Positions 1 through 44,024 of a DNA stretch of 44,024 nt are shown piece after piece. The stretch spans positions 1,092,211 to 1,136,234 of the forward strand of contig NZ_LT964761.1 of the NCBI RefSeq assembly GCF_900240275.1, read 5' to 3'. How positions within the stretch are numbered: the first letter of the stretch is position 1; each line of letters begins with the position of its first letter. The notes beneath the pieces were generated by a model. The model ran no database searches, was not told the origin of the DNA, and saw only the letters and a list, made by a program, of their open reading frames with translations. This stretch comes from [Lactobacillus] timonensis. Its GTDB lineage: Bacteria > Bacillota > Bacilli > Lactobacillales > Lactobacillaceae. Both the position numbers and the translations under genes were made by a program.

Positions 1-174
1 AACTTACGCTGCTCCCATTTAAATAAATAGCTTTCCTGTAAAGATTATAACGATGTAATTAATCAAAAGTGGTTTAGTTTGTTTAGTTGTTTTATTTACT
101 TGTGTCTGCTAGTTTGATCTATCTTTTAATGTTTGATACGGTTATAACATCACCACATCAAAAGGAGCCCTTAC

Positions 175-429
175 ATGACCCAACAAAAAGTGAAAACCAT
201 TCTGCTAGCCTTAATTGGTGCCGCCCTCGTGCTGTCCAGTGACGGCTTGATTAAAAACCAAGTGGCTTCCTCAGTGCTGAACATTATCGGGAGCATTGCT
301 ATGATCGAATCTCAGCTGGATATTCATTGGGACCGGCAAAAGAACAAGGCCGGTTTTTGGCTTTCGGTGGTAGTTATTGTTGTTTTTCTGATCAGCATTC
401 TACTGAGTTTGATTAAGTTGTCTCTTTAG
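175..429 (+). CDS. small membrane protein, unknown function
   Basis: An 84-residue protein with two hydrophobic stretches, at about residues 7-24 and 61-82, separated by a short polar section with a basic patch (WDRQKNKAGF). This suggests a two-pass membrane protein with no recognisable domain. The ATG is preceded by AAAGGAG at a suitable distance, and a strong hairpin follows the stop, so it looks like a monocistronic gene. I do not recognise the family. It could be an orphan lactobacillar membrane peptide, and no neighbour suggests a job. Its reality rests on the ribosome site and the coherent hydrophobic pattern. Confidence 0.65.
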   Translation: MTQQKVKTILLALIGAALVLSSDGLIKNQVASSVLNIIGSIAMIESQLDIHWDRQKNKAGFWLSVVVIVVFLISILLSLIKLSL

Positions 430-454
430 ATAAAATCCCAATTTAGTAAAAATG

Positions 455-487
455 ACACCCGACCTATACAGCAAATAGGTCGGGTGT
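455..487. terminator. 13-bp hairpin after the first gene
   Basis: Perfect inverted repeat with arms 455-467 and 475-487 and a 7-nt loop. There is no good T-run on the plus side, but an A-rich stretch on its left would give Ts in the leftward direction. It probably ends the transcript of the small membrane gene. The rest of the 430-612 gap shows no gene. Confidence 0.6.
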
Positions 488-612
488 AGTCATAGTAAAA
501 TCCCGTAGTAGAATTTTCGGGGGTATTTTAGTCACACCACCTGAGGTGTAGTTAATTGAACAATTATTCTTACTGCGGACCGTATAAAGAAACATGAAAG
601 GGGGGTACTGAA

Positions 613-1095
613 ATGAATTCGGAAGAAATCTTATCAATGCTTGACCAACAGCAAATTGACTACCAAGTCGTTAACCACCCGGCGGTCTACACGGCCGAAG
701 AGGCTGATAAATACACCGCCGACTACGACTTTGCGCGGGCCAAAAACCTTTTCCTCCATGACAAGCAACACCTCTATCTGGTGATGATGAGAGATGACCA
801 ACGACTTGACATGAAACAACTGCGTCAGCAACTGGAATCCGGGCGGTTGTCCTTTGCCAAGGAACAACAACTCACCGCTATTCTGGGGGTCACAACGGGA
901 GCCGTTTCGCCCTTTAACTTGCTCAATGACCAGCAGCACCAGGTGAAAGCTGTCGTCGACAAGGGCTTGCTCGCCGAAAGTCCACTGATTGGCTGCCACC
1001 CAAACGTTAACACCCAGACGGTGATTATTAAGATTAGCGACCTCCTCGAAATGATCCGACAGTGGGGAAACGAAGTAATTCAAATTTTACTCTAA
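613..1095 (+). CDS. YbaK/ProX-type aminoacyl-tRNA deacylase (trans-editing) protein
   Basis: A 160-residue protein of the YbaK/ProXp-ala/PrdX editing superfamily, which hydrolyses mischarged tRNAs (typically Ala- or Cys-tRNA(Pro)) free in the cytoplasm. Visible signatures are the RAKNLFL segment with the conserved Lys near residue 44, the GVTTGAVSPFNLLND block typical of PrdX proteins, and a C-terminal GCHPN turn followed by the TVIIKISDL strand. The length fits a stand-alone editing domain. The ATG follows a GAAAGGGGGG ribosome site. The exact tRNA specificity cannot be read from sequence. It sits alone, not next to a prolyl-tRNA synthetase, which is common for free-standing editors. Confidence 0.85.
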   Translation: MNSEEILSMLDQQQIDYQVVNHPAVYTAEEADKYTADYDFARAKNLFLHDKQHLYLVMMRDDQRLDMKQLRQQLESGRLSFAKEQQLTAILGVTTGAVSPFNLLNDQQHQVKAVVDKGLLAESPLIGCHPNVNTQTVIIKISDLLEMIRQWGNEVIQILL

Positions 1096-1131
1096 AAGTA
1101 GTAAATAAGTTGGCAAAAATACTACTTTTTT
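1094..1131 (+). terminator. weak intrinsic terminator candidate
   Basis: Nine-bp arms (1094-1102 and 1121-1129) followed by a short T-run at 1126-1131, directly after the deacylase stop. The 18-nt loop is long, so this is a modest candidate. Confidence 0.4.
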
Positions 1132-1181
1132 ATATATTTGTTGCGATTTTCGCAATCCTTACTACAAATATGTGTCAAAGC

Positions 1182-1210
1182 TTGCTATCTGAAAACGCTA
1201 CCGGTATAAT
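1182..1210 (+). promoter_or_regulatory. sigma-A promoter
   Basis: TTGCTA at 1182-1187, a 17-bp spacer and TATAAT at 1205-1210. This is close to the consensus and lies about 80 bp upstream of the 1292 start codon. Confidence 0.7.
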
Positions 1211-1291
1211 ATCAACGTCTTACTTATTAATTAACCAGCCGGAGATGCTTGTTGATTGCAGTGAGAAAATCCATTGACATGAGGTAAAGAG

Positions 1292-1945
1292 ATGAAGACA
1301 GTACAATCCTTTCTCCAACAGACAGATCCCCAGTTGCTGATTGATAATTACTTACTAAAGTATCCGTTAGAGCTGGAAGACTTTGAACCCACGAAGACAG
1401 TTGGCGAGGCTGAAGAAGAAACCCGCCAACAGCTTCTCAATTACTTAAAACAATTAAAAACGATGGAAGCGCGGGAAAACACCGACGGGCTGATTTTTTA
1501 CGCTTACCACCACGTTGAAGATGGCATTCCCGAACCATCATTTGGCCTTTCAACGGTCAATGACCTGGTTGAAGAGGGCCCAGAAGCCCAGATGTTTAGC
1601 TTTACCTACACGTTGCAGGGTAACGTGATGGGCTTTTTCGTCGCAGAAAATCAGCTGACCACGCACTACTTGACTGAGTTGCTAGTCGATATCATGCACG
1701 AATTGACTTTCTTTGGCTTTCAACAAGAAGAATTGCCGGCGGCTTACCAGCACCTGATCGATGAGGACCACCCGCTAACCCCGGTCGAGGACCAGCAGTT
1801 ACTTCCGAAAACTGACGAGTGGACCCCTGCTGAGCAGCGGATTGTTCAGCAATTGCGTGCCTGGGAAAAACAGCTGGCGGCTGTTTCGCGGGCAGCAGTG
1901 ATTGAGGAAATCGTGGAGCAGCTGGAGCCGGGAGCCAACTGGTAA
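1292..1945 (+). CDS. conserved hypothetical acidic protein
   Basis: A 217-residue soluble, strongly acidic protein rich in Glu, Gln and Leu, with no signal peptide or membrane segment. The middle (about residues 60-150) looks like a mixed alpha/beta domain containing FSFTYTLQGNVMGFFVAEN, and the C-terminal third is predicted helical. I do not recognise the family. It has its own promoter (1182-1210), a GAGGTAAAGAG ribosome site before the ATG, and a convergent terminator downstream, so it is transcribed alone. Function is unknown. Confidence 0.75.
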   Translation: MKTVQSFLQQTDPQLLIDNYLLKYPLELEDFEPTKTVGEAEEETRQQLLNYLKQLKTMEARENTDGLIFYAYHHVEDGIPEPSFGLSTVNDLVEEGPEAQMFSFTYTLQGNVMGFFVAENQLTTHYLTELLVDIMHELTFFGFQQEELPAAYQHLIDEDHPLTPVEDQQLLPKTDEWTPAEQRIVQQLRAWEKQLAAVSRAAVIEEIVEQLEPGANW

Positions 1946-1967
1946 CCAGGGCGGTCCTTACAAATTA

Positions 1968-2012
1968 AAAGGGCGTCATAATCGACAATTGCTGCCGATT
2001 GTGACGCCCTTT
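1968..2012. terminator. bidirectional terminator between convergent genes
   Basis: Arms 1968-1984 and 1996-2012 pair over 17 bp with one wobble and an 11-nt loop. Read leftwards the stem is followed by TTTTAATTT, so it chiefly serves the minus-strand gene ending at 2026. Rightwards it has only a short T-run. Confidence 0.8.
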
Positions 2013-2025
2013 GATGTTAGTTGAT

Positions 2026-3192
2026 TTACAGGTCTTCATCGCTCTCATCATCATCGTCGGCCTTTCCAATGACTCTTTTGATCCGGTCGAGCGGGTAGGG
2101 CACCTCATCCGGCTGGTAGTAATTCTTGGCGGTGACTTCGACCACTTGTTGGACATTGTCTTCCCCAACAGGGACTACCACGTCGTCGCCAACCTCGATA
2201 GAATCGTCATCGGTGAGGTAATTGTACTCACGGCTGCTGTTGCCAAAGTTAACACTCAGGTAGATGACGTCCGAAGCGCGACGGCGGCGTTTGCCAAAGA
2301 AGTCGGCTGAGAGAAGGACGCCAAGGACGGGGATGTCCATCATGTTGTGCAAGACTTCCATCAATCCCGGCCAGTTGTCCGGCAAACTGTACTTTTCGTA
2401 ATCGCCGCCAAAACGAATGGGGTCCAGGTTGCGCTGGGTTAGCGTACACGTGAAGTGGCCAAACTGGCCGTCGTCATCCATGGCGTCATCGGGCAAGCCC
2501 GGAATGGTTTCCGTAAAGTCCGCTTGGTTGAGGTTATCAAGAATGGCAGAAACGTTATCCGGCAGGTGGTAGGTGGTGGTAATGTCGGTTCCCGTGGGTT
2601 CCCATCGTTTGTAGGTGATGGTTTCGTCAGCTCTCGACATACATAATTGTTCTCCGTAGTCGTCATCGTCAACGAAGGTCATCGTCAGCTTTTCAATGAA
2701 GTCATCACGGCCGCGACCATCCATTACCAGTAAATCGGCGCGGTTGAGTTGGTCGCGAATCTCCATCGACAGTCGACCGATTGCCAGCGGTTCGGTATCG
2801 GAAAAGTCGACGAAAACAAACTGTTTTCCCACGTCATTTTGAACGGCAACGTAACGATTGGGCGAGTCTTCATCGTCATCTGCCAGGCGGCCACAGTAAT
2901 TGAGTGTCGTTACCAGGTCGTGCAGGATTTGCGTTGCCTGTTCAGCAGGTATTTGCAGTTGTTCAGCGGCTTGCCCGGCAATCGGCCGGCGGAGGTGTTG
3001 GTTAAACACGAACGCCTGACTGAGACAGTGCCCGTTTTCGTTAATGATTAATTGTTGGCCCCACTTGCCACCGGGCACTTGTGGGTCGTGCCAGGGCATG
3101 TAGGGGTTACCAAACCAAATTGTGGCCGTGGTAATGTGACCAAACAATTGTGCCAAATCTGGACAAGTCGTCTCGTCATCCAATGGTTGCAT
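2026..3192 (-). CDS. conserved hypothetical protein with acidic tail
   Basis: A 388-residue cytoplasmic protein that I cannot assign to a named family. The start is the ATG ending at 3192, because AAGGAGG lies just upstream; a longer in-frame reading to 3342 crosses the terminator and promoter region and is unlikely. An N-terminal domain (about 1-100) is followed by Asp-rich linkers. The C-terminal portion (about 295-375) reads as a small beta-barrel-like module (DSIEVGDDVVVPVG, then repeated Val strands), and the protein ends in an Asp/Glu-rich tail (DDDDESDEDL). It has its own extended -10 promoter, and a terminator separates it from the upstream MarR/B3-4 pair. Function is unknown. Confidence 0.75.
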   Translation of the reverse strand: MQPLDDETTCPDLAQLFGHITTATIWFGNPYMPWHDPQVPGGKWGQQLIINENGHCLSQAFVFNQHLRRPIAGQAAEQLQIPAEQATQILHDLVTTLNYCGRLADDDEDSPNRYVAVQNDVGKQFVFVDFSDTEPLAIGRLSMEIRDQLNRADLLVMDGRGRDDFIEKLTMTFVDDDDYGEQLCMSRADETITYKRWEPTGTDITTTYHLPDNVSAILDNLNQADFTETIPGLPDDAMDDDGQFGHFTCTLTQRNLDPIRFGGDYEKYSLPDNWPGLMEVLHNMMDIPVLGVLLSADFFGKRRRRASDVIYLSVNFGNSSREYNYLTDDDSIEVGDDVVVPVGEDNVQQVVEVTAKNYYQPDEVPYPLDRIKRVIGKADDDDESDEDL

Positions 3193-3226
3193 TGTTGAAC
3201 CTCCTTCGTACAAACCAAGTTTATCT

Positions 3227-3235
3227 ATTATAACA
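3227..3235 (-). promoter_or_regulatory. extended -10 promoter
   Basis: Read on the minus strand this is TGTTATAAT, about 35 nt before the ATG of the gene ending at 3192. There is no good -35, which is consistent with the extended -10 type. Confidence 0.5.
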
Positions 3236-3280
3236 GACTCTCGGCGGCGGGGATGACCGCACGGTGAAAACAAGGTAAAC

Positions 3281-3307
3281 AAAAACACGGCCTCGTCGTG
3301 AGACCGT
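3281..3307 (-). terminator. intrinsic terminator after the B3/4-domain gene
   Basis: On the minus strand, arms at 3307-3300 and 3294-3287 (about 8 bp with one wobble) are followed by five Ts (3285-3281). It separates the MarR/B3-4 pair from the next leftward gene. Confidence 0.65.
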
Positions 3308-3322
3308 CTTAGTAGTTCATTA

Positions 3323-4048
3323 TTAAAAATTGTCTGGGGCAACAGCTTCCGGATGATCCTTCGTCAGGTGGCAGACCTGACTTGGTTGAACACCAAAGTA
3401 GTGGTTGATTAACTTACTCAGTTCTTCCATCGCTTTGTTGGCCCGGTCAATTTGTTTTGGATCAATGGCTTCCATGACGGCGACAATGTTTTTGGAATCT
3501 TCCGTCAGCATTGTCCGCTGAGCATCACGCCAGTTTAAGCAACGGCAAACAGCACCCTGATCGTCGTAGTAGGCGACTTCGCCGTCGAGCGTTGGTTCAT
3601 CCTTGTCCACACCCACGGGTTGGAAGGGCAGACCAGCTTCAACTTGCCCCAGGTGCATGTCGCCGGCGATCTTCTCCCGGTCTTCGATTCCGACTGGTAC
3701 GCCGTAGGTCAGCGAGATACTGTTATAAACGTCGACCAGCGGGTCAATTGGAGCCAACTCTCGTCCCTGGTTAACACGTTTGAGCAGTGCCTCAATGGAT
3801 GAGCGGGCACCCTTCTTCTTCTTGAATTGCTGGAAAGCCTTTCGCCACTGGTCAACGACCGGGTTTAGACGGAAAGTGTCGTTAGTGAGAAATTCACCGG
3901 CGGCTTTTGTTGCCTGCTGCAACAATTCTTGTCGTTCTTGCAGGTTGGCATCACTACTGTGGTTGTCAATTCCGTTGACGTAAAGGATATTAACCTGGGC
4001 ATCAGGAAAGAGTTGCCAAAAACTGTCGTCGATTACTACTTGCTTCAT
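3323..4048 (-). CDS. B3/4 domain-containing protein
   Basis: A 241-residue protein of the B3/B4 tRNA-binding-domain family. This fold is found in the beta subunit of phenylalanyl-tRNA synthetase and also as free-standing proteins. Supporting features are the basic KKKKGARSSIEALLKRV segment (about 76-92), the ISLTYGVPVGIED segment, and the characteristic CRCLNWRDAQRTMLTEDS stretch (about 170-187). The ATG ending at 4048 was chosen because GGAGG precedes it; the open frame further upstream is only a shadow of the regulator gene. It lies 19 nt downstream of the MarR gene on the same strand, so the two are probably co-transcribed. In other bacteria such proteins are thought to act on free amino acids or mischarged tRNAs; the role here is unknown. 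Confidence 0.8.
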   Translation of the reverse strand: MKQVVIDDSFWQLFPDAQVNILYVNGIDNHSSDANLQERQELLQQATKAAGEFLTNDTFRLNPVVDQWRKAFQQFKKKKGARSSIEALLKRVNQGRELAPIDPLVDVYNSISLTYGVPVGIEDREKIAGDMHLGQVEAGLPFQPVGVDKDEPTLDGEVAYYDDQGAVCRCLNWRDAQRTMLTEDSKNIVAVMEAIDPKQIDRANKAMEELSKLINHYFGVQPSQVCHLTKDHPEAVAPDNF

Positions 4049-4067
4049 TATCCAATCCTCCAGATGA

Positions 4068-4520
4068 TTAATACTTCCGCTTGCCACCGCGCTTGACAAA
4101 GTTCCAATCACCGTCGATGTTGTGACGGACCCGGACCAGATAATCATGTAACTGCTGGGCTTCTTCTTCCGAAAAACCGCGAAGGCCGACCGAGTTAGAG
4201 TGTTCATTTTCCCGGATGATAAACGGGTAGATGGCCTTTCCCTTTTCGGTGACGTACAAGTGCTTGATCTTCTTGTTGTGCGGGTCACGCTTACGCTCAA
4301 TAAAGCCGTGATTTTCCAGCTTTTTAACGGCACGCGCAATGGTTGAGCGGTCAACCTTGATCATGTTTGATAACTGCTCGGAGATGATGCCGGGGTGTTC
4401 GTAAATCCGTACTACATAGAGGTATTGACCACGTGCGAGCTCGATCTCCTTAAATTCAATGTTGGAGATGGAATCCAGTGCCCGGTCAATCATTCCAATT
4501 TCTCGTAAGATATCAACCAT
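4068..4520 (-). CDS. MarR-family transcriptional regulator
   Basis: A 150-residue winged-helix regulator. The recognition region LSNMIKVDRSTIARAVKKLE (about 51-70) and the wing region GFIERKRDPHNKKIKHLYVTEKG (about 73-95) are classic MarR features, with helical dimerisation segments at both ends. The length is normal for the family. The ATG follows AAGGAGAACG. It is the first gene of a two-gene unit with the B3/4-domain protein and probably regulates that unit. The ligand is unknown, and I see no obvious MarR palindrome in the 55 bp between it and msrA. Confidence 0.9.
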   Translation of the reverse strand: MVDILREIGMIDRALDSISNIEFKEIELARGQYLYVVRIYEHPGIISEQLSNMIKVDRSTIARAVKKLENHGFIERKRDPHNKKIKHLYVTEKGKAIYPFIIRENEHSNSVGLRGFSEEEAQQLHDYLVRVRHNIDGDWNFVKRGGKRKY

Positions 4521-4575
4521 GATCGTTCTCCTTGTATTCTACGTCAGCTTTGTTGCAAATGCAATAAAATATTAA

Positions 4576-5106
4576 CTACTTCTTCTTGAACTGGGCTTGG
4601 TACTTTGCCCGTCCGCCCGCTTCTTCCAGCTGGCAACGCTGGGGATTCTTTTTGTAGAAGTCCTGGTGGTAGTCTTCGGCCGGATAAAATGGCTGGGCTG
4701 GTTCGATCCGGGTGACAATTGGTTCACTAAATCGCCCGGAAGCGGCTAATTCGTGGCGGGACTGTTCGGCCACCCGCTTTTGTTCTGGTGAGTTGTAGTA
4801 GATGACCGGCCGGTACTGGTCGCCACGATCCTGGAATTGCCCCATCGCGTCAGTCGGGTCGGCGACTGTCCAGTAGGTTTCCACGAGCTTTTTGTAGGGA
4901 AAGACTTGCGGATCAAAAGTGATCTCGACGGCTTCCGTATGACCAGTTTTCCCAGTGCAAACCTGTTCATAAGTCGGGTGCGGGACGTGCCCACCGGTAT
5001 AGCCACTGACGACTTTCTTGATTCCTGGCAGGGTATCAAACGGTTGGACCATGCACCAGAAACAGCCGCCAGCAAAAATGGCGGTTTCTAATTGGTGTTT
5101 ACCCAT
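4576..5106 (-). CDS. msrA: peptide-methionine (S)-S-oxide reductase MsrA
   Basis: A 176-residue enzyme that reduces methionine-S-sulfoxide in proteins and free methionine, in the cytoplasm. The signature GGCFWC gives catalytic Cys15; [26 protein letters not shown] and the [15 protein letters not shown] block are typical. A lysine-rich tail ends the protein. The start is the ATG ending at 5106, nine nt from AAGGAG; an ATG two codons upstream would be too close to the ribosome site. A TATAAT-like box lies just upstream on the minus strand, but I see no matching -35. It appears to be a single gene with no msrB next to it. Confidence 0.96.
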
Positions 5107-5254
5107 CAGCATCCACTCCTTTATTATATCTTGCAAACTAGTTCTGGCGTTATTTTATCACGGGACTGCTAGCCAAATTGAAAAAATGCTTAAGACGACC
5201 CCAAAAAGGGTAAAATAGGGGTAAAGAATTACGTGCGACAGGGAGGATAGGATA

Positions 5255-5404
5255 TTGAACTGGAAAAAGGCGTGGAATTACCTGATGGTGGTCTACTGGG
5301 CGGTCGTCCTGGTACTTACCGTGATGAACAAGATGATGTTGTCAATGGATTTGATGGCAATGGGTATGCTGGCGATGGCGATTGTTGCTGCGGCACGAAA
5401 GTGA
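5255..5404 (+). CDS. 49-residue Met-rich membrane peptide, TTG start
   Basis: A short open frame starting with TTG, preceded by GGGAGGA at seven nt. It begins MNWKKAWNYLMVVYWAVVLV, continues with LTVMNKMMLSMDLMAMGMLA and ends in AAARK: two hydrophobic stretches with ten methionines overall, so probably a two-helix or hairpin membrane peptide. The stop at 5404 lies 18 nt before the ATG of the ROK kinase, which has its own GGGAGGA site, so the two are likely co-transcribed. It has no recognised family. It could be a real small protein or a leader affecting expression of the kinase. Confidence 0.55.
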   Translation: MNWKKAWNYLMVVYWAVVLVLTVMNKMMLSMDLMAMGMLAMAIVAAARK

Positions 5405-5422
5405 TTGAGGGAGGATACAGTC

Positions 5423-6301
5423 ATGTTATTGGGAAGTATTGAAGCAGGCGGTACCAAGTTTGTTTGTGCCGTTGGTAATGAGGATTACCGGATTAAGGAT
5501 TCAAAGATTATCAAGACGACGACACCAGAAGAAACTATCGGTCAGTGCATTAACTGGTTTGACCAGTATCGTGACCAGCTGAAGGCGCTGGGAGTGGCGT
5601 CTTTCGGGCCAATTGAGATCCGGCAAAACTCACCGCAATACGGCTTTATCACTAACACTCCCAAGAAGCACTGGGCAAACACAGACTTCGTGGGGCCACT
5701 GAAGAAGCACTTTAATCTGCCCATTGCCTGGACGACCGACGTGAATGGCTCGGCTTATGGGGAATACGTTTTAGCTACCTTATTTAACCAGCAGGTCAGC
5801 TCGCTGATTTACTACACCATCGGCACTGGTGTTGGGGCTGGTGAAGTGGTCGACGGCCACTTTGTCGGTGAACTGGGACACCCTGAAGTTGGCCATATCC
5901 GCGTCAAGCGTCACCCTGATGACCTGGATTTTGCCGGTATTTGCCCTTATCACGGTGACTGCCTGGAAGGACTGGTCAGTGGGCCGACTTTTCCGGCGCG
6001 GTTAGGAATTAGTGGCCGGCAAATACCACTGACTGACCACGTTTGGGACATTATGGCCTATTACGTTGCCCAGGCGGCGCTCGATTCGACGCTGATGTTT
6101 CGACCAGACAAACTTGTTTTTGGTGGCGGCGTTGTTAGTGAAAATTTCTTGAAGAAAGTTCGCCGGGAATTTCAAAAGCTGCTGAACGGCTACGTGGACG
6201 TGGGAGAGGTTGACGATTATCTGACGATGCCACTAGCTAAGAACAACGGCTCAGCAACGATTGGCAACTTTGCCCTGGCGCTCAAAGAAATGAACCAGTA
6301 G
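5423..6301 (+). CDS. scrK: ROK-family fructokinase
   Basis: A 292-residue ATP-dependent sugar kinase of the ROK family, probably phosphorylating fructose to fructose-6-phosphate. The ATP-binding motif GSIEAGGTKFVCAVG is at the N-terminus, TDVNGSAYGEY at about 108-118 carries the likely catalytic Asp, and GTGVGAGEVVDGHFVGELGH follows. The CxxHxxC-type zinc element is GICPYHGDC, preceded by GHPEVGH, as in the YdhR/ScrK group. The ATG at 5423 follows GGGAGGA; an in-frame TTG at 5405 lacks a ribosome site. Sucrose phosphorylase in the same window would release fructose, which fits, although the genes are 8 kb apart. Other ROK substrates such as mannose are possible. Confidence 0.88.
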   Translation: MLLGSIEAGGTKFVCAVGNEDYRIKDSKIIKTTTPEETIGQCINWFDQYRDQLKALGVASFGPIEIRQNSPQYGFITNTPKKHWANTDFVGPLKKHFNLPIAWTTDVNGSAYGEYVLATLFNQQVSSLIYYTIGTGVGAGEVVDGHFVGELGHPEVGHIRVKRHPDDLDFAGICPYHGDCLEGLVSGPTFPARLGISGRQIPLTDHVWDIMAYYVAQAALDSTLMFRPDKLVFGGGVVSENFLKKVRREFQKLLNGYVDVGEVDDYLTMPLAKNNGSATIGNFALALKEMNQ

Positions 6302-6321
6302 AAAAAAATTAGGATTTACTG

Positions 6322-6350
6322 TTGACAACATTAGAAAATGATTATAATAT
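6322..6350 (+). promoter_or_regulatory. promoter of the T-box operon
   Basis: A perfect -35 TTGACA at 6322-6327. The -10 is either TATAAT at 6343-6348 (15-bp spacer) or TAATAT at 6345-6350 (17-bp spacer). Transcription would begin just before the T-box leader. Confidence 0.7.
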
Positions 6351-6363
6351 ACTGGCAAGCAAT

Positions 6364-6657
6364 TTAATAACCGCGATGAAGAGATGAGTAATCATCAGGA
6401 GCCTTCTCCAGAGAACTGCGAGAGGTGAGAGGCAGTGTTGGCGCCGGTGACGAAGATGGTCTTGGAGCGATGAAAGCCGTGAGCGTTGGCAAGCGGCTGC
6501 CGGGTTGGTGCACGTTATCGTACCTGGGTATTCTCTGGAGTACCTGTAGAGGGTTTAGTCGTGAGGCTGAACCAAAATAGGGTGGTAACACGCTATTGAC
6601 GTCTGTCAGTATCCGTCCCTAGAGCTAATCGGAAGGTTGGCTCTAGGGACTTTTTTT
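6364..6657 (+). promoter_or_regulatory. T-box riboswitch, methionine type
   Basis: A tRNA-sensing leader of about 290 nt. Stem I shows the AGTA motif (6387-6390), the upper helix TCATC 6392-6396 with GGTGA 6446-6450, the distal hairpin ACTGC/GCAGT (6415-6419, 6432-6436) and the lower helix AAGA/TCTT (6379-6382, 6460-6463). The 3' side of the specifier loop then places ATG at 6456-6458, a methionine codon. The T-box AGGGTGGTAACACG is at 6579-6592, and its TGGT bulge would pair with an ACCA acceptor end, as expected for tRNA-Met. A terminator follows. Uncharged tRNA-Met should favour the antiterminator and turn on the methyltransferase, cyclase and permease genes. Confidence 0.93.
6615..6657 (+). 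terminator. T-box regulated terminator
   Basis: Perfect 11-bp arms (6615-6625 and 6640-6650) followed by seven Ts. It is mutually exclusive with the antiterminator formed around 6579-6592. Confidence 0.92.
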
Positions 6658-6679
6658 GTTCATGAAAGGAGTCACTATT

Positions 6680-7819
6680 ATGACTGAATTTACTAGGAGA
6701 ACCGTATCACCATTTCGCTTTGACATTGTTGGCAGCTTCCTACGTCCACGGCAGTTAAAGGAGGCGCGGGCTAAGTACCAGGCTGGTCAGTTAAGCCGTC
6801 AAGAACTTACTGCCGTGGAAGACGCTGCAATTATCGACTTAATCAAGAAAGAGGAAGCTGCCGGCCTTCACGCCGTGACTGACGGCGAATTCCGTCGCAG
6901 CTGGTGGCACCTCGACTTCATTTGGGGCCTTCACGGGATCGAAAAAGCGACTGCGCAGGAAGGTTATGGTTTTCACGACGAAACGACCCGCGCTGAAACT
7001 GCCAAGGTTAGTGGGAAGGTTAGCGGGGAGCACCACCCCTTCGTTGATCACTTCAAGTTTACCCGCGACCACGTCTCGGCGGGAACGGAGGTAAAGCAGA
7101 CAATCCCATCACCAGCTCAGGCTTACTTCGAATTCCTTCGTCCAGAAAACATTCCGACCGTGAAGGAACACTATTCGTCATTTGACGCCTTTGCTTCTGA
7201 CCTGGTAACAGCTTACCGGCAGGTTGTGGCTGACTTGTACGCTGCTGGTTGCCGGACCCTCCAGCTGGATGACTGTACCTGGTCTACTTATGCCGACTTT
7301 GCCCAGCACCCAGAACACATCCAGACGGCCGGGTTTGATGTCCAGCAGCTAGAAAAGCTAGAAGAACAATCCGTCGATCTTAATAACGCTGTTATTGATG
7401 ACCAGCCGGCTGACCTGGTAATTAACACGCACGATTGCCGTGGAAACTACCATTCAACCTGGGCCGCTACCGGTGGGTATGGTCCGGTAGCCGATCCGCT
7501 TTTCACAAAAGAAAACGTTACTGCTTTCTACTTGGAATACGATTCGGACCGGGCAGGTGGTTTTGAACCCCTCGCGGCGGTTCCAGATGACAAGTACGTG
7601 GTCCTCGGCCTGGTAACTTCAAAGAGCGGCCAGTTGGAAGACCAGCAAGCAATCATTAAACGGATCCACGAAGCGGCCAAGTTTCATCCGCTCGATAAGC
7701 TTTGCTTAAGTCCCCAGTGTGGTTTTGCGTCAACGGAGGAAGGAAACGTTCTGACTGAAGAACAGCAGTGGAAGAAGATCGCCCTCATTAAAGACATCGC
7801 TAATGAAGTCTGGGGCTAA
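6680..7819 (+). CDS. MetE-like (YxjG/YxjH-type) methionine synthase family protein
   Basis: A 379-residue protein of the cobalamin-independent methionine synthase C-terminal family, which transfers a methyl group to homocysteine. The zinc-site residues are in NTHDCRGN (His and Cys, about 252-259), a Glu in YLEYDS, and the last Cys in SPQCGFAS (about 347-354). The N-terminal FDIVGSFLRPRQL is typical of YxjG-type single-domain proteins, which are half the length of full MetE and often use a methyl donor other than folate. The ATG at 6680 follows AAAGGAG. A Met T-box immediately upstream confirms a methionine role. The methyl donor is not evident. Confidence 0.93.
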   Translation: MTEFTRRTVSPFRFDIVGSFLRPRQLKEARAKYQAGQLSRQELTAVEDAAIIDLIKKEEAAGLHAVTDGEFRRSWWHLDFIWGLHGIEKATAQEGYGFHDETTRAETAKVSGKVSGEHHPFVDHFKFTRDHVSAGTEVKQTIPSPAQAYFEFLRPENIPTVKEHYSSFDAFASDLVTAYRQVVADLYAAGCRTLQLDDCTWSTYADFAQHPEHIQTAGFDVQQLEKLEEQSVDLNNAVIDDQPADLVINTHDCRGNYHSTWAATGGYGPVADPLFTKENVTAFYLEYDSDRAGGFEPLAAVPDDKYVVLGLVTSKSGQLEDQQAIIKRIHEAAKFHPLDKLCLSPQCGFASTEEGNVLTEEQQWKKIALIKDIANEVWG

Positions 7820-7839
7820 TTAAGGAAAAGGTGATTAAG

Positions 7840-8586
7840 ATGACAGAAAAGACAACCTCACAAACTCAACAACTAGTAGCGTCATTGAAGAATAAGCACT
7901 GGGTCGACCTGACCCATACCTTTGGTCCGGATAGCCCCCGTTTTCCGTCATTTAAACCCGCAAAGTTTGACACAATTTTTACCCATGCCGATGGTTTCTT
8001 TGTTAAGGAATATACTTTTCCCGGGCAATATGGAACTCACATCGACCCACCAGTTCACTTTTACAAGGATGATGACCGCTACGTGGAGGATTTACCCCTT
8101 AAAGACCTGGTGCTCCCGTTAGTCGTTATTGACCACCATGAAGCGGCAACTGCTAATCCTGATGCAAGCCTGACGGTCAAGGACATTAAAGTCTGGGAGA
8201 AAAAACACGGGGCTATTCCAGCCGGATCGTTTGTCGCCTTGCGAACCGATTGGAGCAAGCGCTGGCCGTCCCAGGAAAAGTTTGAAAACAAGGATGCTAA
8301 CGGTCAGAACCATTACCCTGGCTGGTCACTCGACGCCCTGAAGTACATTTATGAAACCCGCCATGCCACCGCTAATGGGCATGAAACATTCGATACTGAT
8401 ACCGCGACGGAACAAGGTGACGGGCTGGTTGGTGAATACTACGTTTTGTCACACGGGCACTACCAGGTGGAATTGTTGGATAATCTTGATCAGGTGCCGG
8501 CAACCGGGGCCGTTATTAACATTTCCGTTGCCAAGCCGGAAAAGGCACCCGGTTTTCCGGTCCGCGCATACGCCATTTTTGATTAA
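7840..8586 (+). CDS. cyclase / kynurenine formamidase-like metal hydrolase
   Basis: A 248-residue cyclase-family protein, a fold that includes bacterial kynurenine formamidase and other metal-dependent amide hydrolases. The metal-binding signature GQYGTHIDPPVHF lies at about residues 65-77, and a downstream HGHYQVELLDN region supplies further active-site residues. WVDLTHTFGPDSPRFP near the N-terminus is also typical. I chose the ATG at 7840; a GTG nine nt upstream overlaps the ribosome site. It sits 20 nt after the MetE-like gene and is therefore under the Met T-box. The substrate is unknown; a link to methionine derivatives such as N-acyl or formyl compounds is only inference. Confidence 0.85.
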   Translation: MTEKTTSQTQQLVASLKNKHWVDLTHTFGPDSPRFPSFKPAKFDTIFTHADGFFVKEYTFPGQYGTHIDPPVHFYKDDDRYVEDLPLKDLVLPLVVIDHHEAATANPDASLTVKDIKVWEKKHGAIPAGSFVALRTDWSKRWPSQEKFENKDANGQNHYPGWSLDALKYIYETRHATANGHETFDTDTATEQGDGLVGEYYVLSHGHYQVELLDNLDQVPATGAVINISVAKPEKAPGFPVRAYAIFD

Positions 8587-8628
8587 GAAATAAGAAAATA
8601 CGTCAAGCTGCTAGAGAGAAGGAATAAA

Positions 8629-9955
8629 ATGGAAGAAGTTGAAACAGGAACACTCAAACGGTCCCTTTCTACCCGCGATCTGATTATTTACGGAGTGATT
8701 TTTATGATTCCGGTAGCGCCGGTCGCCTTCTACGGTTCATTTTTGAAGCCGGCGAATGGGATGGTCGCACTGGCTTACTTAGTCGGGATGATTGCAATGC
8801 TTTTTACCGGCTTCAGCTACGCAACGATGAGCCATCGTTATCCGTATTCCGGCTCGGTTTACACCTATGTTCAACAGGGAACCACCCCGGCACTGGGATT
8901 TCTTGGTGGCTGGGGAATTTGCCTGGATTACCTACTGATTCCTACCATTACTTACTTAATCAGTGCTTCATTTGGGCATGAACTGCTTCCGGCGGTGCCG
9001 GTTTGGGCGTGGATTACTTTTATTGCTGTGTTCAACACCATTATTAACCTGTTGGGGGGTCGACTTTGTATCTCGGTTGAGCTGGTTGCTATTCGGCCTT
9101 CAAGCACTGGTCTTAGCAGTCTTTATTTTCTTAACACTCCGTTTGACTCTCCTTGGTCAGGTCCATCCGACGAGCATCGCCTTTTATAACCCGACCCACT
9201 TTAACTTTTCGGGGGTGTTGCAGGCGACGGGCATTGTGATTGTTTCCTACCTGGGCTTTGATGCCATCAGCACGTTGGCAGAAGAGGCAACTGAGCCACG
9301 TCGTTCAGTCGGTCGAGCAATCATCGGTGCGATTGTGGGCATTGGGTCGCTATTTGTGATCACCACCTGGCTGGCCGGCTGGGTAGCACCGAATTACCTC
9401 TCATTAAATCCGGCGACGGCTTTTTCACAAATCATTAACCGGGTTGGGGGACCGGTACTGACGCGATTGACAGACATAGTAGTTGTCTTGTCATTTGGCC
9501 TAGCTGGTGGTCAGGAAGGACAGACGGCAGTGTCCCGCATTCTGTTCGCCATGGGTCGTGATGGGATCTTGCCACGGCAGTTTGCTTACCTTCACAAAAC
9601 TCGCCGCACTCCCTGGGTAGCGATTATCCTGGTTGGTGCTTTGTCATTAATCTTGTCACTAACCCTGACGCAAAATACTGTTTCTAACCTGGTAAGCTTT
9701 GGGGCACTCTTTGGCTTCCTCCTCCTCAACCTTAGTGTTATTTACCGTTTCTATCTGCGGGGAGAGAAGAACTTGTTGACGACGTTGAAGTACCTGTTAT
9801 CACCGCTAATTGGTTTTGCGGTTAGCTTGTGGATCTTCCTGAGTTTAGCCACTTCAGCCAAAATTGTGGGCGGTTTGTGGTTACTAGTTGGGTTCTTAAT
9901 CCTACTGGTAAAGACCAGAGGATTTCGTCAGCCGATACCGCGATTAGAGTTATAA
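8629..9955 (+). pseudogene. APC-family amino acid permease, frameshifted
   Basis: A multi-pass amino acid/polyamine permease split over two frames. The first part reads from the ATG at 8629 (ribosome site GAGAAGGAAT) through YPYSGSVYTYVQQG and GGWGICLDYLL to about 9055. There a run of six Gs (9054-9059) throws the frame; with five Gs the protein continues smoothly as INLLGVDFVSRLSWLLFG and on to the stop at 9955, giving about 441 residues, normal for the family. The second half has AISTLAEEATEPRR, the APC signature. It is the last gene of the Met T-box operon, so methionine or a derivative is a likely substrate. The shift could be real inactivation, slippage at the G tract or a sequencing error. 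Confidence 0.88.
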
Positions 9956-9959
9956 AAAC

Positions 9960-9990
9960 AAAGGGGCAACCTCAATTGGTTGTCCCTTTT
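9960..9990. terminator. bidirectional terminator
   Basis: Arms 9960-9971 and 9978-9989 pair over 12 bp with one wobble and a 6-nt loop, with four Ts on the right and a TTTGTTTTTATA tail in the leftward direction. It ends both the permease operon and the convergent phosphoesterase gene, whose stop codon lies inside it. Confidence 0.88.
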
Positions 9991-10828
9991 AAAGTTCGAT
10001 GATTTTTAAAGTCTGCCGCCACTGGTCAAAAAAGTTGTTGGCTTGCCATTCATTGGAGCGCTTATTACGGACACCAACAGCCTGATTATAGTAGCTTACT
10101 CCATGACGAGTAATAACGGGGTGCTGACCGTGGAGGTGACCAGAAAAGACTAGCTTAACAATTCCTGACTGTTCTAGTAAGTCACCAAGCTTGCTGCTGC
10201 CCATCATTGCGCGAAACATCTGGTAGAAATACTGCTGCCGGGGCGAGCTGACAAAGGATGGTTGGGGAGAGAGCAGTTCGGCGCGAGGGGCAAAATGGGT
10301 CAGGAAGATAACCTGCTTACCAGCTTGTCGCGCGTCATCAAGTTGCTTTTTCACCTGCTGCAGGACGTTAGCCATTTGTTGTTGATCGTCAAATGGCTGA
10401 TCGATCGCACTATCCAACCAGTAGGCATTCTTCCACTGGGCGACACGCCGTGGTTGATTGGCATAAGCGGAGAAAGAATAATCATACCAGCCGTTGTTGC
10501 CAATTACCCGCCACCTTGTTCCGGGCAAGTCAACAAATTGCTGGTGGAGGTAACCGGGGTCTGGGCAATGTTCCACTAGCTGATGGGGAGCGTTCTTCAG
10601 CATATCATGGTTGCCCGCAATAAAATAAGCAGCGGCGCGGGGACCGAGCAACTGACGCATGCGGGAAAAGTAATTGCGGGTCTGCTGGAAGTCGTTAAAG
10701 AGATCGCCACCAAAGAAATAGTAGCTGATATCGTGGCCAAGAAGCCAGTCCGACTGGAAGTTTAACGCCTTTTCAACGTCAATCCGGTTGACGTCGAGGT
10801 GGTTATCACTGCTAACGGCGATCTTCAT
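9989..10828 (-). CDS. calcineurin-like metallophosphoesterase
   Basis: A 279-residue cytoplasmic metallophosphoesterase. All family motifs are present in order: SDNHLD (Asp8, His10), GGDLFND (Asp42), GNHD, THFAPR and GHLHG near the C-terminus. These bind two metal ions. The substrate cannot be deduced; family members act on nucleotides, cyclic nucleotides, nucleic acids or proteins. Its ATG overlaps the last 17 nt of the upstream DNPH1-like nucleotide hydrolase gene, so the two are translationally coupled. This suggests a role in nucleotide turnover, which is inference. Confidence 0.9.
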   Translation of the reverse strand: MKIAVSSDNHLDVNRIDVEKALNFQSDWLLGHDISYYFFGGDLFNDFQQTRNYFSRMRQLLGPRAAAYFIAGNHDMLKNAPHQLVEHCPDPGYLHQQFVDLPGTRWRVIGNNGWYDYSFSAYANQPRRVAQWKNAYWLDSAIDQPFDDQQQMANVLQQVKKQLDDARQAGKQVIFLTHFAPRAELLSPQPSFVSSPRQQYFYQMFRAMMGSSKLGDLLEQSGIVKLVFSGHLHGQHPVITRHGVSYYNQAVGVRNKRSNEWQANNFFDQWRQTLKIIEL

Positions 10829-11270
10829 CTGACTGTGCCATTTCCCGGGAAAATTGTTGTAGTTGGTGGCTCAAAATCCGCTTTGCATCTTCAATGGAAG
10901 AATAGTAATTGATGTTGTTAAAGAACGTCGTACCGTTAATCATTGCTGATAAGCGGCTTTCTTTCTGACGGTGAAGAATAATTACGGGAGTGCCGATTTT
11001 TTCAGCGTAGGCCAGTTCGTAGCCAACTCCCAGGCTCGGCTGTGTAGTTTCGGCGATGACCACGTCGGCCTCTTCCAGAAATGAGACGTCGCGATCGCGA
11101 ATTTGCTTGTCAGACAACTTTTTCTCACCAGCGGCCGTTAGCTGGTCAGAACCGATGTGTTCAGTCAGGACTTGCTGGTGCTTGTTCATAATCAGAAAGT
11201 TAATCAGCTGGTGGTAAAGCTGACGATCCTGGCGACCGCCACGGATAGCGGCAGCAAAGTAAATTTTCAT
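10812..11270 (-). CDS. DNPH1/RCL-like 2'-deoxynucleoside 5'-phosphate N-hydrolase
   Basis: A 152-residue protein of the nucleoside 2-deoxyribosyltransferase superfamily. It resembles the DNPH1 (RCL) branch, which cleaves the N-glycosidic bond of deoxynucleoside monophosphates: IYFAAAIRGGRQDRQLY at the N-terminus, LTEHIG, ADVVIAETTQPSLGVGYE with the likely catalytic Glu85, and a downstream SAMINGTT segment. The ATG ending at 11270 has GGAGAG upstream; the open frame beyond it is not coding. It is the first gene of a pair with the metallophosphoesterase (17-nt overlap). The pair may cleanse nucleotides: base removal followed by dephosphorylation of the sugar phosphate would be a plausible two-step route. 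A plain nucleoside deoxyribosyltransferase is the alternative. Confidence 0.85.
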   Translation of the reverse strand: MKIYFAAAIRGGRQDRQLYHQLINFLIMNKHQQVLTEHIGSDQLTAAGEKKLSDKQIRDRDVSFLEEADVVIAETTQPSLGVGYELAYAEKIGTPVIILHRQKESRLSAMINGTTFFNNINYYSSIEDAKRILSHQLQQFSREMAQSDEDRR

Positions 11271-11330
11271 GATGTTTCTCTCCTTTTTGCGGCTTATTAT
11301 ACAACGAAAACAACATCGGCAGGTGATATT

Positions 11331-11339
11331 TGGTATGAT
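11331..11339 (+). promoter_or_regulatory. extended -10 promoter candidate
   Basis: TGGTATGAT about 32 nt before the ATG at 11371; no convincing -35 was found. Confidence 0.4.
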
Positions 11340-11370
11340 AGTCGCAGCAATAAAGTATAGGTGGTACAAC

Positions 11371-12270
11371 ATGACTCAATTGAACCATTTTTCGTTAGAT
11401 GTGCAAAAGAAACTGCAAAACTATGTTTACGCGTTAATTGATCCACGCCCGGATAAGCAGCATGCATTAAAAGGGACCGTCTTTTATATTGGTCGGGGCA
11501 ATGGCGACCGGGTCTTTCAACACGAGGCCGAGGCTCACAGGGGAAAGGCTCATGGTGAATATGCGAAGCTGGAACGTATTTTGGCGATTGAACGGGACGG
11601 CTACCACGTGAAGAGAATGATTATTTCGTGGGGGCTGACCACGAGCGAGGCCCAGGTGGTTGAGGGAGCAATGATCGACTTCCTAAAAATTCTGGATCAG
11701 GGCAGCTATGGCGCTGTTTGGAACAACAGGATGCCCGGATACCACAATGACGATCAGGACCAAGCCCACCTACCATATTCAACAGTCGAAGAGATTAATG
11801 ATCGACTAGCCATGCCGCCTGTCTCACTACAGGACTTAAAAGACCAGCATATTGGTTTAGTGACTCTCGGCGGCTCAAGCGATCCGCAAGATGCTAATAA
11901 CTATCAGCTTCTTGGTAGGGCGGCCTTTAATTCCGATAAGGTAGCCCGCCGTTCTTTTGGGAACTGGGTAATTGGTAAAAATGAAGATAAAATTAAGTAC
12001 CTCTTGGTTGTGACCCATGGTGATTACGTGATCGTCGGCGCTTTCCGGATTGTTAAGCCTGGCAACATTATTGACAATCCGGTGAAATACCAGCGACGCA
12101 AGATCTACTGGCGTGATTCGCCGACCGAAAAAGGGCAACCACTGGCAACCAACGATTATGTTCAACCGGTCACAGAGATTAACGGTATTAAAGTAGGACC
12201 AAATATGCGTCTTACTGACGTTTGGTTCAACGCCCAGCAGTCCGGCCTCAATGTCGTTGATAATAAGTAA
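11371..12270 (+). CDS. GIY-YIG-like (COG3680/LEM-3-type) domain protein
   Basis: A 299-residue cytoplasmic protein. The N-terminal domain reads YVYALIDPRP, then VFYIGRGNGDRVFQH (about 37-51), the YVY...YIG pattern of the GIY-YIG nuclease superfamily in the variant seen in uncharacterised COG3680 proteins and eukaryotic LEM-3-like nucleases. An Arg/His-rich turn and QVVEGAMIDFL (possible metal-binding Glu) follow. The C-terminal half (about 160-299) has no domain I can name; it contains YLLVVTHGDYVIVGAFRIV and may bind substrate. AGGTGG precedes the ATG. It stands alone between divergent genes. Whether it is an active nuclease is uncertain. Confidence 0.72.
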   Translation: MTQLNHFSLDVQKKLQNYVYALIDPRPDKQHALKGTVFYIGRGNGDRVFQHEAEAHRGKAHGEYAKLERILAIERDGYHVKRMIISWGLTTSEAQVVEGAMIDFLKILDQGSYGAVWNNRMPGYHNDDQDQAHLPYSTVEEINDRLAMPPVSLQDLKDQHIGLVTLGGSSDPQDANNYQLLGRAAFNSDKVARRSFGNWVIGKNEDKIKYLLVVTHGDYVIVGAFRIVKPGNIIDNPVKYQRRKIYWRDSPTEKGQPLATNDYVQPVTEINGIKVGPNMRLTDVWFNAQQSGLNVVDNK

Positions 12271-12351
12271 GTGCTAACCATGAATTCAAAATGCTTGGTT
12301 ATGCATAGGGGTTGACAATTAACCGCTATCAGTGCAACTTATCCGAAGAAC

Positions 12352-12371
12352 TTTGATCACTATTGATCAAA
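12352..12371. promoter_or_regulatory. perfect 8-bp inverted repeat upstream of the MFS gene
   Basis: TTTGATCA at 12352-12359 and TGATCAAA at 12364-12371 with a 4-nt spacer. A possible -35 TTGATC lies within it and TTATAT follows 16 bp later, about 30 bp before the MFS start, so an operator is likely. A consensus-like TTGACA also lies at 12312-12317, without a clear -10. Confidence 0.5.
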
Positions 12372-12400
12372 CTATTATATTCAAGGAGCGACCGGATACT

Positions 12401-13614
12401 ATGAGCAAGAAGCATTCGATGATAACGAAGCTGGCTTTCCTGTCGGTTTCATTGATGGTGACTAGTGCTTATGCCATTCAAGGCTCACTGCCGCAGTTAA
12501 AAGCAGCAATGCACATCACCCAGACGCAGTCGGAATACTTAGTCACGACGCCGTCATTTGCTGTGATGATTTTCGTGGTGCTCTCACCGTTGATTCAGCA
12601 ATGGTTCCATATTTCGGATAAGAAGATCATTATGGCCGGGGTCACGATCGTCGGCTTGGCCGGGATTGTCCCGATGTTTGTTGATAACTACACGACCATC
12701 CTGTTGTCGCGTTTGATTTTAGGCGCTGGTTACGGTCTTTATAATTCGCAGGCCATCTCCGTTATTTCGGTATGGTACGATGGACAGGAGCGGGCACAAA
12801 TGCTCGGTTGGCGGGCTGCCGCCGAACAAGTCGGCCAGGCGTTGACGCTAACGATTGCCGGACTCCTACTGAGCTACCTGGGCTGGCGGTCGTCGTTTGC
12901 GGTATACTTCCTGGCTTTTGCAGTGCTTTTCTTCTTTGCACTGCGTGTGCCGGAAGAAAGTCAAGCACAAGACGACCATGTGGATGAAGACAACCTTGCA
13001 GAAGAATTAACCGACGAAAACGGACCAATTACAAAGATTAGTCCGGTGGTTGGTCTGCTAGTGTTATTCGCGTTCCTGCTGGTCGTTGACTATGTCGGGA
13101 TGGAGAACCGTTTTCCGGGCTTGGCCGTTGCCATCAACGGTGAGCACTACACGGGAGCTTCGATGTTTTTGTCCCTGATGCTGATCGGTGCCACTCTCGG
13201 GGGATTACCTACGGGTGGATACAGGACCGACTCGGTTTTGGGACCGTTTATCTCGGCTTGGGACTGATGGCACTGGCTAACTTCCTGTTCGGCTTTGCAG
13301 GGGACAACTACTGGTTGATGGTTCTCGGCCTACTGTTAATCGGGTTCCCGCTGCAGCTGGTGTCACCACTGATTTTCAACCTGTTACCTGATTTGGCGCC
13401 AGCTGACCGGCAGCCACTGGTAACGTCACTGTGTTTGATCGGGTTTAACTTCGGCTCCTTCTTCTCGCCGACGATTGCCGAATGGACTAATCATTTGACT
13501 GGCAAGCCGATGAGCGGAATGGGATTAGCTGCACCGTTCCCGATTTACGGGGTGGTCTTGTTGCTGATTGCCTTGATTATTTTCTTGGCAACCCGCCGCC
13601 ACGCCACTAAGTAA
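12401..13614 (+). pseudogene. MFS transporter, frameshifted
   Basis: A 12-helix major facilitator read in two frames. The first part starts at the ATG after AAGGAGCG (12401) and runs to about 13207 with typical MFS features, including SRLILGAGYGLYNSQ and a charged loop rich in Asp/Glu at about residues 190-215. One base appears missing near 13208: from 13210 the other frame gives YGWIQDRLGFGTVYLGLGLM, the expected second MFS motif-A loop, and continues to the stop at 13614. The corrected protein would be about 404 residues. It lies 53 bp before sucrose phosphorylase, so it may be the sugar carrier for that enzyme; other substrates are possible. Sequencing error has not been excluded. Confidence 0.85.
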
Positions 13615-13667
13615 TGTTGTTTGTCGTGATTTGTCATTATTAATTATTTCCGAGGAGGATTTTAACC

Positions 13668-15125
13668 ATGCCAATTCAAAACAAAGCAATGCTCATTACC
13701 TACTCTGATTCAATGGGTAAGAATGTTAAGGAAACCCACGAAGTACTGAATAAGTATATTGGGGATGCGATCGGTGGTGTGCACCTGCTACCGTTCTTCC
13801 CGTCAACCGGGGACCGTGGTTTTGCCCCTTACCGTTACGACGTTGTGGATCCTGCTTTTGGGGACTGGTCAGACGTTGAAGCATTAGGTGAAGACTACTA
13901 CCTGATGTTCGACTTCATGATCAACCACATTTCAAAGAAGTCAGAGATGTACCAGGACTTCAAGGCTAAGCACGATGATTCCAAGTACAATGACTTCTTT
14001 ATCCGCTGGGAAAAGTTCTGGGAAAAGGCTGGCGAAGGGCGGCCAACTCAGCATGATATTGATATGATCTACAAGCGGAAGGACAAGGCTCCTGAGCAGG
14101 AAATCGACTTTGCCGACGGAACGACGGAACACCTGTGGAATACTTTTGGCGAAGAGCAGATTGATATTAACGTGAAGAGCAAGGTGGCTAACGAGTTCTT
14201 CAAGGAAACACTGATCGACATGATTAAGCACGGGGCCGACATGATCCGTCTGGACGCCTTTGCTTACGCGGTTAAGAAGGTCGGCACTAACGACTTCTTC
14301 GTTGAACCAGAAATTTGGGACCTGCTGAACAAGGTTCAAGATATCCTGGCACCATACAAGGCAATCATTCTGCCAGAAATTCACGAACACTACACTATTC
14401 CGCAGAAGATCTCGCAACACAACTTCTTTATCTACGACTTCACTTTACCAATGACCACCCTCTACACTCTGTACTCCGGAAAGACCAACCGGTTAGCTAA
14501 GTGGTTGAAGATGAGCCCGATGAAGCAGTTTACCACCCTCGACACCCACGACGGGATTGGGGTAGTGGATGCGAAGGATATTCTGACTGACGACGAAATT
14601 GAGTATGCTTCTAACGAGCTCTACAAGGTCGGGGCCAACGTTAAGCGGAAGTACTCCAGTGCTGAATACAACAACCTGGATATTTACCAGATTAACTCGA
14701 CTTACTATTCAGCTCTGGGTGACAACGACAAGGCTTACTTGCTGGCCCGGGCATTCCAGATCTTTGCTCCTGGTATTCCAATGGTTTACTATGTTGGTTT
14801 ACTAGCCGGAACCAATGACCTGGAGCTGCTGGAAAAGACCAAGGAAGGGCGAAACATCAACCGTCACTACTACAGCAAGGAAGAAGTGTCCGAGGAAGTT
14901 CAACGGCCAGTGGTTAAGAACTTGCTGAATCTGTTGTCGTGGCGTAACAAGTTTGCAGCCTTTGACCTCGACGGTTCCATCAAGGTTGAAACGCCATCTG
15001 AGACGACGATCAAGATCACTCGCCAAGATAAAGATGGCAACAACGTCGCTGTCCTGGACGCTGACGCTGCTAACAAGACCTTCACGATTACCGCTAACGG
15101 TGAAACCGTGATGGAACAAAAGTAA
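13668..15125 (+). CDS. gtfA: sucrose phosphorylase (GH13)
   Basis: A 485-residue cytoplasmic enzyme that splits sucrose with phosphate into glucose-1-phosphate and fructose. Catalytic residues are readable: nucleophile Asp196 in [10 protein letters not shown], acid/base Glu237 in LPEIHEHY and transition-state Asp295 in LDTHDGIG. The N-terminal [19 protein letters not shown] is characteristic of GH13 subfamily 18. The length is typical for sucrose phosphorylases. A GAGGAGG site precedes the ATG. It lies just downstream of the frameshifted MFS gene and was probably co-transcribed with it. Energy is saved because glucose-1-phosphate needs no ATP; the fructose could go to the ROK kinase at 5423. 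Related glucosylglycerate or sucrose-6-phosphate phosphorylase activity is less likely. Confidence 0.93.
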
Positions 15126-15142
15126 TTTATTACGAAGACGAT

Positions 15143-15179
15143 AAAATCCCCGTGGCGAAACGTACGCCACGGGGATTTT
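15143..15179. terminator. strong bidirectional terminator
   Basis: Perfect 15-bp arms 15143-15157 and 15165-15179 with a 7-nt loop; the arms begin AAAA and end TTTT, so it serves both gtfA and the convergent dehydrogenase gene. Confidence 0.92.
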
Positions 15180-15203
15180 GCGATGTTATGTCAATCAAAT
15201 CAA

Positions 15204-16223
15204 CTAGGCGTTTTCACCGCCGACCTTGACAATGGCCTTGGTAACGCCAGTTAACTTGCCGCTCACGAAGTCTTCGACCTCACTTAAGTCGAGTTCGTGA
15301 GACATCAGCGGAAGGGGATCAACATCACCTGACTGGAGAAGACCGATGGAATCTTCGAAGGTGTAAGGGTTGATGAATGAACCCTGGATTTTCAGCTGCT
15401 TTTGGAAGATCTTGTAGGAGTTAATCGTAAAGGTGGAGTCTGGGTTGCCAACACCAAACATCAGTACCTGACCGCCACGACGAGCAGCTTCAACTGCCTG
15501 TTCCTGAGTTGCAGCCAGGCCGACAGCTTCGATCACGATGTCATACGATTCTGCTTTGATATCTTCTGGGTGAGTCTTGTTGTTGACTACCTGGAAGCCA
15601 AACTTATCGTGGAGCATGTCGAGCTTTTTCTGGTTGCGGGCCGCCATTGTGACTTCACGAACACCACTGGACTGCAGGATCTGTCCCATCAGGATCCCTT
15701 CAAAACCGGCCCCAATGATCAGGGCATTTTGGTAGGGGTGGAGTTCCAATAAGTCAATGGCGTGCATTGCACATGAAATGGGTTCGATAACGGCTGCAGC
15801 TTTCAGCGAAACGTTGTCAGGAATGTGGTAAACCACTTCGGCTGGCGCGGTAAAGAATTCCTCAAAGCCCCCGTCGCGGGTGACACCGACAGCATCAAGG
15901 TGTTCACAGAACTCTGGACGGGAAGTCCGGCAGTAGAAGCAATTGTGACAGTAGATATTTGGGTCGATGCTGACACGGTCACCCGGTTTAAAGCCGGTAA
16001 CAGCTGAACCAACGGCGGCAACCACCCCGGAATTTTCGTGACCCAGGACAATTGGCGGAACGGCGTCAGCTGACCCCGGTAAACCATTATAGAGTCCCTT
16101 GTCGGTCCCACAAATCCCAGCGTAGGCGGTGTGAATCAGCACTTCATTCGGCTTCGGCGTTGGTTTGGGGTAATCCGTTTGGACTTCCATTTTTTTGACG
16201 CCAGTCATGACTAAAGCTTTCAT
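15204..16223 (-). CDS. zinc-dependent medium-chain alcohol/polyol dehydrogenase
   Basis: A 339-residue NAD(P)-dependent dehydrogenase. Catalytic zinc ligands are Cys38 (GICGTD) and His62-Glu63 (GHENSG); the structural zinc site is Cys92, 95, 98 and 106. The Rossmann motif is IIGAGFEG (about 174-181), slightly unusual because the common Pro-Ile of GAGPIG is replaced by Phe-Glu. It resembles sorbitol/threonine/L-iditol-type dehydrogenases, so a sugar alcohol or sugar acid is a reasonable substrate. The ATG ending at 16223 follows AAAGGAGG. It is a single gene; a LacI-type palindrome lies about 180 bp upstream, close to the divergent SemiSWEET gene. Confidence 0.9.
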   Translation of the reverse strand: MKALVMTGVKKMEVQTDYPKPTPKPNEVLIHTAYAGICGTDKGLYNGLPGSADAVPPIVLGHENSGVVAAVGSAVTGFKPGDRVSIDPNIYCHNCFYCRTSRPEFCEHLDAVGVTRDGGFEEFFTAPAEVVYHIPDNVSLKAAAVIEPISCAMHAIDLLELHPYQNALIIGAGFEGILMGQILQSSGVREVTMAARNQKKLDMLHDKFGFQVVNNKTHPEDIKAESYDIVIEAVGLAATQEQAVEAARRGGQVLMFGVGNPDSTFTINSYKIFQKQLKIQGSFINPYTFEDSIGLLQSGDVDPLPLMSHELDLSEVEDFVSGKLTGVTKAIVKVGGENA

Positions 16224-16403
16224 CAAAATTCCTCCTTTGATTACAGATAGCAACGTTGTTGATCAGTAACTTAATTAATCGTTAGTGATCATCCATTAGT
16301 GACAACTAAGAGACCTATGACTAAGCCTCGTCCAGTAAGCAGGACCGTGGTTTTCGGCCACTTACTTTCTTCAAAAACATCGTACATTCTGAACTTTAAC
16401 GTG

Positions 16404-16415
16404 TCAACCGGTTGA
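16404..16415. promoter_or_regulatory. 12-bp palindrome, probable LacI-family operator
   Basis: TCAACCGGTTGA is a perfect palindrome with a central CG, as in many LacI/GalR operators. It lies in the 249-bp gap between the divergent dehydrogenase and SemiSWEET genes, about 58 bp before the latter. The rest of this gap shows no gene, only a weak imperfect hairpin near 16334-16366. Confidence 0.55.
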
Positions 16416-16472
16416 ATATCGTGATGACTGGTCTTATCATGGCTTCCGAGATTGGGAAGGGGAGGAATGACG

Positions 16473-16784
16473 ATGAAAAAAACAGTACAAGTTAACCCAG
16501 ACCTTCAGCAACAGAAACGGCAAGCAATGCAGCGCCGCTTGACAGGGCGGGTAGCAACTGTGGCTTGTTTACTGATGTATTCGTCGTATGTCGGTCAGGT
16601 TAGTACTAACTTGGCGGGAAAACCTGTTTCCCCAGTTCAGCCGTTATTTGCGGCCATCAACGCACTTTTGTGGGTCATTTACGGGTGGAGTAAGCCCCAC
16701 CAAAAGGACTGGCCGGTGATCATTGCCAACTTTCCGGGGATTATTTTTGGGATGCTGACCGCGGGAACAGCGTTTGTTAACTAA
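16473..16784 (+). CDS. SemiSWEET/PQ-loop-type sugar transporter
   Basis: A 103-residue protein with a basic N-terminus and three hydrophobic helices (about 29-46, 56-72 and 80-100), matching the triple-helix bundle of SemiSWEET transporters, which dimerise to move sugars down a gradient. SPVQPLFAAINALLWVIYGW and the following KDWPVIIANFPGIIFG carry the conserved Pro, Asn and Trp positions of the family. The ATG at 16473 is seven nt from GGGGAGG; an in-frame ATG two codons earlier is too close to the ribosome site. It is divergent from the zinc dehydrogenase and shares an operator-bearing intergenic region with it, hinting at uptake and oxidation of the same sugar or polyol. Confidence 0.88.
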   Translation: MKKTVQVNPDLQQQKRQAMQRRLTGRVATVACLLMYSSYVGQVSTNLAGKPVSPVQPLFAAINALLWVIYGWSKPHQKDWPVIIANFPGIIFGMLTAGTAFVN

Positions 16785-16813
16785 TTTTAATAATAAAACT
16801 TAGCATGGGGGTC

Positions 16814-16842
16814 TTCCGACAAGAGGGAACCTTTGTTAAAAT
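16814..16842 (+). promoter_or_regulatory. promoter candidate for the second MFS gene
   Basis: TTCCGA, 17-bp spacer, TAAAAT at 16837-16842 preceded by TGT (extended -10). It lies about 60 bp before the start at 16905. Confidence 0.45.
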
Positions 16843-16904
16843 ACTTTGGTTACGACAATCTGAAGAAAGGACAAGGCAGAGCATGATCTGCTAATTAAAT
16901 CAAA

Positions 16905-18074
16905 ATGAAATACCGACTTCAAGCAATTCTTTTTGTCTTCGTAGCGTTTATGCTCGGTTGTAACGAGTACATGATTGTTGGTGTCCTTCCCGACATTGCG
17001 CACCAGTACCACGACTCTCTTTCGAAGCTTGGATTACTGGTAACAGTGTTTGCGCTGGTTTACGCAATTTGTACGCCGTTGATTACCTCACTGGCTAACC
17101 GTTGGAAACGGCACCGGGTGCTGCTGGTCCTCATGGTGATTTTCTTTATTGGCAACACCTGGACGGCCCTAGCAACAAACTTTATCTCGATGCTATTATC
17201 ACGAATCCTGACTGCGTCAGTAGCCGGAGCGATTATCTCACTAGTGTTGGTAATGGCTAGCTTCGTGGCACCGCGCGAAAAACGGGCCAGCCTGGTTTCA
17301 TGGGTCTTTGCCGGCTTCAGTATTGCATCGGTTGTGGGGATTCCGATTGGGACAATTATTAGTCATACGCTGACCTGGCATGATAGTTTTTGGATGATTA
17401 CCGGGTTGACAATCATCGTTTTTGCTCTGCTTGTCTGGCTGGTGCCGCGCGATACGCCGCAGGTAAAAAGTTCCTTCAATAAACAATTTGTTCTCTTGAA
17501 AGACATTCGTGTTCTGTTGGGAGTTTGCTTTATTGTCTGTGTCTGCGCTGCCGATTACAGCATTTACACCTATATTCGGCCGTTAATTACTGATGGGATG
17601 GGGTTTGACTATTCTTGGCTAAACTGGTTATTGTTTGGCATGGGGATTTTCTTTATCATCGGCAACAAGTTTGGTGGTTACTTGGCAGACCGTGGTGGGG
17701 TGCATAAGCTGTGGTCAATTTATGCTACTATGACGGTGCTTTACTTGGCTTTCGCCAGTGTTTTAACACTCAAGTGGGTGGCAATTGTCCTCATTGCCTT
17801 GTTATGTATTGCCTTTTCCTGCTATGGGTCGTCGACGCAGTTGATGTTCTTAGACATTGCTGAAAAAGAGTACCCACAGTCACTAGACCTCGCTTCTTCG
17901 CTGAACTCCATTTTTGCTAATATTGGGATCTCATTGGGGTCGTTTACCGCTTCTCAAGCAGTGGGCTTCACCGCAATGAAAAACCTGGGCTATGTCGGGG
18001 CAGTTTACGGGGCTATTGCAACTATCCTGGTGCTAATCCTGCATCGTCAGTACCAAGGGATGAAAGAATTTTAA
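16905..18074 (+). CDS. MFS transporter, AraJ/sugar-efflux-like
   Basis: A 389-residue 12-helix major facilitator of the DHA1 drug/sugar efflux type. The N-terminal GCNEYMIVGVLPDIA resembles the TE-F-VG-LP-IA motif of AraJ-like exporters; motif A is LANRWKRHRVLL and a conserved loop VAPREKRASLVSWVFAG follows. The substrate is unknown; members export arabinose, purine ribonucleosides or drugs. The chosen ATG has only a weak ribosome site, and the better GAAAGGA lies about 35 nt upstream in front of ATGATCTGCTAA, a three-codon frame, so start selection is less certain than elsewhere. A long hairpin follows the stop. Confidence 0.85.
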   Translation: MKYRLQAILFVFVAFMLGCNEYMIVGVLPDIAHQYHDSLSKLGLLVTVFALVYAICTPLITSLANRWKRHRVLLVLMVIFFIGNTWTALATNFISMLLSRILTASVAGAIISLVLVMASFVAPREKRASLVSWVFAGFSIASVVGIPIGTIISHTLTWHDSFWMITGLTIIVFALLVWLVPRDTPQVKSSFNKQFVLLKDIRVLLGVCFIVCVCAADYSIYTYIRPLITDGMGFDYSWLNWLLFGMGIFFIIGNKFGGYLADRGGVHKLWSIYATMTVLYLAFASVLTLKWVAIVLIALLCIAFSCYGSSTQLMFLDIAEKEYPQSLDLASSLNSIFANIGISLGSFTASQAVGFTAMKNLGYVGAVYGAIATILVLILHRQYQGMKEF

Positions 18075-18140
18075 TACAGAAACAGAAAAAGCGTTGCGAC
18101 ATAATCCCTCTTATTCACACTAAAAGTTAACAGGCGGTAC

Positions 18141-18201
18141 AACAATGGCCTCTAGCGTTCGGGACTACCAGAACGTTAGAGGCCATTGTTGCTCCCTTTT
18201 T
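18141..18201. terminator. 20-bp hairpin between convergent genes
   Basis: Arms 18141-18160 and 18171-18190 pair fully with one wobble and a 10-nt loop. Five Ts follow six nt later (18197-18201). It separates the rightward MFS gene from the leftward sugar-acid operon. Confidence 0.8.
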
Positions 18202-18215
18202 GTCTGTTTAGATAA

Positions 18216-18869
18216 CTAGTGTTCTTGACGAATCCGTGCCAGTTCGTCGTGGAATTGTTGGGCGTTCTTGGTAACTTGCTCGTAGTCCCCCTTGGAACCA
18301 GGGCCGACCAAGCTGCCACCAGCACCACAGCAGAAGGCACCAGCTACCAACCAGTCTTTCAGGTTAGCCAGCGAAACACCACCACTTGGCATGAAGTTGG
18401 CCTGCGGGAATGGACCGTGCAGTTCGTGGATCATCTTGGTGCCAGCAATTGCGCCAGGGAAGATCTTGACGACATCGGAACCACTCATCAGCGCAGTTTG
18501 AACTTCGGTTGGGCTAAAGCAACCTGGCATGTAAGGGATTGCGTACAGGTTGCAAAGCTTGGCGACTTCGGCATTGAATGACGGGCTGACGATGAAGCGG
18601 GCACCAGCGACCATTGCCATCCGGGCAGTAGGACCATCGAGCACGGTCCCGGCACCAACAACGACTTCCGGATCGTCAGCATAGTCTTCTGACAACCGCT
18701 TGATAGTCACGTCGGCATTTGGCGAAGTGAAGGCAAGTTCAATTGCCTTAACACCGCCCTTGATGCTGGCCACAGCGGTTTGATAAGAATTCTCCTCGCT
18801 GGTTCCCCGGACAACGGCCAGGACACCGGCTTCTTGGACAGCCTTTAGGGCTTGAAACTTTTTTAGCAT
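18216..18869 (-). CDS. eda: KDPG/KHG aldolase
   Basis: A 217-residue class I aldolase that cleaves 2-keto-3-deoxy-6-phosphogluconate to pyruvate and glyceraldehyde-3-phosphate. Active-site segments: GVKAIELAF with the general Glu, MPGCFSPTE, the Schiff-base Lys in SDVVKIFPG (about 130-138) and MPSGGVSLAN for phosphate binding. The length is normal. It is the last gene of the leftward operon, 17 nt after the PHI-like gene. The ribosome site GAAGG precedes ATG. With the KDG kinase three genes upstream it completes the lower half of the Entner-Doudoroff-like KDG route. 4-hydroxy-2-oxoglutarate cleavage is a possible side activity. Confidence 0.93.
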   Translation of the reverse strand: MLKKFQALKAVQEAGVLAVVRGTSEENSYQTAVASIKGGVKAIELAFTSPNADVTIKRLSEDYADDPEVVVGAGTVLDGPTARMAMVAGARFIVSPSFNAEVAKLCNLYAIPYMPGCFSPTEVQTALMSGSDVVKIFPGAIAGTKMIHELHGPFPQANFMPSGGVSLANLKDWLVAGAFCCGAGGSLVGPGSKGDYEQVTKNAQQFHDELARIRQEH

Positions 18870-18886
18870 ATTTTAACCTTCTTTGA

Positions 18887-19429
18887 TTATTCCATGTTGC
18901 TGTGAGTGTGCGCAGCAGCAGCATTTGAAGTATGGTCGCGCCGGCTCAGCTTGAGGCATAAAACATCAAGCGTAATGTGAACGGTTTGATCAAAGAGAGT
19001 ACTCAACAACTGGATCGACTTTACTCCGTCACCAGCCTTGGTAGCCCCGGGAACGACAATTGACTTGTCGGCCAGGTTTGCCAACTTGGATTCACTATTA
19101 CTAGTGACACCAATGAGGGTGGCACCGTTATCCTTCGCTTTTTCGGCGAGTTCAACGATGCTTTTGGTGTTACCGGAACCGGAAACGGCGACCAGGACAT
19201 CACCCGCCTGAACTGATGGGGTGATGGTTTCGCCAATGACGTAAGGGGTGTAGCCGATGTGCATCAACCGCATCGCAAATGCGCGGGCCATGAGTCCAGA
19301 ACGGCCGGCACCCAGAACGAAGATCCGTTTATCCTTAGTTAACAGTGGTTCGACGTCGTCCAATTGACTTTCGTCGACAAGGTCCAATACTTTATCAATT
19401 TCTGCTTTTACTTGCTCTACTAATGCCAT
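18887..19429 (-). CDS. hxlB: 6-phospho-3-hexuloisomerase-like SIS protein
   Basis: A 180-residue sugar isomerase (SIS) domain protein resembling PHI, which interconverts D-arabino-3-hexulose-6-phosphate and fructose-6-phosphate. GAGRSGLMARAFAMRL (about 36-51), the GETITPSVQAGD region and VSGSGNTKSIVELAEKA (about 81-97) form the sugar-phosphate site. The start ATG shares one base with the HxlA-like stop codon (TAATG), so the two are translationally coupled; its ribosome site lies inside the upstream gene. The C-terminus ends in an unusual Ala/His-rich tail (SNAAAAHTHSNME). The pairing with the HPS-like gene supports PHI function, but the substrate in this operon may differ. Confidence 0.88.
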   Translation of the reverse strand: MALVEQVKAEIDKVLDLVDESQLDDVEPLLTKDKRIFVLGAGRSGLMARAFAMRLMHIGYTPYVIGETITPSVQAGDVLVAVSGSGNTKSIVELAEKAKDNGATLIGVTSNSESKLANLADKSIVVPGATKAGDGVKSIQLLSTLFDQTVHITLDVLCLKLSRRDHTSNAAAAHTHSNME

Positions 19430-20052
19430 TACTTAATCACCTTCATGAATTTTTGTGCTGCGGAAACAGGGTCGTCACTCTTCATGATTTTACTGCCGAC
19501 GATCACCGTGTCAGCAATTCCTTGCTGACTGAGTTTAGCTGCCTGCTCCAGGTCGATTCCCCCGGCGACGTTAATCCGCTGAACTTGTGGATAGTCAGCA
19601 TGGAACTGAGCAACTGATGCGGCGGCATCAAAGTTAGCACTGCTGTCCTTAGCATGGTGAATGCCATAGATAGCGTGGTCAAAGCCTAGTAATTGCTGTG
19701 TCTTTTCCTTATTAACTTCCATCAAATCAATGAACATTTGCCGGTGAGCCTTTTCGGCAACTTGGTAGCAGGTGGTTAGGGTGCCGATAGCACTCGCACC
19801 CATTACCGTCAGAATGTCAGCGCCAATGGCAAAACCCTGTTCAAACTCGTATTTTCCTTCGTCAATCGTTTTGGTATCAAGGAGTAGTTCAGCATGGTGG
19901 ATGCCTAACTGATCTTTCTGCAGGGCATAGCACCCGTAATCTTTTACTAGGGACGTCCCCATTTCGATGATATCAACAATTGGGTCGAGCTTGGACGCAA
20001 TTTCTTTGGCGTAATCCAGGCTAACCCGGTCGATGGCGACTTGCAGCTTCAT
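19429..20052 (-). CDS. hxlA: 3-hexulose-6-phosphate synthase / KGPDC-like protein
   Basis: A 207-residue TIM-barrel protein of the orotidine-5-phosphate decarboxylase suprafamily. Asp8, Glu30 (DIIEMGTSL) and the Asp59-Thr-Lys61-x-x-Asp64 motif are present, and phosphate-binding NVAGGID and VIVGSKI segments end the barrel. HPS condenses formaldehyde with ribulose-5-phosphate; the KGPDC branch (UlaD) decarboxylates 3-keto-gulonate-6-phosphate. The discriminating region reads IHHAKD (131-136), with Lys135 where I recall Arg in UlaD and Thr in HPS, so neither assignment is secure. It overlaps both neighbours by one base (KDG kinase upstream, PHI downstream), showing tight coupling. Confidence 0.82.
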   Translation of the reverse strand: MKLQVAIDRVSLDYAKEIASKLDPIVDIIEMGTSLVKDYGCYALQKDQLGIHHAELLLDTKTIDEGKYEFEQGFAIGADILTVMGASAIGTLTTCYQVAEKAHRQMFIDLMEVNKEKTQQLLGFDHAIYGIHHAKDSSANFDAAASVAQFHADYPQVQRINVAGGIDLEQAAKLSQQGIADTVIVGSKIMKSDDPVSAAQKFMKVIK

Positions 20053-21017
20053 TATTCTTCGGTAACCCCCTGTTCAGTGTAGAACTTCTTCAGACCATCA
20101 GGTGTTGGGTAGCCGTCGTTGTCGCCAGGCGTTTGAATTTGCAGTGCGCCAACGGCGTTACCACGCATAACGGCTGTCTTCATGTTCTTGCCTTCGAGCA
20201 GGGCAGTAATAACCCCGAGGGCGAACCCGTCACCGGCACCAACAGTGTCGACGATGTCCTTTTGGTCAACGTGGAAGCCGGCAACAGTGTACTTGTCGCC
20301 ATCAGCCGTCTTGACGAAGGCACCCTTAGAACCAATCTTAACGATAACGGTCTTGGTGCGTTCACCCTTCAAGTAGAAGTCGGCAATTTCTTCAGGATCA
20401 TCAGACCCCATCAGAATCTTACCTTCTTCGACCCCTGGCATAACGATGTCAGCGTAACCTGCTAATTCGTTTTCGGTCTTAACCATGTAGTCATGACTCT
20501 TCCAGGTGTCACGCAGGTTCGGGTCATAAGTGGTCAGGATGTTGTTGTCGTTCAGACGCTTGAAGAGGGTCCGGAAAGTTTCTTCGGCGGTGTCGGAAAT
20601 GCTTGGGAAAATCCCAGACATGTGGGCAATCTTAACGTCGGAGAGGTCAACCTTGTTGATGATGTCCTTAGTCAGGAAGCAGGCTGCAGAGTTCTTCCGG
20701 TAGTTGAAGACTTGTGGGTCACCCTTGGTTACCCGTTGCTTAATTTGGTGACCAGTCCAGTGGTCAGGGTCGTAAGAAACGTATTCCGTGCCGACCTTGT
20801 GGCTGGCAATGGTCTTCTTAACGAACTCACCAAATGGGTCTTCACCAACCCGGGAAATGTATTGAACGGTGTGGCCGAGGCGTTTAACACCGATAGCAAC
20901 GTTTAGTTCAGCGCCACCCATGATTTTGTGCCATTCAAGGGCGTCTGCTAATGAAACGTCTGGTTCTTCAGAACAAAAAGTGACTAATGGTTCACCGATT
21001 GTAATAACTTCACTCAT
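20052..21017 (-). CDS. kdgK: 2-keto-3-deoxygluconate kinase, PfkB family
   Basis: A 321-residue ribokinase/PfkB kinase. Near the N-terminus GGAELNVAIGVKRLG forms the sugar-binding region; FNYRKNSAACFL resembles the Tyr-Arg-Lys-x-Ser-Ala-Ala stretch of KDG kinases; the signature DTVGAGDGFALGV with the catalytic Asp is near residues 257-269. ATP-dependent phosphorylation of KDG to KDPG fits the KDPG aldolase encoded in the same operon. AAGGTAGG precedes the ATG. It lies 17 nt after the transporter gene and overlaps the HPS-like gene by one base. Other PfkB substrates (fructose, 5-keto sugars) are possible, but the context favours KDG. Confidence 0.88.
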   Translation of the reverse strand: MSEVITIGEPLVTFCSEEPDVSLADALEWHKIMGGAELNVAIGVKRLGHTVQYISRVGEDPFGEFVKKTIASHKVGTEYVSYDPDHWTGHQIKQRVTKGDPQVFNYRKNSAACFLTKDIINKVDLSDVKIAHMSGIFPSISDTAEETFRTLFKRLNDNNILTTYDPNLRDTWKSHDYMVKTENELAGYADIVMPGVEEGKILMGSDDPEEIADFYLKGERTKTVIVKIGSKGAFVKTADGDKYTVAGFHVDQKDIVDTVGAGDGFALGVITALLEGKNMKTAVMRGNAVGALQIQTPGDNDGYPTPDGLKKFYTEQGVTEE

Positions 21018-21034
21018 GATATATTCCTACCTTT

Positions 21035-22324
21035 CTAACCAAAGAAGTGGTAAACAAGTAATTCGTTGATGATACATACGATCCACATTACTGGAACCCC
21101 GAGCTTTAAGAAGTCCTTGGATTCAACCTTCATGTAATCAAGACCCCAAACGTTCCATGATTGGGTAATGTCAGTGGAAATCGCAAACAATGTTGCGGTG
21201 TACATCAATGGCAGCATGAAGACGTCACTGAAGAGCCCGGTACCAGCCAATACGGCGGCAGTTGCGGCACCGGCACCCCAAACCTGCAACGGTCCACGGA
21301 AGAGGGCTAATGGTGAGAGAATCCCGAATGCTAAACACAGTACCAGGGTATTGTGGGGAAGGATTGCAGAAATAATTGGCCGGAACTTAGCAGCGTCAAT
21401 TGAAGCAGCGCCGCTGAAGAATGTCAGGGCCATCAAGAACATTACCAAACCGGCAATATCACTAATCGCCTGGGAAATGGTATCGTTCATGAACTTAACC
21501 ATGTGCTTGTAGTTCTTAAACTGGCCCGTCAGCAGCATGGCAACGATCACACCGAAGACCAGTGCAGGAACAGCGTCCCACTTGAAGAGCATGTTCATCG
21601 CAACCGGGATGATCGGCACAATGTAGGTAATTGGCGAAACCTTTTTAATCTCGTCAGCATTGTCGTTGGCACCAATGATTGCCAGATTCTTTTCGGCGTT
21701 TGCCGGGTTAATCTTCTTGCGGTGGAAGAAAAGAAAGAGTAAAACGATGACCATTTGGACAACCATCGCGCAGACACCAAACTGCAGGTACTTCCCACCG
21801 TAGATTGACTTCGGGAAAAAGGCTTTCATTTGGTTGTACAAAACAACGTTGATGTACATTGGCGCACCAATGGAAAGAGCAAACAGTGACAAGGCGAGGT
21901 CCCGTGGCATCCCGATTGAAAGCAGGATTGGCAACAGGATAACCCCGATGGCAATAACGGAACCGACACCGTAAGCACTAACGAAGATCAGGCAGGTAAC
22001 AAGGGCAACTAAGACAGCTGCCAGCAGCGGCTTTTTCTTGCCGACCTTGTTAGTTGCGGCAGAAATCCCTGGGGCGATCCCACTGTCAACCAGAACCCGG
22101 CCAAACCAGGAACCGAAAGCAATGTAGATAATCGTTGGCCCGTACTTAAGTGCTGGTTCAGCGAAAACCTTTTGAATGGCGACGTTGAATGGTACCAGGC
22201 CGATAACCGACCAGAGAATCGCCATGATGAAGAAACCAATCATCAGGTTACCGCCCTTGATGATGTAAAAAATAAAGGCAATAAAGGTAATTAATAGTAG
22301 TATTGCAATAATTGTTGACGACAA
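21035..22324 (-). CDS. GntP/CitM-type sugar-acid transporter
   Basis: A 429-residue integral membrane protein with about 11-12 hydrophobic helices, resembling the ion-transporter superfamily that includes GntP gluconate:H+ symporters and citrate-Mg carriers. Features are SAYGVGSVIAIGVILLPIL (central glycine-rich helix) and a matching second-half region with LSPLALFRGPLQVWGAGAAT. A cytoplasmic loop (FHRKKINPANAEKN) splits the protein into halves. It starts with TTG five nt after AAGGTGAG, a start codon that may keep expression low. Its place between the isomerase and the KDG kinase suggests it imports the operon's substrate, probably an aldonate, a uronate or KDG itself. Confidence 0.85.
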   Translation of the reverse strand: MSSTIIAILLLITFIAFIFYIIKGGNLMIGFFIMAILWSVIGLVPFNVAIQKVFAEPALKYGPTIIYIAFGSWFGRVLVDSGIAPGISAATNKVGKKKPLLAAVLVALVTCLIFVSAYGVGSVIAIGVILLPILLSIGMPRDLALSLFALSIGAPMYINVVLYNQMKAFFPKSIYGGKYLQFGVCAMVVQMVIVLLFLFFHRKKINPANAEKNLAIIGANDNADEIKKVSPITYIVPIIPVAMNMLFKWDAVPALVFGVIVAMLLTGQFKNYKHMVKFMNDTISQAISDIAGLVMFLMALTFFSGAASIDAAKFRPIISAILPHNTLVLCLAFGILSPLALFRGPLQVWGAGAATAAVLAGTGLFSDVFMLPLMYTATLFAISTDITQSWNVWGLDYMKVESKDFLKLGVPVMWIVCIINELLVYHFFG

Positions 22325-22359
22325 TTTAACTCACCTTACTTTAACTAATTTAAAATTGT

Positions 22360-23109
22360 TTAATTCTGTGCGTCATTGAACAGCTTAATTTGTGAAGCGA
22401 TCAATTCGTCGTTGTCCATTGGGAATTCAAGGGCAAATTGAACATCCTTTGGCAAATAGCTGACAATGATTTGCCAGTTAAACATTCCCTTGCTTAAATC
22501 AGCAGTGGTGGTCATATTACCTTCAGCATCCAGCATCGAGTTCTTTAAGTGAATGTAGTCACAGAATGGTGCCAGCTTCTTAGCAGCTTCAACAGCGTCA
22601 AAGCCAGTAAATGCCCAGTTACCCAGGTCATAAACGTAACCAATGCTGTTTAAGCCGGCCTCACGAGCGGCTTCCAGGAAGGTGTAAATGGCATCAGGCG
22701 TACCAGAAACAGGAGTCTGGTCATTTTCAACGTTCATCTTGATTGCAGCCAGTGGGAACTTAGCAAAGTCAGCGGCCAGGTTGCCACGGTAGTTGTCGAA
22801 GTGACCAGTGTTGAACTTGATCTTGCTGATGCCCATCTTCTGGCCTTCTTCAAAGTACTGGCCCAGCTTTGGGTTGATGGAACCATCATCTTCAAAGACC
22901 ACGTCAGGAACACTGTAGTTGACGATCAGGTGGTCGGCAGCGGCAGCTTTAGCGACACCGTCCAGTTCGCTATCAAAGTTCTTGAAGTATTCACGACGTA
23001 CTTCGATCCCGTCAGCACCAAGCTTCCTAACCCGGTCAACCAAGTCAACTTGACTAGTACCGTTTTGAACGTCTTTTTCAAAAATCCAGGTATTTAAAAT
23101 CAAAGTCAT
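22360..23109 (-). CDS. xylose isomerase-like TIM-barrel sugar isomerase/epimerase
   Basis: A 249-residue protein of the AP-endonuclease-2/xylose-isomerase-like TIM-barrel family. DGIEVRREYF (about 33-42), IKMNVENDQT (likely metal-binding Glu), YVYDLGNWAF and FALEFPMDND near the end are typical metal and substrate-binding strands (E, D, H, E pattern; IHLKNS supplies the His). Such enzymes epimerise or isomerise sugars, sugar acids or their phosphates. GGAGAGAC precedes the ATG ending at 23109. It is second in the leftward operon, so it probably converts the imported acid to a form used by the kinase. The exact reaction is unknown. Confidence 0.85.
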   Translation of the reverse strand: MTLILNTWIFEKDVQNGTSQVDLVDRVRKLGADGIEVRREYFKNFDSELDGVAKAAAADHLIVNYSVPDVVFEDDGSINPKLGQYFEEGQKMGISKIKFNTGHFDNYRGNLAADFAKFPLAAIKMNVENDQTPVSGTPDAIYTFLEAAREAGLNSIGYVYDLGNWAFTGFDAVEAAKKLAPFCDYIHLKNSMLDAEGNMTTTADLSKGMFNWQIIVSYLPKDVQFALEFPMDNDELIASQIKLFNDAQN

Positions 23110-23122
23110 AATTTGTCTCTCC

Positions 23123-23380
23123 TTAATACTTATTGAGTTCCTTAACCCGTTCGAGCAGTTCTTCAAAGGTCATGTCTTCAAACTTCTTGGCGTCAGCCTT
23201 GCCGAAGTTCTGCCGTTCAATCGAATTAAAGTCTTCGACGAGGTAGTAAGCGGTCAGGTAGCCCATCAAAAACTTCTTTGCTTCATGGACTAGCTGATCG
23301 TTCTTCATCCCCTCCGCGACAGCCGTTTGGGCAAAGCGCAGGGCAAACTTCTGTGGGTCAATCAACGTCCGATCATTCAT
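23123..23380 (-). CDS. small protein, first gene of sugar-acid operon
   Basis: An 85-residue soluble, mostly helical protein (KFALRFAQTAVAEGMKNDQL, then MTFEELLERVKELNKY) with no recognised domain and no membrane segment. GGAGGGG precedes the ATG. It is the promoter-proximal gene, 13 nt before the isomerase gene, with a perfect cre box 18 bp before its start codon. A subunit, regulator or stabiliser for the pathway is possible, but nothing in the sequence proves a function. Confidence 0.75.
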   Translation of the reverse strand: MNDRTLIDPQKFALRFAQTAVAEGMKNDQLVHEAKKFLMGYLTAYYLVEDFNSIERQNFGKADAKKFEDMTFEELLERVKELNKY

Positions 23381-23398
23381 TAAATCCCCTCCAATAGT

Positions 23399-23412
23399 TG
23401 TTATCGCTTACA
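23399..23412 (-). promoter_or_regulatory. cre box, CcpA binding site
   Basis: Read leftwards, TGTAAGCGATAACA matches the catabolite-responsive element consensus TGWAANCGNTNWCA at every position. It lies between the likely promoter and the first gene of the operon, so CcpA would repress it, for example when a preferred sugar is present. Confidence 0.88.
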
Positions 23413-23416
23413 AGAA

Positions 23417-23438
23417 GTAGTGTAACCTGTTAACCAAA
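23417..23438. promoter_or_regulatory. LacI-family operator A
   Basis: Contains GTAACCTGTTAACCAAA. Read leftwards it is TTTGGTTAACAGGTTAC, closely matching the left arm of operator B. A probable site for the divergent regulator at 23631. Confidence 0.65.
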
Positions 23439-23517
23439 ATAATGCAACTGGTAAAAAAGTAGTATAATAATGATGAATACAATAATAGCGGCAAGTTAAC
23501 CGTTATACTATTAATTT

Positions 23518-23539
23518 TTTGGTTAACCTGTTACCCAAA
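23518..23539. promoter_or_regulatory. LacI-family operator B
   Basis: TTTGGTTAAC, two bases, GTTACCCAAA: arms of 10 bp with one mismatch. It is about 100 bp from operator A, and the two flank the divergent promoter region, so looping or autoregulation is likely. AT-rich -10 candidates (TATAAT, TATACT) lie between them on both strands. Confidence 0.75.
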
Positions 23540-23630
23540 ACTAAAAATAACAGGACAGTCAAGCGGAAAATTTACGTGCGTCAGTCTGGAAAGTCAGGTA
23601 AAATGTTCAAGCAAATTGGAGTGAGTTAAC

Positions 23631-24632
23631 GTGCAAATAATGAAAAAGAAAAAAAGGCCGACCATCCGCGACGTGGCGGCATTAGCCGGCGTATCGGTAG
23701 CAACAGTTTCGCGCTACCTTAACGGCAAAACCAATAAGATGACGACCGCAACGGCGGCCAAAATTAAAGAAGCGATTGCCAAACTACAGTACATTCCTAA
23801 CCCGGCAGCCCGGGAAATGTCACACAATAAAAGCATGATTGTGGTGATCGTGGTGGCTAACGTCGCCGACTACTTCTCCACTGAGATCTTCAAGGGTGCT
23901 TCTCGCAAACTGGAAGCCGCGGGTTACGTCCCGGTATTGCTCGATTCCGGGGCGGACCAGTCCCACGAAAAGCGCATTTTAAATTCAGTTAATATCCACG
24001 GGTTCGACGGGCTCTTGTTTCAGCCGCTAACCAGTGATACTGCTTTGATCCAAAGCGAGCTGACCCGTCATTTTCCGGTTGTGATCCTTGACCGGGAACT
24101 CAAGCGGTCACCATGGCCACAAGTCGTCACTGATAATTACCAGGCGGCCAGCAACGCTACTCAGCATTTTGTCGATGAAGGGTTCAAACACGTGGTGGTT
24201 CTTTCTTCAACCATTAAGCAGGCATCAACTCGTCAGGAACGCTATCAGGGAATCGTTGACAGTGCAAACGATGTTAGTGTCGTGGAAATTGACGAAAACC
24301 ACTTTGACCGTGAGCAGGTTTATCATCAGTTGGTCAGCTTGCTGAAACAGAAGCAAAAGACCATGCTATTTAGTCTCAAGGAACGGTGGCTGCTAGAATT
24401 CTTGCCGCGACTAATGCAAGATGGCCTGATTAACCAGGAAAGTACCAGGGTGACAGGTTTTGCTGATACTAGCTTAATTAAGGCAATTTGCCCATATGCC
24501 CAGGTCATTTCACAAAATCCTTCCTATATGGGAGAACGGGCAGCAGAAGTGCTCCTCAAGATGTTGAAAGGCGAAAGCCGCGAAATCGATGATATCGTGA
24601 TTAAAGCAACGTTTGCAGATAATAAACAGTAA
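23631..24632 (+). CDS. LacI/GalR-family regulator of the sugar-acid operon
   Basis: A 333-residue repressor. The helix-turn-helix and hinge are at the N-terminus: PTIRDVAALAGVSVATVSRY (about 9-28), then the minor-groove hinge YIPNPAAREM. The ligand-binding periplasmic-protein-like domain follows, with DGLLFQP and VVTDNY segments. The GTG at 23631 lies nine nt after GGAG; an ATG three codons later is further from it. It is transcribed divergently from the KDG-type operon, and two matching palindromes lie between them, so it very likely controls that operon and itself. The inducer is unknown, possibly KDG or its phosphate. The KdgR group of LacI regulators is the closest functional analogy. Confidence 0.92.
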   Translation: MQIMKKKKRPTIRDVAALAGVSVATVSRYLNGKTNKMTTATAAKIKEAIAKLQYIPNPAAREMSHNKSMIVVIVVANVADYFSTEIFKGASRKLEAAGYVPVLLDSGADQSHEKRILNSVNIHGFDGLLFQPLTSDTALIQSELTRHFPVVILDRELKRSPWPQVVTDNYQAASNATQHFVDEGFKHVVVLSSTIKQASTRQERYQGIVDSANDVSVVEIDENHFDREQVYHQLVSLLKQKQKTMLFSLKERWLLEFLPRLMQDGLINQESTRVTGFADTSLIKAICPYAQVISQNPSYMGERAAEVLLKMLKGESREIDDIVIKATFADNKQ

Positions 24633-24645
24633 AAATAAGTAGAAT

Positions 24646-24688
24646 AAAGCCACCAGCCTGATTGAATAGTCAGCTGCTGGTGGCTTTT
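24646..24688. terminator. bidirectional terminator
   Basis: Arms 24646-24657 and 24676-24687 (12 bp) plus an inner partial helix, T-run at 24685-24688, shared by the convergent regulator and flavin-binding genes. Confidence 0.85.
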
Positions 24689-24699
24689 ACTAGGATTTA

Positions 24700-25338
24700 T
24701 TAATCTTTTGTTGTTGAAGCGCCCGTCGAAGCGTCGCTGTCTTCACTATCATTATCAACCGGTTGGTCGGCAAAGTCATCATAGAGTAAACCGCCGTTTT
24801 CATCGTAGTGTTTACCACGATTTAGTGGCTGGTTGAGGTGAAGGGCCTGCTGCCACGACTTGGTCGGGCTGCTGACGCGGGCCGTGATGTTGCTGACCTT
24901 GATTTGCCAAACATTGATGTCCTTCACTTCATCAGGAATGATTGCGACCGGGCTCTTGGTGACGTAGTGGTGAATGATTGCCTTCAAGGCGTTTGCCTTT
25001 TTCTGTGAATCCGTAATCCGTTCAGGAAGACCATTACCAATGACACTCATAAAAGAGGGGTTGAATTCTGTTGGCGAAGGCGGGGTGTAGACGAGGTTTT
25101 CGTGGCCGTGGTCGACCTCAAAACCGATGGCCTTGCCTGAATCGAGGGCAGCGGCCTTTTCGCCATCGCCGGTTCCGTGGATATAGAGAACAAAGCTGCC
25201 ATCGTTTTGCTGGGTAAAACCGTAGTGAACAGGAACCACGTAGGCACCGTGGTCGTTGGTTAATCCAAGGTGTAAGATGTTGCACTGGTTGAGAATCCAG
25301 CTGATCTTCGCTGGATCATGAATAATATCTTGACGCAT
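24700..25338 (-). CDS. pyridoxamine 5'-phosphate oxidase-like flavin-binding protein
   Basis: A 212-residue protein of the FMN-binding split-barrel family (PNPOx/NimA-like). ILNQCNILHLGLTNDHGAYV, VPVHYGF and LYIHGTGDGEKAAALDSG match the start of this family, followed by GFEVDHGHE and a KAIIHHYV helix. The last ~25 residues form an acidic, Ser/Thr/Asp-rich tail (DNDSEDSDASTGASTTKD) that is probably disordered. The ATG ending at 25338 has AAGGAGG upstream. Family members reduce nitroimidazoles or bind flavins or haem; the substrate here is unknown. It appears monocistronic. Confidence 0.87.
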   Translation of the reverse strand: MRQDIIHDPAKISWILNQCNILHLGLTNDHGAYVVPVHYGFTQQNDGSFVLYIHGTGDGEKAAALDSGKAIGFEVDHGHENLVYTPPSPTEFNPSFMSVIGNGLPERITDSQKKANALKAIIHHYVTKSPVAIIPDEVKDINVWQIKVSNITARVSSPTKSWQQALHLNQPLNRGKHYDENGGLLYDDFADQPVDNDSEDSDASTGASTTKD

Positions 25339-25404
25339 TATGATTATCCTCCTTAATTTCTTATCATCAGTATAACGCAAGGTAAAGCTGAATTGAGCGT
25401 TTTT

Positions 25405-25418
25405 TGAAAACGGTTACC
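25405..25418 (+). promoter_or_regulatory. cre-like box upstream of the NmrA-like gene
   Basis: TGAAAACGGTTACC matches the cre consensus except at the last base. A second cre-like AAAACGTTTT core follows at 25421-25430. It lies about 75 bp before the start at 25492. Confidence 0.5.
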
Positions 25419-25491
25419 AGAAAACGTTTTTGCTTTAGTTCTTACAAAAAATAAGCTATATTAGCAATGAAGTAATAAAGGAGGAACCCTG

Positions 25492-26133
25492 ATGAAACAA
25501 GTATTTATTGCTGGTGGTTCTGGACGCGTTGCCACCGAATTAATTAGGTACCTGGTTGCTAGTGGCTACGCGGTGGTGGCAGGAGCGCGCCATCCGGAAC
25601 GGGTGGTCCAGTTGACAGGTGTGTCTGCGGTTAAAATGGACCTTCACGACGGTGTTGACCAACTTGCTCAACTGATGCACGGTTCATTGGCAGTCTACTT
25701 CACCGCTGGTTCACGAGGTAAAGATCTTTTACAAACCGACGCAATGGGGGCGGTGAAGACGATGCAAGCTGCTGAAACAGCAGGTATTAAACGCTACGTG
25801 ATGTTGAGTTCGATGTACGCTTTACAACCAGCTAAGTGGTCACAATATCCGGCACTAGCCAACATTACCGACTACAACATTGCTAAGTTCTTTGCTGACC
25901 GGTACCTGATCGATAATACCCAACTGGATTACACAATTATTCAGCCGGCCACACTGACCGAAAAGCCGGCTACTGGTAAGGTAACGCTGGGTGAAGGTGA
26001 TGATACAACCAATCCAATTCCTGACGTCGCCCGAGTATTAGCCGATGTGTTGCCATTAAAGCCAGCGTATGGTCAAGTCATTATGATGAGAAGTGGACAG
26101 ACACCGATCGGCCAAGCACTAAAACAACTATAA
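25492..26133 (+). CDS. NAD(P)-binding Rossmann protein, NmrA/YwnB-like
   Basis: A 213-residue atypical short-chain dehydrogenase. The nucleotide motif is IAGGSGRVATEL (about 6-17), ARHPERV follows the second strand, and YNIAKFFADRYL replaces the classical YxxxK region, as in NAD(P)H-binding DUF-type proteins (YwnB, YtfG, NmrA). Such proteins act as redox sensors, quinone reductases or sugar-nucleotide epimerase relatives. AAAGGAGG precedes the ATG. It is a single gene followed by a good terminator, with cre-like boxes upstream suggesting catabolite control. The substrate is unknown. Confidence 0.88.
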   Translation: MKQVFIAGGSGRVATELIRYLVASGYAVVAGARHPERVVQLTGVSAVKMDLHDGVDQLAQLMHGSLAVYFTAGSRGKDLLQTDAMGAVKTMQAAETAGIKRYVMLSSMYALQPAKWSQYPALANITDYNIAKFFADRYLIDNTQLDYTIIQPATLTEKPATGKVTLGEGDDTTNPIPDVARVLADVLPLKPAYGQVIMMRSGQTPIGQALKQL

Positions 26134-26138
26134 ACAAT

Positions 26139-26180
26139 AACTCCCGGCAGTGGTTTTGAGCCCTTGCCGGGAGTTTCTTT
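26139..26180. terminator. intrinsic terminator
   Basis: Arms 26139-26149 and 26165-26175 (11 bp) followed by TTTCTTT. It lies between two convergent genes. Confidence 0.85.
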
Positions 26181-26194
26181 GTTATACGATAAAA

Positions 26195-26896
26195 TTAGCG
26201 ATCATCGCCAAAGCTAAAGATGGTTAAAAAGTTAGCGAAGAGGTTAACGAAATCCAAGTAAAGCTGCAAGGCACCGACGATGGCCAGTCCAGCAACTTGT
26301 TGACTACTGCCATAACGGAAGAAAATGTTTTTCATCTGGCGGGCATCCCAGGCGGTTAATGCGGTGAAGATCCCGACAGCAATAAAGGAAAGCAGGTAGT
26401 CCACGGCTGGATTACGGAAAAACCAGTTGATGATCATCGCGATCACTAACCCAATAAGAGCAGCACTTGCATAGGCGCCAAGCCGCGTGAAATCGCGACT
26501 GGAGAAAGTGCCGATTAAAGACATGGTCAAAAAGACACCTGCAGCCGAAATAAAGGCGGTCGCAATATTGGCGTCAGTATAGGCTTCAGCAATGAACGAA
26601 AAAGTGATCCCATAAACAATTGCGGTGATTGCTAAGAGAACTAGACTCAACAAAGGGTTGCGGGTTGCATCAAAGCTAATGATAAAGGTGAGTGCAATTG
26701 GCAATAAAATGATGAGCCAGATGCCCCACCGACTATTGGAAATAAATGCAGAAAACTGATCAGCGTAAACATTCATGACAAGAGAAGCCGTAACAGCTGA
26801 AATAAAGACCGCTAAGCACATTAACCCATAGGTCTTCGCGAGGAAACGGTTAAGGTTATTGCCACGAGAATAATTATCTGATGAAAAGTAATCCAT
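26195..26896 (-). CDS. Bax inhibitor-1 (BI-1/YccA) family membrane protein
   Basis: A 233-residue integral membrane protein with seven hydrophobic helices. The N-terminal LNRFLAKTYGLMCLAVFISA is the standard opening of bacterial BI-1 proteins, and the last helices contain ALTAWDARQMKNIFF and ALQLYLDFVNLFANFLTIF, with the conserved Asp in LYLDF. Bacterial homologues such as YetJ act as pH-dependent calcium leak channels; others interact with FtsH. AGGGAG precedes the ATG. It is monocistronic, with a terminator shared or close on each side. Confidence 0.94.
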   Translation of the reverse strand: MDYFSSDNYSRGNNLNRFLAKTYGLMCLAVFISAVTASLVMNVYADQFSAFISNSRWGIWLIILLPIALTFIISFDATRNPLLSLVLLAITAIVYGITFSFIAEAYTDANIATAFISAAGVFLTMSLIGTFSSRDFTRLGAYASAALIGLVIAMIINWFFRNPAVDYLLSFIAVGIFTALTAWDARQMKNIFFRYGSSQQVAGLAIVGALQLYLDFVNLFANFLTIFSFGDDR

Positions 26897-26996
26897 TTTT
26901 AGTCGCTCCCTTCTGCAAGTTGATGTTACACCTTTATGATAGCTTGATAACTAAGAAATGTAAAATCGCTTTCAAAAGAAAACTTGTTATCAACGT

Positions 26997-27024
26997 AAAA
27001 ACACCGCTTCTTTAAGAAACGGTG
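26997..27024 (-). terminator. intrinsic terminator of the DUF2252 gene
   Basis: Leftward stem 27024-27016 with 27010-27002 (9 bp, one wobble, 5-nt loop) followed by five Ts at 27001-26997. Confidence 0.75.
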
Positions 27025-27031
27025 GAGCAAA

Positions 27032-28432
27032 TTAACGTAGTTGAAAATGGTCATCAAGCCCGGCTAAGAAGGCTGCGTAATCTTTTTTGACTTGCTGGGC
27101 ATAGTGCGCTGCCCAATCAGCAATGGCTAAATCAACCTTCTTTTGGCCCTTTAGGTAACCGCGAATCATTGGCGCAGTCGGGCTTTGAAAATGCGCTTTA
27201 GCTAGGAGAAAACTACAGATTTCTGAGTAAAGAGCAAAACCTTCCCAATCTAACTTACCGACATCAATCGATTCCTTCATGTCCCGAAACTGACGAACAT
27301 AGTAAGAACGGTGACCAAAATGGGTGCTACCGAGGAAGGGATCGGATGCCGACTGTAGAACTTTTTGTGCAGTGACAATTCGGTTGCCGGCGTTAACTGA
27401 ACGACGGATGACATCGTCGACCGTCAACTGTAACAGGTTATAACGTAGCGGCAGCGATTCCTTCATTTGTAAGACGAGGTGGGAACCATCGTTGCCGGCA
27501 AGCAAGAGCAGGTAACAACGAGTACCAAAACTACCAACCCCGACGCTATAACGGATGATGTCAATAATCGTGTAGTTGGCAAGCAACACCTTCACGTCGG
27601 CCGGCAAGTGGTTGCGATACTCGTAAAAACCGTTGACAATTGCGGTGTAAGTGTTTTCGTCAACGTGTTTAGCCCGGGGAACGTTATCAATAAAACGACG
27701 GCGACCATTCTTCTCCTTGACGGTTTTCTTTTCAACGATGGTTTCAGAATTCGACTTAGAACTTTTGACCACAATCTTCTGAAGAATGTGGGCCAGATGT
27801 GACGATTCGGTAAGGTGGTCGGCTTCGTGCAGCTGTTCCATCATGTCGTGGATTTCGTAACTAGAATAAAAGCGACTAGTTAACGACTGGTGGTAGGAGT
27901 ATTTGATGGCTTTGCGGTAAACTTTCACCACCCGACGGCACAAATCGTGGAGACTGTCGGCTGAGAAATTATTTTCACTACCTGCTAGCAGGACGCTAAC
28001 TAGTAGTCGCTTGAGATCTGATTCCCAGTTGCCAATCCGTGCTTCGTCAAAATCATTAAGGTCGAACAGTAACTTTCTCTCTGGTGAAGCGTAAAAACCA
28101 TAGTTGTTGAGGTGGGCATCACCACAAATGATGATGGGGATCATACTCTGGTTTTGCTTCTTTAAATCGTCTTCCATCAAGTCGGCGGTTCCCCGATAAA
28201 AGGCAAAGAGGCTGGCGGACATACGCTGGTGACGTAGTGGTAGTAGTTCCGAGATCATGTTGGCCTCGGTCATTTTAATAAGTTCGACAGGATCGCGATC
28301 CACGGGAACGTAATCTCCAAGAAGCAGGGGACTCACCAGATGACACTGGTGCTCGCCCTGTTGTTTCAACTCCTTTTTCGATCGGCGGATGGTAACCTGG
28401 CTGAGCTTGAAAATATCAAGATGACGATTCAT
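27032..28432 (-). CDS. DUF2252 family kinase-like protein
   Basis: A 466-residue cytoplasmic protein of the DUF2252 family. CGDAHLNNYGFYASPERKLL and the following FDLNDFDEA (about 102-130) resemble the catalytic HxN and Asp motifs of aminoglycoside-phosphotransferase/HipA-like kinases. The N-terminal KLSQVTIRRSKKELKQQG is basic. The middle (DNVPRAKHVD) and C-terminal LAKAHFQSP segments are also family-typical. The ATG ending at 28432 follows AAAGGA at nine nt. No substrate is known for the family. It is divergent from the pyruvate dehydrogenase operon. Confidence 0.88.
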   Translation of the reverse strand: MNRHLDIFKLSQVTIRRSKKELKQQGEHQCHLVSPLLLGDYVPVDRDPVELIKMTEANMISELLPLRHQRMSASLFAFYRGTADLMEDDLKKQNQSMIPIIICGDAHLNNYGFYASPERKLLFDLNDFDEARIGNWESDLKRLLVSVLLAGSENNFSADSLHDLCRRVVKVYRKAIKYSYHQSLTSRFYSSYEIHDMMEQLHEADHLTESSHLAHILQKIVVKSSKSNSETIVEKKTVKEKNGRRRFIDNVPRAKHVDENTYTAIVNGFYEYRNHLPADVKVLLANYTIIDIIRYSVGVGSFGTRCYLLLLAGNDGSHLVLQMKESLPLRYNLLQLTVDDVIRRSVNAGNRIVTAQKVLQSASDPFLGSTHFGHRSYYVRQFRDMKESIDVGKLDWEGFALYSEICSFLLAKAHFQSPTAPMIRGYLKGQKKVDLAIADWAAHYAQQVKKDYAAFLAGLDDHFQLR

Positions 28433-28506
28433 AAACGGTGTTCCTTTCTGCAAGCAATAGTTACTTGTATTTTAGCGCAACTGTCAACTAATACCGATGT
28501 TGATCG

Positions 28507-28524
28507 TTTTTTCACATGAAAAAA
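28507..28524. promoter_or_regulatory. 8-bp inverted repeat in the pdh upstream region
   Basis: TTTTTTCA and TGAAAAAA separated by CA, perfect dyad. It lies about 110 bp upstream of the proposed pdh -35 and about 75 bp before the divergent DUF2252 gene. A regulator site is possible; an AT-rich coincidence is also possible. Confidence 0.35.
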
Positions 28525-28616
28525 TATTTTTGCTCTTTTGTCGGTTGATAATTACCGCTCCAGGTGCTTTTTACTTCGTGCAGATTACCACAATGGTTGA
28601 ACCACGTTCAAAAGAT

Positions 28617-28645
28617 ATTACAATAAATAATGTAAGCGCTATACT
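28617..28645 (+). promoter_or_regulatory. pdh operon promoter
   Basis: ATTACA, 17-bp spacer, TATACT at 28640-28645, about 40 bp before the pdhA start. A cre-like box overlaps the -10. Confidence 0.55.
28631..28644 (+). promoter_or_regulatory. cre-like box overlapping the pdh -10
   Basis: TGTAAGCGCTATAC matches 12 of 14 cre consensus positions, with the full TGTAAGCG half. Binding of CcpA would block the promoter. Confidence 0.6.
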
Positions 28646-28686
28646 TGAGGCTTTTTGCCGTCTCTGTCAAAGGGGGATGTTTTTGG

Positions 28687-29778
28687 ATGAAACAAATAGA
28701 TTTTGAAAAGTTGAAGCGCACACCAACTGACCAACCGCTCCAAGTCCTGGATGAAAAGGGCCAGGTAGTGGATAGCCAGTTGATGCCCAGCTTAAGCGAT
28801 GACCAACTAGTAGACTTATTTAAGCAGATGGTGTGGTCACGGGTAGTTAATGATCGGACTACTAAGCTGAACCGGCAGGGCCGCCTGGGGTTCTTTGCGC
28901 CAACTAGTGGTGAAGAAGCAAGTCAGATGGGCTCCAACTACGCGATGAAACCGGATGACTTTTTACTAGCTGGTTACCGGGATGTTCCCGAGCTAGTTAA
29001 GCACGGGTTGCCACTGTGGAAGGCCTTCCTATGGTCTAAGGGTCACGTCGCTGGTAATGTCTACCCCGAAGATTTTCAGGCCGTGCCGCCACAGATTATT
29101 ATTGGGGCCCAGTACGTGCAAACTGCTGGGGTTGCGCTAGGCATCAAGAAAAATGGCAAAGCCAACCTCGCCTACACCTACACGGGTGATGGTGGGACCT
29201 CGCAGGGTGACTTTTACGAAGGAATGAACTTTGCTGGAGCTTATCAGGCACCAGCCCTCTTTATGGTCCAAAACAACCTCTACGCGATTTCAGTACCGCG
29301 GAGTAAACAGACGGCAGCCAAGACCCTTTCCCAAAAGGCAATGGCCGCTGGGATTCCTAGTCTTCAGGTTGACGGGATGGATGTGCTAGCCGTTTATGAA
29401 GCGGCTCGTCAGGCCCGTGAATGGATTGTGGCGGGTAATGGTCCAGTGATGATTGAAACACTCACCTACCGTTACGGCCCGCACACTCTCTCTGGTGATG
29501 ACCCGCACCGTTACCGGACAAAGGAAGAAGAGCAGGAATGGCATGCCAAGGATCCGTTGGTGCGGATGCGGAAATTCCTTGAGGATAAACAGCTCTGGGA
29601 TGACCAGCAGGAGAAGGATTACATCGATCAAGTCTCTACTGAAGTAGACGAAGCAATGAAACAGGTAGAAAGTCAACCTGAACAGAAAGTTTCTGAGTTT
29701 TTGAAGAACGAGTACGTGGAGACGCCGCCGGCAATTCAAAAACAGATTGATGATTACCAACAAAAGGAGGCAAAGTAA
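28687..29778 (+). CDS. pdhA: pyruvate dehydrogenase E1 component, alpha subunit
   Basis: A 363-residue thiamine-diphosphate enzyme subunit that, with PdhB, decarboxylates pyruvate and passes the acetyl group to E2. The ThDP motif is [20 protein letters not shown], ending in VQNN (about 158-187). [22 protein letters not shown] and the phosphorylation-loop-like [16 protein letters not shown] are typical. I chose the ATG at 28687, about ten nt after AGGGGG; an in-frame upstream start at 28645 lies inside the promoter. It is the first of five co-directional genes pdhABCD-lplA. Branched-chain keto acid E1 is the main alternative, but similarity and order favour pyruvate. Confidence 0.94.
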
Positions 29779-29779
29779 A

Positions 29780-30757
29780 ATGGCCAGGATGACAATGGTA
29801 AAGGCGATTACTGCCGCCTTAGATGAAGAACTCAGTCGCGATCCAAAAGTGCTGGTTTTTGGTGAAGATGTTGGTAAAAACGGTGGGGTTTTCCGGGCAA
29901 CGGACAAGCTCCAAGAAAAACATGGTCAAGACCAAGTGTTTGATACACCGTTGGCCGAATCAGGGATTATTGGACTGGCAAACGGATTGGCACTCCAAGG
30001 GTTTCGCCCAGTGCCAGAATTACAGTTCTTTGGCTTCGTCTTTGAAGCCTTTGATGAAATCGCTGGTCAATTGGCGCGCGAACGCTTCCGGATGGGTGGC
30101 AGCCGCAAGATGCCGGTAACGATTCGTTCGGCGTTCGGTGGTGGTGTCAACACCCCAGAATTGCACTCTGACAGCTTTGAAGGACTGGTAGCGCAAGTGC
30201 CAGGGTTGCGAGTAGTTTGCCCAAGTGGCCCGTATGATGCCAAGGGACTGTTAATCTCTTCCATTCGCTCTGATGACCCAATCGTCTTCTTGGAACACAT
30301 GAAGGCTTACCGTTCCTTCAAGGAAGAAGTTCCGGACGATGCCTATACCCTTCCGCTCGACAAGGCGGCAATTAAGCGTGAAGGTAAGGACGTGACAATC
30401 ATTACCTACGGCTACATGGTTCGCGAGTCTCTGCAGGCTGCTGACCAGTTGGCTAAGGAGGGAATTGATGCCGAAGTGCTCGACTTACGAACCCTGGCAC
30501 CGCTAGATGAAGATACTATCCTACAATCAGTCCGCAAGACTGGGCGGGCAGTCCTGGTCCAGGAGGCGCAGAAACAGGCAGGTGTGTCGGCCAGTGTTGC
30601 TGCATTAATTGCGGAAAAGGGGATCCTCTCACTTGATGCGCCGGTTGCCCGGGTAGCTGCGCCTGATACGCCATACCCATTTGCTCAGGCAGAAAAATCC
30701 TGGCTGCCAAATAAGCAGGACATTATCGACCAGGTTAAAGCAACTGTTCAGTTTTAA
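29780..30757 (+). CDS. pdhB: pyruvate dehydrogenase E1 component, beta subunit
   Basis: A 325-residue subunit completing the heterotetrameric E1. [38 protein letters not shown] and [18 protein letters not shown] are conserved cofactor and interface regions; the C-terminal transketolase domain has [11 protein letters not shown] and [11 protein letters not shown]. The ATG at 29780 sits one nt after the pdhA stop, with its GGAGG inside the end of pdhA; an ATG 33 nt upstream in pdhA is not preferred. Translation is evidently coupled to pdhA. Confidence 0.96.
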
Positions 30758-30772
30758 AGGCGGGGTGTACTT

Positions 30773-32059
30773 ATGAGTGAAACATATCAATTTAAATTAC
30801 CAGACATCGGCGAAGGAATCGCTGAGGGAACGGTTGGTGAATGGCACGTTAAGGTAGGCGACCAGGTAAAAGAAGATGGCGACCTGGTACAGATTGAAAA
30901 CGATAAGTCTGTTGAAGAAATTCCATCGCCAGTTGACGGGAAAGTAACGAAAATTCTGGTTAAAGAAGGCGAAACGGCTGAAGTCGGTCAAGTACTGGTT
31001 GAGCTGGCTGTCGCTGATGGGCAGGGCAATGCTGAGGCAGGCGCTGCCCCTGAAGCGAAACAGGAAGAAACGCCATCCCAGACCCCATTGACAAGTGACC
31101 ATTCGACGACAAATGACCAGCCAGCAACTTCGACACCAGCCACACAGGACCACCAGTTACCAGTGTTAGCGATGCCGGCAGTCCGCAAGTACGCGCGTGA
31201 CCACAGTGTTGACTTATCACAAATTACTGGTAGCGGCCATCATGGGCAAATCCTGAAGGCTGACGTGGACAACTTCCTCGCCAAGGACGGGGTGGTTGAT
31301 ACAGCTCCAGCCAAGCCAACCGCAACGGCGACGCCAGCTCCGGCAGCTGGTGATGGTTGGCCAGAGCATGCCGAGAAGATGTCGCCAGTTCGCAAGGCGA
31401 CTGCCAAGGCAATGATTAAGTCCGTCGCGGAGATTCCAATGATCAATATCTTCGATCAGGTTGACGTTGATAAACTGTGGGACCACCGCAAGAAGTATAA
31501 GCAGTTGGCAAAGAAACACGGCGTTCACCTGACCTTTATGGCCTACCTGGTGAAAGCATTGGCGGCCATCATGAAAGAATATCCGGTTTTCAATGCCAAA
31601 GTCGACATGGCAAATCACGAGATTCATTACCGCGACTACGTCAACGTGGGGATTGCCACCGATACCGACCACGGACTTTACGTCCCAAATGTCAAGCATG
31701 CTGACACGAAGAGCCTCTTTGAAATTGCCGGGGAGATTATGGACAACACCCAGGTTGCTAAGGATGGTAAGCTGAGTCACGACCAAATGGCCCATACCGG
31801 GATGACTATCAGTAACATTGGCTCAATCGGTGGTGGTTTCTTTACACCGCTGATTAACTGGCCGGAAGTTGCCATTCTTGGAATGGGGCGGATTGCCGAC
31901 GAACCGGTAGCTAAGGATGGCCGCGTGACAGTTGCTAAGGTGCTCAAACTATCGTTGACGGTTGACCACCGAATTATCGATGGCGGGACTGCTCAACGGG
32001 CGATGAACCGCCTGAAAGAGTTACTGGCCGATCCCGAATTGTTACTGATGGAAGCCTAG
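30773..32059 (+). CDS. pdhC: dihydrolipoamide acetyltransferase, E2 component
   Basis: A 428-residue E2 core protein. It has a single lipoyl domain (1-80) with the lipoylated Lys45 in ENDKSVEEI, an Ala/Pro/Thr-rich linker (about 83-125), a peripheral-subunit-binding domain (about 130-166, MPAVRKYARDH through SGHHGQILKADV), a second linker, and the catalytic domain (about 200-428) ending with the active-site LTVDHRIIDGG. Acetyl transfer to CoA occurs here. One lipoyl domain is at the low end for Gram-positive E2s, which may have one or two. It is 15 nt after pdhB. Confidence 0.96.
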   Translation: MSETYQFKLPDIGEGIAEGTVGEWHVKVGDQVKEDGDLVQIENDKSVEEIPSPVDGKVTKILVKEGETAEVGQVLVELAVADGQGNAEAGAAPEAKQEETPSQTPLTSDHSTTNDQPATSTPATQDHQLPVLAMPAVRKYARDHSVDLSQITGSGHHGQILKADVDNFLAKDGVVDTAPAKPTATATPAPAAGDGWPEHAEKMSPVRKATAKAMIKSVAEIPMINIFDQVDVDKLWDHRKKYKQLAKKHGVHLTFMAYLVKALAAIMKEYPVFNAKVDMANHEIHYRDYVNVGIATDTDHGLYVPNVKHADTKSLFEIAGEIMDNTQVAKDGKLSHDQMAHTGMTISNIGSIGGGFFTPLINWPEVAILGMGRIADEPVAKDGRVTVAKVLKLSLTVDHRIIDGGTAQRAMNRLKELLADPELLLMEA

Positions 32060-32075
32060 TGAGGAGTGATGGTTG

Positions 32076-33482
32076 ATGGTTGTTGGTGATTTCGCAATTG
32101 ACTTAGACACCGTGGTGATCGGGGCAGGCCCCGGCGGTTATGTGGCTGCCATCCACGCTGCTGAACTCGGGCAGAAGGTAACCGTGATTGAACGAGAATT
32201 TCTCGGTGGGGTCTGCTTGAATGTTGGCTGTATCCCGTCCAAGGCGTTGATTCAGGTCGGTCATAACTACCAAACGGCACTTAATTCTGCTGCGATGGGG
32301 ATTGAAGGAAAAGACGTCCGCTTTGACATGGCGAAGGCCCACGAGTTTAAAAACAAAGTAGTTCGCCAGATGACTAGTGGGGTGGGTTATCTGTTCAAGA
32401 AACATCACATTGACGTCATCTGGGGCAACGCCTTTTTAAAAGACGACCATAGTTTACGGGTGATCAAGGATGAGAAGGCCCAAACTTACACCTTTAAACA
32501 CCTTATTCTTGCCACCGGTAGTCATCCGGTAGAAATACCGCACTTTCAGTTTGGTGGCCGGGTGCTGGATTCCACTGGTACCCTGGATTTGACTACTGTC
32601 CCCAATGAGCTGGTTATTATCGGTGGTGGGTACATCGGTTGTGAACTGGCCGGTGCCTATGCAAACTACGGTTCCCACATAACGATTCTGGAAGGAATGC
32701 CAGAAATCATGTCGAACTACGAGTCTGATTTGGTCAAGGTGGTCCAGAAAGACTTTGCGGACCATAATGTTGACATTGTTACTGGTGCAATGGCCAAGAA
32801 TTCGACTGATGCTGGTGATCACGTTGAAGTAGTTTATACTAAGGATGACCAAGAACACCGCATTAACGCCGATTACGTAGTGGTTGCCGTTGGCCGGAAG
32901 CCTAATACGAAGGACATGGGACTGGAGCAAGCTGGGATTGAAGTCGATGACCACGGCTTGATTAAGGTTGATGCCCAGGGAAGGACTAACCAGGCTAATA
33001 TCTTTGCAATTGGCGATATCGTTCCGGGCGCGGCACTGGCTCATAAGGCTTCTTATGAAGGAAAAGTTGCTGCCGAAGCGATCGCGGGGATGAAGTCAGT
33101 CGTAGACTACCATGCCATGCCGGCTGTCTGTTATGTGAATACACCAATTGCGACGACCGGCTTAACCGCCAAACAAGCAACTGACCAGGGGATGACAGTT
33201 AAAACTGCCCAGTTCCCGTTTATGGCCAACGGCCGCGCGGTTTCGATGAACCAGGCTACTGGTTTTGTCCGGATGGTTTACCAGGACGACGAAAACAAGC
33301 AGCTTGTTGGTGCACAAATTGTCGGCCCGGATGCTGCTGACCTCATTAGTGAAATGACGTTAGCAATTGAATGTGGTTGCACCGTGGAAGACGTAGCGTT
33401 AACTATCCATCCTCACCCAAGCCTCTCAGAGGCCTTGATGGACTGTGCTGATGTCGGCTTAGGAATGCCAACAAACATCTAA
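32076..33482 (+). CDS. pdhD: dihydrolipoamide dehydrogenase, E3 component
   Basis: A 468-residue FAD disulfide oxidoreductase that reoxidises the lipoyl arm with NAD+. FAD motif VVIGAGPGGYVAAIHAAE; redox-active Cys47 and Cys52 in GGVCLNVGCIPSK; NAD motif VIIGGGYIGCELAG; second FAD contact FAIGDI; catalytic His-Pro in IHPHPSLSEAL. The start is the ATG at 32076, nine nt from GAGGAG; two other nearby candidates (ATG 32069, out of frame, and TTG 32073) fit less well. It lies 16 nt after pdhC. Confidence 0.96.
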   Translation: MVVGDFAIDLDTVVIGAGPGGYVAAIHAAELGQKVTVIEREFLGGVCLNVGCIPSKALIQVGHNYQTALNSAAMGIEGKDVRFDMAKAHEFKNKVVRQMTSGVGYLFKKHHIDVIWGNAFLKDDHSLRVIKDEKAQTYTFKHLILATGSHPVEIPHFQFGGRVLDSTGTLDLTTVPNELVIIGGGYIGCELAGAYANYGSHITILEGMPEIMSNYESDLVKVVQKDFADHNVDIVTGAMAKNSTDAGDHVEVVYTKDDQEHRINADYVVVAVGRKPNTKDMGLEQAGIEVDDHGLIKVDAQGRTNQANIFAIGDIVPGAALAHKASYEGKVAAEAIAGMKSVVDYHAMPAVCYVNTPIATTGLTAKQATDQGMTVKTAQFPFMANGRAVSMNQATGFVRMVYQDDENKQLVGAQIVGPDAADLISEMTLAIECGCTVEDVALTIHPHPSLSEALMDCADVGLGMPTNI

Positions 33483-33508
33483 CTGCCGAGAAATAAAGGG
33501 GAGAAAAG

Positions 33509-34528
33509 ATGAAATACCTTGCAATGAAGTCGAACGATATTCGGGTCAATTTGGCCACTGAAGAATACCTAATGAACAGCGATGAAATGCCGGTCCCGTT
33601 TATGCTGTTCTACATTGAAAAGCCCTGCATTATTGTCGGACGCAACCAGAATACTCTCGAGGAGATTAACCAACAGTACTGCGAGAAACACCATATTACT
33701 GTTACCCGACGCTTATCGGGTGGCGGAGCAATGTACCAGGACCTTGGCAACCTCTGCTTCAGTTTCGTCGTGCCGGCTAAGGACCAGCGCTTTGGCGACT
33801 TTAAAAAGCTTGTTCAGCCGGTGGTAGCAGCGCTTAACCAAATGGGCGCGACGGCGGCGACGGTTACTGGTCGCAACGACATCGTAATTGATGGGCGGAA
33901 GTTTTCCGGTAATGCGATGTATTCACGACAAGGCAAAACTTTTTCCCACGGCACCTTAATGTACGACGTCAACACTGACGCGGTTGCTGGCGCCCTTCAC
34001 GTGGCTAAGGATAAGATTTCATCGAAGGGAATTAAATCAGTTCGTTCCCGGGTTACCAATATTCGCCAGTACCTTGCTCCAGAGTTTCAGCATCTCACGA
34101 CGGCCGAGTTTCGTGATGAACTAATTAAGCGTATTTGGCAGGTGCCAACGCTGGAGGAAGCCCGGGTTAATGAGTATCAACTGACGGATAAGGATAAAGC
34201 GGCTATTCAACAGTTGGTCAAACAACGTTATGCTAACTGGGACTGGGTTTATGGTAAGTCGCCAGAATTTACTGTGAAAAAGCGGCAACACTTTGATGCC
34301 GGAACAATCGATGCGCGTTATCAAGTAGAAGCCGGTAAGATTGTTGCGGCTCACTTGTATGGTGACTTTTTTGGCACTGGTGACGTTAACGAGGTTGCTC
34401 AGGCATTGGTAGGGCTTGATTATGAACCTGCAGCCATTAGCAACGCCCTGCGGCAATTCGACTTGCAACGGTACTTTTTAGGAATTCCCGACGAGCAAGT
34501 TATTAGCTTGCTCTCTCAGCAACAATAA
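33509..34528 (+). CDS. lplA: lipoate-protein ligase A
   Basis: A 339-residue enzyme that activates free lipoate with ATP and attaches it to the E2 lipoyl lysine. TRRLSGGGAMYQDLGNLCFSF (first 20 residues about 70-89) is the RRxSGGGxVxHDxGN signature in its LplA form, DIVIDGRKFSGNAMY follows, and FSHGTLMYDV is a lipoyl-AMP contact. The C-terminal accessory domain (about 245-339) is present. AAAGGGGAG precedes the ATG. Being last in the pdh operon indicates scavenging of environmental lipoate to load PdhC; there is no lipA/lipB here. Confidence 0.96.
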   Translation: MKYLAMKSNDIRVNLATEEYLMNSDEMPVPFMLFYIEKPCIIVGRNQNTLEEINQQYCEKHHITVTRRLSGGGAMYQDLGNLCFSFVVPAKDQRFGDFKKLVQPVVAALNQMGATAATVTGRNDIVIDGRKFSGNAMYSRQGKTFSHGTLMYDVNTDAVAGALHVAKDKISSKGIKSVRSRVTNIRQYLAPEFQHLTTAEFRDELIKRIWQVPTLEEARVNEYQLTDKDKAAIQQLVKQRYANWDWVYGKSPEFTVKKRQHFDAGTIDARYQVEAGKIVAAHLYGDFFGTGDVNEVAQALVGLDYEPAAISNALRQFDLQRYFLGIPDEQVISLLSQQQ

Positions 34529-34540
34529 AAATAAACAACG

Positions 34541-34566
34541 GGTCGCGTGAAAGCGCGGCCTTTTTT
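34541..34566 (+). terminator. terminator of the pdh-lplA operon
   Basis: Arms 34541-34547 and 34554-34560 (7 bp, one wobble) followed by six Ts. The next gene starts 14 nt after it, so some read-through is possible. Confidence 0.75.
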
Positions 34567-34579
34567 GAAGGTGTTAAAT

Positions 34580-35710
34580 ATGAAGAACTGGCAATGGGCA
34601 GCGGTATCGACTTGTGACAATTTTTCATCCCTGCCATTTAAGCTTCCCCAGTTGAGCCAGCTCGTTAAGCTGACGGTAGGGATTAGCGGCTCATCAATTC
34701 GGTTGAGCTTAGCTAACCGCTATGGGGATAACAACTTGGTATTCAACCAGGTACTGGTAGCTGATAACCCGCAAATGACTAACGGGCAAGTGGTAACTAC
34801 TGCCCGCCATTCGACCATCGTCGTGCCCGCGGGCCAGGTCTTGGTCACCGATTCAATCGCGTATAGTGCTACAGCGGGCCAGCCCATTTACGTGCAGATG
34901 GTGGCCAGGCGAGCGCAAACTTACGCAGACTTTGCGAATACTTACGATCCCCGAATGGTCAACGGCACTTATGGCAGGACGGCCCAACTCCTTCCGCTAC
35001 TGCCGACTGGTTACGCTGCTCGTAAGGGGTGGTTTTGTCTGGAGGGAGTGCAGGTTTTTAGTAATGATTTGCCACTAAAAGTTAAGCTGACGGGAGATTC
35101 GCTCGCGGAAATGGGGATGGTAGCGACCAACCTCGTTAGCCAACTTCACAAACGCAGCGGACGGCCAGTTGTCCTCATTAATACGGCTGTATCCGGTAGT
35201 CGGTTATTAAACGATGCCCCGTTAGACGAACCCCTCTTTGCAACTTTTGGGCAGAGCCTCTTGCACCGTTTGGCGAAACCACGGTGGATGGCGGATGTTA
35301 CCGTCGCCCTTACTGGCAGCAACGACTTGGTCTTGCCTTTCTGGAGTCATGATGCCTACTTGCCGACGAGCCAACAGCTGGTAAACGGCGTTGATAATTT
35401 ATCACGGTTGGTAGCTCAACAGGGAAGTCGGTTGGTGATGACCACCATCCCGCCATTTGATCTTCACTTGCCGGCCAGTCAAGCGGCTGTTAGCAGACAC
35501 CTCGATGAAGTGCGCTTCCATATTAACCAACAGTTAGTTAAACGACCATTTGTGGTCAACGTTGAACCGCTGGTGGGTGCTAATGGTCGTTTGAGACCGT
35601 CAGCTGATTTCGGTGACCAGCTTCATTATTCGCCAGCAGGGGCAATTTTGGTCGCAAGCGCACTTTTCGACTGGATTGATGATAAAATGACGATATCAAA
35701 TAACGGTTAA
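34580..35710 (+). CDS. SGNH/GDSL-type hydrolase
   Basis: A 376-residue hydrolase in two parts. The N-terminal ~150 residues look like a beta-sandwich accessory domain (VKLTVGISGSSIRLSLANRY). The C-terminal SGNH domain has the nucleophile Ser174 in KLTGDSLAEMG, the Asn block in VALTGSNDLV and the Asp/His pair in DQLHYSPAGA near the end. Such enzymes are esterases or lipases acting on acylated sugars or lipids. There is no signal peptide, so it probably acts in the cytoplasm. The ATG at 34580 follows GAAGGTG. It lies 19 nt before the flavoprotein gene. Confidence 0.87.
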   Translation: MKNWQWAAVSTCDNFSSLPFKLPQLSQLVKLTVGISGSSIRLSLANRYGDNNLVFNQVLVADNPQMTNGQVVTTARHSTIVVPAGQVLVTDSIAYSATAGQPIYVQMVARRAQTYADFANTYDPRMVNGTYGRTAQLLPLLPTGYAARKGWFCLEGVQVFSNDLPLKVKLTGDSLAEMGMVATNLVSQLHKRSGRPVVLINTAVSGSRLLNDAPLDEPLFATFGQSLLHRLAKPRWMADVTVALTGSNDLVLPFWSHDAYLPTSQQLVNGVDNLSRLVAQQGSRLVMTTIPPFDLHLPASQAAVSRHLDEVRFHINQQLVKRPFVVNVEPLVGANGRLRPSADFGDQLHYSPAGAILVASALFDWIDDKMTISNNG

Positions 35711-35729
35711 CGATGAAAAGGAGCGGACA

Positions 35730-37082
35730 ATGAATCAGGGAGAACAGTATGATGTACTGGTAATTGGTGCTGGTGGCGCTGGGATGACGGCGGCCCTGCA
35801 GGCCAGCGAATTAGGGGCCAGTGTAATGGTTATCGAAAAAGAACCCAAGATCGGCGGCAACACTAACCGCGCCTCATCCGGGATGAACGCGGCGGAGTCT
35901 GATGTTCAGTTGCAGCACGGCATCGTGGATTCTATGACTTCCTTTTATCAGGAGACCTTTCAGGGCGGTGGCCGCTTAAATGATCCTGAAATGTTGCGCT
36001 TTTTCGTCGAACATGCGCCGCTAGCGGTTGAGTGGCTGGCCAAGCGACAGTTGCCACTGACGGATTTGACTATTACTGGGGGAATGAGCTGCCCACGAAC
36101 CCACCGTCCCCAGTCAACGGCACCCATCGGCAACTACCTGGTCCGCGGTTTAGCCGACCAGTTGAAAAAACGGCAAGTACCGTTGCTAACTGGTACGCGC
36201 GTTAGCAAATTAATCGTCGCGGAAGGGCGGGTTGCTGGTGTGGAAGTGGAACGTCACGGACAAAAACAATCGATCAAGGCTCAAGCGGTGGTATTAGCGA
36301 CCGGCGGCTTTGGTGCCAATGCCCGCCTGATTAGTTGGATGCGGCCTGATTTAAGTGGTTTAAAGACTACCAACCAGGCTGGAGCAACTGGTGATGGTTT
36401 ACGGTTAGCAGAACGGGTAGGAGCAGCAGTTCGTGATTTGTCCTTTATCCAGGTCCACCCGACGGTGCAACAGGATCAGGCCCACACTTATTTGATTGGT
36501 GAAGCAGTGCGTGGCGAAGGAGCGATCCTGGTCAATCAGCAAGGACGCCGCTTTGTGAACGAAATGTCAACGAGGCGGGTAGTAAGCGAAGCAATCTTCG
36601 CTTTGCTAACCAAGAGTGCCTGGCTGATTTTCGACCAAGCAGTCCGGCAGCGGGTGAAGGCCGTAGACTTCTACTGCTCGGTTGGCCTTGTAAAGCAGGC
36701 GGATGGTCTTCAGAATTTGGCACAGCAAATTGGCGCTGATGAAACCCAGCTGACTCAAACAGTTCAGGAGTGGAACCAAACGGTTGGTAAAAACTTACCA
36801 GATGAGTATCAGCGGACAACGGGGCGTCACCAAGTAGTGAAGGCGCCATTTTACGCTATCCATGTCGCTCCCGCCATTCACTACACCATGGGTGGCTTGC
36901 ACACTGACCCGCAAACACGGGTCTTGAACGAAAATGGTCAGGCAATTGGCGGACTTTACGCTGCTGGGGAAGTTGTCGGCGGTCTTCACGGCAATAACCG
37001 CCTGGGCGGCAATTCAATTGCTGAAACGCTGGTCTTTGGTCGCCAAGCGGGTATTCAAGCGGTGGCTGACCAGCGCCATTAA
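35730..37082 (+). CDS. FAD-dependent fumarate reductase/urocanate reductase-like flavoprotein
   Basis: A 450-residue soluble flavoprotein of the fumarate reductase/succinate dehydrogenase flavoprotein family. FAD motif VLVIGAGGAGMTAALQASE (about 9-27), EKEPKIGGNTNRASSGMNA, a capping domain in the middle (about 230-350) with an HPT and GEAVRGEGAILVN stretch, and AAGEVVGGLHGNNRLGGNS near the end. Family members reduce fumarate, urocanate or related enoates using FMN or NADH-linked electrons. The N-terminal haem or FMN domain of some relatives is missing, and there is no signal peptide. It could provide an electron sink for the NADH produced by the nearby pdh complex, which is inference. Confidence 0.88.
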   Translation: MNQGEQYDVLVIGAGGAGMTAALQASELGASVMVIEKEPKIGGNTNRASSGMNAAESDVQLQHGIVDSMTSFYQETFQGGGRLNDPEMLRFFVEHAPLAVEWLAKRQLPLTDLTITGGMSCPRTHRPQSTAPIGNYLVRGLADQLKKRQVPLLTGTRVSKLIVAEGRVAGVEVERHGQKQSIKAQAVVLATGGFGANARLISWMRPDLSGLKTTNQAGATGDGLRLAERVGAAVRDLSFIQVHPTVQQDQAHTYLIGEAVRGEGAILVNQQGRRFVNEMSTRRVVSEAIFALLTKSAWLIFDQAVRQRVKAVDFYCSVGLVKQADGLQNLAQQIGADETQLTQTVQEWNQTVGKNLPDEYQRTTGRHQVVKAPFYAIHVAPAIHYTMGGLHTDPQTRVLNENGQAIGGLYAAGEVVGGLHGNNRLGGNSIAETLVFGRQAGIQAVADQRH

Positions 37083-37109
37083 ACCGTCACCGGCCTAGAT
37101 AACTGGTTG

Positions 37110-37118
37110 TGTTAAAAT
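37110..37118 (+). promoter_or_regulatory. extended -10 promoter candidate for cysS
   Basis: TGTTAAAAT about 33 nt before the cysS start codon; no clear -35. The cysS gene could also be reached by read-through. Confidence 0.4.
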
Positions 37119-37150
37119 GAGCTTACTAGCAAAGAAAAGGAGCACCGCAA

Positions 37151-38566
37151 ATGCTGAAGATTTATAACACGCTGACCCGTCAAAAAGAAGAGTTTAAGCC
37201 GCTTGTTCCCGGTCAGGTCAGCATGTACGTTTGTGGTCCAACGGTCTACAACTACATTCATATTGGTAACGGGCGAAGCGCTGTCGCCTTTGATACGGTC
37301 CGGCGTTACCTGGAATTTAAAGGCTACCATGTGAAGTACGTGTCTAACTTCACGGACGTGGATGATAAGATGATCCGGGAAGCTAAGGCGGAGGGAATTA
37401 CCGTCCCTGAACTCGCTAAACGTTTTATTGCGGCTTTTATGGAAGACACGAAGGCCCTCAACATCGAGCCAGCAACTATGCACCCGCGGGCTACAGACAA
37501 CATCGCTGAGATTATTGCCTTTGTGAAGACCTTGGTAGCTAAGGGGTACGCCTACGAGGCAGACGGGGATGTTTATTACCGTGCTCGTCGCTTTGCCGAT
37601 TATGGCGAACTGTCAGGCCAGTCGCTGGATGACTTAGAAGCGGGGGCCAGTGATCACGTTACTACCGATGAGATGGCCAAAAAGGAAGATCCGCTGGATT
37701 TTGCCTTGTGGAAGGCAGCCAAGCCTGGTGAAATTAGCTGGAATTCGCCATGGGGAAAGGGCCGACCAGGTTGGCACATTGAGTGTTCAGTGATGAGCAC
37801 CAAGTACCTGGGAAAGACAATTGACATTCATGGGGGCGGGCAGGACCTGGAATTTCCGCACCACGAAAACGAAATTGCTCAGAGTGAAGCCGCAACGGGG
37901 CAGCAATTTGTTCGTTACTGGATGCACAACGGCTTTGTGACGATTGGTGAAGATAACGAAAAAATGAGTAAATCGCTCCACAACTTCGTCACCGTTCACG
38001 ACATGGTGAAAAAGATTGATCCGCAAGTTTTGCGTTTCAGTATGTCTACGACCCAGTACCGGCGGCCAATCCAATTCTCCCGGACGGCATTACAGGATGC
38101 AGCGAATAACCTGAAGCACATTAAGACAGCCATTCGCAACTTGGCCTACCGGCAAAAGGACGCGGTTTCTGGTTCTGATGTCCAGGTTAACCAGCAGGTT
38201 AAATCCTTCGAAAAGCAGTTTGTTGCGGCGATGGATGACGACTTTAACGTTCAAAACGGGATTGCTGTGGTCTACGAACTGGTTAAATTTGCCAACGTTT
38301 ATGCTGAGCACAATACCGTGAAAAAAGCGGCATTGATTGAATTAACAACTGAAATTCAGCGATTGATGACGGTATTTGGAATTGAGCTAAGCTCGCCAAC
38401 CGAAGAGACGATCGATGATGACCAGATCAAGGTCCTGATTGAAGAACGGAACAACGCGCGGGCCGCAAAGGACTTTCAGCGGAGTGATGAAATCCGGGAT
38501 GAACTAAAGGCCAAGGGAATTATCCTGGAAGATACACCGCAAGGAACGCGGTTTAGGAAGGAATAA
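37151..38566 (+). CDS. cysS: cysteinyl-tRNA synthetase
   Basis: A 471-residue class I synthetase that charges tRNA-Cys. The ATP-binding HIGH-type motif is in [14 protein letters not shown] (about 36-49), the KMSKS motif in EKMSKSLHN (about 275-283). Zinc ligands include Cys28 (YVCGPTVYN), Cys in IECSVMS and the HHENE segment. The C-terminal anticodon-recognition helices (about 400-471) are present. AAAGGAG precedes the ATG. It is followed after one nt by mrnC, with rlmB overlapping that, a conserved order in Bacilli. There is no T-box in front of it. Confidence 0.97.
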
Positions 38567-38567
38567 G

Positions 38568-38984
38568 ATGCCAGAAGCAAAGGATTACCAACAAGTTAAC
38601 GGAATTGCGCTTGCCTACCTCGGTGACGCAGTTTACGAAGTCTACATCCGTCAACACCTGTTACACGAGGGGATGACCAAACCGACTAAGCTGCAGCGGC
38701 GGGCTACCCACTTTGTGTCGGCTAAGGCCCAGGCAGCACTTGTTGAACTGATGGAACAAGATGAAATACTGTCGGCTGAAGAATGGCGCTATTTTAAGCG
38801 TGGCCGCAATGCTAATAGCCACACTCACGCTAAACATACCTCTGTTTTGACGTACCGTATTTCGACGGGCTTTGAAGCCTTGTTTGGCTACCTTAAGTTA
38901 GCGGGACAGGCGGCGCGGATTGATGAGTTAGCGCAGTGGTGTATTGATCAAGTGGAAGCGGGGCGGACTGAACATGAAGAATAA
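38568..38984 (+). CDS. mrnC: Mini-ribonuclease 3
   Basis: A 138-residue RNase III-type domain without the double-stranded RNA-binding domain, which matures the 23S rRNA ends. The catalytic signature [19 protein letters not shown] (about 14-32) carries the key Asp; [22 protein letters not shown] (first part about 84-100) is the RNA-contact region, and the second catalytic Glu lies in GFEALFGYL. It starts one nt after cysS and overlaps rlmB by 11 nt, so the three are translationally coupled. Confidence 0.96.
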
Positions 38985-39735
38985 GCAAGAAGGGACAGAT
39001 GACTTTATTATTGGTCGTCATCCAGCGATCGCCGCATTAAAGTCAACTGACCAGGAGATCAATAAAGTCTTCTTACAGTCCGGTCTGCGGGCCGGGGCGA
39101 TTGGCGAAATTATTAAGCTGGCAAAGAAGCGTCACCTAGTAGTTACTAATGTGCCGAAAGCGAAGCTCGACCGGCTGGTCAACCACGAAAACCACCAGGG
39201 AGTGGTTCTAGCGGTGGCCGCTTACCAGTATGCGACCATTGATGACTTGTTTGAACGGGCAGCACAGCGTGATGAGTCACCGTTTTTCGTCATTCTGGAC
39301 CAACTGGCGGACCCGCACAATTTGGGGTCAATCTTACGAACAGCGGATGCGGCCGGCGTTCACGGGGTGATCATTCCGAAGCGGCGGTCAGTTGGTTTGA
39401 CTTCAGTTGTCGCTAAAACAGCTGCCGGCGCGTTGGAACACGTTCCGGTAGCCAGGGTTAATAACTTAGTGCAGGCTGCTGAAGAACTTAAAGAGCGCGG
39501 CGTCTGGCTGTTCGGTACCGATATGAAGGGCACGGACTACCGGCGTTGGGATGCTAAGGGAGCCTCGGCTGTAGTTATTGGCAATGAAGGCAAGGGAATC
39601 TCCCCATTAATGAAGAAGACCTGTGATGAAATGCTGACGATTCCGATGGTCGGACACGTTCAAAGCTTAAATGCGAGTGTGGCTGCCAGTCTATTAATTT
39701 ATCAGGGATTCAGTAGTCGTCACCCTTTGGATTAA
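38974..39735 (+). CDS. rlmB: 23S rRNA (guanosine-2'-O-)-methyltransferase RlmB
   Basis: A 253-residue SpoU/TrmH-family methyltransferase. It opens with an N-terminal L30e-like substrate-binding domain ([12 protein letters not shown], then [17 protein letters not shown]). The C-terminal trefoil-knot SPOUT domain has motif 1 [20 protein letters not shown], motif 2 [14 protein letters not shown] and motif 3 [20 protein letters not shown], binding S-adenosylmethionine. The ATG at 38974 lies inside the end of mrnC. The target is probably G2251-equivalent of 23S rRNA. A terminator follows. Confidence 0.95.
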
Positions 39736-39746
39736 GAAAAATATTT

Positions 39747-39779
39747 AACACGGCTCCGTTTCAATAGGGCCGTGTTTTT
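39747..39779 (+). terminator. intrinsic terminator after rlmB
   Basis: Arms 39747-39754 and 39769-39776 (8 bp) with a T-run at 39775-39779. Beyond it lies a gap of about 235 bp with no gene; a TTGATT-17-TAATAG pair at 39884-39912 is a weak promoter candidate for the sigma factor. Confidence 0.8.
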
Positions 39780-40015
39780 GTTAGTTTTTAGTCAATTCAA
39801 CTTGGCCCAATGACAAAATTTAGCTTGTAACTAGACCAATGATCTGTTATTTTAATAACTGTCATGAAGGCGGTCACATTGCTTTGATTACAATGCGGAG
39901 AACCTTTAATAGTGTCTTTGATGAAGAGATGTTGTGATGAAACCCTTTCACGGATTTCTTTGGATGACCAGTCAAGCCATGAATAATTTTTATTGGAGAG
40001 GATTGGTCTTTTATT

Positions 40016-40597
40016 ATGAATTTGAGATCTTTCATCGAAGAAAATCAGGATGAGTTGACGTTGATTAGCGGTGCTAAGTTTGGTGACCGCCAATGCATTA
40101 AGGAGTTGTTTGAGCGTTACGAACCACTGGTAAAAAAACAGTGGCATAACAATAAAATTTGCACGTACGACTATGACGACTGGCGGCAGGAAGCATGGAT
40201 CACCATGATGCGGGTTGTTAGCCAGTACCATGCTGACACGATGGTTCGCTTCTGCTGGTTTTACAAGCGCGCCTTGATTAACCGGGCTCGTGATTTATAC
40301 CGTAGTCAGTCAGCAAGCAAGCGGATACCATCAGAAATTACTAGTAGTATTAGTGAAGCGGAAGAGCAGTACCTATACGAACGGGGAACTTACGGTGAGC
40401 CAGGAAAAGTAGTAATGGTACGCGAACGTTTCCACCAATTACTGGCCAGTTGTTCTCAACTGGAAGCCGAAGTTTTCATTTTATGGATTCACGGCTACGC
40501 AATTAATGAAATTGCGGTGAAAGTAGAATGCCAGCCCAACCAAGCAACTGCCGCGCTGGCTCGTGCCCGTAAAAAGGCGCGCGACCTCGCTGAATGA
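40016..40597 (+). CDS. sigH: sigma-70 family factor, SigH/ComX-like
   Basis: A 193-residue alternative sigma factor. Region 2 is visible as DDWRQEAWITMMRVVSQYHA (about 53-72) and WFYKRALINRARDLYRSQS (about 81-99), and region 4 as a C-terminal helix-turn-helix GYAINEIAVKVECQPNQATA (about 161-180). The position between rlmB and rpmG-secE-nusG is where lactobacilli keep their SigH/ComX homologue, linked to competence gene control. The ribosome site GGAGAGG is about 14 nt from the ATG, longer than usual, and flanked by an 8-bp inverted repeat (39966-39973 with 40001-40008). No terminator separates it from rpmG. Confidence 0.88.
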   Translation: MNLRSFIEENQDELTLISGAKFGDRQCIKELFERYEPLVKKQWHNNKICTYDYDDWRQEAWITMMRVVSQYHADTMVRFCWFYKRALINRARDLYRSQSASKRIPSEITSSISEAEEQYLYERGTYGEPGKVVMVRERFHQLLASCSQLEAEVFILWIHGYAINEIAVKVECQPNQATAALARARKKARDLAE

Positions 40598-40659
40598 GGG
40601 GGATAGTTGAAAAAGACCGGCTAAACGTGATAAGCTATTTCTCGTGTGGAGGTGGGATG

Positions 40660-40809
40660 ATGAGTAAAAGAAAAGTAGCGCTGGAATGTACTAAGTGCGG
40701 CGCTCATAACTATGTCACAACCACCAGTTCGAATGAGACGCAGCGTCTGACGCTACGAAAGTTTTGCAAGCATTGTGGAGAGTATACGATCCACCGTGAA
40801 GCGAGGTAG
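40660..40809 (+). CDS. rpmG: 50S ribosomal protein L33
   Basis: A 49-residue ribosomal protein of the large subunit. It carries the zinc-binding CxxC pairs Cys10/Cys13 and Cys36/Cys39 and ends with CGEYTIHREAR, so it is the zinc-type form. I chose the second of two adjacent ATGs because it is seven nt from GGAGG and gives the usual length. It is followed by secE after five nt. Confidence 0.95.
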   Translation: MSKRKVALECTKCGAHNYVTTTSSNETQRLTLRKFCKHCGEYTIHREAR

Positions 40810-40814
40810 GAAAC

Positions 40815-40985
40815 TTGAAGTTTATCAAGAGTGTTTTTCATGAAATGCACCTAGTTGTTTGGCCAACAGCAAAGGAAAACCGGAGAGACACATCGATCGT
40901 CATTTCCTTAACGATCTTTTTCATTCTCTTTTTTGCGCTGGTCGACTGGATCATTAAGAGCGGTATGTTACTATTTGTCAAGTAG
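40815..40985 (+). CDS. secE: preprotein translocase subunit SecE
   Basis: A 56-residue single-pass membrane subunit of the SecYEG channel. It starts with TTG, five nt after GAGGTAGG. MKFIKSVFHEMHLVVWPTAK holds the conserved amphipathic helix and the VxWP motif, and SIVISLTIFFILFFALVDWI is the transmembrane helix. The length and context (rpmG-secE-nusG) are standard for Bacilli. Its short length and TTG start mean it is easily missed. Confidence 0.95.
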   Translation: MKFIKSVFHEMHLVVWPTAKENRRDTSIVISLTIFFILFFALVDWIIKSGMLLFVK

Positions 40986-41008
40986 CGGTGGCAGTGAACG
41001 CCGTTATC

Positions 41009-41017
41009 TGCTATAAT
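41009..41017 (+). promoter_or_regulatory. extended -10 promoter before nusG
   Basis: TGCTATAAT, just after secE. It would start a separate nusG transcript at about 41024, immediately before the hairpin at 41030-41055. No convincing -35. Confidence 0.55.
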
Positions 41018-41029
41018 CATGGCAGGTCG

Positions 41030-41055
41030 AAACTTCGTGTGATGCGAAGTTTTTT
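41030..41055 (+). terminator. terminator/attenuator in the nusG leader
   Basis: Arms 41030-41037 and 41045-41052 (8 bp) followed by a T-run, between secE and nusG. It could end the upstream operon or attenuate transcripts entering nusG. Confidence 0.75.
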
Positions 41056-41093
41056 ATTTTGGTAAAGTTTACGAAAATAACGAGGAGAAAATA

Positions 41094-41642
41094 GTGGAAA
41101 CAAATGAAAAGCGTTGGTACGTGCTACACACGTACTCTGGTTATGAAAACCGTGTCAAAAGCAATCTCTTGTCTCGTGTTCAGTCGATGAACATGCAGGA
41201 CTACATTTTTGACGTAGTCGTTCCGGAAGAAACGGTTCGCTCCGTCAAGGACGGCGAAGCGAAGGAAACTGTTGAAAAGACGTTCCCTGGTTACGTGATG
41301 GTTCAAATGATTATGACGGATCAGGCATGGTACATTGCGCGGAACACTCCTGGTGTCACCGGCTTTCTGGGTTCACACGGTGGTGGGTCTAAGCCAACAC
41401 CACTGCTGCCAGAAGAAGTTGACCGGATTATGAAACGGATGGGTGAAGACGTTCCACAAACCGATATTGATGTTAACGTTGGTGATGAGGTGAAGATCAT
41501 TGCCGGACCATTTGCTGACTTAACTGGGAAAGTCACTGAAGTGGACCACGAAAAGATGAAATTACGGGTTGACATCGACATGTTTGGCCGCTCGACTTCT
41601 ACTGAATTGGGCTTTAATCAGATTGACAGTGTAAGTGACTAA
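41094..41642 (+). CDS. nusG: transcription termination/antitermination factor NusG
   Basis: A 182-residue factor that binds RNA polymerase and modulates pausing and termination. The NGN domain is about 1-115 (WYVLHTYSGYENRVKSNLLS at the start and FPGYVMVQMIM), and the C-terminal KOW domain about 128-182 contains VGDEVKIIAGPFADLTGKVT. It starts with GTG after GAGGAG. The family-typical length is complete. A hairpin with T-run precedes it and a strong terminator follows. Confidence 0.97.
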   Translation: METNEKRWYVLHTYSGYENRVKSNLLSRVQSMNMQDYIFDVVVPEETVRSVKDGEAKETVEKTFPGYVMVQMIMTDQAWYIARNTPGVTGFLGSHGGGSKPTPLLPEEVDRIMKRMGEDVPQTDIDVNVGDEVKIIAGPFADLTGKVTEVDHEKMKLRVDIDMFGRSTSTELGFNQIDSVSD

Positions 41643-41648
41643 GCTGAC

Positions 41649-41673
41649 AAAGCGGGCTTTAAAGCCCGCTTTT
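41649..41673 (+). terminator. terminator after nusG
   Basis: Perfect palindrome 41649-41672; the core arms are AGCGGGC (41651-41657) and GCCCGCT (41664-41670), with three Ts after the core. Confidence 0.85.
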
Positions 41674-41759
41674 CTTAGATATAATAAATCTTTTTTAAGG
41701 TCATTGCTTTTTTAGTACGAAAAGGGTAACCTGAACGTGACTTTGATGGAGGTGCAGTT

Positions 41760-42575
41760 ATGAAACCAAACATTAGTACTCAGCGTAATATTCTGGACTG
41801 GCCGCTAGATCGCGACCTCACCGACGTAGAAATTATTCAACGTCTGGGAGTATATGCTACTGACGAAAATGGTAAGGACATTACGGAGAGTATTTCTGTT
41901 AACCGGACACAGGTTAACTTTCGGCAAAAGGGGACCTACCAGGTAGTCCTCACGGCGGTGGACCAACATGGGAACACGGTCACCAAAAGCATTGAAGCTG
42001 ATGTTGCGCCAATGAGAAGCGGCAGTCAGACTAGTGGGGAGCAGACAATGAAGAACAACCAAAAGAAGAAAAAGGGACACAAGGGCCTTATCGCGGTCGT
42101 TGTTATTATCATCATCTTGCTGGCAGTCTTCTTTGGCGTTCGCAGCCACCAGCGCAATGTCGCTCAGCAACGAACGAACGAGTCTCAATCGAGTCAACTG
42201 AAGCAAAATTCGAGCCAGCTTAAGCAAAACTCGAGTAGTATCAAGCACCTGAGCAGTGAGAATGCAAAGCTGGCTAAACAGTTAGCAGCACTAACGGGTG
42301 CGGTGGCCCAGTACGAAAAGGATCACAATCAGCAGAATCTGAGAGACCGCCTCAGCAACTTGGAACAGCAAAATAACGACTTGAAAAACCAACTGAGCCA
42401 GTCAGGTCAAGAAAAGGTTCAAGTGATTACTGATACGGCGCGTAATATTTCCCAAAACCCTAGTCAGGCTAAGCAGGACGTTCAGCAGTTAAAGCAAGAT
42501 TCCCGCTTTGATGGTTTGTGGGGACGGTTGACGAGTCAGGTGAAGGACTGGTTGGACAACCTATCAAATAACTAG
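41760..42575 (+). CDS. Ig-like domain / transmembrane / coiled-coil protein
   Basis: A 271-residue protein of unusual build. Residues about 25-82 resemble a bacterial Ig-like (LapB/DUF5011-type) domain: VYATDENGKDITESISV then KGTYQVVLTAVDQHGNTV. A lysine-rich patch (NNQKKKKGHKG) precedes a single transmembrane helix at about 109-127, and the rest is a Gln/Ser/Asn-rich coiled coil with the internal repeat SSQLKQNSSQLKQNSSS. There is no signal peptide; the positive patch before the helix predicts the N-terminal domain inside and the coiled coil outside. A second ribosome site (GGGGAG, 42036) precedes ATG 42048 (Met97), which would give just the helix and coiled coil. Function is unknown. Confidence 0.78.
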   Translation: MKPNISTQRNILDWPLDRDLTDVEIIQRLGVYATDENGKDITESISVNRTQVNFRQKGTYQVVLTAVDQHGNTVTKSIEADVAPMRSGSQTSGEQTMKNNQKKKKGHKGLIAVVVIIIILLAVFFGVRSHQRNVAQQRTNESQSSQLKQNSSQLKQNSSSIKHLSSENAKLAKQLAALTGAVAQYEKDHNQQNLRDRLSNLEQQNNDLKNQLSQSGQEKVQVITDTARNISQNPSQAKQDVQQLKQDSRFDGLWGRLTSQVKDWLDNLSNN

Positions 42576-42611
42576 TGAATTATGGCTCTTTGTCAAATCC
42601 TGTTGACAGGT

Positions 42612-42645
42612 AAGAATCAGGCCTAAGCGGCTTGATTCTTTTTTT
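42612..42645 (+). terminator. terminator inside the IS left end
   Basis: Arms 42612-42623 and 42629-42640 (12 bp, one wobble) then a T-run at 42639-42645. It overlaps the end of the transposase gene and would stop rightward transcripts coming from the Ig-like gene into the IS. Confidence 0.8.
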
Positions 42646-43924
42646 GTGCCATTTGGCGGAAATGAATGCGATAGACCAAGTGATTGTAATTTCTGAAACC
42701 AAAAGCAGTGCGTTGAATTTGTTTAATCATCCGATTGATCCCCTCAATGGTCCCGTTACTGTAGTCAAATCGTGAGGCGTTAAGGACGTACATGAGATTA
42801 TGTCTGAGGGTGTGTAAAACAGCGGTCATCTGCGGACTAAGCTCGGTGCCCGGATAGAGACTTTCGGTCAGTTGATCGAGATTACGTTGCTTAAGATTTT
42901 GCATAACATTTTGGAGAAACTGGTAGTCGGCTCGTAAGCGATCATTAATAGCCAAACCTAAATCCACGCGCTCGCCACTGGTCACCTTCTGACGAAGGTG
43001 ACGATCATAATATTCATGCTCGTAAGAAAGATTCGTCGCAGATTTGAGATAGAGTTGCCAGCTAAACTTTAACAGTCGGTACTGGCGACTGGCTTTCGGA
43101 AATTGTTTCATGGCTTGGGCCCGATACTGATTGAAAGCACGAGTCATCATGGCAATAATATGGAAACGATCGATAATAATTTCGGCGCGGGGGAACAAGC
43201 GACGAGCGATGTCTTGGTAGTAACTGTTTAAGTCCATTGAAATGGTTTTTACCCGGGATCTTTCCGCAGGAGTGAAGCTTAGAAAATAGTTCTCAATTGT
43301 CCGCTTAAAGCGATCCGGCAGGATCGTTTGAATACGATGGTGATCGTTGTCAATACAGATAAAGTGCAGTTGACGATGAACACCCCGGAACTCGTCCATC
43401 GCGAGATTAGTAGGCAACTGGTGTTGGTGTAATGGAGCGATGGAGCGACTTGCGTCTAAATAACGCAGGACCGTACTTGATGAAACCGTATTGTCACGGG
43501 CAATACTTTCCAGGGTGCGATCATCTTGAAAACTCATGATCGCCTTAGCCCTAACCTTATTAGCGATGTGACAGTATTTACGGACTACATTCGATTGAGC
43601 CATAAAAGTTCGTCGACAATCTTTACAACGTAGGCGTTGCTTATGGATTCGTAGAAACACCGGATGACTGGCGTCATCGGTGGTAAAAATAGTTTGTACC
43701 GTAGAATACCCAAACTTTACTAGGCGGCGGTGATGACAGTTGGGGCAAGTGATTAGCTGATTGCGAAGCTTAAATTCGTAGATCCGACATTTACGAATAT
43801 CAGGTTGAAGCTTTTTGCGAGTACCCTTAGCCAAATTAATAAAGGCATAGAAATAATCCATCAAAATAAGATTGGAGTCTTTCATTCCTAGTGCAAAACA
43901 GATAGAATCATTATTAGGAGTCAT
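42623..43924 (-). CDS. ISL3-family transposase
   Basis: A 433-residue transposase. The N-terminal zinc-ribbon part has CPNCHHRRLVKFGY then CKDCRRTF (two CxxC pairs, about 59-105), followed by a helix-turn-helix (ARDNTVSSSTVLRYLD). The catalytic DDE core includes LAMDEFRGVHRQ, the second Asp region IIIDRFHIIAMMTRAFNQYR and the Glu in YSNGTIEGINRMIKQIQR near the C-terminus. The frame is intact, so the element may still be active. AAAGGA lies nine nt before the ATG. It has a terminator-like hairpin at its 3' end. Confidence 0.93.
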   Translation of the reverse strand: MTPNNDSICFALGMKDSNLILMDYFYAFINLAKGTRKKLQPDIRKCRIYEFKLRNQLITCPNCHHRRLVKFGYSTVQTIFTTDDASHPVFLRIHKQRLRCKDCRRTFMAQSNVVRKYCHIANKVRAKAIMSFQDDRTLESIARDNTVSSSTVLRYLDASRSIAPLHQHQLPTNLAMDEFRGVHRQLHFICIDNDHHRIQTILPDRFKRTIENYFLSFTPAERSRVKTISMDLNSYYQDIARRLFPRAEIIIDRFHIIAMMTRAFNQYRAQAMKQFPKASRQYRLLKFSWQLYLKSATNLSYEHEYYDRHLRQKVTSGERVDLGLAINDRLRADYQFLQNVMQNLKQRNLDQLTESLYPGTELSPQMTAVLHTLRHNLMYVLNASRFDYSNGTIEGINRMIKQIQRTAFGFRNYNHLVYRIHFRQMAQKKNQAA

Positions 43925-43972
43925 CCTGAATCATCCTTTCGATAGAAGCTATTTGGTCGTAGATTTTTCCTG

Positions 43973-43999
43973 AAGGGAGTCAGTGATGGCTCCCTTTTT
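43973..43999 (+). terminator. intrinsic terminator at the window end
   Basis: Arms 43973-43981 and 43988-43996 with a T-run to 43999. Rightward orientation; it may be the original terminator of the Ig-like gene or a block protecting the IS from outside transcription. Confidence 0.65.
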
Positions 44000-44024
44000 G
44001 TACGAAAAAATCCCATTAACAGAT

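Follow-up and report, generated by a model that had tools for sequence, protein, structure and literature searches.

On sequence grounds, the seven-gene unit at 18216-23380 on the minus strand of the window (the whole 44,024-nucleotide stretch of [Lactobacillus] timonensis DNA analyzed here) is most likely a variant 2-ketogluconate (kgu) operon. It probably serves the catabolism of 2-ketogluconate, an oxidized acid of glucose, with a redox-free exit: an HPS-like and a PHI-like protein, of types usually associated with formaldehyde fixation, would isomerize this sugar acid and convert it by decarboxylation to a pentulose phosphate. Gene content, conservation, a module swap and clade-specific residues are observed directly; from them, we infer the substrate and every reaction. 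The first-pass annotation described the same anatomy, and its second suggestion, a non-standard keto sugar phosphate supplying pentulose-5-phosphate to phosphoketolase, comes close to our reading; a phosphoketolase is found in the host genome. Its backbone of KDG kinase and Eda is not supported as the core.

Operon structure and gene families

The ORF list confirms the seven-gene unit, with all seven reading frames where they had been placed before (Table 1). Counted from the first gene, the intergenic distances are 13, 35, 17, -1, -1, and 17 nt, in agreement with the 1-nt overlaps and 13-35 nt gaps described in the first-pass annotation. Its phrase "fused in one unit" holds for the shared operon but not for the proteins, which are separate. 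As also remarked there, the unit contains neither a dehydratase nor a uronate isomerase. The hairpin behind the operon may mainly serve the plus-strand gene because its T run is on the plus-strand side.

Table 1 Features of the predicted operon and its surroundings (window positions)
Feature	Position	Strand	Basis
Small protein, 85 aa	23123..23380	-	ORF; no family assigned
KguE-like TIM-barrel protein	22360..23109	-	PDB 1yx1 match; Klebsiella KguE homology
CitMHS-like permease, predicted 2-ketogluconate importer	21035..22324	-	PF03600, E 0.004
KguK-like PfkB kinase, predicted 2-ketogluconate 6-kinase	20052..21017	-	PF00294; Klebsiella kinase homology
HPS/KGPDC-like protein, predicted 3-keto-6-phospho-D-gluconate decarboxylase	19429..20052	-	
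PHI-like SIS protein, predicted 2-keto/3-keto-6-phosphogluconate isomerase	18887..19429	-	
KDPG/KHG aldolase, optional accessory gene	18216..18869	-	PF01081
Divergent LacI-family regulator, predicted substrate sensor	23640..24632	+	Pfam LacI + Peripla_BP
Conjectural LacI operator TAACNNGTTA, copy 1	23423..23432	.	
Conjectural LacI operator TAACNNGTTA, copy 2	23524..23533	.	
Strong terminator-like hairpin behind the operon	18130..18210	.	RNA fold -40.7 kcal/mol, z -8.1

Small protein and KguE: Family searches gave no match for the 85-aa protein. The TIM-barrel protein is weakly similar to AP_endonuc_2 (23 bits, cut-off 31), matches PDB 1yx1 (PA2260) with an E value of 4e-21, and is 31% identical to a Klebsiella protein annotated as Epimerase KguE.

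Permease: Although previously called GntP-type, the permease matched no GntP model and showed a weak similarity to CitMHS instead.

Kinase: The PfkB kinase (176 bits) is 43% identical to the Klebsiella 2-ketogluconate kinase. In a tree of 47 hand-picked rows, KguD-linked and HPS-linked kinases interleave, and the window kinase groups with those of KguD operons.

Regulator: Three matches to TAACNNGTTA occur in the window against 0.52 expected, the third at 27431. Upstream of the cassette in loci L117, L118, and L119, there are 2, 3, and 3 copies, respectively.

Conservation of the cassette and exchange with KguD

A search for the gene order, proposed in the first-pass annotation, showed that KguE-permease-KguK-HPS-PHI recurs in Lactobacillaceae, Enterococcaceae, and beyond; hence, the operon is not a chance grouping. 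Two sets were counted. The named set comprises the best 80 of 117 relatives and therefore favors close relatives, and the family set comprises 56 HPS loci; as species overlap, their counts are not additive. A Fisher test on a hand-compiled table containing related genomes is given no weight here. Among the best 80 of 117, KguK (adjoining HPS) and PHI are present in all 80 loci, KguE in 79, the permease in 76, a LacI homologue at most 7 kb away in 77, the 85-aa protein (>30 bits) in 54, and TAACNNGTTA in just 9. In Sporolactobacillus terrae and S. inulinus, KguE-KguK-HPS-PHI is accompanied by a KguT transporter, which in S. terrae is 65% identical to Klebsiella KguT. Both operons also encode transaldolase and transketolase, the S. 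terrae copies scoring over curated cut-offs.

In Lactobacillaceae, HPS/PHI are lacking from 25 KguE-permease-KguK operons, which have a KguD-like reductase (287-700 bits) instead; this indicates that the two modules replace each other. The reductase gene is next on the same strand in 23 of them and beside KguK on the opposite strand in 2. No KguD of 287-700 bits was found in the 48 family HPS cassettes having KguE and KguK, nor did family searches find KguD among the seven genes of the window operon. The replacement holds per operon and not per genome because the host also encodes, in a separate cluster, a reductase resembling KguD (55% identity to that of L209); this cluster further contains a LacI gene, an SDR, and a permease whose N-terminus looks similar. 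D-2-hydroxyacid dehydrogenases with lower scores (71-156 bits) occur in 11 HPS loci, and in L082 and L092/L187 such a gene comes immediately after PHI. The survey covered 45 of the 46 KguE places of at least 140 bits outside HPS cassettes, plus the weaker L219 and L222; it left out 32 weaker places and G377 C19, which is probably the remaining part of a cassette split between contigs.

HPS-like and PHI-like proteins

HPS-like protein: This protein belongs to the OMPDC/HUMPS family (PF00215), and its best NCBIfam model is HxlA (TIGR03128), for which it scores 152 bits, under the equivalog cut-off of 200. For the equivalog of UlaD, the 3-keto-L-gulonate-6-phosphate decarboxylase of the ula (L-ascorbate) pathway, it scores 63 bits and does not reach the cut-off of 294. 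In a tree of 52 hand-picked rows, the HPS-like proteins form a clade distinct from both HxlA and UlaD (support 100/100). The core residues D8, E30, D59, K61, D64, and H132 are common to HPS-like proteins and HxlA. All 52 cassette sequences and all 5 PTS-linked ones have R9, S34, K37, and E65; the first, second, and fourth of these residues occur in none of 7 HxlA and 3 UlaD sequences, and K37 occurs in 2 of the 7 HxlA and in no UlaD. Asp109 and Ala163 agree with HxlA, whereas UlaD has Glu/Thr there. A conserved basic residue at the position of KGPDC Arg139 was considered as the carboxylate binder and rejected, as the equivalent position 135 is basic in 31 of 62 sequences (K 19, H 11, R 1).

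PHI-like protein: The SIS protein passes TIGR03127, the 6-phospho-3-hexuloisomerase equivalog (204 bits, cut-off 160). Its invariant residues D147, S143, and H151 differ from HxlB. The LFE-motif position is Asp in all 51 cassette PHIs and Glu, which we take to be catalytic, in all 7 HxlB sequences. Residue counts leave out L095, L096, and L100 (interrupted or cut) and, for PHI, also L053.

PTS-linked relatives: Five intact members and one interrupted member of the HPS clade follow a UlaG-like lactonase and an ascorbate-type PTS, and they lack PHI. The lactonase scored 546-568 bits against a cut-off of 306 in the 4 loci tested. Unlike the classical ula loci L103-L105, these six loci gave no match to UlaE/UlaF. 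The view that the six cassette-less HPS matches are unrelated was rejected, and they were kept as an informative group; in the 52-row tree, the five intact proteins nest within the cassette clade.

The pair could also be true RuMP enzymes that fix or release formaldehyde, either for detoxification or to make pentose out of fructose-6-phosphate, with some other reason for their place in the operon. The PHI score and the predicted structures, whose nearest folds are HPS and PHI, count against new chemistry, and the best solved relatives and the HxlA-like Asp109 and Ala163 point the same way. We nevertheless consider this unlikely, since HPS stays under the HxlA cut-off and forms its own clade, invariant residues differ from HxlA and HxlB, KguK adjoins HPS throughout the named set (best 80 of 117), the PTS/UlaG-linked relatives lack PHI, and the seven comparison hxlAB pairs have different neighbors.

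The aldolase and the KDG route

The last gene encodes a KDPG/KHG aldolase (149 bits). Among the best 80 of 117 relatives, Eda is present in 40 loci (38 of them within 5.5 kb) and was not seen in the other 40, one of which is cut just behind PHI. It occurs in 15 of the 56 family HPS loci and in none of the three closest cassettes. No Eda was seen with the cassette of the laboratory strain Levilactobacillus brevis ATCC 14869 (L132) either. Searches of the host genome for Edd/IlvD, UxuA, and KduI families gave no match (controls positive in 14, 5, and 6 of 14 genomes, respectively); galactonate dehydratases were outside the search.

A KDG pathway, in which kinase and Eda carry the main flow to pyruvate and glyceraldehyde-3-phosphate and HPS/PHI are accessory, is an equally doubtful alternative. 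It would fit the Eda-bearing loci, the KguE, kinase, and Eda genes in KDG-type clusters (L216 by HMM, L242 and L253 by eye), and the characterized KguK of C. necator, for which the available part of the source gives kcat/KM values of 16770 for 2-ketogluconate, 7370 for KDG, and 246 for 2-keto-D-gulonate (PMC6651773). Against it stand the loci and nearest cassettes in which Eda was not seen, the missing Edd, UxuA, and KduI families, and the kinase tree: of nine kinases that have an aldolase but neither KguD nor HPS/PHI as partner, eight fall outside the group of the cassette kinases, and the window kinase is on the KguD side. KDG kinase and Eda, the core of the first-pass annotation, are not supported as the core of the operon. 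The aldolase probably provides a side route for KDG. As the characterized KguK also phosphorylates KDG, the two-branch idea put forward earlier may hold for Eda-bearing versions such as that in the window.

Proposed pathway and substrate

In the 2-ketogluconate route, the permease would bring 2-keto-D-gluconate into the cell, KguE would work on the free acid, possibly interconverting cyclic forms, and KguK would form 2-keto-6-phosphogluconate. The PHI-like protein would then shift the ketone from C2 to C3, as PHI does on fructose-6-phosphate. The HPS-like protein would cleave the C1-C2 bond of the beta-keto acid so formed, with CO2 rather than formaldehyde as the released product, and D-ribulose-5-phosphate would pass to phosphoketolase. 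The last two enzymes would take the place of KguD and 6-phosphogluconate dehydrogenase with an equal net result and no NAD(P)H turnover.

The kgu identity is supported by KguE and KguK homology and their near-constant presence in the named loci (best 80 of 117). 2-Ketogluconate is proposed as substrate because of the KguT-bearing Sporolactobacillus versions, and a pentulose phosphate as product because of transaldolase and transketolase in the same operons. Decarboxylation is suggested by the HPS-clade members behind the PTS and lactonase without UlaE/UlaF.

In published API tests, according to the portions available, neither Lacticaseibacillus zeae subsp. zeae nor the Tetragenococcus halophilus strains examined, which may or may not carry pHDC, reportedly formed acid from 2-ketogluconate. 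Both species are cassette carriers, so these tests count against 2-ketogluconate. The L. zeae genome DSM 20178, presumably that of the type strain, carries the cassette (L189). Limosilactobacillus species also form no acid in the accessible text (PMC8346765), cassette carriage not being established for them. Another 2-keto-hexonate (e.g., 2-ketogulonate, or whichever epimer KguE yields) decarboxylated by the same route to another pentulose-5-phosphate would agree with the negative tests of the two carrier species, with the epimerase name of KguE and with the weak 2-keto-D-gulonate activity of C. necator KguK, yet it is slightly less probable still than the preceding alternatives, given KguT in Sporolactobacillus and the sister operons of KguD type.

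Taken more broadly, chances are about even that a widespread, partly plasmid-borne HPS/PHI side line has left formaldehyde chemistry to become a redox-free 2-ketoaldonate-6-phosphate isomerase/decarboxylase pair converting 2-ketogluconate to D-ribulose-5-phosphate, that the UlaG/PTS-linked decarboxylase belongs to a D-isoascorbate (erythorbate) pathway, and that the formaldehyde-enzyme annotation is wrong clade-wide. If true, two activities would be added, a 2-keto/3-keto-6-phosphogluconate isomerase and a 3-keto-6-phosphogluconate decarboxylase, and enterococci as well as lactic acid bacteria from food and the gut would have a way around KguD and 6-phosphogluconate dehydrogenase that needs no cofactor. 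Annotation implying formaldehyde assimilation in carriers would be corrected, and the family would serve as a natural experiment on reaction changes in HPS, KGPDC, and PHI. The finding may also be relevant to what becomes of 2-ketogluconate in foods and, via the branch linked to UlaG, of erythorbate used as an additive.

Comparison with known systems

In the open-access literature searched, no paper was found that links 2-ketogluconate with a 6-phospho-3-hexuloisomerase, and matching cassette carriage to published phenotypes led nowhere. In the accessible parts of the sources, hxlA, hxlB, and kguK are listed together among predicted nodule genes with no pathway proposed (PMC10017544), HPS and KDG kinase are listed as annotations in sourdough bacteria (PMC9472446), and nothing decisive appears in PMC4362408 and PMC8744253.

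The kgu locus of Pseudomonas and Klebsiella, as given in the available part of its description, consists of ptxS and kguE-kguK-kguT-kguD (PMC11678583). It shares with the window KguE, KguK, a transporter, and a LacI-type regulator (there a PtxS-type repressor responding to 2-ketogluconate) in one locus. KguD is replaced here by the HPS-like and PHI-like proteins and the MFS transporter KguT by a permease of another, weakly CitMHS-like family; the small protein and the optional Eda are additional. The Lactobacillaceae operons of the L209, L213, and L218 type have the same KguE, permease, and KguK families in the same order, with a D-2-hydroxyacid dehydrogenase where the window has HPS-PHI. UlaD is of the same OMPDC suprafamily, and the window enzyme is likewise predicted to decarboxylate a 3-keto-hexonate-6-phosphate, but it differs in its putative D-series product, the absence of UlaE/UlaF, Asp109/Ala163 for Glu/Thr, and its clade. 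HxlA and HxlB of the ribulose monophosphate pathway share folds, core residues, and the C2/C3 ketone shift with the window pair, which differs in the predicted release of CO2 instead of formaldehyde and in the invariant residues R9/S34/E65 of HPS and D147/S143/H151 of PHI.

The operon and its control region

The seven genes of the operon are separated by gaps of 13, 35, 17, −1, −1, and 17 nt. In order of transcription, they encode an 85-aa protein, a TIM barrel, a 429-aa permease with weak resemblance to CitMHS, a PfkB kinase, an HPS-like protein of the OMPDC suprafamily, a PHI-like SIS-domain protein, and a KDPG/KHG aldolase. Family searches with the leading 85-aa protein gave no known family; among the 80 named loci (the best of 117 relatives), 54 have a homologue of it, and further homologues stand beside some KguD-type operons. 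A strong hairpin (z −8.1) lies behind the operon.

Features of the window and their positions
Feature	Position	Strand	Remark
Operon	18216-23380	minus	seven genes
85-aa protein	23123-23380	minus	first gene of the operon
LacI-family gene	23640-24632		divergent from the operon
485-aa ORF	13668-15125		presumably sucrose phosphorylase-like

Between the LacI gene and the operon are two TAACNNGTTA palindromes (three in the whole window vs 0.52 expected). The motif also lies upstream of the cassette in the three nearest named relatives (L117, two copies; L118 and L119, three each). As it is found upstream in only 9 of the 80 named loci (best 80 of 117), we guess that it is a local operator.

The KguE-like and KguK-like proteins

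The sole significant solved relative of the TIM barrel is PA2260 (PDB 1yx1, E 4e-21), which we take to be KguE of Pseudomonas. A Klebsiella protein with the annotation Epimerase KguE shares 31% identity with the TIM barrel, and the kinase is 43% identical to the 2-ketogluconate kinase of the same locus (ptxS-kguE-kguK-transporter-kguD). The top solved relative of the kinase is 4du5, named only PfkB (197 bits), with the KDG kinase 1v19 behind (114 bits). KguE-family TIM barrels adjoin 2-ketogluconate, KDG, and sialic acid pathways (relatives' loci L043, L045, L216, L242, and L253). With neighbors of these three kinds, all pathways for 2-keto sugar acids, the family would fit a role as 2-ulosonic acid anomerase ahead of the kinase or lyase step. 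In P. plecoglossicida, knockouts of kguE, kguK, kguT, and kguD reportedly delayed or blocked 2-ketogluconate use, and the same study describes the reaction of KguE as unknown (PMC11678583).

Conservation of the cassette

With the window HPS as query, 57 of 396 Lactobacillaceae genomes, including its own, match at E ≤ 1e-25. The 56 other family loci contain PHI and LacI in 49 cases each and the permease in 48; the misses of KguE, KguK, and PHI are six PTS-linked loci plus L067 and L096, which are cut by contig ends. The named set is biased to close relatives, since only the best 80 of 117 were kept; in it, KguK and PHI are present in 80/80, KguE in 79/80 (the exception, L136, starts near a contig end), LacI in 77/80, the permease in 76/80, and the aldolase in 40/80, 38 of these within 5.5 kb. 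From the counts in both sets, the core therefore consists of KguE-KguK-HPS-PHI, to which the aldolase is an optional addition. The first-pass annotation had joined kinase, HPS/PHI, and aldolase in one unit; the search for the same gene order across Lactobacillaceae bore this out for KguE-KguK-HPS-PHI (KguE 48/56, KguK 50/56), and the aldolase is present in 15/56.

Among the carriers are Limosilactobacillus, Levilactobacillus, Lentilactobacillus, Weissella, Oenococcus, Enterococcus, Vagococcus, Staphylococcus gallinarum, and Sporolactobacillus. Plasmid copies with insertion sequences nearby occur in Loigolactobacillus coryniformis, Lacticaseibacillus paracasei, and Tetragenococcus halophilus (pHDC). 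KguE is relocated behind the aldolase in Lactobacillus kullabergensis and in three loci of uncultured Lactobacillus (L177, L178, L185, L194). Enterococcus hulanensis and E. malodoratus (L162, L171) have a ula operon with UlaG, UlaE, and UlaF about 1 kb downstream of the cassette. L208 is a decayed cassette with a stop in KguE, in which KguK and PHI are kept and the HPS search found no match.

Exchange of HPS/PHI and KguD

KguE matches 105 of 396 family genomes at E ≤ 1e-20. We took 47 KguE places outside HPS cassettes (45 of the 46 with at least 140 bits and two weaker ones, L219 and L222). In 25, KguE-permease-KguK is followed directly by a KguD-like D-2-hydroxyacid dehydrogenase without HPS/PHI, on the same strand in 23 and on the opposite strand in two (L212, L223). 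The rest comprise seven places where KguE, permease, and KguD occur but this kinase does not, three with KguE, kinase, and aldolase, and 12 mixed or cut ones. In L216, one of the three, KduD (455 vs cut-off 369) and KduI (397 vs 250) pass, and KdgT (344) stays below 454.

The KguD proteins of the 25 operons score 287-700 bits, and no HPS cassette holds one of that strength. D-2-hydroxyacid dehydrogenases with lower scores (71-156 bits) occur at 11 HPS loci (six family and five named, mostly the same places). In L082 and in L092/L187 (Pediococcus argentinicus), the dehydrogenase directly follows PHI (83-89 bits to lactobacillus KguD), possibly as an extra step or a chance neighbor.

In a kinase tree of hand-picked rows, kinases linked to KguD are interspersed with those linked to HPS; the 12 KguD-linked rows from lactic acid bacteria appear in three places of the tree as drawn. 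Eight of the nine kinases with aldolase but without HPS/PHI or KguD lie outside; the ninth is that of L216. Most simply, this would mean that the two modules use one and the same kinase product, which by homology is probably 2-keto-6-phosphogluconate.

Substrate and product

S. terrae (L184) and S. inulinus (L191) of Sporolactobacillus have the order LacI-KguE-KguK-HPS-PHI-transaldolase-transketolase-KguT-aldolase. In L184, KguT is 65% identical to the Klebsiella transporter over 422 aa, and transaldolase and transketolase are secure assignments, scoring 362 against a cut-off of 282 and 918 against 682, respectively; in L191, these two enzymes are assigned by look-alike sequence. The S. shoreicorticis sequence (L192) stops 57 bases behind PHI and is uninformative for later genes. 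Because a kgu transporter and pentose-phosphate enzymes share one operon, the HPS/PHI step appears bracketed, with 2-ketogluconate in and pentose phosphate out.

Six HPS homologues (five intact, one interrupted), 40-46% identical to the window HPS and without PHI, are encoded behind a PTS IIC of the ascorbate type and a lactonase resembling UlaG. In four loci tested, this lactonase scores 546-568 bits against a cut-off of 306. The intact ones are in L097, L098, L099, L101, and L102, with HPS at about 8000-8850. UlaE and UlaF gave no match in the six loci, unlike in the classical ula loci L103-L105, which have both. In L098, 6-phosphogluconate dehydrogenase is directly behind HPS; in L102, an adjacent cluster on the opposite strand encodes RpiA (286 bits) and transketolase. 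In an HPS tree of hand-picked rows, the cassette clade (support 100/100) is apart from HxlA and UlaD, and the five intact PTS-linked HPSs nest within it. Because these stand in the place of UlaD, they would by analogy be expected to decarboxylate a 3-keto-hexonate-6-phosphate. The absence of UlaE/UlaF makes a D-pentulose phosphate the likely product, and stereochemistry points to D-isoascorbate (erythorbate) as the likely substrate, so that these operons are candidates for a D-isoascorbate pathway. In the cassette, the PHI-like isomerase would turn the 2-keto acid into the 3-keto acid.

Host genome

The host genome, of 1.68 Mb and 99.99% completeness, encodes phosphoketolase and 6-phosphogluconate dehydrogenase; the Edd/IlvD, UxuA, and KduI families gave no match in it. 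About 140 kb from the cassette, cluster L259 (C1:964500-979000) contains a KguD-like gene (55% to that of L209), an adjacent LacI gene, an SDR, and a permease resembling its counterpart at the N-terminus; neither KguE nor the kinase was seen among the genes of this cluster. Given this cluster, the host may have a second, reductive keto-gluconate route. A KguD-like reductase (E ≤ 1e-70) occurs in 14 of 50 genomes of the genus, the host counted.

Assessment of the proposed pathway

L. zeae subsp. zeae and those T. halophilus strains that were tested are reported to form no acid from 2-ketogluconate, and these reports count against the 2-ketogluconate reading. By calculation, the proposed route yields one H+ per 2-ketogluconate, half the two obtained from glucose, and the API signal may therefore be weak. 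We infer all reactions of the proposed redox-free kgu pathway and consider it, as a whole, probable. We regard it as a variant of the kgu pathway, in which known parts, newly arranged, would most likely carry out two new reactions.
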